A stretch of 55,094 bases of DNA from Gammaproteobacteria bacterium (lineage in GTDB: Bacteria; Pseudomonadota; Gammaproteobacteria; Pseudomonadales; Azotimanducaceae), in the NCBI GenBank assembly GCA_003248125.1, contig QJXZ01000254.1, positions 1-55,094 on the forward strand, given 5' to 3'. The translations under genes were made by a program, and so were the position numbers. The notes below the pieces were generated by a model. It saw nothing but the letters and a program-made list of their open reading frames with translations. It was not told the origin of the DNA and did no database searches. The number at the start of each line of letters is the position of its first letter. Position 1 is the first letter of the stretch. This document shows, in pieces, positions 1 to 55,094 of this stretch.

Positions 1-869
1 CCGGCGACGATTGCGCGATCACGCGCATACCACCCGATGCCGAGCTGGTAACCACCGTCGATGCCTTGCTCGAAGGCGTGCACTTCCCGGCCGGCTGTGA
101 CGGTCGATTGATCGGCTATCGTGCGCTCGCAGTCGCGGTCTCGGATTTGGCGGCCATGGGCGCAACGCCAACGCATGCCGTCATTGCAGCCGCTTTGCAG
201 ACTCGACAGGAGTCTTGGCTGCTGGAGTTTGCGAAGGGACTTGGCGATGCGGCACGGGCATTCGGCGTCGCCATCGTCGGCGGCAATCTCGCGCAGGGAC
301 CACTCAATGTTTCGATTACCGCGCTCGGATTCGTTACCCGCGGCACGGCATTGCGACGTCGTGGTGCGCGGCCGGGCGAACGCGTCTTCGTCAGCGGTCG
401 CATCGGCGCCGCCGCGGCAGCGCTGCAGGGCGGGATTGAACCTGCCATTCGTTTCGAATCGGTTGCTGCGATGGCGCCGGACGCGCCGCTGCGGCGCTAC
501 TTCATGCCCGTACCAAGGCTCACGCTAGGCGGCGCACTACGCGGCATCGCGAGCGCGGCGATCGATGTCTCCGATGGCCTGCTGGCCGATCTTGGCCATC
601 TTTGCCGCGCCAGCGAAGTCGGCGCGCGCATCGCGCTCGAGCAAATACCCTTGGCCGAAGGGGTCGATGCGCGATCGGCGATCTGCGCGGGTGACGACTA
701 TGAACTGCTGTTCACGGTGCCGAAAGCCGCGTTGCCGCAGCTAACTGCGCTAACGGTCGACGTTCCCGTGACCGCCATTGGTGAGATCGTCGCGGGCTCG
801 GCCGTGCAAGTGTTCGACGAAGGCCGTCCAATCGAATTGACGCGCACAGGCTTCAGGCATTTCGCGTGA
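1..869 (+). CDS. thiL: Thiamine-monophosphate kinase (5' end outside window)
   Basis: ThiL phosphorylates thiamine monophosphate to thiamine pyrophosphate with ATP in the cytoplasm, the last step of cofactor synthesis. The reading frame is open from base 3, starting at the Gly-Asp-Asp of the N-terminal metal-binding motif, so only a short N-terminus is missing. Typical AIR-synthase/ThiL features follow: a TVDALLEGVHF segment, VSDLAAMGA, a GGNL segment, AIDVSDGLLADLGHL and a C-terminal AGDDYELLF. The stop overlaps the pgpA start as GTGA, and a thiL-pgpA order is common in Gammaproteobacteria. An internal TTG at 66 is not the true start because homology begins upstream of it. Confidence 0.95.
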   Translation, partial: GDDCAITRIPPDAELVTTVDALLEGVHFPAGCDGRLIGYRALAVAVSDLAAMGATPTHAVIAAALQTRQESWLLEFAKGLGDAARAFGVAIVGGNLAQGPLNVSITALGFVTRGTALRRRGARPGERVFVSGRIGAAAAALQGGIEPAIRFESVAAMAPDAPLRRYFMPVPRLTLGGALRGIASAAIDVSDGLLADLGHLCRASEVGARIALEQIPLAEGVDARSAICAGDDYELLFTVPKAALPQLTALTVDVPVTAIGEIVAGSAVQVFDEGRPIELTRTGFRHFA

Positions 870-1375
870 CGCGGCTTTCGCCCGCCGATTTGGCCCACCC
901 AACCGTTTGCATCGCGACCGGTTTCGGCGTTGGTTTCGCGCCGTGGGCACCGGGTACGATCGGCAGTCTGGCCGCACTGCCAATCTGGTGGTACGGGTTG
1001 TCGCATCTCGACTTGCTGCCGTTGCTCGGCGCGCTCGCCGTGTCGACCGCAATCGGCGTCTACTGTGCGCATTCGAGCTGCCGCATCGCGGCGGTCGATG
1101 ACGATCAAGCGATCGTGATCGACGAATGGCTCGGCATGTGGGTCGCGTTGCTCGCGGCGCCGCGCTCGATCGTGTCGATGCTGGCCGCTTTCGCGTTGTT
1201 CAGGCTATTCGACATCGTCAAACCTTGGCCTGTGTCATGGGCCGATCGAGCGGTTCCTGGTGGGCTCGGCGTCGTGCTCGACGATTTGCTCGCGGGGCTT
1301 CTCGCGTTCGTTGTGCTGCAACTCTCAATCTTCGCCTTGGTCGGCATCCTGCCGGGACTCGAGCCCCTATCATGA
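866..1375 (+). CDS. pgpA: Phosphatidylglycerophosphatase A
   Basis: PgpA dephosphorylates phosphatidylglycerol phosphate to phosphatidylglycerol at the inner membrane. The 169-residue length fits the family. Diagnostic motifs are GFAPWAPGTIGS (about residues 23-34), VIDEWLGMW (84-92), RLFDIVKPWP (113-122) and GGLGVVLDD (132-140), with hydrophobic segments between them. The GTG start at 866 overlaps the thiL stop by 4 bases, so the two are probably translationally coupled. The next gene starts 4 bases after this stop, making a three-gene plus-strand run. Confidence 0.95.
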   Translation: MTRLSPADLAHPTVCIATGFGVGFAPWAPGTIGSLAALPIWWYGLSHLDLLPLLGALAVSTAIGVYCAHSSCRIAAVDDDQAIVIDEWLGMWVALLAAPRSIVSMLAAFALFRLFDIVKPWPVSWADRAVPGGLGVVLDDLLAGLLAFVVLQLSIFALVGILPGLEPLS

Positions 1376-1379
1376 AGGC

Positions 1380-2054
1380 ATGAACCTCGTGGGCACGAAG
1401 CGCAGCATTCCGGTTGCCGTAGTAGCGCTGGCGCTGCTGGCGTCGACCGTGGCGTCGAGTGCTAGCGCCAACGCCCCGGTGGAAGCGGTCGGGCTCTTCA
1501 AGGAGCGCGCGATGATCCGCGTGATGGGTGTCGAGCGATACCTCGTGGTGGGTCAAACGTCGCCTGAAGGTGCGCGCCTCGATGCGGCGTCCGCCGATGC
1601 CGCCGTGGTCACGTATGGCGGTGCAACCTATCGGCTGACGCTGTCCGATCGCGTTGGCGGTACCTTCGCCGAGTTACGCGATACCAGCGTCTCGATCATG
1701 CCGGACTCGCTCGGTCAATACCGCATCGGCGGCGCGATCAACGGTCGCGCCGTCGATTTTCTGATCGACACAGGCGCATCGGTCGTTGCAATCAGCTCGG
1801 TGCTCGCCGATCGGCTCGGCATCGCTTACCGAGATTCTCCGGACCGCGCCAAGGTGGTGACGGCGCAAGGGGAGATGCAGAGCTACGTGGTCAATTTGGA
1901 TTCCGTGAACGTCGCTGGACTCGAGACGCACCAAGTCCGCGCCGCAGTCATACCGGGCAGTTATCCGGTCGAGGTGTTGCTCGGCATGTCTTATCTGCGC
2001 AAGGTGTCGATGGAAGAGAGCGCCGGCGTACTGCGGCTCAAGCAGAAAATCTGA
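1380..2054 (+). CDS. Membrane-anchored retropepsin-like aspartic protease
   Basis: This 224-residue protein starts with a hydrophobic signal or anchor (about residues 9-30) ending in an Ala/Ser-rich stretch, so the rest probably lies in the periplasm. The C-terminal half is a single-domain clan AA (retropepsin-type) protease with the active-site motif FLIDTGAS (Asp at about 130) and a later VLLGMSYL segment typical of the family. Such proteases act as dimers because each chain supplies one aspartate. The substrate is unknown. The ATG at 1380 was chosen over an upstream in-frame start at 1260 because it gives a proper signal and follows pgpA by 4 bases. Its stop abuts the ispA stop with no gap. 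Confidence 0.85.
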   Translation: MNLVGTKRSIPVAVVALALLASTVASSASANAPVEAVGLFKERAMIRVMGVERYLVVGQTSPEGARLDAASADAAVVTYGGATYRLTLSDRVGGTFAELRDTSVSIMPDSLGQYRIGGAINGRAVDFLIDTGASVVAISSVLADRLGIAYRDSPDRAKVVTAQGEMQSYVVNLDSVNVAGLETHQVRAAVIPGSYPVEVLLGMSYLRKVSMEESAGVLRLKQKI

Positions 2055-2951
2055 CTACCGGTTGCGGTTTACCACCTGTTGCGCGATTTCGTGCAGTGCC
2101 CCGGAGGTGATACCGGCTGCGCGTAGCGCATCGAGCGCATCGGCTTCGAGCCGTGCGACATAGGCGCGGCTCTCATCGACGCCGAGCAGTGCCGGGAAAG
2201 TGCACTTTCCGAGGCGCGCATCGACGCCCGCGTGCTTGCCCTGTACGTCGGTCGCAACCGTCACGTCGAGCAGATCGTCGACCACCTGGAAGGCACGTCC
2301 GATTCGTTGTCCGAATCTGACGAGGTGCTCACGGGTCTCGTTGCCGGCAGCAGCGGCGAGCGCGCCCAAGTCGACGGCGGCGCACAACAGCGCACCTGTC
2401 TTTGCGTCGTGCATCCGTTCGAGCTGCGCGAGGCCAACGGCCTTGCCGGTCGCGGTGATGTCGATGGATTGTCCGCCCACCATACCGGCAGCGCCAACGG
2501 CGGCACTGAGGCGCGAGATCATGTCGATGCGGATGTCGGGCGGCAGAGGTGCTGTCGATAGCAACTCGAAGGCGAGCGCCTGCAAGGCGTCGCCAGCGAG
2601 AATTGCCGTGGCCTCGTCGAATGCACGGTGCACGGTCGGCCGACCACGTCGCAAGTCGTCGTCGTCCATCGCCGGCAGGTCGTCATGAACGAGGCTGTAT
2701 GCGTGCACGAGCTCAACCGCACAGGCTGGCGCCATTGCGGCGGCGGCTGGCGCGCCAAGCGCGAGTGCCGTCGACAGTGTGAGCAGTGGTCGAATGCGTT
2801 TGCCTGCGCCGAGCACCGCGTAGCGCATGGCTTCCGCGAGTCGAGGTTCGATTGCCGGTCCGGGTGTCAGGTGGCGGGCAAGGGCGCCTTCGATGGCAGT
2901 TCTGAGTTGATCGAGGCTGATCGCCTCAGTCGTCATCGTCGTCGAGTGCAT
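2055..2951 (-). CDS. ispA: (2E,6E)-farnesyl diphosphate synthase
   Basis: This short-chain prenyl transferase condenses DMAPP/GPP with IPP to give farnesyl diphosphate for undecaprenyl and quinone synthesis. The 298-residue length matches bacterial IspA. It has the first aspartate-rich motif [10 protein letters not shown] (about residues 90-99) followed by [14 protein letters not shown] (50-55) and the second motif QVVDDLLD (222-229). The ATG at 2951 overlaps the end of xseB by 26 bases; an alternative ATG at 2936 would overlap by 11. The xseB-ispA order is the usual gammaproteobacterial arrangement, normally followed by dxs, but here ispA is last and meets a convergent gene. Confidence 0.96.
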
Positions 2952-3177
2952 CGGCCGCCATCGGTTCGACCACCGGCCCGGACGCCGACTCGGTCAATGC
3001 CTGTACTTTCAACTCGGCGCGCTTCAGCGCCGCTTGGCACGTGCGGGTGAGGGCGATGCCGCGCTCGAAAGCCTTGAGCGAATCTTCGAGCGAAAGGTCG
3101 CCGCCCTCCATGCGCTCGACCAAGGTTTCTAGCTCTTCGAGCGCGGCTTCGAAGTCGATGTCGTCCTGGTCACTCAT
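2926..3177 (-). CDS. xseB: Exodeoxyribonuclease VII small subunit
   Basis: XseB is the small subunit of exonuclease VII, which degrades single-stranded DNA to short oligonucleotides; several copies bind one XseA. The 83-residue protein has the family N-terminus [32 protein letters not shown] (split here: [16 protein letters not shown], then [16 protein letters not shown]) and an acidic tail ending in repeated Asp. It is the first gene of a two-gene operon with ispA, whose start lies inside its 3' end. xseA is not in the window. Confidence 0.95.
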
Positions 3178-3517
3178 GGCGCGACGTTAACCGTCGCCGG
3201 GAAGAGCGGTCAATTGCAACGATCGAGGTGCGACATGGCCAGGCTAGGGTTGGCGCGCCTTCGGCGGTTTATCCCCTGCGCGTGGGGCGCGGCGCGGCAG
3301 TGCTCGGTCGGCGCGCTCGGCGCGGGCCTTGTAGCGGTTGTCGCTGTCGTGTCGGATCTGTCGACTCTCTGTACGATCAATCACTTCGGGGCTACTTCTC
3401 GGATACTTCGGGGAAAAGAAGTCTAATACATTGAAATGTATGGATGATAGAGGCGAGTCTTTCCAATCGAACAGCACTCGCCTAGGCTATTCGCCGCCAT
3501 CCCATGAGGAGTCCGTC
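3178..3517. other. Intergenic region between divergent xseB and a c-type cytochrome gene
   Basis: This 340-base stretch has short open frames on both strands but none with recognisable protein features. It should hold the promoters for the minus-strand xseB-ispA pair and the plus-strand cytochrome gene. The only clear structure is the palindrome at 3426-3441. A GAGGAG ribosome binding site sits just before the cytochrome ATG. Confidence 0.6.
3426..3441. promoter_or_regulatory. Perfect 7+2+7 palindrome upstream of cytochrome c' gene
   Basis: The sequence ATACATTGAAATGTAT is two perfect 7-base arms around a 2-base spacer. It lies 76 bases before the cytochrome ATG in an AT-rich patch that stands out from the GC-rich surroundings. 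This is the shape of a dimeric repressor or activator site. Its resemblance to NsrR-type nitric-oxide operators is loose and only an inference, suggested by the c'-like cytochrome downstream. Confidence 0.35.
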
Positions 3518-3964
3518 ATGTCCCTACGCCGCGGCGTTCGCGCGCTTGCTCTGTCCAGTGTGTTGGCCACCGGTGCTTGGTCGGTCGCGGCCGATGAAGG
3601 TGCGATGGCGTATCGCCAGAAGGTCATGGATGCCGTCGGCGGACACATGCAGGCCATGGTGGCGATCGCCAAGCAGGAAGTGGCGCACGGTGACCACCTG
3701 AAGGTACTTGCCGCCAACATGGCAGGGCTTGCGACCATCGTGCCCGACGTTTTCCCGGCGGGTTCGGGCGGCGGCGATTCGCATGCCTTGCCCGCCATCT
3801 GGGAGCAACCCGACGCATTCCAAGAACGCCTCGATGCCTTCGTCGCAGCAGCGACCAAACTCGATGGTGTGGTTGCGAGCGGTGACATGAGCCAGTTCGG
3901 CGCCGCGCTCGGTGGCCTCGGCCAAGCGTGCAAGGGCTGTCACGACGACTTCAAAGCCGAGTGA
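3518..3964 (+). CDS. Cytochrome c'/c556 family protein (periplasmic)
   Basis: This 148-residue exported haem protein has a signal peptide ending near SVAADEG (about residue 25) and one C-terminal haem-binding motif CKGCH (138-142). C-terminal haem attachment on a helical-bundle protein of this size is typical of cytochrome c' and c556. Members bind NO or CO or pass electrons in the periplasm; which applies here cannot be told. Met37 or Met44 in the first helix could be a sixth ligand, favouring the low-spin c556 type. The ATG at 3518 has a GAGGAG Shine-Dalgarno; an earlier in-frame start at 3338 would break the signal peptide. A cytochrome b561-like gene is convergent 1 base away. Confidence 0.9.
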   Translation: MSLRRGVRALALSSVLATGAWSVAADEGAMAYRQKVMDAVGGHMQAMVAIAKQEVAHGDHLKVLAANMAGLATIVPDVFPAGSGGGDSHALPAIWEQPDAFQERLDAFVAAATKLDGVVASGDMSQFGAALGGLGQACKGCHDDFKAE

Positions 3965-3965
3965 G

Positions 3966-4568
3966 CTAGAAGATCCGCAGCGCGAAATAGACGATCGCGG
4001 CGGCACCTACCGCGGTCATCGCGCCGCTCGGCAGCCGTCGCGACGCATCGGTTGGCAACCCCGTCTTGTGGCCCGTGAACATGCCGAGCGCGAGCGGGTC
4101 GCGGCGCGCAAGGCCATACCAGGCGATGGCGAGCAGGTGACCGACGATCAGCGCGATGACGAGCCAGAACGCACGGTGGTGTACGGCGGTGGCGAGATCG
4201 ACGCCGGCGTCCGAGAGGCGCCGCGCGAACGGCCCCTCGGTCATGATGTCGTCGCTGGCGAAGAGGCCGGTGCCGGCTTGAATGCTCAATCCAAGCCAGA
4301 GCGTGATCGCCATCAGGGCGCCAGCAGGTGAGTGAGCGCTTACCTTAGAGCGCCAATGCAAGGCCTGCCAATAGCTGCCGATGCGGGCATGGGTGCCACC
4401 CCACAGGGCCCATCCGAGGCGAAACACCAATAGGCCGAGTACGCCTTGGCCGGTCCACATGTGCAGATCTTTGAGCGCGAGGTCGTCGCTGAGGCCGGTG
4501 TAGAGACTCGTGGTCAACGCGGCGGCGAGCAGCCAGTGCCAGGCGCGCAGCCAGGGATCCCAGACCAT
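3966..4568 (-). CDS. Cytochrome b561-like di-haem membrane protein
   Basis: This 200-residue integral membrane protein has about four to five hydrophobic segments with paired histidines suited to haem b: His11 (RAWHW), His36 (DLHMW), a VHHRAFW segment and IVGHLLAIAWY. It belongs to the cytochrome b561/Ni-Fe-hydrogenase b-subunit superfamily, which carries electrons between quinones and periplasmic cytochromes. Small proteins of this kind often sit next to c'-type cytochromes, as here, so the two may be redox partners. The start at 4568 was chosen because upstream in-frame sequence is the neighbouring gene in another frame. It starts 7 bases after the upstream ORF. Confidence 0.82.
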   Translation of the reverse strand: MVWDPWLRAWHWLLAAALTTSLYTGLSDDLALKDLHMWTGQGVLGLLVFRLGWALWGGTHARIGSYWQALHWRSKVSAHSPAGALMAITLWLGLSIQAGTGLFASDDIMTEGPFARRLSDAGVDLATAVHHRAFWLVIALIVGHLLAIAWYGLARRDPLALGMFTGHKTGLPTDASRRLPSGAMTAVGAAAIVYFALRIF

Positions 4569-4575
4569 GGGCGCG

Positions 4576-4839
4576 TCAGCCGGAGCTGCGTTTCTTCGCC
4601 GCGCGCCGCGCGGTCGTCGCCAGGAAGAAGGCCCCGGAATCGGGATCGCAACGCACTTCGCCGGCGGCCTCCAGTTGCGAAAGCTCGAAGCGTACCTCCC
4701 AGCTGCCCATGGGCGAGTCCTCGGCACGCAGCGCATCGTTGATGGCACCGGGCCAAATGCCGGTGCCAGGCTCCGCCTTGGCGGCGAGGTCTTTGAAGAT
4801 GCGCAATACGCGTTGGGTTCGGCGCCGGTTGGGTGACAC
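4576..4839 (-). CDS. Small conserved-looking protein, unknown function
   Basis: This 87-residue protein is rich in Arg/Lys at both ends. The middle (FKDLAAKAEPGTGIWPGAI, then SPMGSWEVRFELSQLEAAGEV) reads like a small winged-helix fold with a basic tail, AARRAAKKR. I do not recognise a named family. The GTG at 4839 is the most plausible start; in-frame sequence continues upstream. It lies between the Sel1 gene (76 bases upstream) and the cytochrome b gene (7 bases downstream), in the same direction, so it is probably in their operon. A DNA-binding role is only an inference. Confidence 0.55.
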   Translation of the reverse strand: MSPNRRRTQRVLRIFKDLAAKAEPGTGIWPGAINDALRAEDSPMGSWEVRFELSQLEAAGEVRCDPDSGAFFLATTARRAAKKRSSG

Positions 4840-4915
4840 CTTTAAGTCTCGGCAGAACGACAAAACGCGGCTTTGTACCAGAAAGGCCGGCACCGGCCAA
4901 GATCGCGATCGCGTC

Positions 4916-6232
4916 TCATTCGCGCCACGCCTTGCCCGTTTGATACTGAGCGAGCCGTTCGGCGTACTCGGGATCCGCCGCGCGCTCGTGGTCGGTGAGC
5001 GCGGCGACCGCTTGTTCTTGGGTATCGACCGCATCGTCGAACCGGCCGGCTTCCGCGTACGCCGCGGCCAGGGTGTCGAGGGTGTTGGCGGAGCGGTTGC
5101 TCGCGACCGCAATTTCCGCTTCGGCGATCGCGCGCTCGCCGTCGCGCAGCGCATCGAAGCGGCTGGTGGCGAGGATCCAGGCGATGGCGTTGCGCGCCGA
5201 TGCATCACCCTGCTCGGCCGCCGCCTTGAACCAGCGCAAGGCCGCGCCGACGTTCAGCTCGTCGCTACGGGCATAGAGAAACTCGGCCAGGCGTAGCTGG
5301 CACAGGAGATCGCCGCGCTCGGCGCCGGCGGTATAGAGCCGCTCCGCCTCGGCATCATTGCGTGCCACCCCTGTGCCCGTCTGGTAGAGATAGGCGAGAC
5401 CCGCGAATGCGGGCGTGTGGTCCGCGGCCACCGCTCGACCGAGCAAGGCGAATCCTTGCGAATCGCTCTGCAGCACGCCTTCGCCGGCCAGATACAAATG
5501 TGCGAGCGCGGTCATGCCGCTGGCCAACCCGGCCTCGGTCGCGCGCCGGAAGTAATCCGCCGCCAATTTGGGGTCTGCCTGGCCGAGTTCGCCTTCGAGC
5601 TGCATGTAGCCGAGCGCCGTCAGTGCATCCTGCGCACCCTCGGCCAATGCCTGCTCATACAGCGCCACAGCGGTGGGCAGATCTGGTGGATCGGCATACG
5701 GTGCCCGGTAGCTGCGAGCGAGGTTGAGCTTGGCGCCGAGCTGACCGCCTTCGGCGGCCTCCTTCAGCCAGAAGCGGGCAGAAGCGAGATCGGCAGCCGT
5801 GCCGGTGCCTGTCAGCAGCGCATAACCGACGTAAGCTTTGGCGTCGGGGTTGCCGATCCGTGCGGCACGCAGGTTCAGGCGGTAGGCGGCCTCGAGATCG
5901 CGCGGCACGCCGTCACCGTCGATGTGCAGACCCGCGAGCGCATTCAGGGCCGAGTCGTTGCCCGGATCGAATTCGAGCGCACGCGCGAAATCTTGCGCCG
6001 CCGATCGGTACAGTCCCTCGAGATAAAACGTATAGCCGCGCAAATAGAATGCCTTGGAGCGCTGAATGGCCGACAGGCGCGGATCGATGAGAATCGGTTC
6101 CAGATAGGTGCGCGTCAGCGCGTAGCGCTCGGCGTCGAGGTGCTCGAGCGCGCGGCTAATCAACTGATCGGGTGTGGTCGCGGCCGCATGCTTTGCCAAC
6201 AGCACGGCGGCGACGAGCAGGAGGGTCCTCAT
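4916..6232 (-). CDS. Exported Sel1/TPR-repeat protein
   Basis: This 438-residue protein has a signal peptide (MRTLLLVAAVLLAKHAAA, about residues 1-18), then helical repeats throughout. TPR-type units at about 20-105 (YLRGYTFYLEGLYRSAAQDF) are followed by Sel1-type units with typical segments such as AYVGYALLTGTGTAADL, LAHLYLAGEGVLQSD and LAYLYQTGTGVARND. The fold is a scaffold for protein-protein contacts, probably periplasmic. It has no enzymatic motif. Its ATG is only about 28 bases from the divergent MFS start. Two smaller genes follow on the same strand. Confidence 0.85.
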   Translation of the reverse strand: MRTLLLVAAVLLAKHAAATTPDQLISRALEHLDAERYALTRTYLEPILIDPRLSAIQRSKAFYLRGYTFYLEGLYRSAAQDFARALEFDPGNDSALNALAGLHIDGDGVPRDLEAAYRLNLRAARIGNPDAKAYVGYALLTGTGTAADLASARFWLKEAAEGGQLGAKLNLARSYRAPYADPPDLPTAVALYEQALAEGAQDALTALGYMQLEGELGQADPKLAADYFRRATEAGLASGMTALAHLYLAGEGVLQSDSQGFALLGRAVAADHTPAFAGLAYLYQTGTGVARNDAEAERLYTAGAERGDLLCQLRLAEFLYARSDELNVGAALRWFKAAAEQGDASARNAIAWILATSRFDALRDGERAIAEAEIAVASNRSANTLDTLAAAYAEAGRFDDAVDTQEQAVAALTDHERAADPEYAERLAQYQTGKAWRE

Positions 6233-6260
6233 TGTCGAATTCTAACGAACTGCCGTGCCT

Positions 6261-7487
6261 ATGAACCGTGACGCCGCACCGGCTACTACGCGTCGGCTAC
6301 CGCGCGCGGTTTGGATGCTCGGATGGGTGAGCCTCTTGATGGACACCTCGAGCGAGATGATCCATAGCGTGCTGCCGCTGTTCTTCGTCACCGTGCTGGG
6401 CGCAAGCCCATTGGTGCTCGGCGTGCTCGAAGGCATTGCCGAGGCGACCGCGCAGCTGCTCAAGGTGTTTGCCGGTGCGATGTCCGACCTGATGCGTCGC
6501 CGCAAGCCGATGACGGTGCTCGGGTACGGTCTCGCCGCGTTGACCAAGCCACTGTTCGCGGTTGCGCAGGGTGCCGCGCTGATATTCACGGCGCGCATCG
6601 TCGATCGAATCGGCAAGGGCATTCGTGGCGCTCCCCGCGATGCACTGATTGCCGATGTGACGCCGCCGCCGCTCCGCGGGGCGGCGTTCGGGCTGCGGCA
6701 AGCGCTCGACACCTTGGGCGCGATCCTCGGTCCGCTGTTGGCGATGGCCGTGCTGCTCGCCTACGCGACCGACTATCGACTGGTATTCGCGATCGCGATC
6801 GTGCCGGCGCTCGCCGCGGTCGCGGTGCTCGTGTTCGGCGTCCGCGAGCCCGAGTCGCATGTGCCGACCGCCGCGCCGAGCCGACGTGTCGCCGAGCTGG
6901 GTCGTCTGCCGCGCGCCTTTTGGCTGGTTGCGGCCCTCGGCGCTGGATTGTCGCTTGCCCGCTTCAGCGAGGCATTCCTCATCCTTCGGGCCAACCACCT
7001 GGGTCTTGCGCCCGAACTCGCGCCGCTCGTGCTGCTCGTAATGAACGTGGTCTACGCGGCGACCGTTTATCCACTCGGCCATCTCTCCGATCGCTTTCGC
7101 GCGCAAGGCCACGGTGTGATGTTGGTGGGGGCACTCGTCCTGCTCGTCGGCGCGGACCTCGCGCTCGCGCGTGCCGCCACCGAGACGATGCTGTGGATCG
7201 GCATCGTGCTGTGGGGGCTGCACATGGGTGCGAGCCAAGGACTCCTGTCACGCATGGTGTCGGATGTCGCGCCCGCGGCGCAGCGTGGCACCGCATTCGG
7301 ATTCTTCAACGCGGCATCGGGGATCGCGATCTTGATGGCCAACGTCGTTGCCGGCTGGTTGTGGGAATCCCTCGGCCCGCGGATCGTCTTCACCGTCGGC
7401 GCCATCGTCGCTGCGGTGACGCTCGCGACGGCGATCGCCCATGTTGCGTATGTGGGACGATTTTCCGAAGATCACCGCCCCCAGTGA
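6261..7487 (+). CDS. MFS transporter
   Basis: This protein of about 408 residues has the 12-helix pattern of the major facilitator superfamily. Helix 1 carries LLMDTSSEMIHSVLPLFF, followed by GVLEGIAEATAQLLK and the loop 2-3 signature SDLMRRRKPM. The subgroup with D-SSEM near the N-terminus includes uncharacterised exporters. The substrate cannot be read from sequence. GTG at 6255 and ATG at 6261 are both possible; the ATG is preferred. The divergent Sel1 gene starts 28 bases away, so the promoters must overlap the coding starts. pyrC begins 13 bases after this stop. Confidence 0.85.
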   Translation: MNRDAAPATTRRLPRAVWMLGWVSLLMDTSSEMIHSVLPLFFVTVLGASPLVLGVLEGIAEATAQLLKVFAGAMSDLMRRRKPMTVLGYGLAALTKPLFAVAQGAALIFTARIVDRIGKGIRGAPRDALIADVTPPPLRGAAFGLRQALDTLGAILGPLLAMAVLLAYATDYRLVFAIAIVPALAAVAVLVFGVREPESHVPTAAPSRRVAELGRLPRAFWLVAALGAGLSLARFSEAFLILRANHLGLAPELAPLVLLVMNVVYAATVYPLGHLSDRFRAQGHGVMLVGALVLLVGADLALARAATETMLWIGIVLWGLHMGASQGLLSRMVSDVAPAAQRGTAFGFFNAASGIAILMANVVAGWLWESLGPRIVFTVGAIVAAVTLATAIAHVAYVGRFSEDHRPQ

Positions 7488-7500
7488 CGAGGAATCCGTG

Positions 7501-8541
7501 GTGTCGATCGAGCGGCTGACACTCCTGCGTCCCGACGATTGGCATCTGCATCTTCGCGATGGTGCGGCACTTGCCGCGGTGTTGCCCGACACCGCGCGTC
7601 GTTTCGCGCGTGCCATCGTGATGCCCAATCTCGTGCCGCCCATCACCACGGTGGCGCTGGCCGCCGGCTACCGAGACCGCATCCTTGCCGCGTTGCCGAA
7701 CAACCCACACTTCACACCGCTCATGACGCTCTACCTCACCGAACGCACGAGTCCGGCCGACATCGCCGCGGCGCGCACGAGTGGGTTCGTGCACGCCGTG
7801 AAGTACTACCCGGCCGGTGCGACCACGCACTCCGATGCGGGCGCCCGGAGCCTCGACCGCTGTGAGGCAGTACTGGCCGCGATGGAGGCGCACGATCTGC
7901 CATTGTTGGTGCATGGTGAGGTGACGGATCCCACGGTCGACGTGTTCGACCGGGAGCGGACCTTCATCGAGCGCGAGCTCGCTGCGACTGTCGCCAAATT
8001 TCCACGCCTGCGCGTCGTCTTCGAGCACATCACTACGCGCGATGCGGTCGAGTTCGTCGAACGCGCACCTGCGACCGTCGCTGCGACCATTACCGCCCAC
8101 CACTTGTTGCTCAATCGCAACGCATTGTTCACCGGCGGCATTCGTCCACATCACTATTGTCTGCCGGTGCTGAAACGCGAAGTACATCGTCAAGCGTTGC
8201 TGCGCGCCGCCACCAGCGGTAGTCCAAAATTCTTTCTCGGCACCGATAGCGCGCCGCACGCAAGGCACACCAAGGAAGTTGCGTGTGGTTGCGCCGGTAT
8301 CTACACCGCGCATGCCGCGATCGAGCTGTACGCGGAGGCCTTCGACGAGGTCGACAAGCTCGATCGCCTGGAAGGCTTCGCGAGCTGTTTCGGTGCCGAC
8401 TTCTATCGGCTGCCCCGCAACACCGCCGTGCTGACCCTCGTGCGCACGACACAGCGCGTGCCGGCGGAGCTGCCATTCGGCGACGATTGCCTGGTGCCGT
8501 TGCGTGCCGATGGCGAGATCGCCTGGTCAATTGCCGACTAA
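7501..8541 (+). CDS. pyrC: Dihydroorotase (homodimeric, PyrC type)
   Basis: PyrC closes carbamoyl aspartate to dihydroorotate in pyrimidine synthesis. The 346-residue length matches the E. coli-type enzyme. Metal ligands are visible in order: His15 and His17 (DDWHLHLRDG), the carbamylated Lys101 (VKYYPAGATTHS), His138 (LVHGEV), His176 (FEHITT) and Asp249 (GTDSAPH). The GTG at 7501 has a GAGGA ribosome binding site 7 bases upstream; a tandem GTG at 7498 is possible, and the longer frame from 7441 would lie inside the MFS gene. It is followed after 2 bases by the Sua5 gene. Confidence 0.96.
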   Translation: MSIERLTLLRPDDWHLHLRDGAALAAVLPDTARRFARAIVMPNLVPPITTVALAAGYRDRILAALPNNPHFTPLMTLYLTERTSPADIAAARTSGFVHAVKYYPAGATTHSDAGARSLDRCEAVLAAMEAHDLPLLVHGEVTDPTVDVFDRERTFIERELAATVAKFPRLRVVFEHITTRDAVEFVERAPATVAATITAHHLLLNRNALFTGGIRPHHYCLPVLKREVHRQALLRAATSGSPKFFLGTDSAPHARHTKEVACGCAGIYTAHAAIELYAEAFDEVDKLDRLEGFASCFGADFYRLPRNTAVLTLVRTTQRVPAELPFGDDCLVPLRADGEIAWSIAD

Positions 8542-8543
8542 AC

Positions 8544-9500
8544 GTGGCGACCAAGGCGACGAAAGACTCCATTCGCCGCGCGGCAGCGATCTTGCGCGAC
8601 GGCGGCCTTGTCGCGTTTCCAACGGAGACCGTTTACGGCCTCGGCGCCGATGCCACGAACGCGCACGCCGTGCGTCGCATCTTCACGGTCAAGGGACGAC
8701 CGCCGCACCATCCGCTCATCGTGCATATCGGTGATGTGAGCATGCTCGAAGGCTGGGCTCGACAGGTGCCGGATGCGGCACGTCGCTTGGCGCGCGAGTT
8801 TTGGCCGGGACCGCTGACCTTGATTCTCGAGCGTGCCGCCCACGTCGATACGGAAGTCACCGGTGGTCAAGACACGATTGGTCTACGCGTTCCGGCACAC
8901 CCCACCGCACTCGCGCTGCTGCACGCCTTCGGCGCCGGTATTGCGGCACCGTCGGCGAATCGCTTCGGGCACGTCAGTCCGACGACCGCGGCGCATGTCG
9001 ATGCCGAGCTCGGCGACGAAGTCGATCTGGTGCTCGACGGCGGTGCGTGCAATGTCGGTATCGAATCGACGATCGTCGATCTGACGTCGGCTCGAGCGCG
9101 AGTGCTGCGGCCGGGGAGCATCGGCCGGGCGGCTGTGGAACGCGTGCTCGGCGCGTTGGCGACCGATACCTCGGACGCACCACGCGTGTCCGGCACACTG
9201 CTCAGCCACTACGCGCCACGCACGCGGCTGGTCGTCGCGGATGCCGAGCGGTTCGCGGCCACACTGGCGCGCGAGCGGCATCGGCGAGTCGGTGTGATCG
9301 CGTTGCGCGCGGCCACCGGCGCCCTTGCGGTTTGGCGGTCGCTGACGCCGAATCCCGACGACTACGGTAGGGCGCTGTACGCAGCGCTGCGTGAAGTCGA
9401 CGCGCTTGGGCTCGACGTCATCGTCGTCGAGCTGCCGCCGGATGAGCCCGCTTGGGAAGCAGTGCGTGATCGCTTGGCGCGCGCCGCGAGCGCGGCGTAG
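8544..9500 (+). CDS. sua5: L-threonylcarbamoyladenylate synthase, Sua5 type
   Basis: This enzyme makes threonylcarbamoyl-AMP from threonine, bicarbonate and ATP for the t6A37 modification of ANN-decoding tRNAs. The N-terminal YrdC domain shows VAFPTETVYGLGADA (about 23-37), a KGRPPHHPL segment, IGLRVPAHP and SANRFGHVSPTTA. The 318-residue length and a C-terminal domain (about 190-318, beginning near SGTLLSHYAPRT) mark the longer Sua5 form rather than the short TsaC. The GTG at 8544 is 2 bases after the pyrC stop. The frame is open for 87 codons upstream, but that part lies inside pyrC. Confidence 0.94.
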   Translation: MATKATKDSIRRAAAILRDGGLVAFPTETVYGLGADATNAHAVRRIFTVKGRPPHHPLIVHIGDVSMLEGWARQVPDAARRLAREFWPGPLTLILERAAHVDTEVTGGQDTIGLRVPAHPTALALLHAFGAGIAAPSANRFGHVSPTTAAHVDAELGDEVDLVLDGGACNVGIESTIVDLTSARARVLRPGSIGRAAVERVLGALATDTSDAPRVSGTLLSHYAPRTRLVVADAERFAATLARERHRRVGVIALRAATGALAVWRSLTPNPDDYGRALYAALREVDALGLDVIVVELPPDEPAWEAVRDRLARAASAA

Positions 9501-9509
9501 CATGAGGCC

Positions 9510-10235
9510 ATGCGCGCTAAGATCGCCACGATGCTCGTCGTTGCGTCGCTCGCAGCCGCAGTATCTTCAGCGTTCTCGGCGAGCCCAATGAAAGAGATGC
9601 TAGATGCCATTCGCGACGATGCCCGCGAGACCGAGGACTACACCGGGCAGGATCACATCAGCGTGGCGGTGTTGGATGCGATGGGCCGGGTACCGCGCGA
9701 TGCGTTCGTACCGGACAGTGTTGCGCATCTCGCGTACGTCAACACGCCACTCGGTATCGGCTACGGTCAAACGATCTCGCAGCCGTTCATCGTCGCGCTC
9801 ATGACCGATCTGATGCAGCCGAAAGAGACCGATCGGGTGCTCGAGATTGGCACCGGCTCCGGCTATCAGGCAGCCGTGCTGGCCGAATTGGTCGCGAGTG
9901 TCTATACCATCGAAATCGTTACCGAACTCGCGGAACGCGCACAACGGACGTTGCAATCGCAAGGCTACGACAACGTGCACGTGCGCGCGGGTGACGGTTG
10001 GTTCGGCTGGCCGGAGGCCGCACCGTTCGATTCGATCATCGTCACTGCGGTCGCCGATGAAGTGCCACCGAAGCTGCTTGCGCAGCTGAAGCCGGACGGA
10101 CGGCTGGTGATGCCAATCGGCGATCCGCGCGGCGGACAGACGCTGGTCGTGATCGAAAGAGATGCGCACGGCGACAGCAAACGTCGCGACGTGTTACCTG
10201 TGATGTTCGTGCCGCTGACCGGAGAACACCGATGA
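9510..10235 (+). CDS. pcm: Protein-L-isoaspartate O-methyltransferase with export signal
   Basis: Pcm methylates isoaspartyl residues in aged proteins, starting their repair, using S-adenosylmethionine. The conserved core includes YGQTISQPFIVALM (about 85-98), the SAM-binding motif VLEIGTGSGYQAAVL (110-124) and the C-terminal GRLVMPIG. The odd part is the N-terminus: residues 1-24 form a good signal peptide (MRAKIATMLVVASLAAAVSS, then AFSA), absent from cytoplasmic Pcm. This predicts export or membrane anchoring, where SAM is not expected. The ATG at 9510 is the first start; ATG at 9588 (Met27) would give a cytoplasmic form. The stop overlaps the next start by 4 bases. Confidence 0.9.
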   Translation: MRAKIATMLVVASLAAAVSSAFSASPMKEMLDAIRDDARETEDYTGQDHISVAVLDAMGRVPRDAFVPDSVAHLAYVNTPLGIGYGQTISQPFIVALMTDLMQPKETDRVLEIGTGSGYQAAVLAELVASVYTIEIVTELAERAQRTLQSQGYDNVHVRAGDGWFGWPEAAPFDSIIVTAVADEVPPKLLAQLKPDGRLVMPIGDPRGGQTLVVIERDAHGDSKRRDVLPVMFVPLTGEHR

Positions 10236-10537
10236 TCTCGTGCTATGCGTGCGGCGCGTCGCTTGCCGAGGTGCCGCTGCCCTTGAGCCGCCACGAGTAC
10301 TGCCCCGGATGCGGTACGGAGCTGCATTGCTGCCGCATGTGCCGGCACTACGATAGCGGTCGCGCCAACGACTGCACCGAGGGCCGGGCCGAGCCACCTT
10401 CGAACAAGGAAGGTGCGAATTTCTGCGATTGGTTCGCGCCGAAGGACGGCGCTGGCGCATCATCGAAGCACCGCAACGACGACGCACGCGCGAAGCTCGA
10501 AGCACTGTTCTCCAACGAACCCCCAGACAAACGCTAG
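10232..10537 (+). CDS. Small zinc-ribbon protein, unknown function
   Basis: This 101-residue protein has paired cysteines suited to metal binding: Cys4/Cys7, Cys24/Cys27, then Cys33/Cys34/Cys37, Cys48 and Cys65. The segments HCCRMCRHYD and NKEGANFCDWF look like strongly conserved blocks of an uncharacterised proteobacterial family. It has no signal peptide. It overlaps pcm by 4 bases (ATGA), and nhaA starts directly after its stop, so it is in a tight operon. A role in metal-dependent binding is an inference. Confidence 0.8.
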   Translation: MISCYACGASLAEVPLPLSRHEYCPGCGTELHCCRMCRHYDSGRANDCTEGRAEPPSNKEGANFCDWFAPKDGAGASSKHRNDDARAKLEALFSNEPPDKR

Positions 10538-11716
10538 GTGGACCGCATCCGAGAGTTCCTCAAGCTCGAGTCTGCGAGTGGCGCCCTGCTCGTCCTTGCT
10601 GCCGCGCTTGCGGTCTTGCTCGCCAACTCGCCCCTCGAATCCGCGTACACGCGCGTGTTTTCGCTCGAGCTCACAGTGGCGCTCGAGGATCTGGCGATCT
10701 CGAAGCCACTGTTGCTCTGGATCAACGATGGCCTCATGGCCGTGTTCTTCTTTCTCATCGGCCTCGAAGTGAAGCGCGAGTTGTTGGAAGGCGAACTCCG
10801 CAGTCGCGAGCAAGTGCTGTTGCCGGGTGTTGCCGCTCTGGGCGGGTTCGTCGTTCCGGCAGCATTGTTCGCGGCGATCAACCGCGCGGATGCGAACGCG
10901 CTGGCAGGTTGGGCGATTCCTTCGGCGACCGACATCGCATTCGCGCTCGGAACCTTGTCGCTGCTCGGTGATCGCGTACCGCTATCGCTCAAAGTGTTCT
11001 TGACGTCGCTTGCGATCTTCGACGACATCGCTGCAATCGTCGTGATCGCGATTTTCTACACCATGGATCTATCGCTCGCGTCGCTGGTGTTGGCGACGCT
11101 CGGGTACCTGGCATTGCTCGTTCTCAACCGCACTGGTGTGCAGCGAGTAGCGCCCTACCTGCTGATCGGTATCTTCATCTGGGTGTGCGTGTTGAAGAGC
11201 GGCGTGCATGCAACGCTGGCCGGCTTCGTGGTGGCGTTCGCGATTCCGATGCGCAGCGCCGACGAAGCCTACGAAGGATCGCCGCTGCGCCACCTCGAAC
11301 ACGTGCTCCATCCCTGGGTCGCGTTCATGATTCTGCCCATCTTTGCGTTTGCGAACGCAGGCGTGTCGTTCGCGGGCTTGTCAGTCGACGATTTGGCCGG
11401 CGGTATGAGCGTCGGCATCTTCGTCGGTCTATTCGTCGGCAAGCAACTGGGCGTGATGCTCGGTGTCGCCGCCGTGTGTGCGACTGGCCTGGCGCGCCTG
11501 CCGGCAGGCGTGGGCTGGCGAGCAACGTACGGCGTTGCGCTGCTGACCGGCATCGGCTTCACCATGAGCTTGTTCATCGGCACGCTGGCCTTCGAGCATT
11601 CGGGCATCGACTATGGCGCGCAGATTCGGGTTGCCGTGCTAACTGCGTCCATGTTGTCTGCGGCCCTGGGGCTGTGGGTGTTGCACAGCGCGCTGCCCCG
11701 CGGCGGAACCGGTTGA
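10538..11716 (+). CDS. nhaA: Na+/H+ antiporter NhaA
   Basis: NhaA is an inner-membrane antiporter that exchanges Na+ or Li+ for protons and protects against sodium and alkaline stress. The 392-residue length fits. The paired aspartates essential for ion binding are at Asp162/Asp163 in SLAIFDDIAAIVVIA. Other signatures are MAVFFFLIGLEVKRE (67-81) and IPSATDIAFALGTLSLLG (127-144). The start is a GTG immediately after the stop of the zinc-ribbon gene. No nhaR-like regulator is adjacent; control in this setting appears to be by the upstream operon. Confidence 0.96.
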   Translation: MDRIREFLKLESASGALLVLAAALAVLLANSPLESAYTRVFSLELTVALEDLAISKPLLLWINDGLMAVFFFLIGLEVKRELLEGELRSREQVLLPGVAALGGFVVPAALFAAINRADANALAGWAIPSATDIAFALGTLSLLGDRVPLSLKVFLTSLAIFDDIAAIVVIAIFYTMDLSLASLVLATLGYLALLVLNRTGVQRVAPYLLIGIFIWVCVLKSGVHATLAGFVVAFAIPMRSADEAYEGSPLRHLEHVLHPWVAFMILPIFAFANAGVSFAGLSVDDLAGGMSVGIFVGLFVGKQLGVMLGVAAVCATGLARLPAGVGWRATYGVALLTGIGFTMSLFIGTLAFEHSGIDYGAQIRVAVLTASMLSAALGLWVLHSALPRGGTG

Positions 11717-11747
11717 TCTGTGCGCGCCGCTCGGCGATGCTGACCTC

Positions 11748-12452
11748 ATGAAAAGTCTTGCAAACCTCGTGCTGGTCGGTCTGCTGTTGGGCTTTGTCGG
11801 GCCGGCTTCGGGTGCGGTCGACAAGGCGAGTGATTGGCTCGGTCATGCGGTCAGGACCCGGGACGGCGAGCCGCTCGGCACGGTGCGCGACATCGCCTTC
11901 GATCCGCGCACCGGCGAGGTGCGATATCTAGCGGTGTCGGTTGGCAGCTTTCTGATCGAACGCAACTTGATCGCGGTGTCGCAGCACGCGCTGGTGCCAG
12001 CACCATCCGACCCAGCCAGCCTAGTGATCGAGGCGCCGATTGAAGCCGTGCGTAACGCGCGGCGATTCGCGCACGACGGCGAGTGGCCGGAGGTGGCCGA
12101 TGTCGTCAACGAAACACGCAGCAACGAGGCGCGCGCCGACCAACCGGAGGTCGCTGAGCCGCCCACGGGCACCGCGACCATCGAAAGCCGATCGCGTACT
12201 GCACACCTCTCCGCCAGCGAGCGCTACATCAAAGACAACCCGCTACCGGCGCCCGAACCGGTGGCGCTTCGCGCCACCCTCGCTGATCCCGACTCGCCGT
12301 TCGGCCGGCTCGACAAGGATCGCGACGGGGTGCTGAACCGGTCGGAGTTCGCGCACGAAATCTCGCCCAAAGATGTCTATTCGAACATCGACATCGATGC
12401 CAACGGCGTGATCGACCAGGGTGAGTACGAACGATTCTTGAAGAATCGGTGA
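11748..12452 (+). CDS. Exported PRC-barrel and EF-hand protein
   Basis: This 234-residue protein has a signal peptide ending near PASG (about residue 22). A PRC-barrel-like domain (about 27-85) carries LGHAVRTRDGEPLGTVRDI and RYLAVSVGSFL. A variable, low-complexity linker follows, and then two EF-hand calcium loops: DKDRDGVLNRSEF and DIDANGVIDQGEY. PRC barrels usually mediate protein contacts, and paired EF hands suggest calcium-dependent behaviour in the periplasm. The combination is uncommon but not unknown. It lies 31 bases after nhaA and may share its transcript. No enzyme motif was seen. Confidence 0.82.
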   Translation: MKSLANLVLVGLLLGFVGPASGAVDKASDWLGHAVRTRDGEPLGTVRDIAFDPRTGEVRYLAVSVGSFLIERNLIAVSQHALVPAPSDPASLVIEAPIEAVRNARRFAHDGEWPEVADVVNETRSNEARADQPEVAEPPTGTATIESRSRTAHLSASERYIKDNPLPAPEPVALRATLADPDSPFGRLDKDRDGVLNRSEFAHEISPKDVYSNIDIDANGVIDQGEYERFLKNR

Positions 12453-12508
12453 GATGACGTCGGACGCGTCCGACGGTCACAGGACACAAGTCAACTAGGA
12501 GAAATGTC

Positions 12509-12937
12509 GTGGCCAAGACGTACAAAGGGGCGTGTTTCTGTGGTGCGGTGGCGATCGAGGTCAGCGGTGATCCGCAAGGCATGGGCTATTGCCACTGCCG
12601 GTCGTGTCGATCGTGGTCCGGTGGACCGGTCAATGCGTTCACGCTCTGGGCGCCCGACGCGGTGAAGGTCACGGCCGGTGCCGATAAGCTGCGCACCTAC
12701 GCCAAGACCGCCATCAGCGAGCGCAAGTACTGCGCAACGTGCGGCGGCCATTTGATGACGAATCATCCGACGCTCGGCGTGGTCGACGTATTCTCGGCGA
12801 CCATCCCCGATTTGCCGTTCAAGGCGGGCTTGCACATCAACTACGCTGAGACGGTGCTGCCGATGAAGGACGGTTTGCCGAAGTTCAAGGACTTTCCGAA
12901 GGATTTCGGCGGCAGCGGCGAGATGGCGGCCGAGTGA
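12509..12937 (+). CDS. GFA/CENP-V family zinc protein
   Basis: This 142-residue protein has the seven-cysteine pattern of the GFA family (named after glutathione-dependent formaldehyde-activating enzyme): Cys9/Cys11, Cys28/Cys30/Cys33 and Cys75/Cys78, within GACFCGAV, YCHCRSCR and KYCATCGGH. These ligands bind zinc. True Gfa activity is doubtful for most members, so the substrate is unknown. The GTG start at 12509 has an AGGAGA ribosome binding site. It is convergent with the M20 peptidase gene. A second, different GFA gene lies at 43586. Confidence 0.88.
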   Translation: MAKTYKGACFCGAVAIEVSGDPQGMGYCHCRSCRSWSGGPVNAFTLWAPDAVKVTAGADKLRTYAKTAISERKYCATCGGHLMTNHPTLGVVDVFSATIPDLPFKAGLHINYAETVLPMKDGLPKFKDFPKDFGGSGEMAAE

Positions 12938-12962
12938 CGTCGCGGTCGCTGGTTGCGTGGTT

Positions 12963-14354
12963 TCAGCGGCCGGCGATCGTCGTGATCAGCGTGTACCAGT
13001 GGGTGAGGGCGTTGTTGAATGTCGTCACCGCCACGCGCTCGTTCAAGCCGTGCGCGAAGCTGTCGGTCTGTTTCTGGAACAGACCGCTGACGCCGTAGGT
13101 GGGAATGCCTGCCGCACGGAATATGCTGCCGTCCGTGTAGTAGCTCGCTTGGTCGGGCACGATGGCCGCATTCGGGTAGGAGGCGTGCACTGCTGCGGTC
13201 ACGGCGTGCAGGACGTCTTCGCGAAGGGGTGACGCGATCGAGTCGAAGGCGCGGCCGGCAAGCGTGACCGACACGCGTTCGCCAACGACCCGCTGCAAGT
13301 CGTCGCGTACCGACTCGGTGGTAGTGCCGGGGAAGATGCGGCAATTCACCGTGGCGGTTGCCGTCTGAGGCAGTGCGTTTTCGGCGTGTCCACCGCGCAG
13401 CATGGTGGCCACGCAGGTCGTGCGCGTACGGCCCACGAAGGCGGGCTCCCCGGCCAGAATTTCGGCGGCCTCGACATCGCGCGGGTCGACGGCGAAGCGC
13501 CGCATGGCATCGCCGAGCGGCCCCGAGATCACCGCACCGGTGGCTCTGAAGCTACCGATCGTCCAATCGTTCCACAGCACGGGAAAGCGATGAGCGCGAA
13601 GTTTGGTGAGTGCATCCGCTAGATCGTAGATCGCATTGTCGGTGCGCGGCGCCGAGCTATGACCGCCCGGATTGCGCGCGGTGAAAGCGAAAGTTGCGTA
13701 GGATTTCTCCGCGCCCTGCAGCGCATAGATGTGGCCATCGCCAGTCGCTTCATCCAGTACGCCGCCACCGCCGTCGCCATTCAGCGCAAACTCCGCATCG
13801 ATCAGTGCGCGATGATTGTCGACCAAGTCGCGGGCGGTGGCCTGATCGGTCTCTTCGTCACCAGTGAACGCGATGACGAGATCGCGGGTCGGCACGAACC
13901 CGGCTCGCCTCAGCTTCATGAACGTCGCCACGATGGCGATCAAGTCGGTCTTGATGTCGGCCGTGCCGCGGCCGAAGAAATAGCCGTTCTCCTCGATCAA
14001 TGTGAACGGATCGCGCTCCCACTCCTCGGGATTTGCGGTCACGACGTCCATGTGTGCGGTGAGCATGATTGGCCGGCCGCCGCTGCCATCGCCGCGATAA
14101 CGGGCGACGAACGAAGCGGTCTCGCCGAGCGGCAGGATGTGAAGGTCGTCGGCGGCGAAGCCGGCGCCCTCGAGCTTGCCGGCCAAGTACGCAGCCATGG
14201 CCGGTACCTGGCCGAACCCGGTCGACGTCCTGAAGGCAATCGCATCGACGAGCATTTGCCGTGCCTCAGCGCGCTCGTCGTCGACGGTGGCAGCGATCAC
14301 GGTTGTCGAATTCACACACGCGGCGAGCAAAGCGACCGCTACGGACGTTTTCAT
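12963..14354 (-). CDS. Exported M20 family metallopeptidase
   Basis: This 463-residue dinuclear zinc hydrolase belongs to the ArgE/DapE/carboxypeptidase G2 group. Ligand motifs are TAHMDVV (His101, Asp103), GTADIKTD (Asp133) and the catalytic TGDEETD (about 165-170). A dimerisation domain fits about residues 215-330. The N-terminus is a signal peptide; the LAAC at residues 10-13 resembles a lipobox but is very close to the start, so Sec cleavage near VIA-AT is also possible. The substrate is probably a peptide or N-acyl amino acid. The start overlaps the DUF2277 stop by 4 bases. The long upstream in-frame extension is a shadow. Confidence 0.88.
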   Translation of the reverse strand: MKTSVAVALLAACVNSTTVIAATVDDERAEARQMLVDAIAFRTSTGFGQVPAMAAYLAGKLEGAGFAADDLHILPLGETASFVARYRGDGSGGRPIMLTAHMDVVTANPEEWERDPFTLIEENGYFFGRGTADIKTDLIAIVATFMKLRRAGFVPTRDLVIAFTGDEETDQATARDLVDNHRALIDAEFALNGDGGGGVLDEATGDGHIYALQGAEKSYATFAFTARNPGGHSSAPRTDNAIYDLADALTKLRAHRFPVLWNDWTIGSFRATGAVISGPLGDAMRRFAVDPRDVEAAEILAGEPAFVGRTRTTCVATMLRGGHAENALPQTATATVNCRIFPGTTTESVRDDLQRVVGERVSVTLAGRAFDSIASPLREDVLHAVTAAVHASYPNAAIVPDQASYYTDGSIFRAAGIPTYGVSGLFQKQTDSFAHGLNERVAVTTFNNALTHWYTLITTIAGR

Positions 14355-14623
14355 GCGTGCGCGAAGCGTCGTTGGCCGCGTGCCTTCGCTTTGGCGGCTT
14401 CGACCTCGCGATTGCGAGGCGGTGCCGCAGTGACGAGCGCCGCGAGCAGCCGCGCCGCGACTTGGGCGACGTCGTCGACCGCGCGTTCGAATGCCGCTTC
14501 GTTGGCTTTCGATGGACGCGTGGAGCCCGACAGTTTGCGTACGAACTGCAGCGCCGCCGCGCGAATTTCTTCGTCGTTGGCGGGTGGTTCGAAGTTGAAC
14601 AGCGTTTTGATGTTGCGGCACAT
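14351..14623 (-). CDS. DUF2277 family protein
   Basis: This 90-residue protein begins MCRNIKTLFNFEPPA, the hallmark of the DUF2277 family, and continues with EEIRAAALQFVRKLSG and a helical AAFERAVDDVAQVAARLL segment. The family is widespread in bacteria and has no assigned function; the conserved MCRNI start is its best marker. A basic Ala/Lys/Arg tail closes the protein. It sits between the SRPBCC gene and the M20 peptidase gene, overlapping the latter by 4 bases, so it is in an operon. Confidence 0.85.
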   Translation of the reverse strand: MCRNIKTLFNFEPPANDEEIRAAALQFVRKLSGSTRPSKANEAAFERAVDDVAQVAARLLAALVTAAPPRNREVEAAKAKARGQRRFAHA

Positions 14624-14634
14624 GGCACTATCTC

Positions 14635-15054
14635 CTAACCACCGACGGCTTTGCGCGCCCGCGCAATGCCACCGCGATAGATCCCTTCTACCACCTTGCT
14701 CGCCTGTTCTACAGTCGCGTTCTTGGGTTCGAAGGTGCCCGTCCAGTCCACGTGGCAGGTGCCTCCGCCCTTCACAGAGACCTTCACGCGCGCGGAATAG
14801 TTGGCCACCGGCAGCGGCGAATCGTCGTTGACGATCGAGTATGCGAACACCATCGCCTTCGAGTCGTGTTCGTCGAGTCGTTCTATGACCTTGCCCCCAC
14901 CCATACCGATGGTGCGCAGCATGCCGATCCCTTCGCCCGTGGTTTCGAACGACGTGATCGGCCCTCCGACTTGGATGCCAGCGAAATCACTCAACGTGTC
15001 CCAGACCGCCTTGGCGTCGCCGTTGATGTCTTCGGATACGGTAACCGTCGTCAT
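14635..15054 (-). CDS. SRPBCC (polyketide cyclase/START-like) protein
   Basis: This 139-residue protein shows the helix-grip fold pattern of SRPBCC proteins: an N-terminal strand (TTVTVSEDINGDAKAVWDTL), WDTLSDFAGI, a central GIGMLRTIGMGGGKVIERL strand pair and a long C-terminal helix (EGIYRGGIARARKAV). These proteins bind hydrophobic ligands in a deep pocket; some are cyclases or transfer proteins. The ligand is unknown. The ATG at 15054 follows an AGAAGGA ribosome binding site, which rules out the longer frame from 15114. It is 11 bases upstream of the DUF2277 gene. Confidence 0.82.
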   Translation of the reverse strand: MTTVTVSEDINGDAKAVWDTLSDFAGIQVGGPITSFETTGEGIGMLRTIGMGGGKVIERLDEHDSKAMVFAYSIVNDDSPLPVANYSARVKVSVKGGGTCHVDWTGTFEPKNATVEQASKVVEGIYRGGIARARKAVGG

Positions 15055-15118
15055 GGTGTGTCCTTCTCTTTGCAAGTCGAACGAAGTGTGATCCGGGAGC
15101 AAACGCCCGTGCAACCAC

Positions 15119-15499
15119 TCAGCGATAGATCGCCGCCTTGCCGTATTGCACCTCCAATGCGGTTCGATCGGCTTTGGGCAGCTTTTTTACGACCAGTCCG
15201 TATGAACGATCGATCATCCGCTCGATCTCGCCGCATGGAATCGAGCCGTCGAGGACGACGGTATTCCAGTGCGTCTTATTCATGTGATAGCCCGGTCGCA
15301 CCGCATCGAACATGTCGCGCAGAAACGACGCCTCGTCGGGATCGCACTTGAGATTCATGCGGGCGATGTCGTTGTCGGTAGTGAGCGTTGCAAACATCTT
15401 GCTCGAGACCTTGTAGACGTAGACGTCGGGACCGAATGGGAAGTCCTCGACCGCGGCCGGTCGTTGGCTCAGGTACTTGCGCGCGGCGTCGAAATTCAT
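15119..15499 (-). CDS. MmcQ/YjbR family protein
   Basis: This 126-residue protein matches the YjbR/MmcQ family: an N-terminal helix (MNFDAARKYLSQRPA), the FPFGPDVYVYKVSSKMFA strand pair, NLKCDPDEA, and the conserved YHMNKTHWNTVVLDG segment near the middle, ending in a helical region (SYGLVVKKLPK). The CyaY-like fold is often annotated as DNA-binding, but the role is unproven. It starts inside the 3' end of the DUF488 gene (4-base overlap), in a string of five same-strand genes. Confidence 0.88.
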   Translation of the reverse strand: MNFDAARKYLSQRPAAVEDFPFGPDVYVYKVSSKMFATLTTDNDIARMNLKCDPDEASFLRDMFDAVRPGYHMNKTHWNTVVLDGSIPCGEIERMIDRSYGLVVKKLPKADRTALEVQYGKAAIYR

Positions 15500-15891
15500 T
15501 CGATCTCCGCACCGCGATCGGCGAGTAACTCGCGCAACACGGAGCGATGACAACGTGCTTCGTCGATGCAGTAGCAGCCGACCGAGAAGTTCGCGTGATG
15601 CGAAAGTGCGGCGAGCGTATCGAGCAGCCCGCGATTGTCTGCCGATGTCATTTCGGCACGATAGCTGCGCACGAACGATTTCCAGCCGCGCTCGTCGTTG
15701 GCGTGTCTGTTCGCCTTGAGTAGTGCCTCGCTCGGCGCGAGATTCGGCAGCCACACATCGAAGAAATCGAGCTTCGCGTAGTCGTGCTTCCGCACGCCGC
15801 GGGGCGGTCGGCGCACCGTGCCGATACGGAGCCCTTCGGCGGGCCCGCGCGGATCACCCAGCCGAATGATGCGAATGGTCACGGCCGACAA
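15496..15891 (-). CDS. DUF488 family protein
   Basis: This 131-residue protein fits the DUF488 family: an N-terminal IRIIRLGDPRG segment, a basic central part with FDVWLPNLAPSEAL, and a C-terminal VGCYCIDEARCHRSVLREL, where the Cys and CHR are the conserved cluster. The family is uncharacterised. It lies 6 bases after the tandem-GST gene and overlaps the YjbR gene by 4 bases, so all are probably co-transcribed. Confidence 0.85.
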   Translation of the reverse strand: MSAVTIRIIRLGDPRGPAEGLRIGTVRRPPRGVRKHDYAKLDFFDVWLPNLAPSEALLKANRHANDERGWKSFVRSYRAEMTSADNRGLLDTLAALSHHANFSVGCYCIDEARCHRSVLRELLADRGAEIE

Positions 15892-15897
15892 GCGCCA

Positions 15898-16689
15898 CTA
15901 TGGTGCATCGGCTGCGCCGTAGTGCCCTTCCAGGTAGCCGATGATCGCGGCGGACTCGGCCATCTCGGTACCGGTGTTTGGATCGACGAGGTACGGCACG
16001 CTGATGCGCCCAGCGCGCTGCAGGAGCACTTGGCGGTTCAGCGTTTCCGGCTTGGCTTTCACGCCTAAGGCATCGCGCGTGGCCGGCGGCAACCAGTCCG
16101 ATGCGGTGCTCCGACCGGCCGAGCGAAGCACGTACGGCAACTCGAGTTCGCACAACCGCTCGCGCACCAGCCGTGCATACGGGCTCGCTTCGAAGCTGAA
16201 CAGCTCGAGCGGCACCGCGGGCGACTTGGACGGTCGCGCGCGACGGCCGGCACCCGCGCGCCAGGCGCCGGCGAGCGCCGATCCCAACTGCTGCAGGCCG
16301 GCGACCTGCCAGCGAAGGGGAACGGTGCCGCCGCCGTAGGTGCGGTAGAGGTAAGCGATGATGTCGGCGGACTCGTACATCGCCACGTTCGCGTTGGGGT
16401 CGACGAAGAACGGCAACTGCTCTTTGCCGCCTTTCTCGAGAAGCTCGGGGCGAAAGCGTTTACCCCCTTTCGGGCATGGCTTGATCAAGGCATCGAGATC
16501 GAGCTCCGTGATCGCTTCGCGAACGATGCGGCAATACGGGCATGCCTCGAATTCGTACAGCTCGAAGAGGTGCGCGGGCCGCGTGCTGCGCGGCTGGGTG
16601 GCGACGCCGGCGCCGAAGCGCAAGGTGGTGGTCGCGAGCGACGCGAAGAAGGCCAATGGATCGAGGTGAGCGGTCGCGGCATCGGGCAT
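15898..16689 (-). CDS. Tandem GST N-terminal (thioredoxin-like) domain protein
   Basis: This 263-residue protein has two thioredoxin-fold GST-N domains and no GST C-terminal helical domain. The first (about 40-125) has LYEFEACPYCRIVREAI with an intact CPYC (50-53), QLPFFVDPN (cis-Pro loop) and YESADIIAYL. The second (about 158-255) repeats the layout as LFSFEASPYARLVRERL, where both cysteines are replaced (SPYA, 169-172), then SVPYLVDPN and MAESAAIIGYL. The first half probably handles thiol chemistry; the second may only bind. The ATG at 16689 is preferred to the long upstream frame. It is the first gene of the run down to the M20 peptidase. Confidence 0.87.
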   Translation of the reverse strand: MPDAATAHLDPLAFFASLATTTLRFGAGVATQPRSTRPAHLFELYEFEACPYCRIVREAITELDLDALIKPCPKGGKRFRPELLEKGGKEQLPFFVDPNANVAMYESADIIAYLYRTYGGGTVPLRWQVAGLQQLGSALAGAWRAGAGRRARPSKSPAVPLELFSFEASPYARLVRERLCELELPYVLRSAGRSTASDWLPPATRDALGVKAKPETLNRQVLLQRAGRISVPYLVDPNTGTEMAESAAIIGYLEGHYGAADAP

Positions 16690-16824
16690 GGTGATTCGTG
16701 GGCCTGGCTTTTTGGGGGGCGGATTATCGCCGAACCGTGTTACCGAAAACGAGGCATTGCGGTGGTAGCGTATCGGCCGGGATCGCGCCTGGCGGTGGCC
16801 CGAATGACGATACGGTAGGAGACC

Positions 16825-17700
16825 ATGAACGATTGGCCGTGCGTGCTGCGCGTTCTGCGCGAGAGCACCATCACCGATGCTAATTTGGTGCTCACCGCCG
16901 TGCAGATTCCGTCGCGCATCGACCGCGAAGACGGCGTGTGGTGTTTGCGCGTACCCCACGAACTGTCGGCGGCGGCGCTGGTCGAGCTCGAAGCCTACGC
17001 TCGCGAGAACGTGACGGTTGCAATGCCGCCTGCGCCCGCACGCATCGATAGTGGTTGGGTGGGCGTGATTGCGTACTTGTTGCTGGTGTGGGGTCTGCCC
17101 ACGCTGCAACGCGAGCAGGCCTTCGGCTGGCCTTGGGAGGCGATCGGGATCCTCGATGCCGCGCAGGTGCTGAACGGGCAGTGGTGGCGCGCGGTCACTG
17201 CGCTGACCCTCCATGCCGACCTGGGACACCTCATCGGCAATTCCGTGTTCGGCGCAGTATTCGGCTTGATGTTGGGCCGCCATTTCGGCTCTGGGCTCGG
17301 CTGGGCGCTGGTGCTGGTGTGCGGTGCGCTCGGCAACTTCATCGATGCGGGCTTGCGCGGCGACGAGTTTCGGGCGCTTGGCGCCAGCACCGCCACGTTC
17401 GCCATGCTCGCTATGGTCGGTACGTTCGTTGCACGTCGCGGCTACCACCGCGGTGTCGGTTGGCGACGACGCGTAGCGCCGGCGTTCGCGGCATTCGCGA
17501 TGCTGACCTTGACCGGTCTCGGCGGCGAGCGAACCGATCTCGTCGCCCACCTGGCGGGCTTCGCGGTCGGGTGTGGTGCGGGTTGGATGGCGGCCCGGTT
17601 CGAACTTCACCGTTTGCCACCCGTTCTGCAGTGGACCGCGGGGGGATTGGCGTTGGCGACGGTGGTGATGTGCTGGCTGCTGGCCGGCGCGCATCGCTGA
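16825..17700 (+). CDS. Rhomboid family intramembrane serine protease
   Basis: This 291-residue protein has a soluble N-terminal part (about 1-75) and six or so membrane segments. Rhomboid signatures are HADLGHLIGN (130-139, oxyanion-hole His/Asn), GASTATFA with the nucleophile Ser188, and DLVAHLAGF with the catalytic His242. Such proteases cut transmembrane segments within the inner membrane. The cytoplasmic N-terminal domain is of unknown role. The ATG at 16825 is preceded by TAGGAG. The start of the divergent GST gene is 135 bases away. Confidence 0.92.
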   Translation: MNDWPCVLRVLRESTITDANLVLTAVQIPSRIDREDGVWCLRVPHELSAAALVELEAYARENVTVAMPPAPARIDSGWVGVIAYLLLVWGLPTLQREQAFGWPWEAIGILDAAQVLNGQWWRAVTALTLHADLGHLIGNSVFGAVFGLMLGRHFGSGLGWALVLVCGALGNFIDAGLRGDEFRALGASTATFAMLAMVGTFVARRGYHRGVGWRRRVAPAFAAFAMLTLTGLGGERTDLVAHLAGFAVGCGAGWMAARFELHRLPPVLQWTAGGLALATVVMCWLLAGAHR

Positions 17701-17818
17701 TTGGCCAGCCGCGCGTGCGGATGGCAAACAACACCGTCCTAGCGATCGATGTGTATGACGGACGAACGGTGCGCACTATGTAGAATGCGCCGACATCGAA
17801 CCGTTCCGGAGTGAGAGC

Positions 17819-18766
17819 ATGGCTACCCCATTCGGCGCCGAATCGACCACCGAGGCGGTGCTGGAAGGCATCGATTTGCGCGGCAAGACGATACTCGTCA
17901 CTGGCGTATCGGCGGGGCTCGGTGTCGAAACCGCCCGCGCGTTGGTCGCCAAAGGTGCACGCGTGATCGGCACGGCGCGAGATCTCGCCAAGGCGCGCGC
18001 CGCCACCGACGGCGTTCGCGCGGCGGCCGCGAGCGGTGGTTCGCTCGAGCTCGTCGAACTCGATTTGGCCTCGCTCGCGAGCGTGCGCGCGTGCGCCGAG
18101 GCATTGTTGCGCAAGGCCGAACCGCTCGACGTGATCATTGCGAATGCCGGGGTGATGGCGTGTCCGGAAGGCCGTACGGCCGATGGCTTCGAGACGCAGT
18201 TCGGCACCAATCACTTGGGCCACTTCGCCTTCGTCTGCCGTCTGGTGCCACTGGTGCGCAGCGGCGGTCGTATCGTCTGCGTGTCGTCCGCCGGACATCG
18301 ATTCGCCGACGTCGATCTCGATGATCCCAACTTCGAGCGCACGACGTATCAGCCGTTCGTCGCCTATGGTCGATCGAAGACGGCAAACGTGCTGTTCGCG
18401 AAGGCTTTGGACGATCGTTTGCGGTCGCGCGGCATTCGTGCCACGGCCATTCATCCCGGCGGAATCCAGACCGAGCTCGGTCGGCACTTGACACCTGAGC
18501 TCAGAGCACAAATCAGCCCGCCGGGTGGCGCGCCGTTCAAGTTCAAGACCGTACCGCAAGGTGCAGCTACGCAGGTGTGGGCGGCCGTGGTCGCGTCTGC
18601 CGCAGAGGTCGGCGGGCGGTATTGCGAGGATTGCCACGTTGCCGAGGTGACCGCTGACCCGGCGGTGCGCGGCGGTGTGCGTCCATATGCACTCGATGCC
18701 AAGCGGGCCGATGCGCTGTGGGCGAAGAGCGAAGCCATGGTCGGCGATCGGTTCACGTTCGGCTGA
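17819..18766 (+). CDS. Short-chain dehydrogenase/reductase
   Basis: This 315-residue NAD(P)-dependent oxidoreductase has the SDR fingerprint: TGVSAGLG cofactor loop (29-36), NAG (109-111), VSSAGH with Ser156/157 and YGRSK (Tyr183, Lys187). Length and the C-terminal PGGIQTELGRHL resemble the retinol dehydrogenase/WW-domain-oxidoreductase-like subgroup acting on hydrophobic alcohols or ketones. The substrate is not evident. The CoA-transferase-like gene starts 52 bases downstream, suggesting a common transcript for acyl-CoA or ketone metabolism. Confidence 0.9.
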   Translation: MATPFGAESTTEAVLEGIDLRGKTILVTGVSAGLGVETARALVAKGARVIGTARDLAKARAATDGVRAAAASGGSLELVELDLASLASVRACAEALLRKAEPLDVIIANAGVMACPEGRTADGFETQFGTNHLGHFAFVCRLVPLVRSGGRIVCVSSAGHRFADVDLDDPNFERTTYQPFVAYGRSKTANVLFAKALDDRLRSRGIRATAIHPGGIQTELGRHLTPELRAQISPPGGAPFKFKTVPQGAATQVWAAVVASAAEVGGRYCEDCHVAEVTADPAVRGGVRPYALDAKRADALWAKSEAMVGDRFTFG

Positions 18767-18818
18767 TCGGCGTCGGCTGGATGGGCCGCGCCGTGCGACG
18801 CCGATAGGCTTGGCGGCC

Positions 18819-19826
18819 GTGACGGTGCGCGTACTCGAACTGGGTGGCTTGGCGGCCGGCTTCTGCGGCCGCTTGTTCGTGCACGCCGGCGCCGAAGTGG
18901 TCCACGTCGAGGGCGCGGTGGCCCCGCTCACCGACCCTTGGGTATCGCAGCGCGCCAACGAATTGTTCCTGCACGCAGGCAAGCGACGGGTATCGATGCG
19001 CGATCGCGAAGTGTTGCGTGACCTTGCCCACGCGGCCGATGTCGTCGTCTACGAAGGCATGCCCGATGAACTCGAAGCACTCGGCTTCGGTGAGTTGGAC
19101 GCGGTTCGCGTGGCGATCACGCCGTTCGGCATGACTGGGCCGCGGCGGCACTGGCATGCGAGCGCGTCGGTACTGCTCGCCATGGGGGGCTACACCTACC
19201 TCATGGGCGATCCGGACAAGCCACCGCTGACGTTGCCCGGTCACTATGTCGAATACCAGTCCGGTACGTATGCGTACATTGCGGCCAACGCGGCACGCTA
19301 TCGAGGGCAATCGCCGTCGATCGACGTCAGCATGTTGGAGACGGTGTTGTCGCTGTCGCAGATGACGACAGTGATGTGGACATGCAACCGCACCGTGCGA
19401 ACGCGTCACGGGTCGAGCTTCGGTGTCATCTATCCAATCAATCTCTTTCCGTGTGCGGACGGCTGGTTTCACGTCAACGTGGTGCCTGCGTTCTGGGAGC
19501 CGTTCACGTTGATGCTCGGCCGTCCGGAACTGGTCATCGACCAGCGCTTCGAGTCGCCCCAAGCAAGGGTCGCCAATGCCGCGGCGCTGGATGCCGTGAT
19601 CGCGGAATGTCTCGGTCATCTCACCAAGGCGGAGGTGCAGCGCCTCGGTGCCGAATTTCGTGTGCCGACAGGTGTGTTGCAGACGCTCGATGAGGTACTC
19701 GTCGATCCGCATCTTGCCGCGCGCGGCTTCTGGTGCGATGTCGAAGGCATCGAATCGCCGTCGCTTGCGTACCGGTTCCGTGACGAATCGGCGAAGCACT
19801 TCGCGCTGAGGAGCGTCGATGGCTGA
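18819..19826 (+). CDS. CaiB/BaiF (family III) CoA-transferase-like protein, probable non-catalytic partner
   Basis: This 335-residue protein has the family III fold: an N-terminal VRVLELGGLAAGFCGRLF, DVVVYEGM, ITPFGMTGPR and the linker SIDVSMLETVLSL. By motif alignment with its neighbour, the usual catalytic aspartate lies where this protein has Glu145 (VEYQSG, against PDAIAG in the next gene), and the N-terminal region is shortened. It is therefore probably an inactive or regulatory subunit that pairs with the product of the next gene, as in two-subunit enzymes such as BbsEF. GTG at 18819 is the likely start; the ORF is open upstream within the SDR gene. It overlaps the next gene by 8 bases. 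Confidence 0.8.
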   Translation: MTVRVLELGGLAAGFCGRLFVHAGAEVVHVEGAVAPLTDPWVSQRANELFLHAGKRRVSMRDREVLRDLAHAADVVVYEGMPDELEALGFGELDAVRVAITPFGMTGPRRHWHASASVLLAMGGYTYLMGDPDKPPLTLPGHYVEYQSGTYAYIAANAARYRGQSPSIDVSMLETVLSLSQMTTVMWTCNRTVRTRHGSSFGVIYPINLFPCADGWFHVNVVPAFWEPFTLMLGRPELVIDQRFESPQARVANAAALDAVIAECLGHLTKAEVQRLGAEFRVPTGVLQTLDEVLVDPHLAARGFWCDVEGIESPSLAYRFRDESAKHFALRSVDG

Positions 19827-20985
19827 CGGTCCACTCGAAGGGGTTCGCGTTCTCGATCTCACCCATGTGTGGGCAGGACCACTCGGCACGCGAATCCTGG
19901 CCGATCTCGGCGCAGAAGTGGTGAAGATCGAATCGCGGACGATTCGGGGTACCGCACACGCGCCGACGCCTGGTACCGGAATCTATCTCGGCGGCGAATC
20001 CGGCACGGACCATTGGAATCGACAAGGCATCTTCGTGAAGCTCAATCGCAACAAACAGAGTGTTTGCCTCGATCTCAAGGCACGCGCCGGCCGTGCGACG
20101 TTTCTCGACTTGGTGCGTGAAGCCGACGTCGTGATCGAAAACTTCAGCGCGCGTGTGATGGCGGGCTTCGACCTCGGTTTCGATGCGCTGCGCGCCGCCA
20201 ACGATCGCATCATCTACGTGACGATGCCGGGTTATGGATCTTCCGGTCCGTACAGTGAATGGGTGGCTTTCGGCCCATCGGTGGAGCCGATGACGGGCTT
20301 GAGCGCAATCATGGGCTATGGACCCGATGAGCCACGCAACACTGCGATTGCATTACCCGATGCGATTGCGGGCGTGGCGTCTGCGGCCGCCGTGGTGACG
20401 GCCCTCAATCGGCGTAAGGCGTCCGGCCGTGGTGAGATGATCGAGCTTTCGTTGCACGAAGCGGCGGTGAGCTTTCAGGGCGACTTTCTGATCGAGCGGC
20501 AACTGGGCGGCAACCCGCGGCCGATTGGCAACTTGCACCCCGCGCATGCGTATTCCGCCGTCGTGCGTGCGGCGGGCGAAGATGCGTGGGTGGCGGTGAG
20601 TTGCCGCACCGATGCCGAGCGCGCCCGTTGCGAGACGATCCTCGCCGAGTGTGCCGACACGCTCGACAAGCAAGCGCTTGCGGACCGTCTACAGCGCGCG
20701 GGCATCGCGGCAGGCGCGGTGAACGCGGCACCCGACTACCTCGACGATCCACAGATCGTGGCGCGACGATTCTTCGTCGATCTTGGCCGGGAGGATCAAC
20801 CGAGCGCACCCTATCCGGGGCTGCCGGTCGTGCTCGACGAACGATTCGAGCATTCCGATTGGCGATCGGCGCCGCGTCTCGGCGAGCACAATCGCGCCGT
20901 CTTGAAAGATTGGCTCGGCTACGATGACGCCCGCATCGATGCGCTCGAAGGCGACGGAGTATTGGCCGATCGACCCACCGGATGA
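19819..20985 (+). CDS. CaiB/BaiF (family III) CoA transferase
   Basis: Family III CoA transferases move CoA between an acyl-CoA and a carboxylic acid through an aspartyl thioester-type intermediate. This 388-residue protein has EGVRVLDLTHVWAGP (7-21), KLNRNKQSVCLDLK (74-87), ADVVIENFS, MPGYGSSGPYSEW and the catalytic Asp181 in ALPDAIAG, followed by NRRKASGRGEMIELSLHE. The substrate pair is not predictable. The 8-base overlap with the preceding partner argues for stoichiometric synthesis, so the two chains probably form a hetero-oligomer. Confidence 0.88.
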   Translation: MADGPLEGVRVLDLTHVWAGPLGTRILADLGAEVVKIESRTIRGTAHAPTPGTGIYLGGESGTDHWNRQGIFVKLNRNKQSVCLDLKARAGRATFLDLVREADVVIENFSARVMAGFDLGFDALRAANDRIIYVTMPGYGSSGPYSEWVAFGPSVEPMTGLSAIMGYGPDEPRNTAIALPDAIAGVASAAAVVTALNRRKASGRGEMIELSLHEAAVSFQGDFLIERQLGGNPRPIGNLHPAHAYSAVVRAAGEDAWVAVSCRTDAERARCETILAECADTLDKQALADRLQRAGIAAGAVNAAPDYLDDPQIVARRFFVDLGREDQPSAPYPGLPVVLDERFEHSDWRSAPRLGEHNRAVLKDWLGYDDARIDALEGDGVLADRPTG

Positions 20986-21058
20986 TGTGTGCGGTTGCCG
21001 CCGGTGTCGATGCGGCGTAGCGTCGGCTTCCCCCAAGGGACTGACGGAGGAGGACGTC

Positions 21059-21400
21059 ATGCCCAATCCCGTGGTGCATTTCGAGATCATCGGCGTGGAT
21101 GGTGGTGCGTTGCAGCGCTTCTACGGTGAAGTATTCGGCTGGTCGATCGATGCCACCAACCCCATGAACTACGGCATGGTCGATACCGGCGGCCAAGGCA
21201 TCAACGGCGGCATCGCGAGCGGCGCGGGTGCGCGTAACACGTTCTACATCGAGGTCGACGATCCAGCGGCGTACCTGAAAAAGGTCAGCGCCAACGGCGG
21301 CAAGGTGGTGATGGACGTCACGGAGATTCCAGGTGCGGTGACCATGGCGCAGTTCGCCGACCCCGAAGGCAACCTGATCGGTATCGTCAAAGCCCGATAA
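21059..21400 (+). CDS. VOC (glyoxalase/bleomycin-resistance) family protein
   Basis: This 113-residue single-domain protein shows the vicinal-oxygen-chelate pattern: VVHFEIIGVDGGALQRFYGEVFGW (two parts: VVHFEIIGVDG, then ALQRFYGEVFGW), a glycine-rich loop (DTGGQGINGGI), FYIEVDDPAAYLKKV and FADPEGNLIGIVK with the C-terminal Glu/Asn typical of the family. The fold coordinates metal and binds small molecules; the role here is unknown. The ATG at 21059 has a GGAGGAGG ribosome binding site. The left end of the RAYT element begins 2 bases after its stop. Confidence 0.88.
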   Translation: MPNPVVHFEIIGVDGGALQRFYGEVFGWSIDATNPMNYGMVDTGGQGINGGIASGAGARNTFYIEVDDPAAYLKKVSANGGKVVMDVTEIPGAVTMAQFADPEGNLIGIVKAR

Positions 21401-21401
21401 T

Positions 21402-21420
21402 CGGGGACAGTTTACCTATT
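21402..21420 (+). repeat. Left inverted repeat of RAYT element
   Basis: The sequence CGGGGACAGTTTACCTATT is the exact reverse complement of the copy at 22213-22231. Inside it a short TACTC (21424-21428) is also mirrored near the right end. The GGGGACAG core is a motif I associate with dispersed RAYT-linked repeats. Confidence 0.93.
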
Positions 21421-21533
21421 ATCTACTCCAAGGTTTGCTTGGGGCGATGGCGCACGCGTGGTGGATCCGCTCTGCCACGGCGCAGCCGCCAGCGACGCTG
21501 TCCAATGGCGTGAAGTTTTACCGACGCGCCGAC

Positions 21534-22217
21534 ATGCCGAGAATGCCCCGATTGGTGGTGCCGGGTTTACCGCACCACGTCACGCAACGTGGCGCGCGCC
21601 GCCAGCGAACGTTTTTCGACTCGGGTGACTACGCCGGCTACCTCGACTTGCTACTGCACGCAAAGCAGTCAGCCTCGGTCGATATCTGGGCGTACTGCTT
21701 GATGCCCAACCACGTGCATTTTGTCGCGGTGCCCTCACGTGAGGATGGCCTTCGCAAGCTGTTCGCCGAGTTGCATCGGCGCTATACGGCTCGCATCAAC
21801 GAGCGCCATGGATGGCGCGGTCATCTGTGGCAAGAGCGCTTCTTTTCCTGCGTCATGGACGAGCGGCATTTGTTGGCAGCCGTTCGCTACGTCGAGCGGA
21901 ATCCGGTGCGTGCCCACCTATGTGCTCGAGCTGACGAATGGGCGTGGTCGAGCGCAACCGCTCACCTTAACGGAATCGATGACCCCATCATCGACGACAT
22001 CCCCATGCGTGAGCTCATCGATGATTGGGCGACTTATCTCCGCGGCCAAGAATCCGACAAGATGATCGGTGCGCTGCGAGCCCATTCGCGCACGGGTCGG
22101 CCACTTGGAGATGAAGCATTTGTTCGCAAGTTGGAGGTTGCGACGGGAAGGCGTCTGCGCAAACGCGCGGCGGGACGACCTCGGCGGACAGGCATCAAAC
22201 CTGCGAGTAACAAATAG
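21534..22217 (+). CDS. REP-associated (Y1/HUH) transposase, RAYT
   Basis: This 227-residue protein matches the Y1 transposase domain: the start MPRMPRLVVPGLPHHVT, the HUH metal motif PNHVHF (His60, His62), LHRRYTARIN with the probable catalytic Tyr84, and WQERFFSC, followed by VRYVERNPVRA. The C-terminal tail is basic (GRRLRKRAAGRPRR). RAYTs are usually single-copy, domesticated genes that maintain small palindromic repeats. The ATG at 21534 was preferred over TTG at 21435 because homology begins at MPRMPR. It lies inside the element described at 21402-22231. Confidence 0.9.
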   Translation: MPRMPRLVVPGLPHHVTQRGARRQRTFFDSGDYAGYLDLLLHAKQSASVDIWAYCLMPNHVHFVAVPSREDGLRKLFAELHRRYTARINERHGWRGHLWQERFFSCVMDERHLLAAVRYVERNPVRAHLCARADEWAWSSATAHLNGIDDPIIDDIPMRELIDDWATYLRGQESDKMIGALRAHSRTGRPLGDEAFVRKLEVATGRRLRKRAAGRPRRTGIKPASNK

Positions 22218-22231
22218 GTAAACTGTCCCCG
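22213..22231 (-). repeat. Right inverted repeat of RAYT element
   Basis: AATAGGTAAACTGTCCCCG is the exact reverse complement of the left end. It partly overlaps the transposase stop codon region (stop ends at 22217) and lies 2 bases from the FAD oxidoreductase stop. Confidence 0.93.
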
Positions 22232-22233
22232 GT

Positions 22234-23547
22234 TCAGAGGCCGGGCCCCGGCACCATGGGCGAGCCGTCGAAGAATCGGCCGAAGCGGAAGCGTTCGAGG
22301 TCGTGGCCAACAGGGCGGCCCAACACGAGGTCGGCCATTACACGGCCCGCGCCGGGACCGATACCGAACCCATGCCCCGAGAATCCGGTCGCGAGGTAGA
22401 GTCCCGGGTATTGCGGTACGGCGTCCATCACCGGCACCACGTCGGGCGTAACGTCGATCATGCCGGCCCAGCATTCCTCGAACGGTAGTTGGGCGAGCGC
22501 AGGGAACCGTTGCTCGAGTCCGGCGCGCATGTTGCGGAGCGCCTTTGGCGACGGCTCCGGATTCAACACCCGGGTTCGCTCGAACGGTGTTGCCTCGTCG
22601 GCGCGCCAGCGCCGCGTCGGCGTTAGGCGGTGTAGGAGATCGCCGCCGAAGCGCAGATCGAGAAAGCGGTGACTGGCGCGCAGTGCGGGCAGGAAGTCGC
22701 GAAAGTAGCGGAAACTGTCGGCCGCCACGAAATGCTCGTTGATGCCGCTCGCCGCCACGGTATAGCCGCCATCCAGCCGCCGTCGAATGGCGACCTCCGG
22801 TGCCGCTGCATTGCCGGCGTAGATGTCGGGTGCTACTGCGGTACGTGCAACCGTGGCGCGGACGGTGAGTTGCGGCAGATCGATACCGAGATTGGCGAGA
22901 AACAGGCTGGACCACGCGCCGCCGGCACAAACGACCGCGGATGCGTGCACGCGGCCATGCTCGGTGACCACCCCTGCAACCTTGCCGGCTTCGACGTCCA
23001 GCGCCCTCACCGCGCACGATTCGCGAATCACCGCGCCGCGCCGGCGCAGTGCGTCGGCGAGCGCCGGCACCGCCTTGAACGGTTCGGCACGGCCGTCGCT
23101 CGGCGTGTAGAGCGCGCCTTTCCACTGTCCGGGCCGATCACGGATCAGCGCGTCGACTTCTGCCCGGGACAGCAATTTGGTGTCGAGTTGATGCGGCGCC
23201 GCGACTGCCAGCCACTGCTCGAAGTCGGCCAGTTGGCGTTCCGTCGCGGCGAGATATGCAACGCCGCGGCGCGTGAAGCCGATGTCGGTGTCGAGTTCGC
23301 GTGCCATCGCTTCCCAGGCGTTGATGCTCTCGATGACGATCGGCAATTCCGCTGCATCGCGGCCCTGTTGCCGAATCCAGCCCCAGTTGCGGCTGGACTG
23401 CTCGCCCGCCACGCGTCCTTTCTCACAGACGAGCACCGCGACACCGCGTGCGCGGAGGAACCAGGCGGTCGCAATGCCGATGACACCGCCGCCGATCACG
23501 ACCACATCGGTGCGCTCAGGCAGCGCATCGGTGAATCGAACCGGCAT
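22234..23547 (-). CDS. FAD-dependent oxidoreductase, DAO family
   Basis: This 437-residue flavoenzyme belongs to the D-amino acid oxidase/glycine oxidase/sarcosine oxidase family. The N-terminal Rossmann motif is VVVIGGGVIGIATAWFL, followed by CEKGRVAGEQSSRNWGWIRQ, a substrate domain with the VVCAGGAWSS segment and a C-terminal FAD-contacting ATGFSGHGFGIGPGAG. It oxidises an amine or related donor. ATG at 23547 gives the usual short N-terminus; ATG at 23568 is an alternative. It is divergent from the enoyl-CoA hydratase gene. Confidence 0.88.
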   Translation of the reverse strand: MPVRFTDALPERTDVVVIGGGVIGIATAWFLRARGVAVLVCEKGRVAGEQSSRNWGWIRQQGRDAAELPIVIESINAWEAMARELDTDIGFTRRGVAYLAATERQLADFEQWLAVAAPHQLDTKLLSRAEVDALIRDRPGQWKGALYTPSDGRAEPFKAVPALADALRRRGAVIRESCAVRALDVEAGKVAGVVTEHGRVHASAVVCAGGAWSSLFLANLGIDLPQLTVRATVARTAVAPDIYAGNAAAPEVAIRRRLDGGYTVAASGINEHFVAADSFRYFRDFLPALRASHRFLDLRFGGDLLHRLTPTRRWRADEATPFERTRVLNPEPSPKALRNMRAGLEQRFPALAQLPFEECWAGMIDVTPDVVPVMDAVPQYPGLYLATGFSGHGFGIGPGAGRVMADLVLGRPVGHDLERFRFGRFFDGSPMVPGPGL

Positions 23548-23644
23548 GCGTTCGCTGTAGACGACCATCGACCGACGATAGCAGAACTTGCTGGCGCTGG
23601 AACTCATGGCTACCGTCAGACCGGTACTGCGGAAGGAGCGAGCA

Positions 23645-24442
23645 ATGCCCAGTTACACCGACATAGAAGTCGAGATCGACGATCCAGTCGCGCTCATTCG
23701 GCTCAATCGGCCGGAGAAGCTGAATGCCTTCACGTACCACACGCTTGCGGAATTGCGGTCCGCGATCGACTCCGCGGCAACCGACGCGCGCGTGGTCGGC
23801 ATCGTCATCACGGGCAATGGTCGCGGATTCTGCGCCGGGCTCGATGCGCAGGTGCTCGCGGAAGTGACGCAACGGCCAGCCGCCGTTGCCACGGACCGAG
23901 ACCGTTTGCCGGGCATCTTCAGTTACTTGCTCGAGATTCCGAAACCGGTGATTGCAGCAGTGAACGGCGTTGCCGCCGGCGGCGGTGTGATCCTCGCGCT
24001 GATGAGCGATTTGCGCCTCGCGTCGGACAAGGCGAGCTTCACCACGGTGTTCTTGAAGCGCGGTCTCATCGCCGAGCATGGCTCGACGTGGTTGTTGCCG
24101 CGCATGGTCGGTATCGGCCGGGCGCTCGATCTACTGTGGATGAGCGACAAGATCGACGCCAAAGCGGCACACGAGATCGGTCTGGTCGAAAAGGTGGTCG
24201 AGCACGACTCGCTGGTTGCCGCAGCGTGCGACTACGTCAAACGGTTGGCGACGACGTCGGCGCCCGCCGCCATCGCCGAGTCGAAGCGGCTCCTGTATCG
24301 GCATTTGGGTGTCGGCTACGTCGATGCCCTGCGCGAAGCGGAAATCTCGCAGAATCAGTTCGTCACCGCACCGGATGCAATCGAAGGCGCTCGCGCGCTG
24401 CTCGACAAGCGTGCGCCGAGATTCAGACGTCTCGGCGAGTAA
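23645..24442 (+). CDS. Enoyl-CoA hydratase/isomerase family protein
   Basis: This 265-residue crotonase-fold protein has ALIRLNRPEKLNAF, the oxyanion-hole segments GNGRGFCAGLDAQVL and AAVNGVAAGGGVILALMSDLRLAS, and a GLIAEHGSTWLLPRMVG segment with a Glu in the usual catalytic area. It acts on enoyl-CoA or similar thioesters in fatty-acid or aromatic breakdown; the exact reaction is open. The ATG at 23645 follows a GGAAGGAG ribosome binding site. Its 3' end overlaps the convergent BTAD-hydrolase gene by 20 bases. Confidence 0.9.
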   Translation: MPSYTDIEVEIDDPVALIRLNRPEKLNAFTYHTLAELRSAIDSAATDARVVGIVITGNGRGFCAGLDAQVLAEVTQRPAAVATDRDRLPGIFSYLLEIPKPVIAAVNGVAAGGGVILALMSDLRLASDKASFTTVFLKRGLIAEHGSTWLLPRMVGIGRALDLLWMSDKIDAKAAHEIGLVEKVVEHDSLVAAACDYVKRLATTSAPAAIAESKRLLYRHLGVGYVDALREAEISQNQFVTAPDAIEGARALLDKRAPRFRRLGE

Positions 24443-26048
24443 CCGCGGGCGCCGCCACGCCATCCTTCACGAAGCTGCGTATTTCCCAAAGAAAACGCGC
24501 AAATGCGGGCTCGTCGTCCAGCAGCAGATGGTTGTTGCTCGGTAGCGCAACGAAGCGGGCGTTGGGGATACTGGCGGCGAGTAGGCGGCCTTCGTCGAAT
24601 GGCACCATGGCATCGCCCGTGGCATGCATGACGAGGGTCGGCACCGAGATATTCGCCAGATGCGCCATGATGTCGTCGTCGCCGGACGCTTCGGTCATCC
24701 GATAGGCGTTGTCGGCCGATGCCGAGACCCGCTGCAACTCGTTGAACCATGTCATTTGCTCCGCGCTCGCATCGGGCATGAACAGTGTGGTGAAGAGCTG
24801 CCGAAACGCGGGCCGATCGCTTCCCCAGCCGTGCCGAATGGACGCTTGCAGACCAGCGCGCATCGCCCGATGGCTTGGTTTGAAGTGCTTCCAACCGCGC
24901 GCGGCACCGCCGTAGAGCACGAGGTGTGAAACCCGTTCGGCGTGGTGGAGCGCGTACTCGATTGCGACGCGGCAGCCGCCCGAGACACCGAGGAGTGCAA
25001 AGCGTTGCGCGCCCGTGGCCTCGACCACGGCATTCAAATCGGCAACACCGGCCTGCAGTGAAAACGTCTCCACCTCCCAATCCGACAGACCATTACCGCG
25101 TTGGTCGTAGCGAATCAGCTCGAATTCGCGCGCCAGCTCGCGCGCCAAGTGGCGCCAAAGGGGACACTTCCAGTCGTACTCCAGGTGACTCATCCAGTTG
25201 GCGGTCTTGACGAGTGGTAGCCCTTCGCCGACCTTTGCGAATGCGATCCGTGTGCCGTCTTCCGACACACAGAATTCGATCCGTTGACGTTGTGCATCGG
25301 CGTCCGGTGTCGTGCTCGGGGCAGGCTTTGCGTTCACTGTGCGCCAAACGGCGAACAGTTCGTGCCGATCCTCACCGCATCGCTCGATCTGTTTGCGACC
25401 CAGCACGTAGTGCTCCTCAGCTTCCTCGCGCCGGCCGCTTGCCACTAGCAAGCGCACCAATGTCGCCCGGTTCGTTTCGTCTTCCGGCGCGAGGCGCACG
25501 AGCTCGCGCGCGTAGTCGAGTGACTGTTCCGGGTTCGACTCGTTGCGAGCTACCAGTTCGCCGAGCAAGCGTCGGTGGGCGCGGCGAAACTCCTCGCGCA
25601 TGGCGACGCGCCAAGCCTGAAATTCATCGAGCTCGGGCAGTTCGACGTTGTCGAGAAACTCGCCGCGAAAAGCAGCCGCAAGAGCCTGCAATCGATCGAT
25701 CGGTAATTCCGAGAGCGCCTCGGCACAAGCATTGCGCACCGCCAATACGTCTACCCACGCGCCGTTCGGCTCGAATGCCACGGCGTCTCGATCGGCTCGA
25801 ATGCGTTTGGCATCGTCGTCGTCGAGAATGCGTAACTTGCTGACACTCCAACGCAAAGCGGCGCGCGGGTCTTCGGTGAGGTCCCACAGCAGCGCCGCCA
25901 GCCGCTCGCGCCGTTGTGGGCGTTGCGTTGCGACCAGATAGGCCAGCAGCGCGCGGGTCTTCTGTGATTGTGGAAGCGACACCGGCGCGTCGTCGCGCAG
26001 CACCGTGAGCGGTCCGAGCAGGCGAATGACGAGCTGGGAGGTTGCCAT
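24423..26048 (-). CDS. BTAD (SARP-like) regulator fused to alpha/beta hydrolase
   Basis: This 541-residue fusion starts with a winged-helix DNA-binding domain (about 6-100; RLLGPLTVLRDDAPV, KTRALLAYLV, LRWSVSKLR) and a BTAD helical domain (about 100-240), the layout of SARP activators. An alpha/beta hydrolase follows (about 258-530) with a complete triad: Ser356 in LLGVSGGCR, Asp479 in HATGDAMVP and His507 in PSNNHLLL. The hydrolase may sense or cleave a ligand and so control DNA binding. The N-terminus is clearly paralogous to the regulator at 28646-31603. It is the last gene of the minus-strand block, 92 bases after the FMO gene. Confidence 0.88.
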   Translation of the reverse strand: MATSQLVIRLLGPLTVLRDDAPVSLPQSQKTRALLAYLVATQRPQRRERLAALLWDLTEDPRAALRWSVSKLRILDDDDAKRIRADRDAVAFEPNGAWVDVLAVRNACAEALSELPIDRLQALAAAFRGEFLDNVELPELDEFQAWRVAMREEFRRAHRRLLGELVARNESNPEQSLDYARELVRLAPEDETNRATLVRLLVASGRREEAEEHYVLGRKQIERCGEDRHELFAVWRTVNAKPAPSTTPDADAQRQRIEFCVSEDGTRIAFAKVGEGLPLVKTANWMSHLEYDWKCPLWRHLARELAREFELIRYDQRGNGLSDWEVETFSLQAGVADLNAVVEATGAQRFALLGVSGGCRVAIEYALHHAERVSHLVLYGGAARGWKHFKPSHRAMRAGLQASIRHGWGSDRPAFRQLFTTLFMPDASAEQMTWFNELQRVSASADNAYRMTEASGDDDIMAHLANISVPTLVMHATGDAMVPFDEGRLLAASIPNARFVALPSNNHLLLDDEPAFARFLWEIRSFVKDGVAAPAVTRRDV

Positions 26049-26140
26049 CGGCGTACTGAAACACGCGATGAGGACAACCGTAGCTGAGGCGGATTCGAGC
26101 GTCTAGCCGGCACCTGCCAATGCCATGCGCGAGCCGGCGG

Positions 26141-27439
26141 TCAACCCGCGGCGGCGAGCATGGTGTGACGAGTTACCGAATCGAGATATGCGTGCAGATG
26201 ACACGCGAGTTCGTTCGAATCGTCTTCGGCACCGTGCATGAAGCTCGACTTGCGACGCCGCATGAAACCGAGTCCGAGCACATACATACCAGGCGCATCG
26301 ACGACACCGCCGTCGTGACGCAGCTTGCCGCGTCGATCCAGCACAGGGACGTGCAACCACGAATAGTCCGGCTTGAATCCCGTCGCCCAAACGATGGAGC
26401 GAATCTCGCCGCGCTCGAGATCGAGCTCGAGTGTCGGTGAGGCACCCACCCGCGTCGGTTCGAATCGCTCGGGCAGGTCCACCGCTGCGTCGAAGTCGTG
26501 CGCGCGGGCCCAGGCGTCGAATCCGTCGAGCATGCGGCCAAGCTTCAGATCCGCCATTGCGCAGTGATTGCGCAGCGCGCCGGAAAAGAGCGCCTTACCA
26601 CTGCGCACGCCCGCAAGGCGTCCCACCAATCGCACACCGCTCGCAGTCAACGTATTCAGATCGAGCGTCGTACGCGCCGGTGTACCCACCAACTGCGGTG
26701 ACGGCACGTGCCGGGCACGGACGATGTCGTCGACTTGATCGTAGCGCTCATCCAACAAACCCGTTGCCATCATCCAACGTTGTACGTCGAGGCCGCGGTA
26801 CAGACGCGGCATACGCACGTGCTCACCGACCGACAGCGTCACGGGACGGCCGGATCGTTGAATCTCCTCGGCCAGTTGCAATCCGGTGGCGGATGCACCG
26901 ACCACGAGTACGCCGCCATGCTCGAGATCCGTCGGATTGCGGTATTCGCGAGGCGTGATGGTGCGCACCGAGTCGGGCACTGCGGACGCGACGGCGGGCA
27001 CCGTGGGTGTATTGAAGGCACCGCTCGCCAGCACCACGCTGCGGCAGCGCCAAGTGCCGCGATCGGTGGTCACGCGATAGCCGTATGGATCCGGGCACAC
27101 CGACGTGACGGTCGTGCCGTTTTGGACGGGTGCGCCGATCCACGCCGCGTACGATTCGATGAAGGCGATTACTTCGGTCATCGTCATGAAACCGTCGGGA
27201 TCGGTTCCGCGGTAGCGAAAACCGGGCAGACGGCTCATCCAGTTCGGGGTGAGCAGGCGCAACGAGTCCCAGCGCTCGCGCCGCCACGAGTTCGCCACCT
27301 CGGCGCGTTCGAGTACGACATGGTCGATGGCGCGCTCGGTGAGGCGGCGGCTCATGGCGAGCCCGGCGTGGCCGGCGCCGATGACGACGGTCGTCACCGT
27401 GCCGGCCTTGGCGCCACTCGACGTGCGATCCGTGCTCAT
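26141..27439 (-). CDS. Flavin-containing monooxygenase-like protein
   Basis: This 432-residue flavoprotein has an FAD site (VVIGAGHAGLAMSRRL, about 18-33), an NAD(P) site (VLVVGASATGLQLAEEI, about 195-211) and the ATGF segment near the C-terminus (IVWATGFKPDYSWL). This is the layout of FMO/CzcO-type enzymes that add oxygen to N, S or carbonyl carbons. The full Baeyer-Villiger fingerprint was not found. Its start overlaps the OsmC stop by one base (TGATG), so the two are coupled. The upstream in-frame extension to 28204 is spurious. Confidence 0.9.
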   Translation of the reverse strand: MSTDRTSSGAKAGTVTTVVIGAGHAGLAMSRRLTERAIDHVVLERAEVANSWRRERWDSLRLLTPNWMSRLPGFRYRGTDPDGFMTMTEVIAFIESYAAWIGAPVQNGTTVTSVCPDPYGYRVTTDRGTWRCRSVVLASGAFNTPTVPAVASAVPDSVRTITPREYRNPTDLEHGGVLVVGASATGLQLAEEIQRSGRPVTLSVGEHVRMPRLYRGLDVQRWMMATGLLDERYDQVDDIVRARHVPSPQLVGTPARTTLDLNTLTASGVRLVGRLAGVRSGKALFSGALRNHCAMADLKLGRMLDGFDAWARAHDFDAAVDLPERFEPTRVGASPTLELDLERGEIRSIVWATGFKPDYSWLHVPVLDRRGKLRHDGGVVDAPGMYVLGLGFMRRRKSSFMHGAEDDSNELACHLHAYLDSVTRHTMLAAAG

Positions 27440-27996
27440 CACTTCACCATCACTGCCACGTTGGTGGGGTTGGTGATGATGTCGAACACTGCCGAACGCT
27501 TTTGCGATTGGGCGACCAGCGCTTCGATTTCCTCTCGTGTGGCGTCGGCGTCGATCTCGAAGGTGACCTTGACGTCGTCGAAGCCGTTCCGCACATCGGG
27601 GTCGATGCCGAGAATGCCAGCGAGATCCATGCTGCCTTCGACGATAGCCTTCACCGAGCGCAGCTGAATGGCGCGGTTTTGCGCGACACTCGCGATACCG
27701 GCGGTGAGACAGCCGGCGAGCCCGACCAGAACGAACTCGACGGGGGTCGCACCGTTGTCTTCGGACGCGAACACCTCGGGGTGATCGACGTCGAAGCTGA
27801 ACTCGGTCTTGTGTTGCTGGGCGGCGCCCAACCCGTCGAAGCCTTTGACGTTGGCGCGGGTGTGCGTACCGCTCATCCACGTACTGGCAGCGCGCCAGGT
27901 GAATCGGGCGGCCTCGGGTGCTTGGCTCAATGCCTCGCGCGCATCGAGAAGCGCCTGCACGTTCACGCCGTTGTCGACTTTGCTTGCCATGTTCAT
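27439..27996 (-). CDS. OsmC family protein
   Basis: OsmC/Ohr proteins reduce organic hydroperoxides with a reactive cysteine. This 185-residue member has a peroxidatic-type cysteine in PVEFVLVGLAGCLTAGIASVAQ (Cys96). The usual second cysteine region here reads QKRSAVFDIITNPT, with no cysteine, so it may be a single-cysteine form, and peroxidase activity is uncertain. It precedes and overlaps the FMO gene by one base, suggesting that the pair handles a reactive oxygenated compound. The 116-base gap upstream to the DUF4242 gene may hold a promoter. Confidence 0.87.
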   Translation of the reverse strand: MNMASKVDNGVNVQALLDAREALSQAPEAARFTWRAASTWMSGTHTRANVKGFDGLGAAQQHKTEFSFDVDHPEVFASEDNGATPVEFVLVGLAGCLTAGIASVAQNRAIQLRSVKAIVEGSMDLAGILGIDPDVRNGFDDVKVTFEIDADATREEIEALVAQSQKRSAVFDIITNPTNVAVMVK

Positions 27997-28112
27997 CTGA
28001 AGTTCCTCGCTTGGTTGAATGTGGCCCGGTCATCACCGAGCGAGGCGGAGATTGGCGGCGAGGCGTTTGAGCGAGCGTGGAAGTGGGCGTGGTTTTTTCC
28101 GGTGCTACCGCA

Positions 28113-28649
28113 TCAAGTCGGCGCTGGTTCGACGCGCTGGAACGCCCACACGCGCTCGAACGGCATGTTCGCTTCGCGTTGGGAGACGCGCACCGACTCG
28201 GCATCCGGCGCCCGATACAGACAGATCATGCGCTTGCGATCGAGGGCGAAAAACGACCGCACGGCCTGCACCCGGTGGGTGTCGAGGCACCACTGTCCCT
28301 TGCGCTCGATCGCCGCGACGTCCTCGAACGTAACCGGTATCGCGAACGAGCGTTCGACTAGCACGTTGGCATTGGTCGCACCGATGGCGCCGATGTCGGG
28401 TGCATCGTGCACCGTGCCCGACCAGAGACGACTCACGTCGGCCTTGGCTTGGCGTAGCGCGATGCGCGCCGACTCCGCATCGGGTGCATGCAACCAGCAA
28501 ACCATTCGATGCCCATCGCGTGCCAGAAAACTCGAGTTCCAGACCACCTTGTGTGCTTGTAGACACCCGCCAGAGCTTGCTGCCGTGGCCAAGACGTCGG
28601 TCGGGGTGAGTGGGGGGTTGAAGGTGCGTTCCAGGAAAGCGTCGCTCAT
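28113..28649 (-). CDS. Tandem DUF4242 protein
   Basis: This 178-residue protein consists of two copies of the same roughly 85-residue unit (about 1-85 and 95-178). Both share VxxRSF or LERTF at the start, CLQAHKV/CLDTHRV, SFLARDGHRMVCWLHAPD/SFFALDRKRMICLYRAPD and a closing RxW. This matches DUF4242, a small ferredoxin-like fold whose members are suggested to bind nickel. The function here is unknown. Its start overlaps the stop of the large BTAD-ATPase gene by 4 bases, so it is made from the same transcript and may be linked to its signalling. Confidence 0.8.
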   Translation of the reverse strand: MSDAFLERTFNPPLTPTDVLATAASSGGCLQAHKVVWNSSFLARDGHRMVCWLHAPDAESARIALRQAKADVSRLWSGTVHDAPDIGAIGATNANVLVERSFAIPVTFEDVAAIERKGQWCLDTHRVQAVRSFFALDRKRMICLYRAPDAESVRVSQREANMPFERVWAFQRVEPAPT

Positions 28650-31603
28650 TTGCGGCTCCGTTGCGGTGCAGGTGTTGCGAGCGCGGCCGCGCGCGCGCGC
28701 GCCCAGACCGCCACGGGTTGATCGTCGAGGACCGCGATGGCATCGAGATGACGTTTACGTTCGCTCGCGCGGCTCGCCTGCGCGAGCACGACATGGGCAA
28801 GCAATTGCTCGGTCGGCCGCTCGAGAATCTCGGCGTAACCGAGCGCCTCGCCGGCACGCGCCATGGCATCGCTAGGGCGTCCGCGCGCCAAGTCGAGCAG
28901 TGCCGTTCGCGTCAGCACGTAGGCGAGTCGATGTTTGGCGTCGGCGGTGCGTAGCGCGTCGATCGCATCGTCGAGCGCCGCCGGGTCGTCGTCCACCGCA
29001 TACTCACACATCGCGGCAACCGCCTCGGCAAACGGCGCCTCGCTGCCGTCGCGCAGCTTGGCCCCGAGTTCCACCAGCGCCCGCGCGCGGCGCTTGGCGG
29101 CGTCGTAGTTCTCGCGTTCGACGTCGATCATGACCAGGTATTCATTGGCTTGAAACTCATTCAGGCGATCGCCTGCCGACTTGCACAACAATCGCGCCTC
29201 GTCGAACAGCGCTTCGGCCTCATCCAGTGCGCCCTCATGGAAGCGCAACATGCCGAGCCCGGCGGGAATCGCTGCGGTGGCGACGTGCTTGCGGCTGGCG
29301 AGCGAGCGGGCCTCCAGCAGCATGGCGTCGGCGACCGACAAGTCGCGCTCGAGCATGGCGAGACACTTGGCGGCTTCCGCCATGCCGACGACTTGATCCT
29401 CATCGGCGCCGGCACGGGTGGCACGTGCGGCCTGCAAGGTCGCTTCTCGTGCTCGTGCCCAGTCGCCGTGGGCCCAGCGCAGATAGCTCGCCATGTGATA
29501 GCCGAGCCGTGCGTGACTCGGTGCACCGTGGTCGAGGGCCTGCTCGGCGAGTTCGACCAGCGTCGATGCCTCGGACTGCCAATCGGGCACCGGTGCCGCC
29601 AGCATCAGGATGTCCTTCAATTCGAGCGTGACACGGACGCGGGCGGCATCGTCGAGCCGTGCCGCGAATGCCAGCCCTTGGTGAGCCAGGGATTGCGCAT
29701 CGTCGTTGGCGAAGAAGCGCAAACAGAGGCGGCCCGCGCAGATCATGGCACGGGCAGCCAGGTCGGGCTCGCCACTCTGCTGCGCATGATGAGCGAGGTC
29801 GGCGGCGGTCTGCAGGTCGAGCGCCGTTTCCCGTTCGAGCAATTCGGCGACCCGGCGGTGCATCACGCGCCTGCGAACCGGTGAAATGTCGCCGTAGATG
29901 TAGCGCGCGATCAGCGTGTGGGAGAAGCGAAAGCCCTCCTCCGTGAGCTGCATCAGTGCCTGTCGTTCGGCGATGTCGAGGGCGTGTTCGATGCGGGCGA
30001 CGTCGAGCTCGGTAACCCGCGCAAGGAAGGCTGCATCGATTCGCGGTGACAGCACCGCCGCCCAACGAATGAGGTCGGCGGTGCCGGCGTCGCAGCGCGA
30101 CACGCGTTCCAAGACCAGCTCATCGAGCGAGCTGCCACGCTCACCAAAGGTGATGGCGCGTGCCAATTCGATCGCAATGAGTGGATTGCCGCCGCAGGCG
30201 CCGGTCAGTGCCCGGGCGTCCGCGTTCGGCGCATAGGCCGTGATCAGGCGCTCTACCGACTCGTTCGACAGCGGTCCGAGTGCCACCTCCTTCAGCAACC
30301 CGTCGTGACGAAGGCCGCGCAGTGCCTGCTGCACGGCGCTGTTGTCGCGCAGCTCGTCGTCGCGGGCGGTGAGCGCGATGAACACGGGCAGTTGCGGATT
30401 CATGCGCAGCGCGTAGTGCATGGCCGCCGCGCTCGATTCGTCGCACCACTGCAGGTCGTCGACCAAGATCAGCACCGGCCGCTGCTCGGCTTGCAGGGCG
30501 AGCAGCTTGCTGAGCCGCGCGAACAGCCGGTCACGCGTGTCTTCCGACTCGCTACGGAAGACATCGGTTGCGGTCTTGGCATCGAAGCGCCGCAAGGCAT
30601 CGATCCAAACGGCGAACGGCCGAATGGTTTCGGATTCGACGGCGCTCGCCCGCAAGACGATGGCGCCGGCCGCGTGCGCGGGCTCCTCCAGCGCCGACAG
30701 CAACGTGCTCTTGCCGATCCCGGGGCGACCGAACAGGAGCGTGACTTGCGGTTGGCCGCGGGCGAGCACGCGGGCGAAATCGGCGCACAAGTCCGCGGCC
30801 TCCGCGTCGCGGCCAATGAGCCCATCGACGCGCGGTAGCGGCGCCACTGCGGCGGTGGCCTTGGGTGCGGTCACCAGGCTCGACTTGCCATCGCTGGCAC
30901 GCCGGGCGTCGATCAGCGCGGCCGACGGCGGGGCCCCAATCTCGTTCAACAACCGCATGCCGAGCTGGAAGTGCTGCTCGGCTTCATCGGCGTGCCCGAC
31001 GGCCGACAGCAGACGAATCAACGTTGCCCGCGCCCATTCGTCGTAGGGGTCGATCGTGACCAAGGCGCGGGCGTGGGGCAGGGCGCGCGCCGGTTCGGGA
31101 CCCAAGCGATCAACCAGCGTACTTAGCACGGCGGCCTGGGCGCGCGCGGCGAGCTCACGCTCGGCGGCACACCAGGCATGAAAGTCGTGGAAGTTGGGCA
31201 GATCCAGTCCTTCGAGGAAGTTGCCGCGGTAACGCTTGGCGGCCGCCTCGAGCGCCTCGATCGTCGAGCTTGCGAGCGCGGTGTCGGCAAGATGGCGCAA
31301 CTCGGCCACGTCGATCGACGCCCCGTGCGGCTCGAACCGCACGTGGCTGCGGTCGGCGACGATTCGACGGGCGTCGTCGTCGACCAGGCGGCGGAGCTTC
31401 GATAGGCTCCAACGCAGCGAGCCCTTCGGGTCGTCCGGCAGCTCCCACAGCAGCTCGCAAAGGTGCTCGCGGCGGAAGTCCCGGCCGTTGAGCGCCAGGT
31501 AGGCGAGCAGCGCACGGGTCTTCTTCGATGGTGGCAACGGCAAGGGTTGGCCGTCGCGAACGACCTCGAGATCGCCCAGGAAGTTGAGCTTTAGTGACGC
31601 CAT
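28646..31603 (-). CDS. BTAD (SARP-like) regulator fused to AAA ATPase and TPR domain
   Basis: This 985-residue regulator has an N-terminal winged helix (about 1-95, LRWSLSKLRRL) and BTAD region (to about 240), then an AAA-type ATPase with Walker A GRPGIGKST (292-300) and Walker B LILVDDLQW (378-386), then TPR-like helices to the end. No LuxR-type HTH is visible at the C-terminus, so DNA binding is through the N-terminal domain. The layout resembles AfsR/large SARP activators of Actinobacteria. It probably senses a ligand through the TPR part. It is divergent from the cysteine synthase fusion gene across 165 bases. Confidence 0.9.
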   Translation of the reverse strand: MASLKLNFLGDLEVVRDGQPLPLPPSKKTRALLAYLALNGRDFRREHLCELLWELPDDPKGSLRWSLSKLRRLVDDDARRIVADRSHVRFEPHGASIDVAELRHLADTALASSTIEALEAAAKRYRGNFLEGLDLPNFHDFHAWCAAERELAARAQAAVLSTLVDRLGPEPARALPHARALVTIDPYDEWARATLIRLLSAVGHADEAEQHFQLGMRLLNEIGAPPSAALIDARRASDGKSSLVTAPKATAAVAPLPRVDGLIGRDAEAADLCADFARVLARGQPQVTLLFGRPGIGKSTLLSALEEPAHAAGAIVLRASAVESETIRPFAVWIDALRRFDAKTATDVFRSESEDTRDRLFARLSKLLALQAEQRPVLILVDDLQWCDESSAAAMHYALRMNPQLPVFIALTARDDELRDNSAVQQALRGLRHDGLLKEVALGPLSNESVERLITAYAPNADARALTGACGGNPLIAIELARAITFGERGSSLDELVLERVSRCDAGTADLIRWAAVLSPRIDAAFLARVTELDVARIEHALDIAERQALMQLTEEGFRFSHTLIARYIYGDISPVRRRVMHRRVAELLERETALDLQTAADLAHHAQQSGEPDLAARAMICAGRLCLRFFANDDAQSLAHQGLAFAARLDDAARVRVTLELKDILMLAAPVPDWQSEASTLVELAEQALDHGAPSHARLGYHMASYLRWAHGDWARAREATLQAARATRAGADEDQVVGMAEAAKCLAMLERDLSVADAMLLEARSLASRKHVATAAIPAGLGMLRFHEGALDEAEALFDEARLLCKSAGDRLNEFQANEYLVMIDVERENYDAAKRRARALVELGAKLRDGSEAPFAEAVAAMCEYAVDDDPAALDDAIDALRTADAKHRLAYVLTRTALLDLARGRPSDAMARAGEALGYAEILERPTEQLLAHVVLAQASRASERKRHLDAIAVLDDQPVAVWARARAAALATPAPQRSRK

Positions 31604-31768
31604 CGTGGACGGTCGTCGACCGTGGAGCGCCGATATTGGAGGGTTGGCGCGTCCGCCTCAAGCCGACCGACCGAAAAAACCACGCTTTCTCCCACGTTCA
31701 CTCCATCGGTGCCCGCCGAGCATGGCCACCGTCGAAATGCCCAGAGCGGCAAATAACCGGAGAACGTC

Positions 31769-33250
31769 ATGGCTCGCTACGCCAACATCCTAGAGACCAT
31801 CGGCAATACGCCCTTGGTGAAGATCAACAAGCTCGCCCCTGCCGGGGTCAACGTGTACGTCAAGGTCGAATCCTTCAACCCCATGGGGTCGGTGAAGGAT
31901 CGCATGGCGCGCGCGGTCATCGAGCAGGCCGAGCGCAGCGGTGCGCTCGCACCGGGCCAGACCGTGATCGAGGCGACCAGCGGCAACACCGGGATTGCGC
32001 TCGCCATGGTGTGCGCGCAGAAGGGCTATCCGCTGGTGGTGACCATGGCGGAGAATTTCAGCGTCGAGCGCCGCAAGCTGCTGCGCTTTCTCGGCGCGAA
32101 GGTGGTACTGACCCCGGCCGCGGAGAAGGGCACGGGCATGCTCGCCAAGGCCGAAGAGCTCGCCAAGGCGCATGGCTACTACCTCTGCCGCCAGTTCGAG
32201 AACGAGGCCAATGCCGAGGTGCACTCGCGCACCACCGCGCAGGAAATCCTCGCCGACTTCGACGGCGAGAACCTCAACTACTGGGTATCGGGTTTCGGCA
32301 CCGGCGGTACGCTGAAGGGCGTTGCGAGGGCATTGAAGGCGGCCGATCGGAACATCAAGATCGTGGCGGCCGAGCCGGACAATGCACAAGTGCTCGGCAG
32401 CGGCATACCACAACCGCGCGATGCGCAGGGTGCACCCACCGGTAGCCATCCACATTTTCGCCCGCACTTGATGCAGGGATGGAGCCCGGACTTCATCTCG
32501 CGGCTCACCGAGGATGCGGTTGCGGCGGGCCTGGTCGACGAGATCGAGCCCGTGAACGGCAACGAGGCCATGCGGCTCGCACGCGAATTGGCACGTCAGG
32601 AAGGCATCTTCGTCGGTACCTCTAGCGGCGCGACATTCGCCGCGGCGCTTGCCGTCGCACGTCGTTCGCCGGCAGGTACCAACATCGTCTGCATGCTCAC
32701 CGACACCGGCGAGCGCTACTTGTCGACGCCGCTCTTCGAGGACATCGGTGAGGAGATGAACGATGCCGAGCAAGCGTTGTCGCGCTCGACGCCATCGGCG
32801 CGATTCGATGTGTGCGGCGTCGCCAGCGCGAGCGCACCCGCATTCGAAAGCGATGCCGATGCCAGACGGTTCGTGCAGGCGACCGTCGAGGGTGCGCCGG
32901 TGGTGATGTTTGCGCTCGAGTGGTGCGAGTTCTGTTGGTCCGTCCGCAAGCTGTTCGCGCGGCTCGGCATCGAGTACGTGAGCATCGATCTCGACTCGGT
33001 TGCCTATCAGGATGACGACCGCGGCGGCAAGATCCGCGGTGTGCTCGCCGAGCGCATAGGTTCGACGACGATCCCGCAGATCTTCGTCGGTGGCGAGCAC
33101 GTGGGCGGTTGCACCGACCTCTTCGATGCGTGGCGCAAGGGAGACATCCAAGCGCGCCTCGAATCACTCGACGTCCACTTCAATCGCGACGACCGTGTCG
33201 ATCCGTACACCTTGTTGCCCAAGTGGCTGCACCCACGCAAGTCGGCTTGA
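31769..33250 (+). CDS. Cysteine synthase-glutaredoxin fusion
   Basis: This 493-residue protein joins a PLP-dependent O-acetylserine sulfhydrylase (about 1-335) to a glutaredoxin domain (about 365-460). The synthase part has the PLP lysine in NPMGSVKDRMA (Lys43), TSGNTGIAL (71-79) and GTGGT (178-181) as phosphate-binding loops, and GTSSGA near 283. The glutaredoxin part has CEFC (386-389) in place of the usual CPYC, TIPQIFVGGEHVGGCTDL with the cis-Pro and a GG motif. Fusing a sulfur-transfer enzyme to a thiol oxidoreductase suggests delivery or reduction of a sulfur donor. It begins an operon with three more genes. Confidence 0.92.
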   Translation: MARYANILETIGNTPLVKINKLAPAGVNVYVKVESFNPMGSVKDRMARAVIEQAERSGALAPGQTVIEATSGNTGIALAMVCAQKGYPLVVTMAENFSVERRKLLRFLGAKVVLTPAAEKGTGMLAKAEELAKAHGYYLCRQFENEANAEVHSRTTAQEILADFDGENLNYWVSGFGTGGTLKGVARALKAADRNIKIVAAEPDNAQVLGSGIPQPRDAQGAPTGSHPHFRPHLMQGWSPDFISRLTEDAVAAGLVDEIEPVNGNEAMRLARELARQEGIFVGTSSGATFAAALAVARRSPAGTNIVCMLTDTGERYLSTPLFEDIGEEMNDAEQALSRSTPSARFDVCGVASASAPAFESDADARRFVQATVEGAPVVMFALEWCEFCWSVRKLFARLGIEYVSIDLDSVAYQDDDRGGKIRGVLAERIGSTTIPQIFVGGEHVGGCTDLFDAWRKGDIQARLESLDVHFNRDDRVDPYTLLPKWLHPRKSA

Positions 33251-33262
33251 AGGAGGAACGTC

Positions 33263-34210
33263 ATGCGTGCCGAAAACATACCCGTCATCGACGTCGGTGA
33301 ACTCCACTCGGCGCACACGCGCGCAGCAGTCGATGCCGCGTGCCGCGATTGGGGCTTTTTCCAGGTGGTTGGCCACGGCATCGATCAGGTGATCCTCGAT
33401 GACCTGCATCGCGCGATGCGCGAATTCTTCCATCAACCGATGGCGGCCAAGCGCGCGATCACGCGAACGGCGGAAAATCCCTGGGGTTTCTACGATCGCG
33501 AGCTGACCAAGAACACGCCCGACTGGAAGCAGATCTACGACTACGGCCCCGGCGACGGCGCGCACCTGGTGCCGCAGTGGCCGGCCGCATTGCCTGCTTT
33601 CCAGCCGGTATTGATGGCCTACTACGAGGCTTGCCAATCGCTCGCCTTCGAGCTGTTGCGTGCGATTGCCGCGAATCTCGGTATGCCCGCCAGTCACCTG
33701 GACGAGGATTTCGGCCCTGGCAACACCAGTTTCGTGCGCCTCAACTACTACCCGGTGTGTCCCGCGCCCGCGCACCCGGATGGCGTGCAGACGCCGTCGA
33801 GCGGATACCTCGGCGTCAATCACCACACCGATTCGGGCACGTTGACACTGCTACTGCAGGACGACCAGCCGGGACTCGAGGTGTATCGCGATGGGGTCTG
33901 GTACCTGGTCGAGCCGCGTGCAGATGCGCTCGTCATCAACATCGGTGACATCGTGCAGGTGTGGTCGAACGATCGCTATCGGGCGGCGCTGCACCGCGTG
34001 CTGTCGAATTCGCACAGCGAGCGTTTCAGCGCGCCGTTCTTCTTCAATCCGCGCTACGGCACGAACTACGCGCCCCTGCCGAGCACTGTGGATGCGGAGC
34101 ATCCTGCACGCTACCGGCCCATCAATTGGGGTGAATTCCGGCGCTTGCGGGTAGCGGGCGACTACGCCGACGTCGGCGAAGAAATTCAGATCAGTCATTA
34201 CCGCACTTGA
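33263..34210 (+). CDS. Isopenicillin-N-synthase-like Fe(II)/2OG oxygenase
   Basis: This 315-residue non-haem iron enzyme has the facial triad His188 and Asp190 (NHHTDSGTLT) and His244 (ALHRVLSN), with the RxS 2-oxoglutarate motif Arg254/Ser256 (ERFSAPFF). The N-terminal domain (DIPxID-like IPVIDVGEL, WGFFQVVGHGI) is typical of the IPNS/plant-hormone oxygenase group. True isopenicillin N synthase lacks a 2OG requirement; the RxS suggests a 2OG-dependent hydroxylase or desaturase. It begins 12 bases after the fusion gene. The substrate is unknown. Confidence 0.9.
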   Translation: MRAENIPVIDVGELHSAHTRAAVDAACRDWGFFQVVGHGIDQVILDDLHRAMREFFHQPMAAKRAITRTAENPWGFYDRELTKNTPDWKQIYDYGPGDGAHLVPQWPAALPAFQPVLMAYYEACQSLAFELLRAIAANLGMPASHLDEDFGPGNTSFVRLNYYPVCPAPAHPDGVQTPSSGYLGVNHHTDSGTLTLLLQDDQPGLEVYRDGVWYLVEPRADALVINIGDIVQVWSNDRYRAALHRVLSNSHSERFSAPFFFNPRYGTNYAPLPSTVDAEHPARYRPINWGEFRRLRVAGDYADVGEEIQISHYRT

Positions 34211-34220
34211 GGCAACGATC

Positions 34221-35003
34221 ATGGCATTCATACGCACGATAGATCCGAACGAATCGCGTGGCGACGTTCGCGCGATGTACGAGCGCCAGCAGGCGAGCTG
34301 GGGCTATGTGCCGAACTACGCGAAGATATTCAGCCATCGCCCCGAAGTGATGGCGCGCTGGGCGAGCCTGCTCGCAGGCATTCGCAAGACCATCGAGCCG
34401 CGCCGCTTCGAGCTCGTCACCTTGGCAGCGGCATACGAGCTCAAGAACTCGGCGTGTGCGCTCGCACACGGCAAGGCGCTGACGCGATGGTTGTCGCCGG
34501 CCGACGTCGCAGCGTTGCTGGATGACGAAGCGCCGAGTCCGCTCTCGGAAGGCGATGTGATCATGGTGCGATTCGCGCGCAAGGTGGCGCGCGATGCATC
34601 GGCAATCACGGCAGGTGATGTGGAAGCGCTCAAAGTCGCCGGGTTCGACGACGGCGAGATCTTCGACATCGTGGCAACCGTGGCCGGACGCGCGTTCTTC
34701 ACCAAGTTGCTCGATGGGCTCGGTATCGAGCCAGACCGTCCGTTTGGCGACATCGACGAGTCGTTGCGACGCAGGCTGACCGTCGGTCGGCCGATCGACT
34801 ACCGCGCGCCGACGCACATGGAAGAACCAGTGACTCGCAGTGCCGTTTCGCACATGCTCGAGATGCATCGCTTGCGACGCTCGTTCACGCGCCACCTCCT
34901 GCGCCGAATGACAGGATTCGTGGCGCGGATGGTTCGTGCCTGGCAAGCGGCGGTGTTGACGCCCAGATTGCACCTTCCACGAGTGCGAACGAAGCGCGCC
35001 TGA
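34221..35003 (+). CDS. Carboxymuconolactone decarboxylase/AhpD-like protein
   Basis: This 260-residue protein shows the AhpD-like helical fold: an N-terminal segment (YVPNYAKIFSHRPEVM), a LAAAYELKNSACALAHGKALT motif where one cysteine and the AH pair remain of the usual CxxC-x3-H, and a C-terminal peroxidase-like helix (FDIVATVAGRAFFTKLLDGLG). With the first cysteine replaced (Asn), classic two-cysteine peroxidase activity is doubtful. Residues beyond about 200 are a basic tail with no known domain. It lies 10 bases after the oxygenase gene and is likely co-transcribed. Confidence 0.82.
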   Translation: MAFIRTIDPNESRGDVRAMYERQQASWGYVPNYAKIFSHRPEVMARWASLLAGIRKTIEPRRFELVTLAAAYELKNSACALAHGKALTRWLSPADVAALLDDEAPSPLSEGDVIMVRFARKVARDASAITAGDVEALKVAGFDDGEIFDIVATVAGRAFFTKLLDGLGIEPDRPFGDIDESLRRRLTVGRPIDYRAPTHMEEPVTRSAVSHMLEMHRLRRSFTRHLLRRMTGFVARMVRAWQAAVLTPRLHLPRVRTKRA

Positions 35004-35060
35004 GCCGAACGAAGTGGCCTTGTGGTGTAATCCTTCCCGTCGATGGGAGGAAGCAAGGCC

Positions 35061-36581
<1,521 letters not shown>

Positions 36582-36585
36582 CGGC

Positions 36586-37759
36586 TCATTGCGTCGCACC
36601 GCCTCGCTGCGACACGGTCAACGCAAACGCCATCGCGGCCACCAGCGGCAGCGTGGCCAGCAACACCATCGTCCAACCGAATATGGCGTAAACCGTGCCC
36701 GCCAGAAGCGATGCCAACGCCGATGCGCCGAATAACCGTGAACTCGTTGACGGCTTGTGCCTTGAACCGCTCCTCGGGCCGGTAGGTATCGATCAGGTGT
36801 GCAGTGCCGCCGACGTAGAGGAAGTTCCAGGCAATGCCGAGCAGCACGAGCGCCCACCAATAATGCATCACTTGATGGCCAAGCAAGCCGAAGCCGAGTG
36901 TCGCTAGCATCAAGGTGACGCCGACGGCCATGATTCGTGCCGAGCCGAAACTTTCGATCAAGAATCCCGAGAACAGCGATGGTGCATACATGGCGATGAC
37001 GTGGCTTCGAATGACCCACGCCGTGTCTTCCATGGAGTGACCATCGCCAACGTGCATACTGAGCGGCGTTGCCGTCATGATGAGGTTCATCGCCGCATAG
37101 CCGACGGCGCCGCTCATCACGGCCGTGACGAAGTGTGGTTGGGTGGCGATCGTGGCGAGGCGACGACCGGTGCCCTTGGTTCCGTCTTTGGCTGGTTTAC
37201 CGAGCCCGCGCAAGCCGCCAAGCAGTAAGGCGGCAACACCGTACAGCGAGGCGAGCGCGACGAATCCGCCGGAGAGCGCATGCGAACCGATGGTCAGCGC
37301 GGTCTGCGTGGCCAGCACGGGACCGAAGAATCCGCCGCCGATCGCGCCCAGCAGAATGAGCGAGATAGCGCACCCCGCGTGTCTGACGGCGACGCTCTCT
37401 GCCGCCGCGAATCGATACTGTTGGACGAACGCGTTTTGGATGCCGATGCAGGCGATGCCTGCGCAGAACACGACGAAGCTCTTCGCTTCGAGTCCGCCCG
37501 CTGCCAGCAACGCTCCGGCTGCGGCGAGAAGCGCGCCGAATGCAAAACCCAGTCGTCGACCGTAGCGTTGCATCAACAGGGCGGCGGCGACCGTCGAGAG
37601 TGCGGTGCCCACGATCATGATCGACAACGGCAGCGTCGCAATCCTCGGATCGGTCGCGAGTTCCATGCCCACCAGCCCGCCGACCGTCACCACCAGCACG
37701 CTGCCGCTCACTGACACGAGCTGGCACAGGCAGAGCACTGCAAGGTTGATCGAACGCAT
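36586..37759 (-). pseudogene. MFS transporter broken by a frameshift near its 3' end
   Basis: The gene encodes an MFS transporter with about 11 to 12 membrane helices. The frame is intact to NEFTV, then drifts into a run without membrane character. Adding or removing one base near 36731-36735 (the GTTATTC stretch on the minus strand) restores VFGASALASLLAG and a last helix (TMVLLATLPLVAAMAFAL) ending at a TGA at 36588-36586. The stop is then 4 bases from the convergent esterase stop, as expected for an intact gene. It is either a recent single-base mutation or a sequencing error; the uncorrected frame runs on to 36479, inside the esterase gene. Confidence 0.8.
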
Positions 37760-37974
37760 CGGTGAACGAGACGGCGCGAGACCCGCCCATGCTCATCGGA
37801 TGATGCGGTTCGTTCAACCCGCGCTAGATGGAATCTCCACAACTGCGAATGAATTCCGATGCAAGTGCGCGCGTCGTCAGCGGGGCCGTGAGCAGTCTGG
37901 ATTTGTGGGGCGCGTGGGCCGACGAGCCTCGAGCCGCTCGTCTCGCCGACCGCGCCGCGACCGGCAGGATCCGG

Positions 37975-38418
37975 TTACAGCGCCAGTGGTGCGACCTGGG
38001 CGATACGCTGCGGTTCTCGCTTCCAAATATCGGACGTATCGACGTACAGCTCGATGCCGTTGCCGTCAGGGTCGGTGAAGTACAGGGACTGGGTCACCTC
38101 GTGATCGATCGGATCGGGTTTGACGCCGGCCGCCTCGAGCTTGGTCTTTGCTTCTCGCAACTCGTCCAACGTGGTGCCGATGTTGAACGCGACGTGATCG
38201 AGACCGATTGCGGTTTCCGGGTTGGTCGCGCTGCCCGCGCCGCTCACTTCGGCGATCGCGAAATCGTGATGATTGCCAAGGCTGAAGAACGCCATGTTCA
38301 TGCCTTGCTCGTTGAAGTGCGCGCAGACCGGCAGACCCAGCACGTCGGCGTAGAAGCGTTCGGCGCGGGCGAGATTCTTGACGCGGACGACGACGTGACC
38401 CAATGACTTGATCTGCAT
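37975..38418 (-). CDS. VOC family protein, extradiol-dioxygenase/glyoxalase-like
   Basis: This 147-residue single-domain protein has the VOC pattern with metal ligands in order: LGHVVVRVKNLARAERFYADVLGL (His8 in LGHVVV, split here), GLDHVAFNI (His) and DGNGIELYVD (Glu). This arrangement is common to one-domain extradiol dioxygenases and glyoxalases. It most likely oxidises or isomerises a small catechol or ketone, but no substrate can be assigned. About 215 bases separate it from the MFS start; nothing was recognised there. Confidence 0.87.
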   Translation of the reverse strand: MQIKSLGHVVVRVKNLARAERFYADVLGLPVCAHFNEQGMNMAFFSLGNHHDFAIAEVSGAGSATNPETAIGLDHVAFNIGTTLDELREAKTKLEAAGVKPDPIDHEVTQSLYFTDPDGNGIELYVDTSDIWKREPQRIAQVAPLAL

Positions 38419-38483
38419 CGTGATTCCCTCCTCGTAGCCGTCCGACTATGCTCCGGCCCAGGCAATGGTTCAACCGGCGTGGC

Positions 38484-39110
38484 ATGAGTCGACCGCGCGG
38501 CACGGAGCGAGCGACTCGACGCGTACTGAGCGCGCTCGAGCATCACGGCTTGCTGCTCCAAGCTGGCAGTGAGTTCCCGAGCGTGGCGAGCATCGTCGCA
38601 GGTGAGCCGATTCGCGGCTCGTGGTGGGCGCACCCGAAGGCCAACCTCATCTATTGGGTGTGTCAGGATCTGGACGCCGATGCGCGCGTGACCGAGGCGC
38701 GGCTACTCGGTGGCAAGGTCACACACGTCTGGCACACGATCTGGCCGGAAGTGACCGCGGTCGCGATGGCGCGCGACGCTTGGCAGACGCGTGGCATCGA
38801 TCGTCATGCGCGTGGCTTGGTCGAGCGCGTCGATGGCGCGGACGTGCGCACGGATGGGCTCCGCTGGCGTGGCGCGCGCAAGCTTGGCGATGTGTGCCGT
38901 CTGCTCGAGCGGCGCTTGTTGGTGAAAGCCGTCGAGATTCACACCGAATCAGGGCGCCACGCGAAAGTGCTGACGTCATGGCCGCGGTGGTGGGCGGCAC
39001 ATGGCGGCGGTCCGTTGCCCGCGGGATCGACCGCACGGGTGCGGCTCGAGTCGCGCGTCGACGACCTGCGCCTCTTACCCTGGTCAGCGCGCCGGGCCCA
39101 CCCACGATAG
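38484..39110 (+). CDS. Conserved-looking protein, unknown function
   Basis: This 208-residue soluble protein is rich in Arg, Trp and Gly. It shows GTERATRRVLSALEHHGLLL and RGSWWAHPKANLIYWV near the N-terminus and LTSWPRWWAAHGGGPLP near the C-terminus. Repeated Trp and His suggest a nucleic-acid or sugar-binding role, but I do not recognise a family. The ATG at 38484 is the better start; an upstream in-frame ATG is at 38448. It converges on the amidase gene and overlaps its 3' end by 27 bases. Confidence 0.6.
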   Translation: MSRPRGTERATRRVLSALEHHGLLLQAGSEFPSVASIVAGEPIRGSWWAHPKANLIYWVCQDLDADARVTEARLLGGKVTHVWHTIWPEVTAVAMARDAWQTRGIDRHARGLVERVDGADVRTDGLRWRGARKLGDVCRLLERRLLVKAVEIHTESGRHAKVLTSWPRWWAAHGGGPLPAGSTARVRLESRVDDLRLLPWSARRAHPR

Positions 39111-40511
39111 GTTTGGTCGTCTCGTGTGCCAATCTGTCGCTTGCTCGAACGCGTGCGCAACGCGCAGCGCCAAATCCTCGCGAAAGCCCTTGGCGTAGAT
39201 CATCAGACCGATCGGCAGCCCGGCGGCGGTAAAGCCACAAGGAACACTCACGGCGCATAGATCGAGCAGATTGCCGAGGAAGCAGTTGCGCAGATAACAC
39301 CGTGCGAATGCCATGTAGGTGTCGAAATCACCATCGACTTCGGTCACCGGTCGAGCAGGAATCATGCAGGTCGGCGCTACCAGCACGTCGACCGCGTCGA
39401 ACCGTTGCGCAGCGCGCGCCCGTAACGGCTGGAGGGCATCGAGCGCATGCAGATACTCGACCGCGCGTACGTCGCGCCCGGCTCGCATGCGATGCAACAT
39501 CACCGGATCGAGATCTTGCGCGCGCGTTTCGATATGCATGGCATTGACGGCATAGCCTTCCACCATCGAGATGACGCTCGGAGTGGCCATCACTTCGCCA
39601 GCCTCGGTGAAGTCGAGCGACGACACGGATGCACCCAGCTCCTCGAACACGCCGCTGCATGCGCGCACGGACCGCTCCACCTCGGGATCGAGATCGTCGA
39701 AGCAGATTCCTTCGGCGAAGCCGATGCGCGAACCCCTCACGCCGGCGGTGAGAGAGCGAACCACTTCGATGGGCTCCACGCCGCCCGTGCTGCGATCGCC
39801 GCGGTCTGCGCCTTGCATGATTTCGAACATGGTTGCGGCGTCGGCGACGCTGCGTGCGAGGCAGCCGACCGAGTCGAGTGTGGTGCTCAAGGGATACACG
39901 CCCCGGCGGCTGACACGTCCTACGGTCGTCTTCAACCCGACGATGCCGCACAGGGCGGCTGGGGTGCGCACCGAGCAGGCGGTGTCCGTGCCGGTCGCGA
40001 GCGGCACCATCTCGGCGGCCACCGCAACCGCAGAGCCGCTGCTCGATCCGCCCGGCACGTGATGCACCTTTGCCCATGGATTGTGCGGTGTGCCGTGGCT
40101 GTGATTGATGCCCACCGAGCCGAATGCGAACTCGACCGTGTTGGTTTTGCCAATCAGCACCATGCCTGCCGCGGCCAACTTCTCGGTGACGGTTGCATCG
40201 TCATCCGCAATGTTGCGCTCTAGCACACGAGAACCCGCAGTAGTAGGCAAGCCGGCAACGTCGAACAAATCCTTGGTTGCGTACGGCACGCCATGTAGTG
40301 GTCCGCGGCAACGGCCGGCGCGCAATTCACGATCGGCTGCCGCTGCGGTCGCGCGTGCGCGATCTTCGGCGACGAGCCGAAAGGCATTGAGCGTGGGATC
40401 GAGGACGCGAATGCGCGCGAGGTGCTGCTCGCAAACGTCGACGGCGGAAAGCTCGCCCGAGTGTATACGCTTGGCGAGGTCGACTGCGCTCTCGAAGTGA
40501 CCCGCTTGCAT
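39084..40511 (-). CDS. Amidase signature family enzyme
   Basis: This 475-residue enzyme has the amidase Ser-cisSer-Lys triad: Lys in PYATKDLFDVAG, GGSSSGSAVAVAA and the nucleophile Ser in DTACSVRTPAALCG. Family members hydrolyse amides, and some act on ureas or on Glu-tRNA. The start at 40511 lies 8 bases after the StyC-like stop; the longer frame upstream lies in the neighbouring gene. It is the last gene of a three-gene minus-strand operon (cyclase, StyC-like, amidase). The substrate is unknown, and a GatA role is unlikely without gatB/C nearby. Confidence 0.88.
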   Translation of the reverse strand: MQAGHFESAVDLAKRIHSGELSAVDVCEQHLARIRVLDPTLNAFRLVAEDRARATAAAADRELRAGRCRGPLHGVPYATKDLFDVAGLPTTAGSRVLERNIADDDATVTEKLAAAGMVLIGKTNTVEFAFGSVGINHSHGTPHNPWAKVHHVPGGSSSGSAVAVAAEMVPLATGTDTACSVRTPAALCGIVGLKTTVGRVSRRGVYPLSTTLDSVGCLARSVADAATMFEIMQGADRGDRSTGGVEPIEVVRSLTAGVRGSRIGFAEGICFDDLDPEVERSVRACSGVFEELGASVSSLDFTEAGEVMATPSVISMVEGYAVNAMHIETRAQDLDPVMLHRMRAGRDVRAVEYLHALDALQPLRARAAQRFDAVDVLVAPTCMIPARPVTEVDGDFDTYMAFARCYLRNCFLGNLLDLCAVSVPCGFTAAGLPIGLMIYAKGFREDLALRVAHAFEQATDWHTRRPNLSWVGPAR

Positions 40512-40519
40512 GTGATCGT

Positions 40520-40996
40520 TCAGTGGCTGCGGTCGGAAAGCACGGCTTTCGCCGCCACCGCCAGCAATACGACGACGATCACGACGCTGGGCAGGCCCGG
40601 CAGGAAGCCGAGCACACCGAAGATGTCGGATGCGCCGAACACGTTGTCGCCGATGCTGAGTGCCCGGTTGCCCGCGGCGTTGCCGAACCAATAGAAGAGT
40701 GTGAACGACCAGGCCACGTAGACGAACCCATAGGCCGTCCACTTCTGCATCCGTTCACTCAGATTCAGCTTCGGCAGCGCGAGCGCCATGGCGATGACGA
40801 GCAAGCCGTTCATCGCGCCACCCGAATGTGCACGAACCCAGCCTTCGGCAGTGCCGTACACCGCGAACTCGAGCGTTCTACCGGGCCAGATCTCGAAGCC
40901 ACCGAGCAGCGAGAACATGAGCATGAAGCCGGCCATCATCGCCACCAACACCACGAGCATTCCGTGCCCGAGCATGATTCTCTGCAGCTTTTCCAT
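40520..40996 (-). CDS. Styrene-oxide-isomerase-like (StyC) membrane protein
   Basis: This 158-residue protein has four predicted membrane helices and resembles StyC, which isomerises styrene oxide to phenylacetaldehyde. Recalled matches are GHG near the start, LLGGFEIWPG, GTAEGWVRAHSGGAMNGLLVIA and FGASDIFG. From memory, SOI structures place haem b with a His ligand and nearby Asn and Tyr; here His57, Asn63 and Tyr102 fall at matching places, while a catalytic-area Asp is not matched (Val94). The true substrate is unknown. It sits between the cyclase gene (15 bases) and the amidase gene (8 bases). Confidence 0.78.
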   Translation of the reverse strand: MEKLQRIMLGHGMLVVLVAMMAGFMLMFSLLGGFEIWPGRTLEFAVYGTAEGWVRAHSGGAMNGLLVIAMALALPKLNLSERMQKWTAYGFVYVAWSFTLFYWFGNAAGNRALSIGDNVFGASDIFGVLGFLPGLPSVVIVVVLLAVAAKAVLSDRSH

Positions 40997-41011
40997 GGTT
41001 CGCAGTCGTCC

Positions 41012-41791
41012 TCAGTCGTTGAATATCGCCACTGCGCGCGTCCATCCGGCAGACGCACCGTGAATCTTCACGGGGAAGCACGCAATCTCGAAGCCGAACG
41101 GCGGCAGCGATTCCAAGTTGTGCAGCTTCTCCATCTGCCAGTAGGGAACCTCGCGGCCGGCTTTGTGCCCTTCCCAAATGATCGAGGGGTCGCGGTCCTT
41201 CGCCCACTTCTTTGCGGTGTGGCTGAACGGCGCGTCCCACGACCAGGCGTCCGTACCGACCACCCGCACGCCGCGCTCGGTGAGATAGAGCGTCGCCTCC
41301 CGACCCATGCCGCAGCCCGCGTGTATGTACTCCGGTTCGCCGAATACGGATCCGGCACGCGTGTTGACAACGACGATGTCGAGGGGCGCGAGTGAGTGGC
41401 CGATACGGGCCAACTCTCGCTCGACGTCGGATGCGGTAGCCACGTAACCGTCAGGCAGCGTTCTGAAATCGAGTTTCACACCAGGACAGAGGCATTGCTC
41501 GAGCGGTGTTTCGTCGATGGTGGGCGCACGTCGCGCGCCACGATCGGTGGTGGAATGGAAATGCCAGGGCGCGTCCATGTGCGTGCCGTTGTGCGTGGAG
41601 ATCGACACACGTTCGACGGCCCAGCCTTCGCCGTCGGGCAAGTCGCGCTTGGTCAGACCGGGGAAGGAAGCCGCCATCTGCTCGACCGTGTCGGCATGCA
41701 CGCTGTAGGTGATCTTCGGTTCCATGCCGGGTGGGTCGGAGTGCAGCCCCATTTGCAGTGGAATGGAGAGGTCGACGAAGCGCCGTGCCAT
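41012..41791 (-). CDS. Cyclase/kynurenine-formamidase-like hydrolase
   Basis: This 259-residue protein belongs to the metal-dependent cyclase family (Pfam Cyclase). The metal-binding signature is STHNGTHMDAPWHF (His67, His71, Asp73, His77). Members include kynurenine formamidase and isatin hydrolase, which open or hydrolyse amide rings and formamides. No clear subgroup can be assigned. It starts 151 bases from the divergent DUF35 gene, and this gap should contain promoters for both. It leads the operon of cyclase, StyC-like protein and amidase. Confidence 0.88.
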   Translation of the reverse strand: MARRFVDLSIPLQMGLHSDPPGMEPKITYSVHADTVEQMAASFPGLTKRDLPDGEGWAVERVSISTHNGTHMDAPWHFHSTTDRGARRAPTIDETPLEQCLCPGVKLDFRTLPDGYVATASDVERELARIGHSLAPLDIVVVNTRAGSVFGEPEYIHAGCGMGREATLYLTERGVRVVGTDAWSWDAPFSHTAKKWAKDRDPSIIWEGHKAGREVPYWQMEKLHNLESLPPFGFEIACFPVKIHGASAGWTRAVAIFND

Positions 41792-41942
41792 GGTCGAAAG
41801 CTCCTTGTGATCGCAGCGCGAGACGAAGCCGAACTGTCGATGGGTGGCGAGTGCGCTGTCAACCGGATGACAACCGTTGGTCGGTGTCGGCGTCGGCTCG
41901 CGCTATCATCGACCGCTTGGGATTGGACCTGCGAGGACACCG

Positions 41943-42359
41943 ATGAGCTACGAGCTTCCCGTTCCCACACCAGGGACCCACACGCGGCCGTTTTGGGAGG
42001 GCACCAGGGCCGGCAAGCTGATGTTGCCGCGCTGCCAGGACTGTAACCGGGTGCATTGGTACCCGAGGTTCATCTGTCCGCACTGCCACTCGGCGAACCT
42101 CGAATGGATCGAGGGCAGCGGGGAAGGCACCATTCATACCTTCGCCGTTCAACACGTCGCTTACGGCCCATGGGCCAAGCACGCGCCGTTCGTCACCGCC
42201 TATGTCGATCTCAAGGAAGGTGACCGCATGCTGACGGTGCTGCGCGGCGTGGATCCCGCCAAGCCTGAGGACATTCGGGTTGGCGCCAAGGTGCGCGTCG
42301 AATTCGAGGCTGGCAGCGACGACGTGCACATTCCGTTCTGGCGCGTGGTGGAGGGCTGA
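41943..42359 (+). CDS. DUF35 OB-fold/zinc-ribbon acyl-CoA-binding protein
   Basis: This 138-residue protein has an N-terminal zinc ribbon (Cys31/Cys34 and Cys45/Cys48 in RCQDCNR and FICPHCHS), then an OB-fold. Such DUF35 proteins usually pair with a thiolase-like protein and help bind acyl-CoA substrates, as in steroid and polyketide-type pathways. The start at 41943 is the ATG after an upstream shadow frame. The thiolase-like gene begins 2 bases after its stop, a fixed pairing. Confidence 0.88.
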   Translation: MSYELPVPTPGTHTRPFWEGTRAGKLMLPRCQDCNRVHWYPRFICPHCHSANLEWIEGSGEGTIHTFAVQHVAYGPWAKHAPFVTAYVDLKEGDRMLTVLRGVDPAKPEDIRVGAKVRVEFEAGSDDVHIPFWRVVEG

Positions 42360-42361
42360 GC

Positions 42362-43573
42362 ATGCCGGGTGCACTATTCAAAGCGGCAGCCATCGTCGGT
42401 GCAGCCGAGGCCAACGAGATCGGATTCCTGAAGACGCCGGTCACTTCCCTACAGCTGCACATTGAAGCCATCAAGAATCTCAGCGAGCAGACCGGCGTGC
42501 CGATCTCGCGCATCGAAGGCGTGTTCTCCACTGGCTGGTCGTCGGAGCTATGCGAGCATCTCGGCATTCGACCGAAGTACATCGACACCACGTCAGTCGG
42601 TGGCTGCTCGTTCGAGATGCACGTGCACCATGCGCTCGCTGCGATCCATGCTGGCATCATCGACGTCGCACTGGTGAGCCACGGCGAGAACGGTCATTCC
42701 TCACGTTCGATCGGCGGCCGAGGCATGGGCAACTACGGGCGCGGCGGTGGTGTTGCGTCGCCGGCGGTGGAGATGACCATGGCCTATGGCATCGCCGGTG
42801 CGCCTGGGGCATACGCGCATGCCATGGTGCGTCACATGCATCGGTTCGGCACCAAGCGGGAAGACTACGCGCACATCGCGAAGGTGAGCCGTGACTGGGC
42901 GACGTTGAATCCACGCGCGGCCATGTACTCGAAGAAGAAGCATCCGTTCGGCGGGCCGATCACGGTTGCACAGGTGGAAGAGTCACGGCTGATTGCATGG
43001 CCACTGACGATCTTGCACTGCTGCATGGTCACCGATCACGGCGGGGCGGTGCTGATCGCGAGCCCCAAGGTGGCTGCGAGTTTGAACACCAAGCCGGTGT
43101 GGATCGCCGGTGCCGGCGAAAGCATGGGGCACTCGAACATGCTCGAGATGGACGACTTCACGGCGACCTCGGCACGCGCATCGGCCGAAGCCGCGTACAC
43201 CATGGCGGGCATGGGTCCCAGTGATATGGAAATGGCGCTGGTCTATGACTCGTTCACCATTACCGCGGCGATCACGGTAGAGATGCTGGGACTCGCACGT
43301 CGCGGCGAAGGCCATTTGCTTTGGAAAGATGGCCACGCAGCACCAGGGGGCAAGTTCCCGATCAACACCAACGGTGGTGGATTGTCGTTCAACCACAGCG
43401 GGATGTACGGCATGCCGCTCTTGATCGAGGCGTATAGGCAACTATCCGGTACTGCGGAAGACGGCATCAACGGTGACAAGGGCAAGCAGACTAGTGCTCG
43501 GACCTGCGTGGTCAACGGCACCGGCGGCAGCCTGTCGACGACCGGCACGCTCGTGCTGGTTGCGGACGACTGA
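42362..43573 (+). CDS. Thiolase-like protein
   Basis: This 403-residue protein of the SCP2/thiolase superfamily is the partner of the preceding DUF35 gene. Visible features are SVGGCSFEMHVHHALAAI (Cys82), NTNGGGLSFNHSGMYG and CVVNGTGG at the C-terminus. Cys82 lies near the expected nucleophile place, but I could not align it reliably, and many DUF35-partner thiolases have lost catalytic residues. It probably acts on 3-keto acyl-CoAs or binds them; the substrate is unknown. Confidence 0.85.
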   Translation: MPGALFKAAAIVGAAEANEIGFLKTPVTSLQLHIEAIKNLSEQTGVPISRIEGVFSTGWSSELCEHLGIRPKYIDTTSVGGCSFEMHVHHALAAIHAGIIDVALVSHGENGHSSRSIGGRGMGNYGRGGGVASPAVEMTMAYGIAGAPGAYAHAMVRHMHRFGTKREDYAHIAKVSRDWATLNPRAAMYSKKKHPFGGPITVAQVEESRLIAWPLTILHCCMVTDHGGAVLIASPKVAASLNTKPVWIAGAGESMGHSNMLEMDDFTATSARASAEAAYTMAGMGPSDMEMALVYDSFTITAAITVEMLGLARRGEGHLLWKDGHAAPGGKFPINTNGGGLSFNHSGMYGMPLLIEAYRQLSGTAEDGINGDKGKQTSARTCVVNGTGGSLSTTGTLVLVADD

Positions 43574-43585
43574 CGAGTCGCCGTG

Positions 43586-43936
43586 ATGATCGAGGGTGGT
43601 TGCTTCTGCGGTGCCGTTCGTTATGCGATCGAGCCCGGCGAATACCTGAGCGTCAACTGCCATTGCTCGATGTGCCGGCGCATACATGCTGCGCCGTTCG
43701 TCACGTGGCTGGTGGTGCCGGCAGACAAGTTCGCATACCTCGCGCAAGCGCCGCAGGCATTCCGCTCGTCGTCGAACGGCGTGCGCTATCACTGCGCTGA
43801 GTGCGGTGGCCAAATTGCATGCATCAACGGTGCGCATCCCGACATCGTCGACGTGGCGGTCGGCTCATTGGACCGACCGGGGGAATTTCCGCCAACCCGA
43901 GATGTATTTCGTGACGACCGCTTGAGCTGGACGTGA
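43586..43936 (+). CDS. GFA family zinc protein
   Basis: This 116-residue protein has the GFA cysteine pattern: Cys6/Cys8 (GGCFCGAV), Cys25/Cys27/Cys30 (NCHCSMC) and Cys70/Cys73 (HCAECGG). It is the second GFA protein in the window and differs in sequence from the first. The role is unknown. ATG at 43586 is preferred; a GTG at 43583 lies directly before it. It begins 12 bases after the thiolase-like stop and is probably in the same operon. Confidence 0.85.
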   Translation: MIEGGCFCGAVRYAIEPGEYLSVNCHCSMCRRIHAAPFVTWLVVPADKFAYLAQAPQAFRSSSNGVRYHCAECGGQIACINGAHPDIVDVAVGSLDRPGEFPPTRDVFRDDRLSWT

Positions 43937-43954
43937 GATACGGTCCGCTGCGGG

Positions 43955-44293
43955 TCACTGGAGACTAAGTCGAGATGTTTCGGCTTCATCTCCAGACATC
44001 ATAGTCGCCGACTCTACTTCGCGGACTACCACGTGGGTCGTGTAGATCTCGCAGGACTCGCATCCCCAAAGTATCTCGTTCGCGTACATGACGTAAGGCG
44101 CGGCTTCGGTGCTACCGATCGTTTGCTCTGGGTCCATGGCCTCGACGTACACGCTGGCGATCTCGACGGCGTTGCCGCAACGCGTGCAAGCGTAGGCGAT
44201 CCATGGCACGTACGCTGGCGCTTCCGGCGCGCTCGCTGTTGACTCGGCTTCGAATTGCAAGCGCGTGTACTTAGCCAAGAGCAGGTCGTGCAA
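43955..44293 (-). CDS. CxxC-containing small protein following the repeat protein, doubtful start
   Basis: The open frame encodes about 112 residues with two CxxC pairs (ACTRCGNAV and GCESCEIY), which suggests a zinc or thiol site. No ATG begins it; the first start is TTG at 44293. It lies 6 bases after the upstream repeat-protein stop, and that TGA is in the same frame, so the region could instead be the tail of the repeat protein cut by a nonsense mutation. The composition reads like real protein, but I do not recognise a family. Confidence 0.45.
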   Translation of the reverse strand: MHDLLLAKYTRLQFEAESTASAPEAPAYVPWIAYACTRCGNAVEIASVYVEAMDPEQTIGSTEAAPYVMYANEILWGCESCEIYTTHVVVREVESATMMSGDEAETSRLSLQ

Positions 44294-44299
44294 TTCGGC

Positions 44300-45340
44300 T
44301 CATCGTCGCATGCATTCGTTTTGCTGCTTTGAGAAGGGCCGGTTGCATTCCCAACCGTTTCCGGAGAAATCGATGTGCGCATTGTCCGGCATCTGCAAGG
44401 CAACGCAGCGATTGCTGGCAACTTGGTAGCCGCGGTCACACTGCCAACCCGGCCCGAATGAAGCGCCCGTCAAGAATGCGTTGTCTGGTACTTCGATCGC
44501 GACGCAGGCCGCTTCATGAGCTCGATATCCGCGATCGCATTGCCAGCCGCGCTCCACAGAATTGTCGGTCAGGTACGCGTTGACCGGAACCCTGATGGCG
44601 ACGCAGCCCTCATCGGATGCTTGGTAACCACGGTTGCACGTCCAGCCGGCCCCGTACGCGCTGTCTGTTAGATATCCGTGTTCGGGTACGTCAATGACTA
44701 CGCAAGCATCATCCACTGATCGATAACCACGATCGCATTCCCATCGTCGCGCCCCAGCCACGTCGGTCAGATACGCGTTGGACGGTACCTCGATTGCGAC
44801 ACAGGCATCGTCGGTTGCTTGGTATCCACGTCCGCACGTCCAACCCGATCCGTACGCGTCGTTCGTTAGGAATCCATGTTGTGGTACGTCGATGGCCACG
44901 CAATCGTCGTCCGCCGGCCGGTATCCGCGATCACACTTCCATGTATCGCCGCGCGTAGCGGTCAGATGGGCATTTCGTGGCAGCCCGATTGCAACACAGG
45001 CCCCATCGGTGTCCCGATAGCCTCGGTTGCACTCCCAGCCGTCTCCGTAAGCGGAGTCGGTCACATACGCATTCGCGGGTACGTCCACCACAACGCATAC
45101 ACCATCGGTTTGGCGAAAGCCCCGACTGCATTCCCATCCCTTGCCGTAGGGTTTCGTATCGGCGTTCTCCGGTCTGATGTCCCGCTGCGCTTGGTCGCTC
45201 TGGTTGCTCAGCGGATCGAGCGTCACAGGTTGGTCCGAACCTCGATCGATCGCATACGTCAGCCCTGAAGCAGTCAGCACGAGCACACAAGTTACCAGTG
45301 TTCGGATGATTGGAGCGTTTGTTGATCGCCGTGCGGGCAT
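44300..45340 (-). CDS. Exported protein with nine 33-residue two-cysteine repeats
   Basis: This 346-residue protein has a signal peptide or anchor (about 12-30) and a linker to about residue 66. Nine repeats follow, each starting with a conserved Trp (positions 69, 102, 134, 167, 200, 233, 266, 299, 330). Each has W-x-C, RGY/RGF, a second Cys 11 residues after the first, and VP-x-x-A/G-(Y/F/H)-LTD. That gives 18 regularly spaced cysteines, likely nine disulfides in the periplasm or outside the cell. The consensus GWxCxRGY...CVAIxVP is a repeat I cannot assign. It resembles small disulfide-knot domains. Function unknown. Confidence 0.85.
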   Translation of the reverse strand: MPARRSTNAPIIRTLVTCVLVLTASGLTYAIDRGSDQPVTLDPLSNQSDQAQRDIRPENADTKPYGKGWECSRGFRQTDGVCVVVDVPANAYVTDSAYGDGWECNRGYRDTDGACVAIGLPRNAHLTATRGDTWKCDRGYRPADDDCVAIDVPQHGFLTNDAYGSGWTCGRGYQATDDACVAIEVPSNAYLTDVAGARRWECDRGYRSVDDACVVIDVPEHGYLTDSAYGAGWTCNRGYQASDEGCVAIRVPVNAYLTDNSVERGWQCDRGYRAHEAACVAIEVPDNAFLTGASFGPGWQCDRGYQVASNRCVALQMPDNAHIDFSGNGWECNRPFSKQQNECMRR

Positions 45341-45547
45341 CGTCTCTCCGTGTGCGCGGACGGCGCGGCGGCGTTTGTATCAAAGGTCTTCGACTGGCGT
45401 CTGTTCGGCAGCGCACATAGCATGCAGCTTGCAGCGAGGTGTGGCGAATCTCGAGACCAGTAGTTAGATGTTCGTTCTCTTGAGAATTCCAAGTCGTTTC
45501 ATGGCGATGAGATTTGGCCTTGATGAGACTAGAGCGTAGAAGTGGCA

Positions 45548-46267
45548 ATGGCGAAGCGTAGAAAGAAGACTGACGATCTCAAGCGAAACCGTTTGCTCGC
45601 GGGGTTACCCGACGAAGTCCTGGCGCGGCTTCGAACCAACCTGGAACCGATCCAGCTGGCCTTGGGGCAGGTAATCTATGAACCGGACGAGACGCTCGCG
45701 CACGTCTACTTCCCGACGACCGCCATCGTATCGCTGCTCTACACGATGGCGAATGGTGCTTCCGCCGAGATGGGGGTCGTTGGCCGGGATGGCGTCGTGG
45801 GTATCGCAGTATTCATGGGTGGTGATACCACGCCCAATCGCGCAGTGGTCCAGAGCGCGGGTGGCGCGTTCCAATTGGATGTGAGGTTCTTCCGTGACGA
45901 ATTTCGGCGCGTCGAAGAGTTGCATCGATACTTGTTGCTTTACACTCAGGCGCTGCTCACGCAGATGTCGCAAACTGCCGTGTGCAATCGACTGCACTCC
46001 ATCGAGCAGCAGCTCTGCCGCTGGCTCTTGCTGAGCCACGACCGATTGCAATCCGATGAACTCGTTATGACCCAGGAGTTGATCGCGAACATGCTTGGCG
46101 TGCGTCGCGAAGGTGTCTCGGTTGCAGCTCACCGTCTGCAGGAACTGGGATTGATCGATTACCGACGAGGGCGAATCAAAATCGTCGATCGCCCGGCATT
46201 GGAAGGTGCGGTGTGCGAGTGCTATCAGGTGGTCAAGACGGAGTGTGATCGCCTACTGACCTATTGA
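45548..46267 (+). CDS. Crp/Fnr family transcriptional regulator
   Basis: This 239-residue regulator has an N-terminal cyclic-nucleotide-binding-like domain (about 15-130; LGQVIYEPDE, GGDTTPNRAVVQSAG) and a C-terminal HTH (about 175-225; TQELIANMLGVRREGVSVAAHRLQELG). It lacks an N-terminal cysteine cluster, so it is not an FNR-type iron-sulfur sensor. Ligand unknown. GTG at 45542 or ATG at 45548 could start it. It lies downstream of the divergent repeat-protein gene and may regulate it. Confidence 0.9.
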   Translation: MAKRRKKTDDLKRNRLLAGLPDEVLARLRTNLEPIQLALGQVIYEPDETLAHVYFPTTAIVSLLYTMANGASAEMGVVGRDGVVGIAVFMGGDTTPNRAVVQSAGGAFQLDVRFFRDEFRRVEELHRYLLLYTQALLTQMSQTAVCNRLHSIEQQLCRWLLLSHDRLQSDELVMTQELIANMLGVRREGVSVAAHRLQELGLIDYRRGRIKIVDRPALEGAVCECYQVVKTECDRLLTY

Positions 46268-46643
46268 CCCGCAGGGAACTACCTAGGCCCAGCATCGAAC
46301 TTGGCCGTGTGGGAAGGGGCCGGCCGAGTGGCGCTCGTTGCGACAAATCAGTGCGTGCTGGGCCGGTATTGAGCTGCAACCTTCGAACTTGCCGCGTCGC
46401 TATGTTCGCCGACGCACAGACCCCCGAGCTTGGTAGGAATATACTCCTTTGTTTGTGGCGAAGTACCGCCACGGTCCGCGTTGAGCGATCGATTCAAGCC
46501 TAACAGTGAGACCAAGGTCTCGCCCTCATGCTGTTGACCGCAGCCGACCTATCTCGCTACGGCAACGCTCGGAAATGGACGGTGTGCACGCCTGGACGCG
46601 ATGTTGGCAATCCGTTTGGTCGTCGGATAGCAGGAAACTCGAC
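46268..46643. other. 376-base gap between Crp/Fnr and transglutaminase-like genes
   Basis: No gene could be supported here. The only structure seen is an imperfect palindrome AGGAATATACTCCT (46434-46447) within an AT-rich patch, which could be a promoter or operator. Short open frames lack recognisable protein features. An in-frame extension of the next gene to 46506 is unlikely to be translated. Confidence 0.5.
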
Positions 46644-47453
46644 GTGATCAAGATCAGGGTGGGATACGATATTCGCTACGTCTGCACGCAACCCACTCCC
46701 ATGGTGTTGACGCTGCACATTCACTCCTCGCGTGTGTCAGACCTCGTGGTCCCCGACCACTTGATCACGAACCCGGCGGTGCCGGTCACCGCGTATCGCG
46801 ACACGTATGGTAATTGGTGTAGTCGTGTGGTCGCACCGCAGGGCGAGATCTGTCTGTCGGCTGATGCAATCATCAACGACCGCGGAACGGCAGATCCAGT
46901 TGCGTGCCACGCTAAGCAACACGCGGTTGAAGATCTGCCGGGTGAAACGCTGATGTTCTTGCTGGGGAGTCGCTACTGCGAGACCGACCGCTTGACCGAG
47001 GCCGCTTGGGACTTGTTCGCTGGGACGCCGCTGGGCGGCGCGCGCGTCCAGGCCATTTGCGATTACGTGCACCATCACGTGAGCTTCGGATATGAACATG
47101 CGCGCGCGACCAAAACGGCTTGGGATGTGTTTTGTGACGGCTTCGGGGTGTGTCGTGACTATGCACATCTCGCCGTCGCGCTGTGTCGTTGTATGAACAT
47201 TCCGGCGCGCTACTGCACCGGTTATCTGAGCGACATTGGCACCGCACCACCCTATGGCCCCGGCGACTTCGCGGCGTGGTTCGAAGCGTATCTCGACGGT
47301 CACTGGCACATCTTCGACCCCCGAAACAACGGACCACGCATTGGGCGAATCTTGATTGCGAGAGGCCGCGACGCAGCCGATGTCGCCATAAGCAACACAT
47401 TTGGCCCCAACGTGCTTCGATCGTTTCGTGTATGGACCGACCTCATCGGCTAG
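46644..47453 (+). CDS. Transglutaminase-like family protein
   Basis: This 269-residue protein has the bacterial transglutaminase-like layout: an N-terminal beta domain, then TAWDVFCDGFGVCRDYAHLAVALCR with the probable catalytic Cys170. The next family motif normally reads HAWFE, but here it is DFAAWFEAYLDGHWHIFDPRN, so the histidine is Ala210 and the expected third residue Asp225 remains. Loss of the His is common in this subgroup and may mean altered or no transferase activity. GTG at 46644 follows an AGGA ribosome binding site. The role is unknown. Confidence 0.83.
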   Translation: MIKIRVGYDIRYVCTQPTPMVLTLHIHSSRVSDLVVPDHLITNPAVPVTAYRDTYGNWCSRVVAPQGEICLSADAIINDRGTADPVACHAKQHAVEDLPGETLMFLLGSRYCETDRLTEAAWDLFAGTPLGGARVQAICDYVHHHVSFGYEHARATKTAWDVFCDGFGVCRDYAHLAVALCRCMNIPARYCTGYLSDIGTAPPYGPGDFAAWFEAYLDGHWHIFDPRNNGPRIGRILIARGRDAADVAISNTFGPNVLRSFRVWTDLIG

Positions 47454-47818
47454 GCCCAACGGCGACAGTGTCCTCCCAATCCCGGCGGTCCATTCTCAGG
47501 CACCATTGGCCCCTGTCTTCGAGGACGGTCGCCTGCGGGATTCTGTTCACCATGAAGCGCACCGCCTTGGCGCATCGATTTGCATTCGGCCGGGTCTTGG
47601 TGCGTTGTGCGCAGCAGCGGCGGACACCAGCTGTCCATTGCAGGCGGCGCAAAGCCGAATATCGGGCGCGCGGTCGCGAACTCGGTCAGCCCGGGATGGG
47701 CTGGCACGATTGCTGCACGGCGTATTGCGGTGGCTGGGTCCGCACGTGCTCATAGTTCTCGTACCCCTCCTCAACCGCGCACCCAGCCACCACCAAATTC
47801 TCTCGAGGAGCGACGACC
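47454..47818. other. 365-base gap before wax ester synthase gene
   Basis: No gene was recognised. Several open frames cross this region but none has a start with ribosome binding site and protein-like content. A short minus-strand frame (47443-47652) has a fairly protein-like segment, too weak to call. The last bases hold a CGAGGAGCG ribosome binding site for the next gene. Confidence 0.5.
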
Positions 47819-49288
47819 ATGCACAAACTCGGATTCCTCGATGCCGCGTTTCTGTATGCTGAGACGCCCTCGGCGCCGATGAACATCGCCTCGCTGCAGC
47901 TGTTGGAACTGCCGTCGTACACGGACGCAGCCGCGTACTTCGAGTCGTTGAAGCCCTACGTTGCCGCACGACTCGGTCCGATACCCTTCATGACTCAGCG
48001 CCTTAAGGCGACGCCCTTCATGCTCGATCAGCCGGTGTGGGTGTCGGCACCGGATTTCGACATCGATCGTCACGTCAAGCGTGTGACGCTGCCGTCACCC
48101 GGGTCCGCGCGACAGCTCGAGAAGATGGTCGCGCGCCTACACGAAACACCGTTCGACCGGAGTCATCCCCTGTGGAGCTTTCATCTGATCGACGGGCTTG
48201 ACCCGCAAGTGTTTGGTGCCGGCGTCGTCGGCTGGTACTGCAAGTACCATCACGCGTGCATCGACGGCATGGCGGGACAAGGCATCATCGAGATGTTGTT
48301 CAGCGAATCGCTGGACCAGTTGCCGCCGGAGCGAGAGCCGCCGAAGCCGGAGAGGGAGCCGAGCTTGCTCGATCTGCTGTTCGATGCGGGCAAGAACGCA
48401 TTTGGCCGCAGTGTCAGCCTTGCGGGTCAATCGAAGCAGCGGTGGGATGCGCTAGTGCAGCTCAGCAAGCGCATGATGGAAGGCGCGGAAGGACTGGGTG
48501 CCTTTGCGGAGCCCGCACCGAACACACCCTTCAACGTGGCGGTCGGGCCGTATCGATCGTGGGCGATGGCATCGCTGCCGCTCAACGATGTGCGAGCCGT
48601 TGCAAAATCTAGGCACGCGAGCCTCAACGATGCGGTGATGGCAGTCTGCGCGGCGGGGTTGCGCACCTATCTATTGCGCCGCGAAGCGCTGCCGGAGCGG
48701 CCGCTGATTGCGGGCGTACCCGTATCGTTGCGCAAGCCGGGCGACACAGCGATGTGCAACCGCGTCAGTATGTTGCTCGCGTCGTTGGCTACGGACACGG
48801 CTGATCCGCTCATGCAGTTGGACCAAATAAAACGCTCGACGCGCGTCGGCAAGACGCTGTTGATGGAAACGCGCGCGCTGCAGGTGGAGGACGTCCACGT
48901 GCCGGGACTACCGTATTGGATCAGCAATGCCGCATATGCGATGGAGCGCCTCAAGCTCGCCGACATGGTGCCGGCAGGTCCCAACGTCGTGATCTCGAAC
49001 GTCATGGGGCCATTGCGCACCAAGTACCTGAATCGTGCCCGCATGCTGTCGCATTTCCCGGTGTCGATTCCCGCCCACGGTGCCGCCGTGAATCTCACGG
49101 TGCAGAGCTACGTCGATCGGATCGACCTCGGCGTCACCGGCTGCCTCGATGCGTTGCCCGATCCTCAAGCGCTCCGCGACGACATCGTCGCCGGCTGGCA
49201 CGCATTGCGCGACGCCTGTCGCGCGGCCGGTGCCGAGCTGACCGAATCGCCAACGTCGAGCGACATTGCGCCGCGCGCCGCGGCCTGA
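47819..49288 (+). CDS. Wax ester synthase/diacylglycerol acyltransferase (WS/DGAT)
   Basis: This 489-residue enzyme joins acyl-CoA to long-chain alcohols or diacylglycerol to make storage lipids at the membrane. The catalytic HHxxxDG motif is HHACIDG (His144/145, Asp149), preceded by PLWSFHLIDG and followed later by NVVISNVMGP, both family features. It suggests the organism stores wax esters or triacylglycerol. The ATG at 47819 follows a GAGGAG ribosome binding site. No acyl-CoA reductase gene is adjacent. Confidence 0.92.
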   Translation: MHKLGFLDAAFLYAETPSAPMNIASLQLLELPSYTDAAAYFESLKPYVAARLGPIPFMTQRLKATPFMLDQPVWVSAPDFDIDRHVKRVTLPSPGSARQLEKMVARLHETPFDRSHPLWSFHLIDGLDPQVFGAGVVGWYCKYHHACIDGMAGQGIIEMLFSESLDQLPPEREPPKPEREPSLLDLLFDAGKNAFGRSVSLAGQSKQRWDALVQLSKRMMEGAEGLGAFAEPAPNTPFNVAVGPYRSWAMASLPLNDVRAVAKSRHASLNDAVMAVCAAGLRTYLLRREALPERPLIAGVPVSLRKPGDTAMCNRVSMLLASLATDTADPLMQLDQIKRSTRVGKTLLMETRALQVEDVHVPGLPYWISNAAYAMERLKLADMVPAGPNVVISNVMGPLRTKYLNRARMLSHFPVSIPAHGAAVNLTVQSYVDRIDLGVTGCLDALPDPQALRDDIVAGWHALRDACRAAGAELTESPTSSDIAPRAAA

Positions 49289-49566
49289 CGCGCCCAACGG
49301 CAATCGGCTCGCATCGGACATCTGACGAGAACCCCGTCACACGCACGGCGTGACGGCCGTCGCGCCGGCGCTGCCGATGTCGTTCGCTGCAACGGCACGC
49401 CTCGGCCATGGCATTGCCGGTGCCGCGCGTTATTGCGTCCTCGGTCACAACGCGCCTTTTCAGTTTCGTAAACACTTTGTCGCTAGCGCTCTCCGTCGCG
49501 CCGGAAGCCGGCCGAGCCCCGCCGTCCGGTGCCGATGCCATGGAATGTGGGCAGGTAGGAGTTGAA

Positions 49567-50094
49567 ATGCCGAAGTCGTTCACCTTCGTCGTTGTCGTGC
49601 TCGCTTTGATCGGCATGGCAGGATCTGGCTCTGCTCGGGCATCTTCTCAGGAGGAGATGCGGAGCCTCGACGATCAGGTTCAAGAGATCAAAACCGATGT
49701 GCTGCGCATCGCGGCCGAGCTGAGCCAGCTCGAGGAACAGCTGCTATACCCTTCGAATACGCAAGTGTCGGTGTTCGTGGCCCTCTCGTCCGAGCACGCC
49801 TTCCGTCTCGATGCGATGCAAATTCACATCGATGGGCAACTCGCCGCGCATCACATCTACAGCTTCAAAGAGCTCGATGCCTTGGAGAGCGGTGGTGTGC
49901 AACGTATCTACACCGGTAACTTCCCGACCGGCGCGCACCACATGCAAGTGTCGGTGATCGGCAAGCTGTCGAACGGCGAGGCCTATCAGCGCACCGCGGA
50001 ATTTTCGTTCGACAAAGGTGTCGACCCGCGCTTGCTCGGTCTCGCGGTCGCTGGCCCAGGCGCGGGCGAAGCGATCGAATTGCAAGATTGGTGA
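49567..50094 (+). CDS. Exported coiled-coil protein, unknown function
   Basis: This 175-residue protein starts with a signal peptide (KSFTFVVVVLALIGMAGSG, then SARA) and a short coiled coil (about 28-60; MRSLDDQVQEIKTDVLRIA). A beta-rich domain follows (VSVFVALSSEHAFRLDAMQI). No family was recognised. The ATG at 49567 with AGGAG is better than the longer frame from 49408. The next gene begins 2 bases after its stop. With the two TPR genes downstream it looks like a periplasmic complex. Confidence 0.8.
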   Translation: MPKSFTFVVVVLALIGMAGSGSARASSQEEMRSLDDQVQEIKTDVLRIAAELSQLEEQLLYPSNTQVSVFVALSSEHAFRLDAMQIHIDGQLAAHHIYSFKELDALESGGVQRIYTGNFPTGAHHMQVSVIGKLSNGEAYQRTAEFSFDKGVDPRLLGLAVAGPGAGEAIELQDW

Positions 50095-50096
50095 TC

Positions 50097-51986
50097 ATGA
50101 GCCGTTGCCGGCATTGGCGTGTTGCCGTGCCGCTGGCGCTTGCGCTGGCGGTGTCGGCCGCTCGTGCAGCCGACCCCGCGCCCCACGACCTGTATTTCTC
50201 CGAGGCGCTGTACCACGCCCGTCAGGGCGAGTGGTTCGAAGCGTTGCAACGGCTAGACACCGAGCTCGGTCAGCACTACGGCCTCGATGAGCCGAAGCTC
50301 GATTCGTTGTATCCGCTGATCGGCGACGCGGAATTCTCGGTTGGTGACTTCGAGCTCAACTACCGCATGCACCATCGGGCTGGGCGCGCCATCAAAGCGG
50401 TGCTGGAAGGCGACGTGCCGGAACGCGTGCGCAACGACGCGGCCTATCGACTCGCTCGCATCCACTTCCAGAAGGGCCAGTTGGTCGACGCACTCCACGC
50501 GCTCGACCGTATTCGCGGTGAAATACCCAATCGAATTCGTGACGACGTCGAGTTTCTGCGCGCCAACGTCTATCTCGCCACCGCGCGGCCGGACGACGCT
50601 GCACCGATCTTGAAGAAGCTGCAGGGCGCGAAGGATTTGCGAGGGTTCTCCGAGTACAACCTCGCGATCGCCTATCTGCAGGAAGAGCGGCGCGACGATG
50701 CACTCGCGCAGCTCGCCAAGGCCGGTACCGTGGACGCCAGCGACGAGCAAACCCGTGCCATTCGCGACAAGGCCAATCTGGTTCGCGGCACGCTGCTGTT
50801 GGAAGCGGGCGCGTATGCCGATGCCAAGGGTTCGCTCGAGCAGGTTCGACTCGATGGGCCCTATTCCAATCAAGCGCTGCTGAGCGCGGGATGGGCGGAA
50901 TTCTCGGCCAAACGCGTCGAAGGTGCGCTTGTGCCCTGGAACATCCTCGTTCGCCGCGACCACACCGATCCGGCGGTGCAGGAGGCGCTTCTCGCGCTGC
51001 CGTATGCGTACGGCGAGCTTGCCGTACATGGCCGTGCCGCCTACATGTACAGCCAGGCTTTGCAGGCGTTCGGCACCGAGCTCGACAAGCTGGATGCATC
51101 GATCGTCAGCATCCGCGAAGGCAAGTTCCTCGAAGCCCTGGTGCGTGAGGAAATCCGTCAGGACAAGGACTGGGTTGTACGACTGCGATCGCTGCCAGAG
51201 GCACCCGAGACGTACTACCTCGTGGATCTGCTCGCTTCGCACGATTTCCAGACGGCACTGCAGAACTACTTGGACCTCGAGGATTTGCGCAAGCGACTGT
51301 CTACGTGGCAGCGCAACTTCGACGCCTTCGAAGACATGGTCGCCGTACGGCGCGCGTATTACGAGCCGCGACTACCTGACATCGATCAGAACTTCCGCGA
51401 AGCCGACTCCGGGCGCCGCGTGCGTCTCGAGCAGCACAAACTGTTGCGCAAGCGCATGCAGCAGCTGTTGATCGCACCTAGGCCCGAGCATCTCGCGACG
51501 ACCGCTGAACGCCAATTGATGGCTCGATTCGACGAGATCGACCAAGAAATCGGTGATGGCACGAGCGGCGAGGAGGCGGCACTTCGTGAGCGTCTGGCGC
51601 GGTTGCGGGGCGTGGTGATGTTCGGCGTCAAGACCGAGTATCACGAGCGTCTGACGCGCTTCTACGAGCATCTCGAGGAAGCCAGTCGCGCCATCGACGT
51701 GCTGGAAGCGCAGTACGCGGCATTCGTGCGCACACGTCAGGCCGCGATGCACAGCTATGTCGGTTACGAAATTCCCATCCGCCGTCTGCGCACGCGGGTG
51801 GCGGATGCGATTACCCGGACCGATCGCCTGATGGCGCGGCAGGGCACGGTGCTCGAGCGGGTTGCGGTGCGCGAGTTGCAGGCTCGCGTACGCAGGCTCG
51901 AGGGTTATGAAGAGCGCGCCCGTTATGCACTTGCCGATAGCTACGACCGCGCGACCAAGGCGCAGAACGGCATCGAGGGCGAATGA
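50097..51986 (+). CDS. Exported TPR-repeat protein
   Basis: This 629-residue protein has a signal peptide (residues 1-24, ending ARA-AD) and TPR-like units from about 30 to 330 (YFSEALYHARQGEWFEALQRL, split here as YFSEALYHARQGEW and FEALQRL; ARIHFQKGQLVDALHAL). The C-terminal half is long helical coiled coil (about 400-600). Such proteins are scaffolds in envelope machines. The ATG at 50097 is preferred over the TTG/GTG starts at 50088/50091. The stop overlaps the next start by 4 bases. Confidence 0.85.
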   Translation: MSRCRHWRVAVPLALALAVSAARAADPAPHDLYFSEALYHARQGEWFEALQRLDTELGQHYGLDEPKLDSLYPLIGDAEFSVGDFELNYRMHHRAGRAIKAVLEGDVPERVRNDAAYRLARIHFQKGQLVDALHALDRIRGEIPNRIRDDVEFLRANVYLATARPDDAAPILKKLQGAKDLRGFSEYNLAIAYLQEERRDDALAQLAKAGTVDASDEQTRAIRDKANLVRGTLLLEAGAYADAKGSLEQVRLDGPYSNQALLSAGWAEFSAKRVEGALVPWNILVRRDHTDPAVQEALLALPYAYGELAVHGRAAYMYSQALQAFGTELDKLDASIVSIREGKFLEALVREEIRQDKDWVVRLRSLPEAPETYYLVDLLASHDFQTALQNYLDLEDLRKRLSTWQRNFDAFEDMVAVRRAYYEPRLPDIDQNFREADSGRRVRLEQHKLLRKRMQQLLIAPRPEHLATTAERQLMARFDEIDQEIGDGTSGEEAALRERLARLRGVVMFGVKTEYHERLTRFYEHLEEASRAIDVLEAQYAAFVRTRQAAMHSYVGYEIPIRRLRTRVADAITRTDRLMARQGTVLERVAVRELQARVRRLEGYEERARYALADSYDRATKAQNGIEGE

Positions 51987-54900
51987 TGTTGCGTGCGGCG
52001 ACATGGCTTGCGTTTGCGTTCGCGCTGCTGGCGTGCGCGTCGCCGCAGAACCGCAGCGGCACCATCGCCGAGTTGCGCAAGGTCGATGCCGACCTCACGG
52101 AGATTCGGGTCGACGACAGCCTCGGCAAGGCGATGGAGAGCTACCGCGCCTTCCTGGAGGCAACCCCTCATCACGCCAAAGCACCGGATGCGATGCGGCG
52201 CTTGGCAGATCTGCAGATCGAGAAGGAGTACGGCGTCATTGGCGACGGCACCATTATCGAGATGGCGGCACCCGAAGACGCCGAAGCTGCTGGCAGCGGC
52301 GCAGTGCCGTCGGGCGGCCGGTCCGCGACGCGGCCAGGCATCGCCGAAGAGACGGAGTCTGATGCGGCCTTCGAGGAGCGCACCACGGCGCGTCGACTCC
52401 TGACGTCGCGCGAGGTGTTCGACGCAAACGAGCTACCCACCTCGTCGGCGCCTGCAGACCTTTCCGGCCCCGCGCAAGCGATCGCGACCTACAAGCGGAT
52501 CCTTTCCGAGTACCCGTGGTACGAACGCAACGACCAGGTGCTCTACCAGATGGCGCGCGCCTACGACGAGTTGGCCGACCCCGACGAAGCGATGCGCGTC
52601 GTCGAGCGGTTGATTGCCGAATATCCCGGCTCGAAATACTTGGATGAAGTGTACTTCCGGCGTGGCGAGTACCACTTCGTGCGTCGCAAATATCGCGATG
52701 CCGAGAACGCGTACCAGGCCGTAGTCGCAATGGGTGAAGCCTCACCCTTCTACGAGCTCGCGGTCTACAAGCTCGGTTGGTCGTTTTACAAGCAGGACCT
52801 GTACGACGACGCGCTACACCAGTTTCTCGCCTTGCTCGACTATCGGCTGTCGCTGGGCTACGACTTCGATGCGCCGCCGACCGGTGCCGACGACGAGAAC
52901 GACGAGCGGCGCATTGCCGACACGTTCCGCGTAGTGAGCTTGAGTTTCACCAACCTCGGCAACGCCGACGAGCTGTCGAAGTATTTCTCTACTTGGGGTC
53001 ACCGCACGTACGAAGATCGGATCTACCGCAATCTCGGCGAGTTCCATCTCGAGAAGCGACGGTTCAACGACGCGGCCCAGGTCTATCACGCGTTTGTCGA
53101 GCTGTATCCGCTTCACAAGGTTGCGCCGCATTTCAGCATGCGTGTCGTCGACATCTACGAAGCGGGCGATTTCCCGCTGCTGGTTGTCGATGCGAAGAAA
53201 GACTTTGCGGCGCGCTACGGCGTCAACGCTGAGTACTGGCATTACTTCGACATGGCCGAGGCGCCGGAGGTACGCGACTATCTGAAGGCCAACCTCATCG
53301 ATTTGGCGAACCACTATCACGCGCTGTATCAGCAGGAAGATTTAGAAGACGAGCGGCCCGCAAACTACCGTGAAGCGCTTGCTTGGTATCGCGAGTTCCT
53401 CGACTCCTTCCCCGAAGAGGATGTTTCGCCGTCCATCAACTACCAACTCGCCGATCTGCTGCTGGAGCACGAGGACTTCGGTGAAGCGGCTGCGGAATAC
53501 GAGCGCACCGCGTACGATTACCCCGTGCACGAGCGTGCAGCCGCCGCCGGCTATGCGGCGATCTATGCGCACCGCGAACAGCTCAAGGTGGTATCGGGCG
53601 CCACGCTGCCGACCACGCGACTCGCGACGGTGGAAAGCTCGCTGCGATTCGCGGACACGTTCCCCGATCACGAACACGCGGCCACCGTGCTCGGTGCCGC
53701 GATCGAAGACCTGTACGACATGCGCGATTTCGAGCGCGCGATTGTCGCCGGTGAATCGCTCATCGATCGCTTTCCCGCCGCGGACATGGCGCTACGTCGC
53801 ACGGCCTGGCTAATCGTCGGCCACGCTTCGCTCGAACTCGCCCGGTACGAAGCGGCGGAACACGGCTACACCGAGGCACTCGCACTGATGGCGCCCGACG
53901 ACGACGATCGGCTCAAGGTGGTCGAAAACCTGGCGGCGTCGATCTATAAGCAAGGCGAGCAGGCGCGCGCGCTCGACGACTATGGCCTGGCCGCAGAACA
54001 CTTCCTGCGCATCAAGGCGGTAGCGCCCGGCTCGCAGATTCGCGCCGCCGCCGAGTACGATGCTGCCGCCGCACTCATTCATCTCGAGGATTGGCAGCGC
54101 GCGGCGGACGTGCTCGAGGACTTCCGCGCCGCCTTCCCAGACCACGATCTGCGGCCGGAGGCGACCCGGCAGCTGGCCGATGTCTACGAGAAAGTCGGTG
54201 ACCTGTCACGCTCGGCTTCCGAATACGAGCGCGTCGCCGACGACGCGACCGATCCCGAGAGCCGACGGCAGGCGATTCTCGTGGCGGCCGACATGTACGA
54301 GAAAGCCAAGGCGAATGCCGATGCGTTGCGTGTGTACCTCGGGTACATCGACGAGTTCCCGCGCCCCATCGACGTCGCCGTGGAGATCCGATTCAAGGTT
54401 GCCGACATGTACAAGACAGCCGGCGACGACGGGTCGTATCGGCAGCAACTCTCGGCGATCGTCGAGATCGACGGCACCGCCGGCGCCGAGCGCACCGATC
54501 GCACTCGCTTCCTGGGCGCCAAGTCTGCGCTGGTGCTGACCGAGCCGCTGTTCGTCGAGTTCAACGGCTTGGCGTTGTCACAGCCGTTCGAATCCAGCCT
54601 TGCCCAAATGCGCAGTCGCATGGACGTGGCGCTCGCTGCGTTCGAGAAGCTGGTCGCCTACGAGGTTGCGGAAGTCACCGCCGCGTCGACCTACTACATC
54701 GCGGAAATCTACGGACATTTGAGCGACGCGTTCGTCGCTTCCGAACGGCCGGCGAACTTGAGCGGCGCAGATCTCGCCGACTACGAGATGGTGCTCGAAG
54801 AGGAGGCCTATCCGTTCGAGGAGCGATCCATCGAGGTGCACCAGGAAAACATCGAGTTGATGCGCGTCGGTGTATTCAACGCATGGGTACAGCGGAGCTT

Positions 54901-55094
54901 GGACGAGCTCGCGACGCTGGTGCCGGGGCGCTACGCGAAGAACGAGATCAGCAGCGGTCCGCTCGGTGCGATCGAAGAGTACGCGTACCGCACACCGGTG
55001 CCGACACCGACCATCGACGCTGAGCCGCAAGACGATGGCTCGACTGCCGAGGCGCCGAACGATGCGGCACCGGCACCGAACGATTTCGCAGGAG
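51983..55094 (+). CDS. TPR-repeat lipoprotein (3' end outside window)
   Basis: The frame is open from ATG at 51983 to the window end, at least 1037 residues. The N-terminus carries a lipobox (FALLACAS), so the protein should be a lipoprotein. TPR-like units are spread throughout, for example KRILSEYPWYERNDQVLYQM, RGEYHFVRRKYRDAENAY and YEKVGDLSRSASEYERVA. A second start ATG at 51986 follows directly. The overlap ATGA couples it to the upstream TPR gene. The end is acidic and proline-rich. It is the third gene of a three-gene set whose partners may lie beyond the edge. Confidence 0.85.
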   Translation, partial: MMLRAATWLAFAFALLACASPQNRSGTIAELRKVDADLTEIRVDDSLGKAMESYRAFLEATPHHAKAPDAMRRLADLQIEKEYGVIGDGTIIEMAAPEDAEAAGSGAVPSGGRSATRPGIAEETESDAAFEERTTARRLLTSREVFDANELPTSSAPADLSGPAQAIATYKRILSEYPWYERNDQVLYQMARAYDELADPDEAMRVVERLIAEYPGSKYLDEVYFRRGEYHFVRRKYRDAENAYQAVVAMGEASPFYELAVYKLGWSFYKQDLYDDALHQFLALLDYRLSLGYDFDAPPTGADDENDERRIADTFRVVSLSFTNLGNADELSKYFSTWGHRTYEDRIYRNLGEFHLEKRRFNDAAQVYHAFVELYPLHKVAPHFSMRVVDIYEAGDFPLLVVDAKKDFAARYGVNAEYWHYFDMAEAPEVRDYLKANLIDLANHYHALYQQEDLEDERPANYREALAWYREFLDSFPEEDVSPSINYQLADLLLEHEDFGEAAAEYERTAYDYPVHERAAAAGYAAIYAHREQLKVVSGATLPTTRLATVESSLRFADTFPDHEHAATVLGAAIEDLYDMRDFERAIVAGESLIDRFPAADMALRRTAWLIVGHASLELARYEAAEHGYTEALALMAPDDDDRLKVVENLAASIYKQGEQARALDDYGLAAEHFLRIKAVAPGSQIRAAAEYDAAAALIHLEDWQRAADVLEDFRAAFPDHDLRPEATRQLADVYEKVGDLSRSASEYERVADDATDPESRRQAILVAADMYEKAKANADALRVYLGYIDEFPRPIDVAVEIRFKVADMYKTAGDDGSYRQQLSAIVEIDGTAGAERTDRTRFLGAKSALVLTEPLFVEFNGLALSQPFESSLAQMRSRMDVALAAFEKLVAYEVAEVTAASTYYIAEIYGHLSDAFVASERPANLSGADLADYEMVLEEEAYPFEERSIEVHQENIELMRVGVFNAWVQRSLDELATLVPGRYAKNEISSGPLGAIEEYAYRTPVPTPTIDAEPQDDGSTAEAPNDAAPAPNDFAG

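Follow-up and report, generated by a model that had tools for sequence, protein, structure and literature searches.

A SARP-type regulator fused to a triad-bearing alpha/beta hydrolase, with predicted 12-bp direct-repeat operators beside OsmC-FMO and cysteine synthase-glutaredoxin genes

The SARPs best known so far regulate antibiotics in Streptomyces and carry ATPase/TPR halves. A 2024 review gave only small, NB-ARC/TPR and LAL architectures (PMC10972967), in line with the first-pass annotation of the present locus, which gave ATPase or TPR modules for known SARPs, and our text search found no hydrolase-bearing SARP described in the literature. AfsR and EmbR resemble the fusion protein analysed here in their N-terminal OmpR-like winged helix and BTAD and, by prediction, in having direct repeats spaced 8 bp from -10, but their input is NOD/TPR or FHA where the fusion has a hydrolase, and the fusion's predicted repeat period is 12 rather than 11. 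Among hydrolases, RsbQ is a sensing module with diverse outputs that requires its triad (PMC3183031). The RsbQ-RsbP PAS system would share with the fusion a triad-bearing alpha/beta hydrolase as the sensing part, with different outputs; however, RsbQ is not part of the chain through whose PAS domain it acts, whereas the fusion is a single chain without PAS. The plant receptors KAI2 and D14 likewise use a hydrolase fold with an intact triad as receptor, and KAI2 was among the structure matches of the fusion, although these receptors signal through F-box partners and lack a DNA-binding domain. LipJ (Rv1900c-type lipase/adenylate cyclase, NF058673) joins the same broad hydrolase group to a signalling output, but that output is a cyclase; the fusion has no cyclase domain and scored far below the LipJ family cut-off (73 bits vs 800).

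We analysed a stretch of 55,094 nucleotides, referred to as the window, in which the following features make up the fusion gene.

24423..26048, minus strand: SARP-hydrolase fusion, 541 aa, ATG start
25749..26048, minus strand: OmpR-type winged-helix DNA-binding domain, residues ~1-100 (EmbR/AfsR profile match and model)
25329..25748, minus strand: BTAD domain, residues ~101-240 (Pfam PF03704; EmbR/AfsR profile match)
24459..25295, minus strand: alpha/beta-hydrolase module, residues ~252-530 (Pfam, triad, profile and structure matches)
24981-24983, 24612-24614 and 24528-24530, minus strand: codons of the triad residues S356, D479 and H507

Pfam detected Abhydrolase_1 at residues 297-514 (1.9e-19) and, with a score above cut-off, BTAD at residues 116-221 (9e-7). 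In profile searches, the N-terminal 245 aa matched EmbR (2fez; 2-230, 3e-7) and AfsR (8hvr; 3-228, 1e-6) end to end, which indicates that the winged helix and BTAD of the fusion are real. The AlphaFold2 model, built with 63 homologues, showed two well-folded parts (mean pLDDT 92.9, pTM 0.61) separated by a disordered linker at residues 244-250; given this linker and the pTM value, the mutual orientation of the two rigid parts is undefined, with no fixed interface. Pfam, profiles and model therefore agree with the earlier proposal of a SARP/BTAD regulator fused to an alpha/beta hydrolase. The chain has the domain order of the SARP family, an N-terminal OmpR-type DNA-binding domain and then BTAD, followed by a hydrolase and not by the ATPase/TPR half of the large SARPs (NB-ARC/TPR) or SARP-LALs, and Pfam detected no PAS domain in it. 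Databases name such fusions 'alpha/beta fold hydrolase', which masks the SARP part. An anti-phage defence role was rejected, as neither the fusion nor the neighbouring STAND-SARP had a PADLOC match. Elsewhere in the window, ARAGORN called a tRNA with a two-base anticodon (22179-22272, minus strand), probably a false call.

The fusion is not rare, with at least 80 named loci. A search of about 1,000 relatives' genomes returned full-length matches in several families, and a scan of named genomes matched at least 537 relatives, from which the best 80 were taken as the locus set (relatives counted individually, ORFs called by length). All of these best 80 loci (80/80) held full-length fusions, which rules out a unique fusion or assembly artefact. 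They came from Alpha- and Gammaproteobacteria, with one MAG each from Myxococcales and Acidobacteriota. In L116, the nearest fusion (64% identical), the gene adjoined neither OsmC nor FMO. The N-terminus of the window fusion clusters with those of other fusions, and its origin by local duplication of the adjoining STAND-SARP was rejected on that ground.

The minus-strand genes of the window run in the order STAND-SARP, SCO4226-like, OsmC, FMO, fusion.

28646..31603, minus strand: STAND-SARP, BTAD + AAA_16; N-terminus 46% identical to that of the fusion
28113..28649, minus strand: SCO4226-like (PF14026) protein (Pfam)
27439..27996, minus strand: OsmC-like protein (Pfam) whose only Cys lies in GLAGC
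26141..27442, minus strand: FMO-like flavoprotein (Pfam), overlapping the end of osmC by 4 nt, without a BVMO fingerprint

The STAND-SARP has an N-terminal SARP part related to that of the fusion and may share its operators, but carries an AAA_16 half where the fusion has the hydrolase. Recurrence beside OsmC and FMO genes, named at the outset as support for the fusion, was also found: OsmC lay within 4.6 kb in 22/80 loci (24 genes) and in none at 4.6-10 kb, and about 0.5% per locus would be expected by chance given a background of ~1.6 OsmC per genome in the window's relatives. FMO accompanied OsmC at 10 of those 22 loci, spread over several clades. A close FMO homologue adjoined OsmC in 5/5 further genomes, and the distant FMO group did so in 0/13 loci. 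Near-obligate adjacent pairs of OsmC and an FMO of the window's type were seen in the window (26141-27996) and in L100, L101, L113, L114 and L127, and also in L128, L132 and L216-L220; in L218 and L220 the regulator beside the pair is a CadC-TPR protein. Homocysteine S-methyltransferase (HMT) neighboured the fusion in 16 of 80 loci, mostly elsewhere on the tree, and 43/80 loci had none of OsmC, FMO or HMT nearby. OsmC directly followed hydrolase genes with other outputs in 3/20 loci. The Baeyer-Villiger fingerprint was absent from the window FMO, so an ester product is not implied, and a Baeyer-Villiger FMO was rejected as an ester source.

At the fusion loci, direct repeats of 12 bp stand in tandem (AGCGTTGTAAcCAGCGTtGaAA), and a -10-like hexamer follows after 8 bp. 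Period-12 repeats occurred upstream of 30/80 fusion genes compared to 7.5 expected, the strongest lag, and lags 11 and 22 were at background. We trained a 22-bp matrix of this motif on the regions upstream of the 80 fusion genes, the window being outside the training set. In five-fold cross-validation, 33/80 loci had their best match anywhere in the locus on the strand of the fusion and no more than ~250 bp upstream of it, and sites of at least 18 bits numbered 105 in the loci vs 3 in shuffled copies. Per 100 kb, sites numbered 7.24 in BTAD-hydrolase loci and 0.30 in loci whose hydrolase has another output, compared with 0.39 around unrelated FMO genes and none at the distant BTAD fusions; the motif is thus ~24 times rarer per kb where the hydrolase has another output domain. 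These densities indicate that the motif goes with the fusion's DNA-binding domain. A scan of the window's own genome, with a site pattern too loose to be informative, showed no excess over the reversed control.

When 91 arrays were aligned on the supposed target side, the -10-like hexamer spanned +8 to +13 (80% have A at +9, 49% A at +11 and 48% T at +13), and an ORF with a ribosome site started 15-115 bp off the array on the target side in 38/75 cases vs 14/75 on the opposite side. AfsR-type SARP promoters have a spacing of 8 bp between the 3' repeat and -10 (PMC10936776), and the arrays described here appear to share this spacing. Their period of 12 differs from the 11 or 22 bp of Streptomyces members; a 10-bp repeat variant in PimR (PMC5930380) indicates that period does not strictly define SARPs. 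The tandem 12-bp repeats of the fusion loci, with their apparent SARP promoter geometry, are new candidate operators. A site adjoins HMT where HMT is downstream of the fusion (L154; one site in L122). Other predicted targets of the motif, in L104, L167, L172, L176, L184 and L122, include ECF sigma factors, cytochrome P450 and an AurF-like N-oxygenase.

Two arrays were predicted in the window, with the following elements and target genes.

28062..28097, plus strand: operator A (predicted), three 12-bp units GGCGTTTGAGCG AGCGTGGAAGTG GGCGTGGTTTTT, upstream of osmC (PWM 19.8, 16.4 bits)
28049..28054, minus strand: -10-like hexamer of the osmC-FMO(-fusion) promoter, CAATCT, spaced 8 bp from operator A
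31675..31710, minus strand: operator B (predicted), three 12-bp units ACCGATGGAGTG AACGTGGGAGAA AGCGTGGTTTTT (PWM 17.1, 13.0 bits)
31718..31723, plus strand: -10-like hexamer of the cysK-grx promoter, GAGCAT, spaced 8 bp from operator B
31769..33250, plus strand: cysteine synthase A-glutaredoxin fusion, predicted target (TIGR01139 above cut-off; Glutaredoxin)
33263..36581, plus strand: 2OG-Fe(II) oxygenase, CMD/peroxidase-related protein and carboxylesterase genes after cysK-grx

The top three motif matches in the 55 kb were at 28062 (+), 31677 (-) and 28074 (+), with the remainder at 15 bits or below, and both arrays contain one copy of the 12-mer CGTGGTTTTTTC, which is absent from the rest of the window. 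Single matches of at least 17 bits appeared in 5/60 shuffled windows, so a lone match would mean little; here, two three-unit arrays occupy both promoter gaps of one gene block. The osmC start follows array A and CAATCT, and the divergent cysK-grx start follows array B and GAGCAT; the oxygenase, CMD/peroxidase-related and carboxylesterase genes may share the cysK-grx promoter. Arrays also preceded the cysK-grx start in L105, L113 and L114 and osmC in L113, L114 and L132, and in Chelatococcus L128 the MFS, CysK-Grx, OsmC and FMO genes are consecutive, with sites before MFS and before OsmC. No motif site was found at the window fusion's own start. A sigma-70 consensus scan of the block gave no match, and activator-dependent promoters would be compatible with either outcome. 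A literature search for a cysK-grx/OsmC/FMO operon found none described.

In the hydrolase, S356 sits in GVSGG, and D479 and H507 complete the triad, intact at the positions proposed in the first reading of the gene. Conservation among 95 fusions was high (S 93/95, D 93/95, H 95/95), which that reading had named as support, and the fold together with the Ser-Asp-His triad places the domain in the alpha/beta-hydrolase superfamily. The canonical HG oxyanion motif is replaced by A-N-W-(L/M)-(S/N)-H, and W285 and H288 in this loop, which usually carries HG, are 96-97% conserved. The exceptions to the triad, L105 (18066-19676) and L106 (9815-11479), read A/E/H (Ser to Ala, Asp to Glu) yet keep the same BTAD-hydrolase architecture and an adjoining motif site, which indicates that these two, at any rate, can do without catalysis. 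The hydrolase profile reached the RsbQ and D14 structures, and the hydrolase model reached KAI2. The nearest solved folds were active esterases and the enol-lactonase PcaD. On the PcaD equivalog profile the fusion scored 93.8 bits, below the cut-off of 255.85. A hydrolase of the same family, 44% identical, lies at 68-955 of MT838436, an unannotated 5.3-kb 'phage' record, and is possibly host contamination; a phage relationship of the fusion was rejected, as this single unannotated record of ~5 kb was its only support.

Close relatives of the hydrolase are joined to CadC-type wHTH, LuxR HTH, cyclase, TIR and BTAD, and the LuxR HTH, cyclase and TIR partners each occur at either end of it. Such variety of unrelated outputs, on either side of one module, is the pattern expected of an input domain. 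Neighbouring genes vary between loci as well (HMT, P450, ECF sigma, OsmC). The BTAD label has to change at least three times along supported branches of the hydrolase tree, where a further BTAD-hydrolase group (L075, L078, L080, L081) lies far off. The triad varies in other signalling fusions of the module, with a Cys nucleophile in L005 and L046, Ala in L085, and loss of Asp and His in L009 and L030. TIR fusions, N- or C-terminal, occur in L003 (1492-2880, minus strand), L009 (1459-2808, plus strand) and L027. Proteins of ~1,560 aa were seen in L128 (9995-14695), L133, L151, L152, L155 and L163; the L128 chain runs SARP-type N-terminus, hydrolase, cyclase-like stretch, AAA_16 STAND half.

Taken together, the domains, triad, recurrence, linked targets and SARP-geometry operators of the fusion can be read from sequence, the targets and operators as predictions. 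We give a probability of about two in three to the reading that the fusion acts as a one-component SARP-type activator, switching on a thiol/redox regulon when its hydrolase pocket senses a ligand. The alpha/beta-hydrolase domain would replace the ATPase/TPR half as the signal-input module, and a small molecule would enter its pocket to be bound or turned over. By analogy with AfsR, the ligand would alter how the N-terminal domains pair side by side along the tandem 12-bp repeats by the -10 element, and RNA polymerase would be recruited to the osmC-FMO(-fusion) promoter and the divergent cysK-glutaredoxin operon. With the fusion on the osmC-FMO transcript, positive feedback would follow. Points that count against this reading are the 12-bp period, the lack of a site at the window fusion's own start, the distance of L116 from OsmC and FMO genes, the 43/80 loci with none of the three neighbours, and the lost Ser and Asp of L105 and L106.

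Three other readings bear on parts of this model. The hydrolase might cleave its own inducer (an ester, lactone or thioester), so that turnover resets the switch, an idea that goes back to the first reading of the gene; the 98-100% triad conservation in fusions, the active esterases and PcaD as nearest solved folds, and the triad requirement of RsbQ signalling (PMC3183031) are in keeping with this. However, a conserved triad also fits ligand binding without turnover, L105 and L106 retain fusion and site without Ser and Asp, and the triads of other signalling fusions vary (L005, L046, L085, L009), which leaves a self-limiting regulator a tentative proposal. That the fusion is instead a bifunctional enzyme, its hydrolase acting on products of an FMO/OsmC/CysK pathway and merely tethered to a regulator, appears improbable: the module is fused to many unrelated outputs beside varied genes and not within one pathway, even though the fusion is an operon partner of FMO with an intact triad and the Chelatococcus loci hold CysK-Grx, OsmC and FMO together beside it.

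The companion STAND-SARP may use the same window arrays as the fusion, and its 46% identical N-terminus, together with similar sites beside a STAND-SARP in L113 and L114, which have no BTAD-hydrolase fusion close by, would fit both window operators belonging to it alone, leaving the fusion with other targets or redundant. Against this, the motif was trained on BTAD-hydrolase loci, none of which showed a STAND-half match nearby, and L132 combines osmC-FMO sites with a BTAD-hydrolase and holds no STAND-SARP in its 5.5 kb contig; we therefore regard exclusive ownership by the STAND-SARP as rather unlikely.

The activator reading would extend the SARPs to a wide proteobacterial branch with a hydrolase as input, for which operator, promoter geometry and targets can all be predicted. 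More speculatively, and with considerable doubt, the fusions may form a large unnamed one-component class of Pseudomonadota in which a competent hydrolase senses and consumes its inducer (possibly an electrophile such as a thioester or thiolactone), turnover then setting how long a thiol/redox regulon is expressed through the 12-bp-period SARP operator. Ligand sensing by hydrolase folds, the question raised by RsbQ and KAI2, would thereby become testable in one soluble protein and a reporter promoter.
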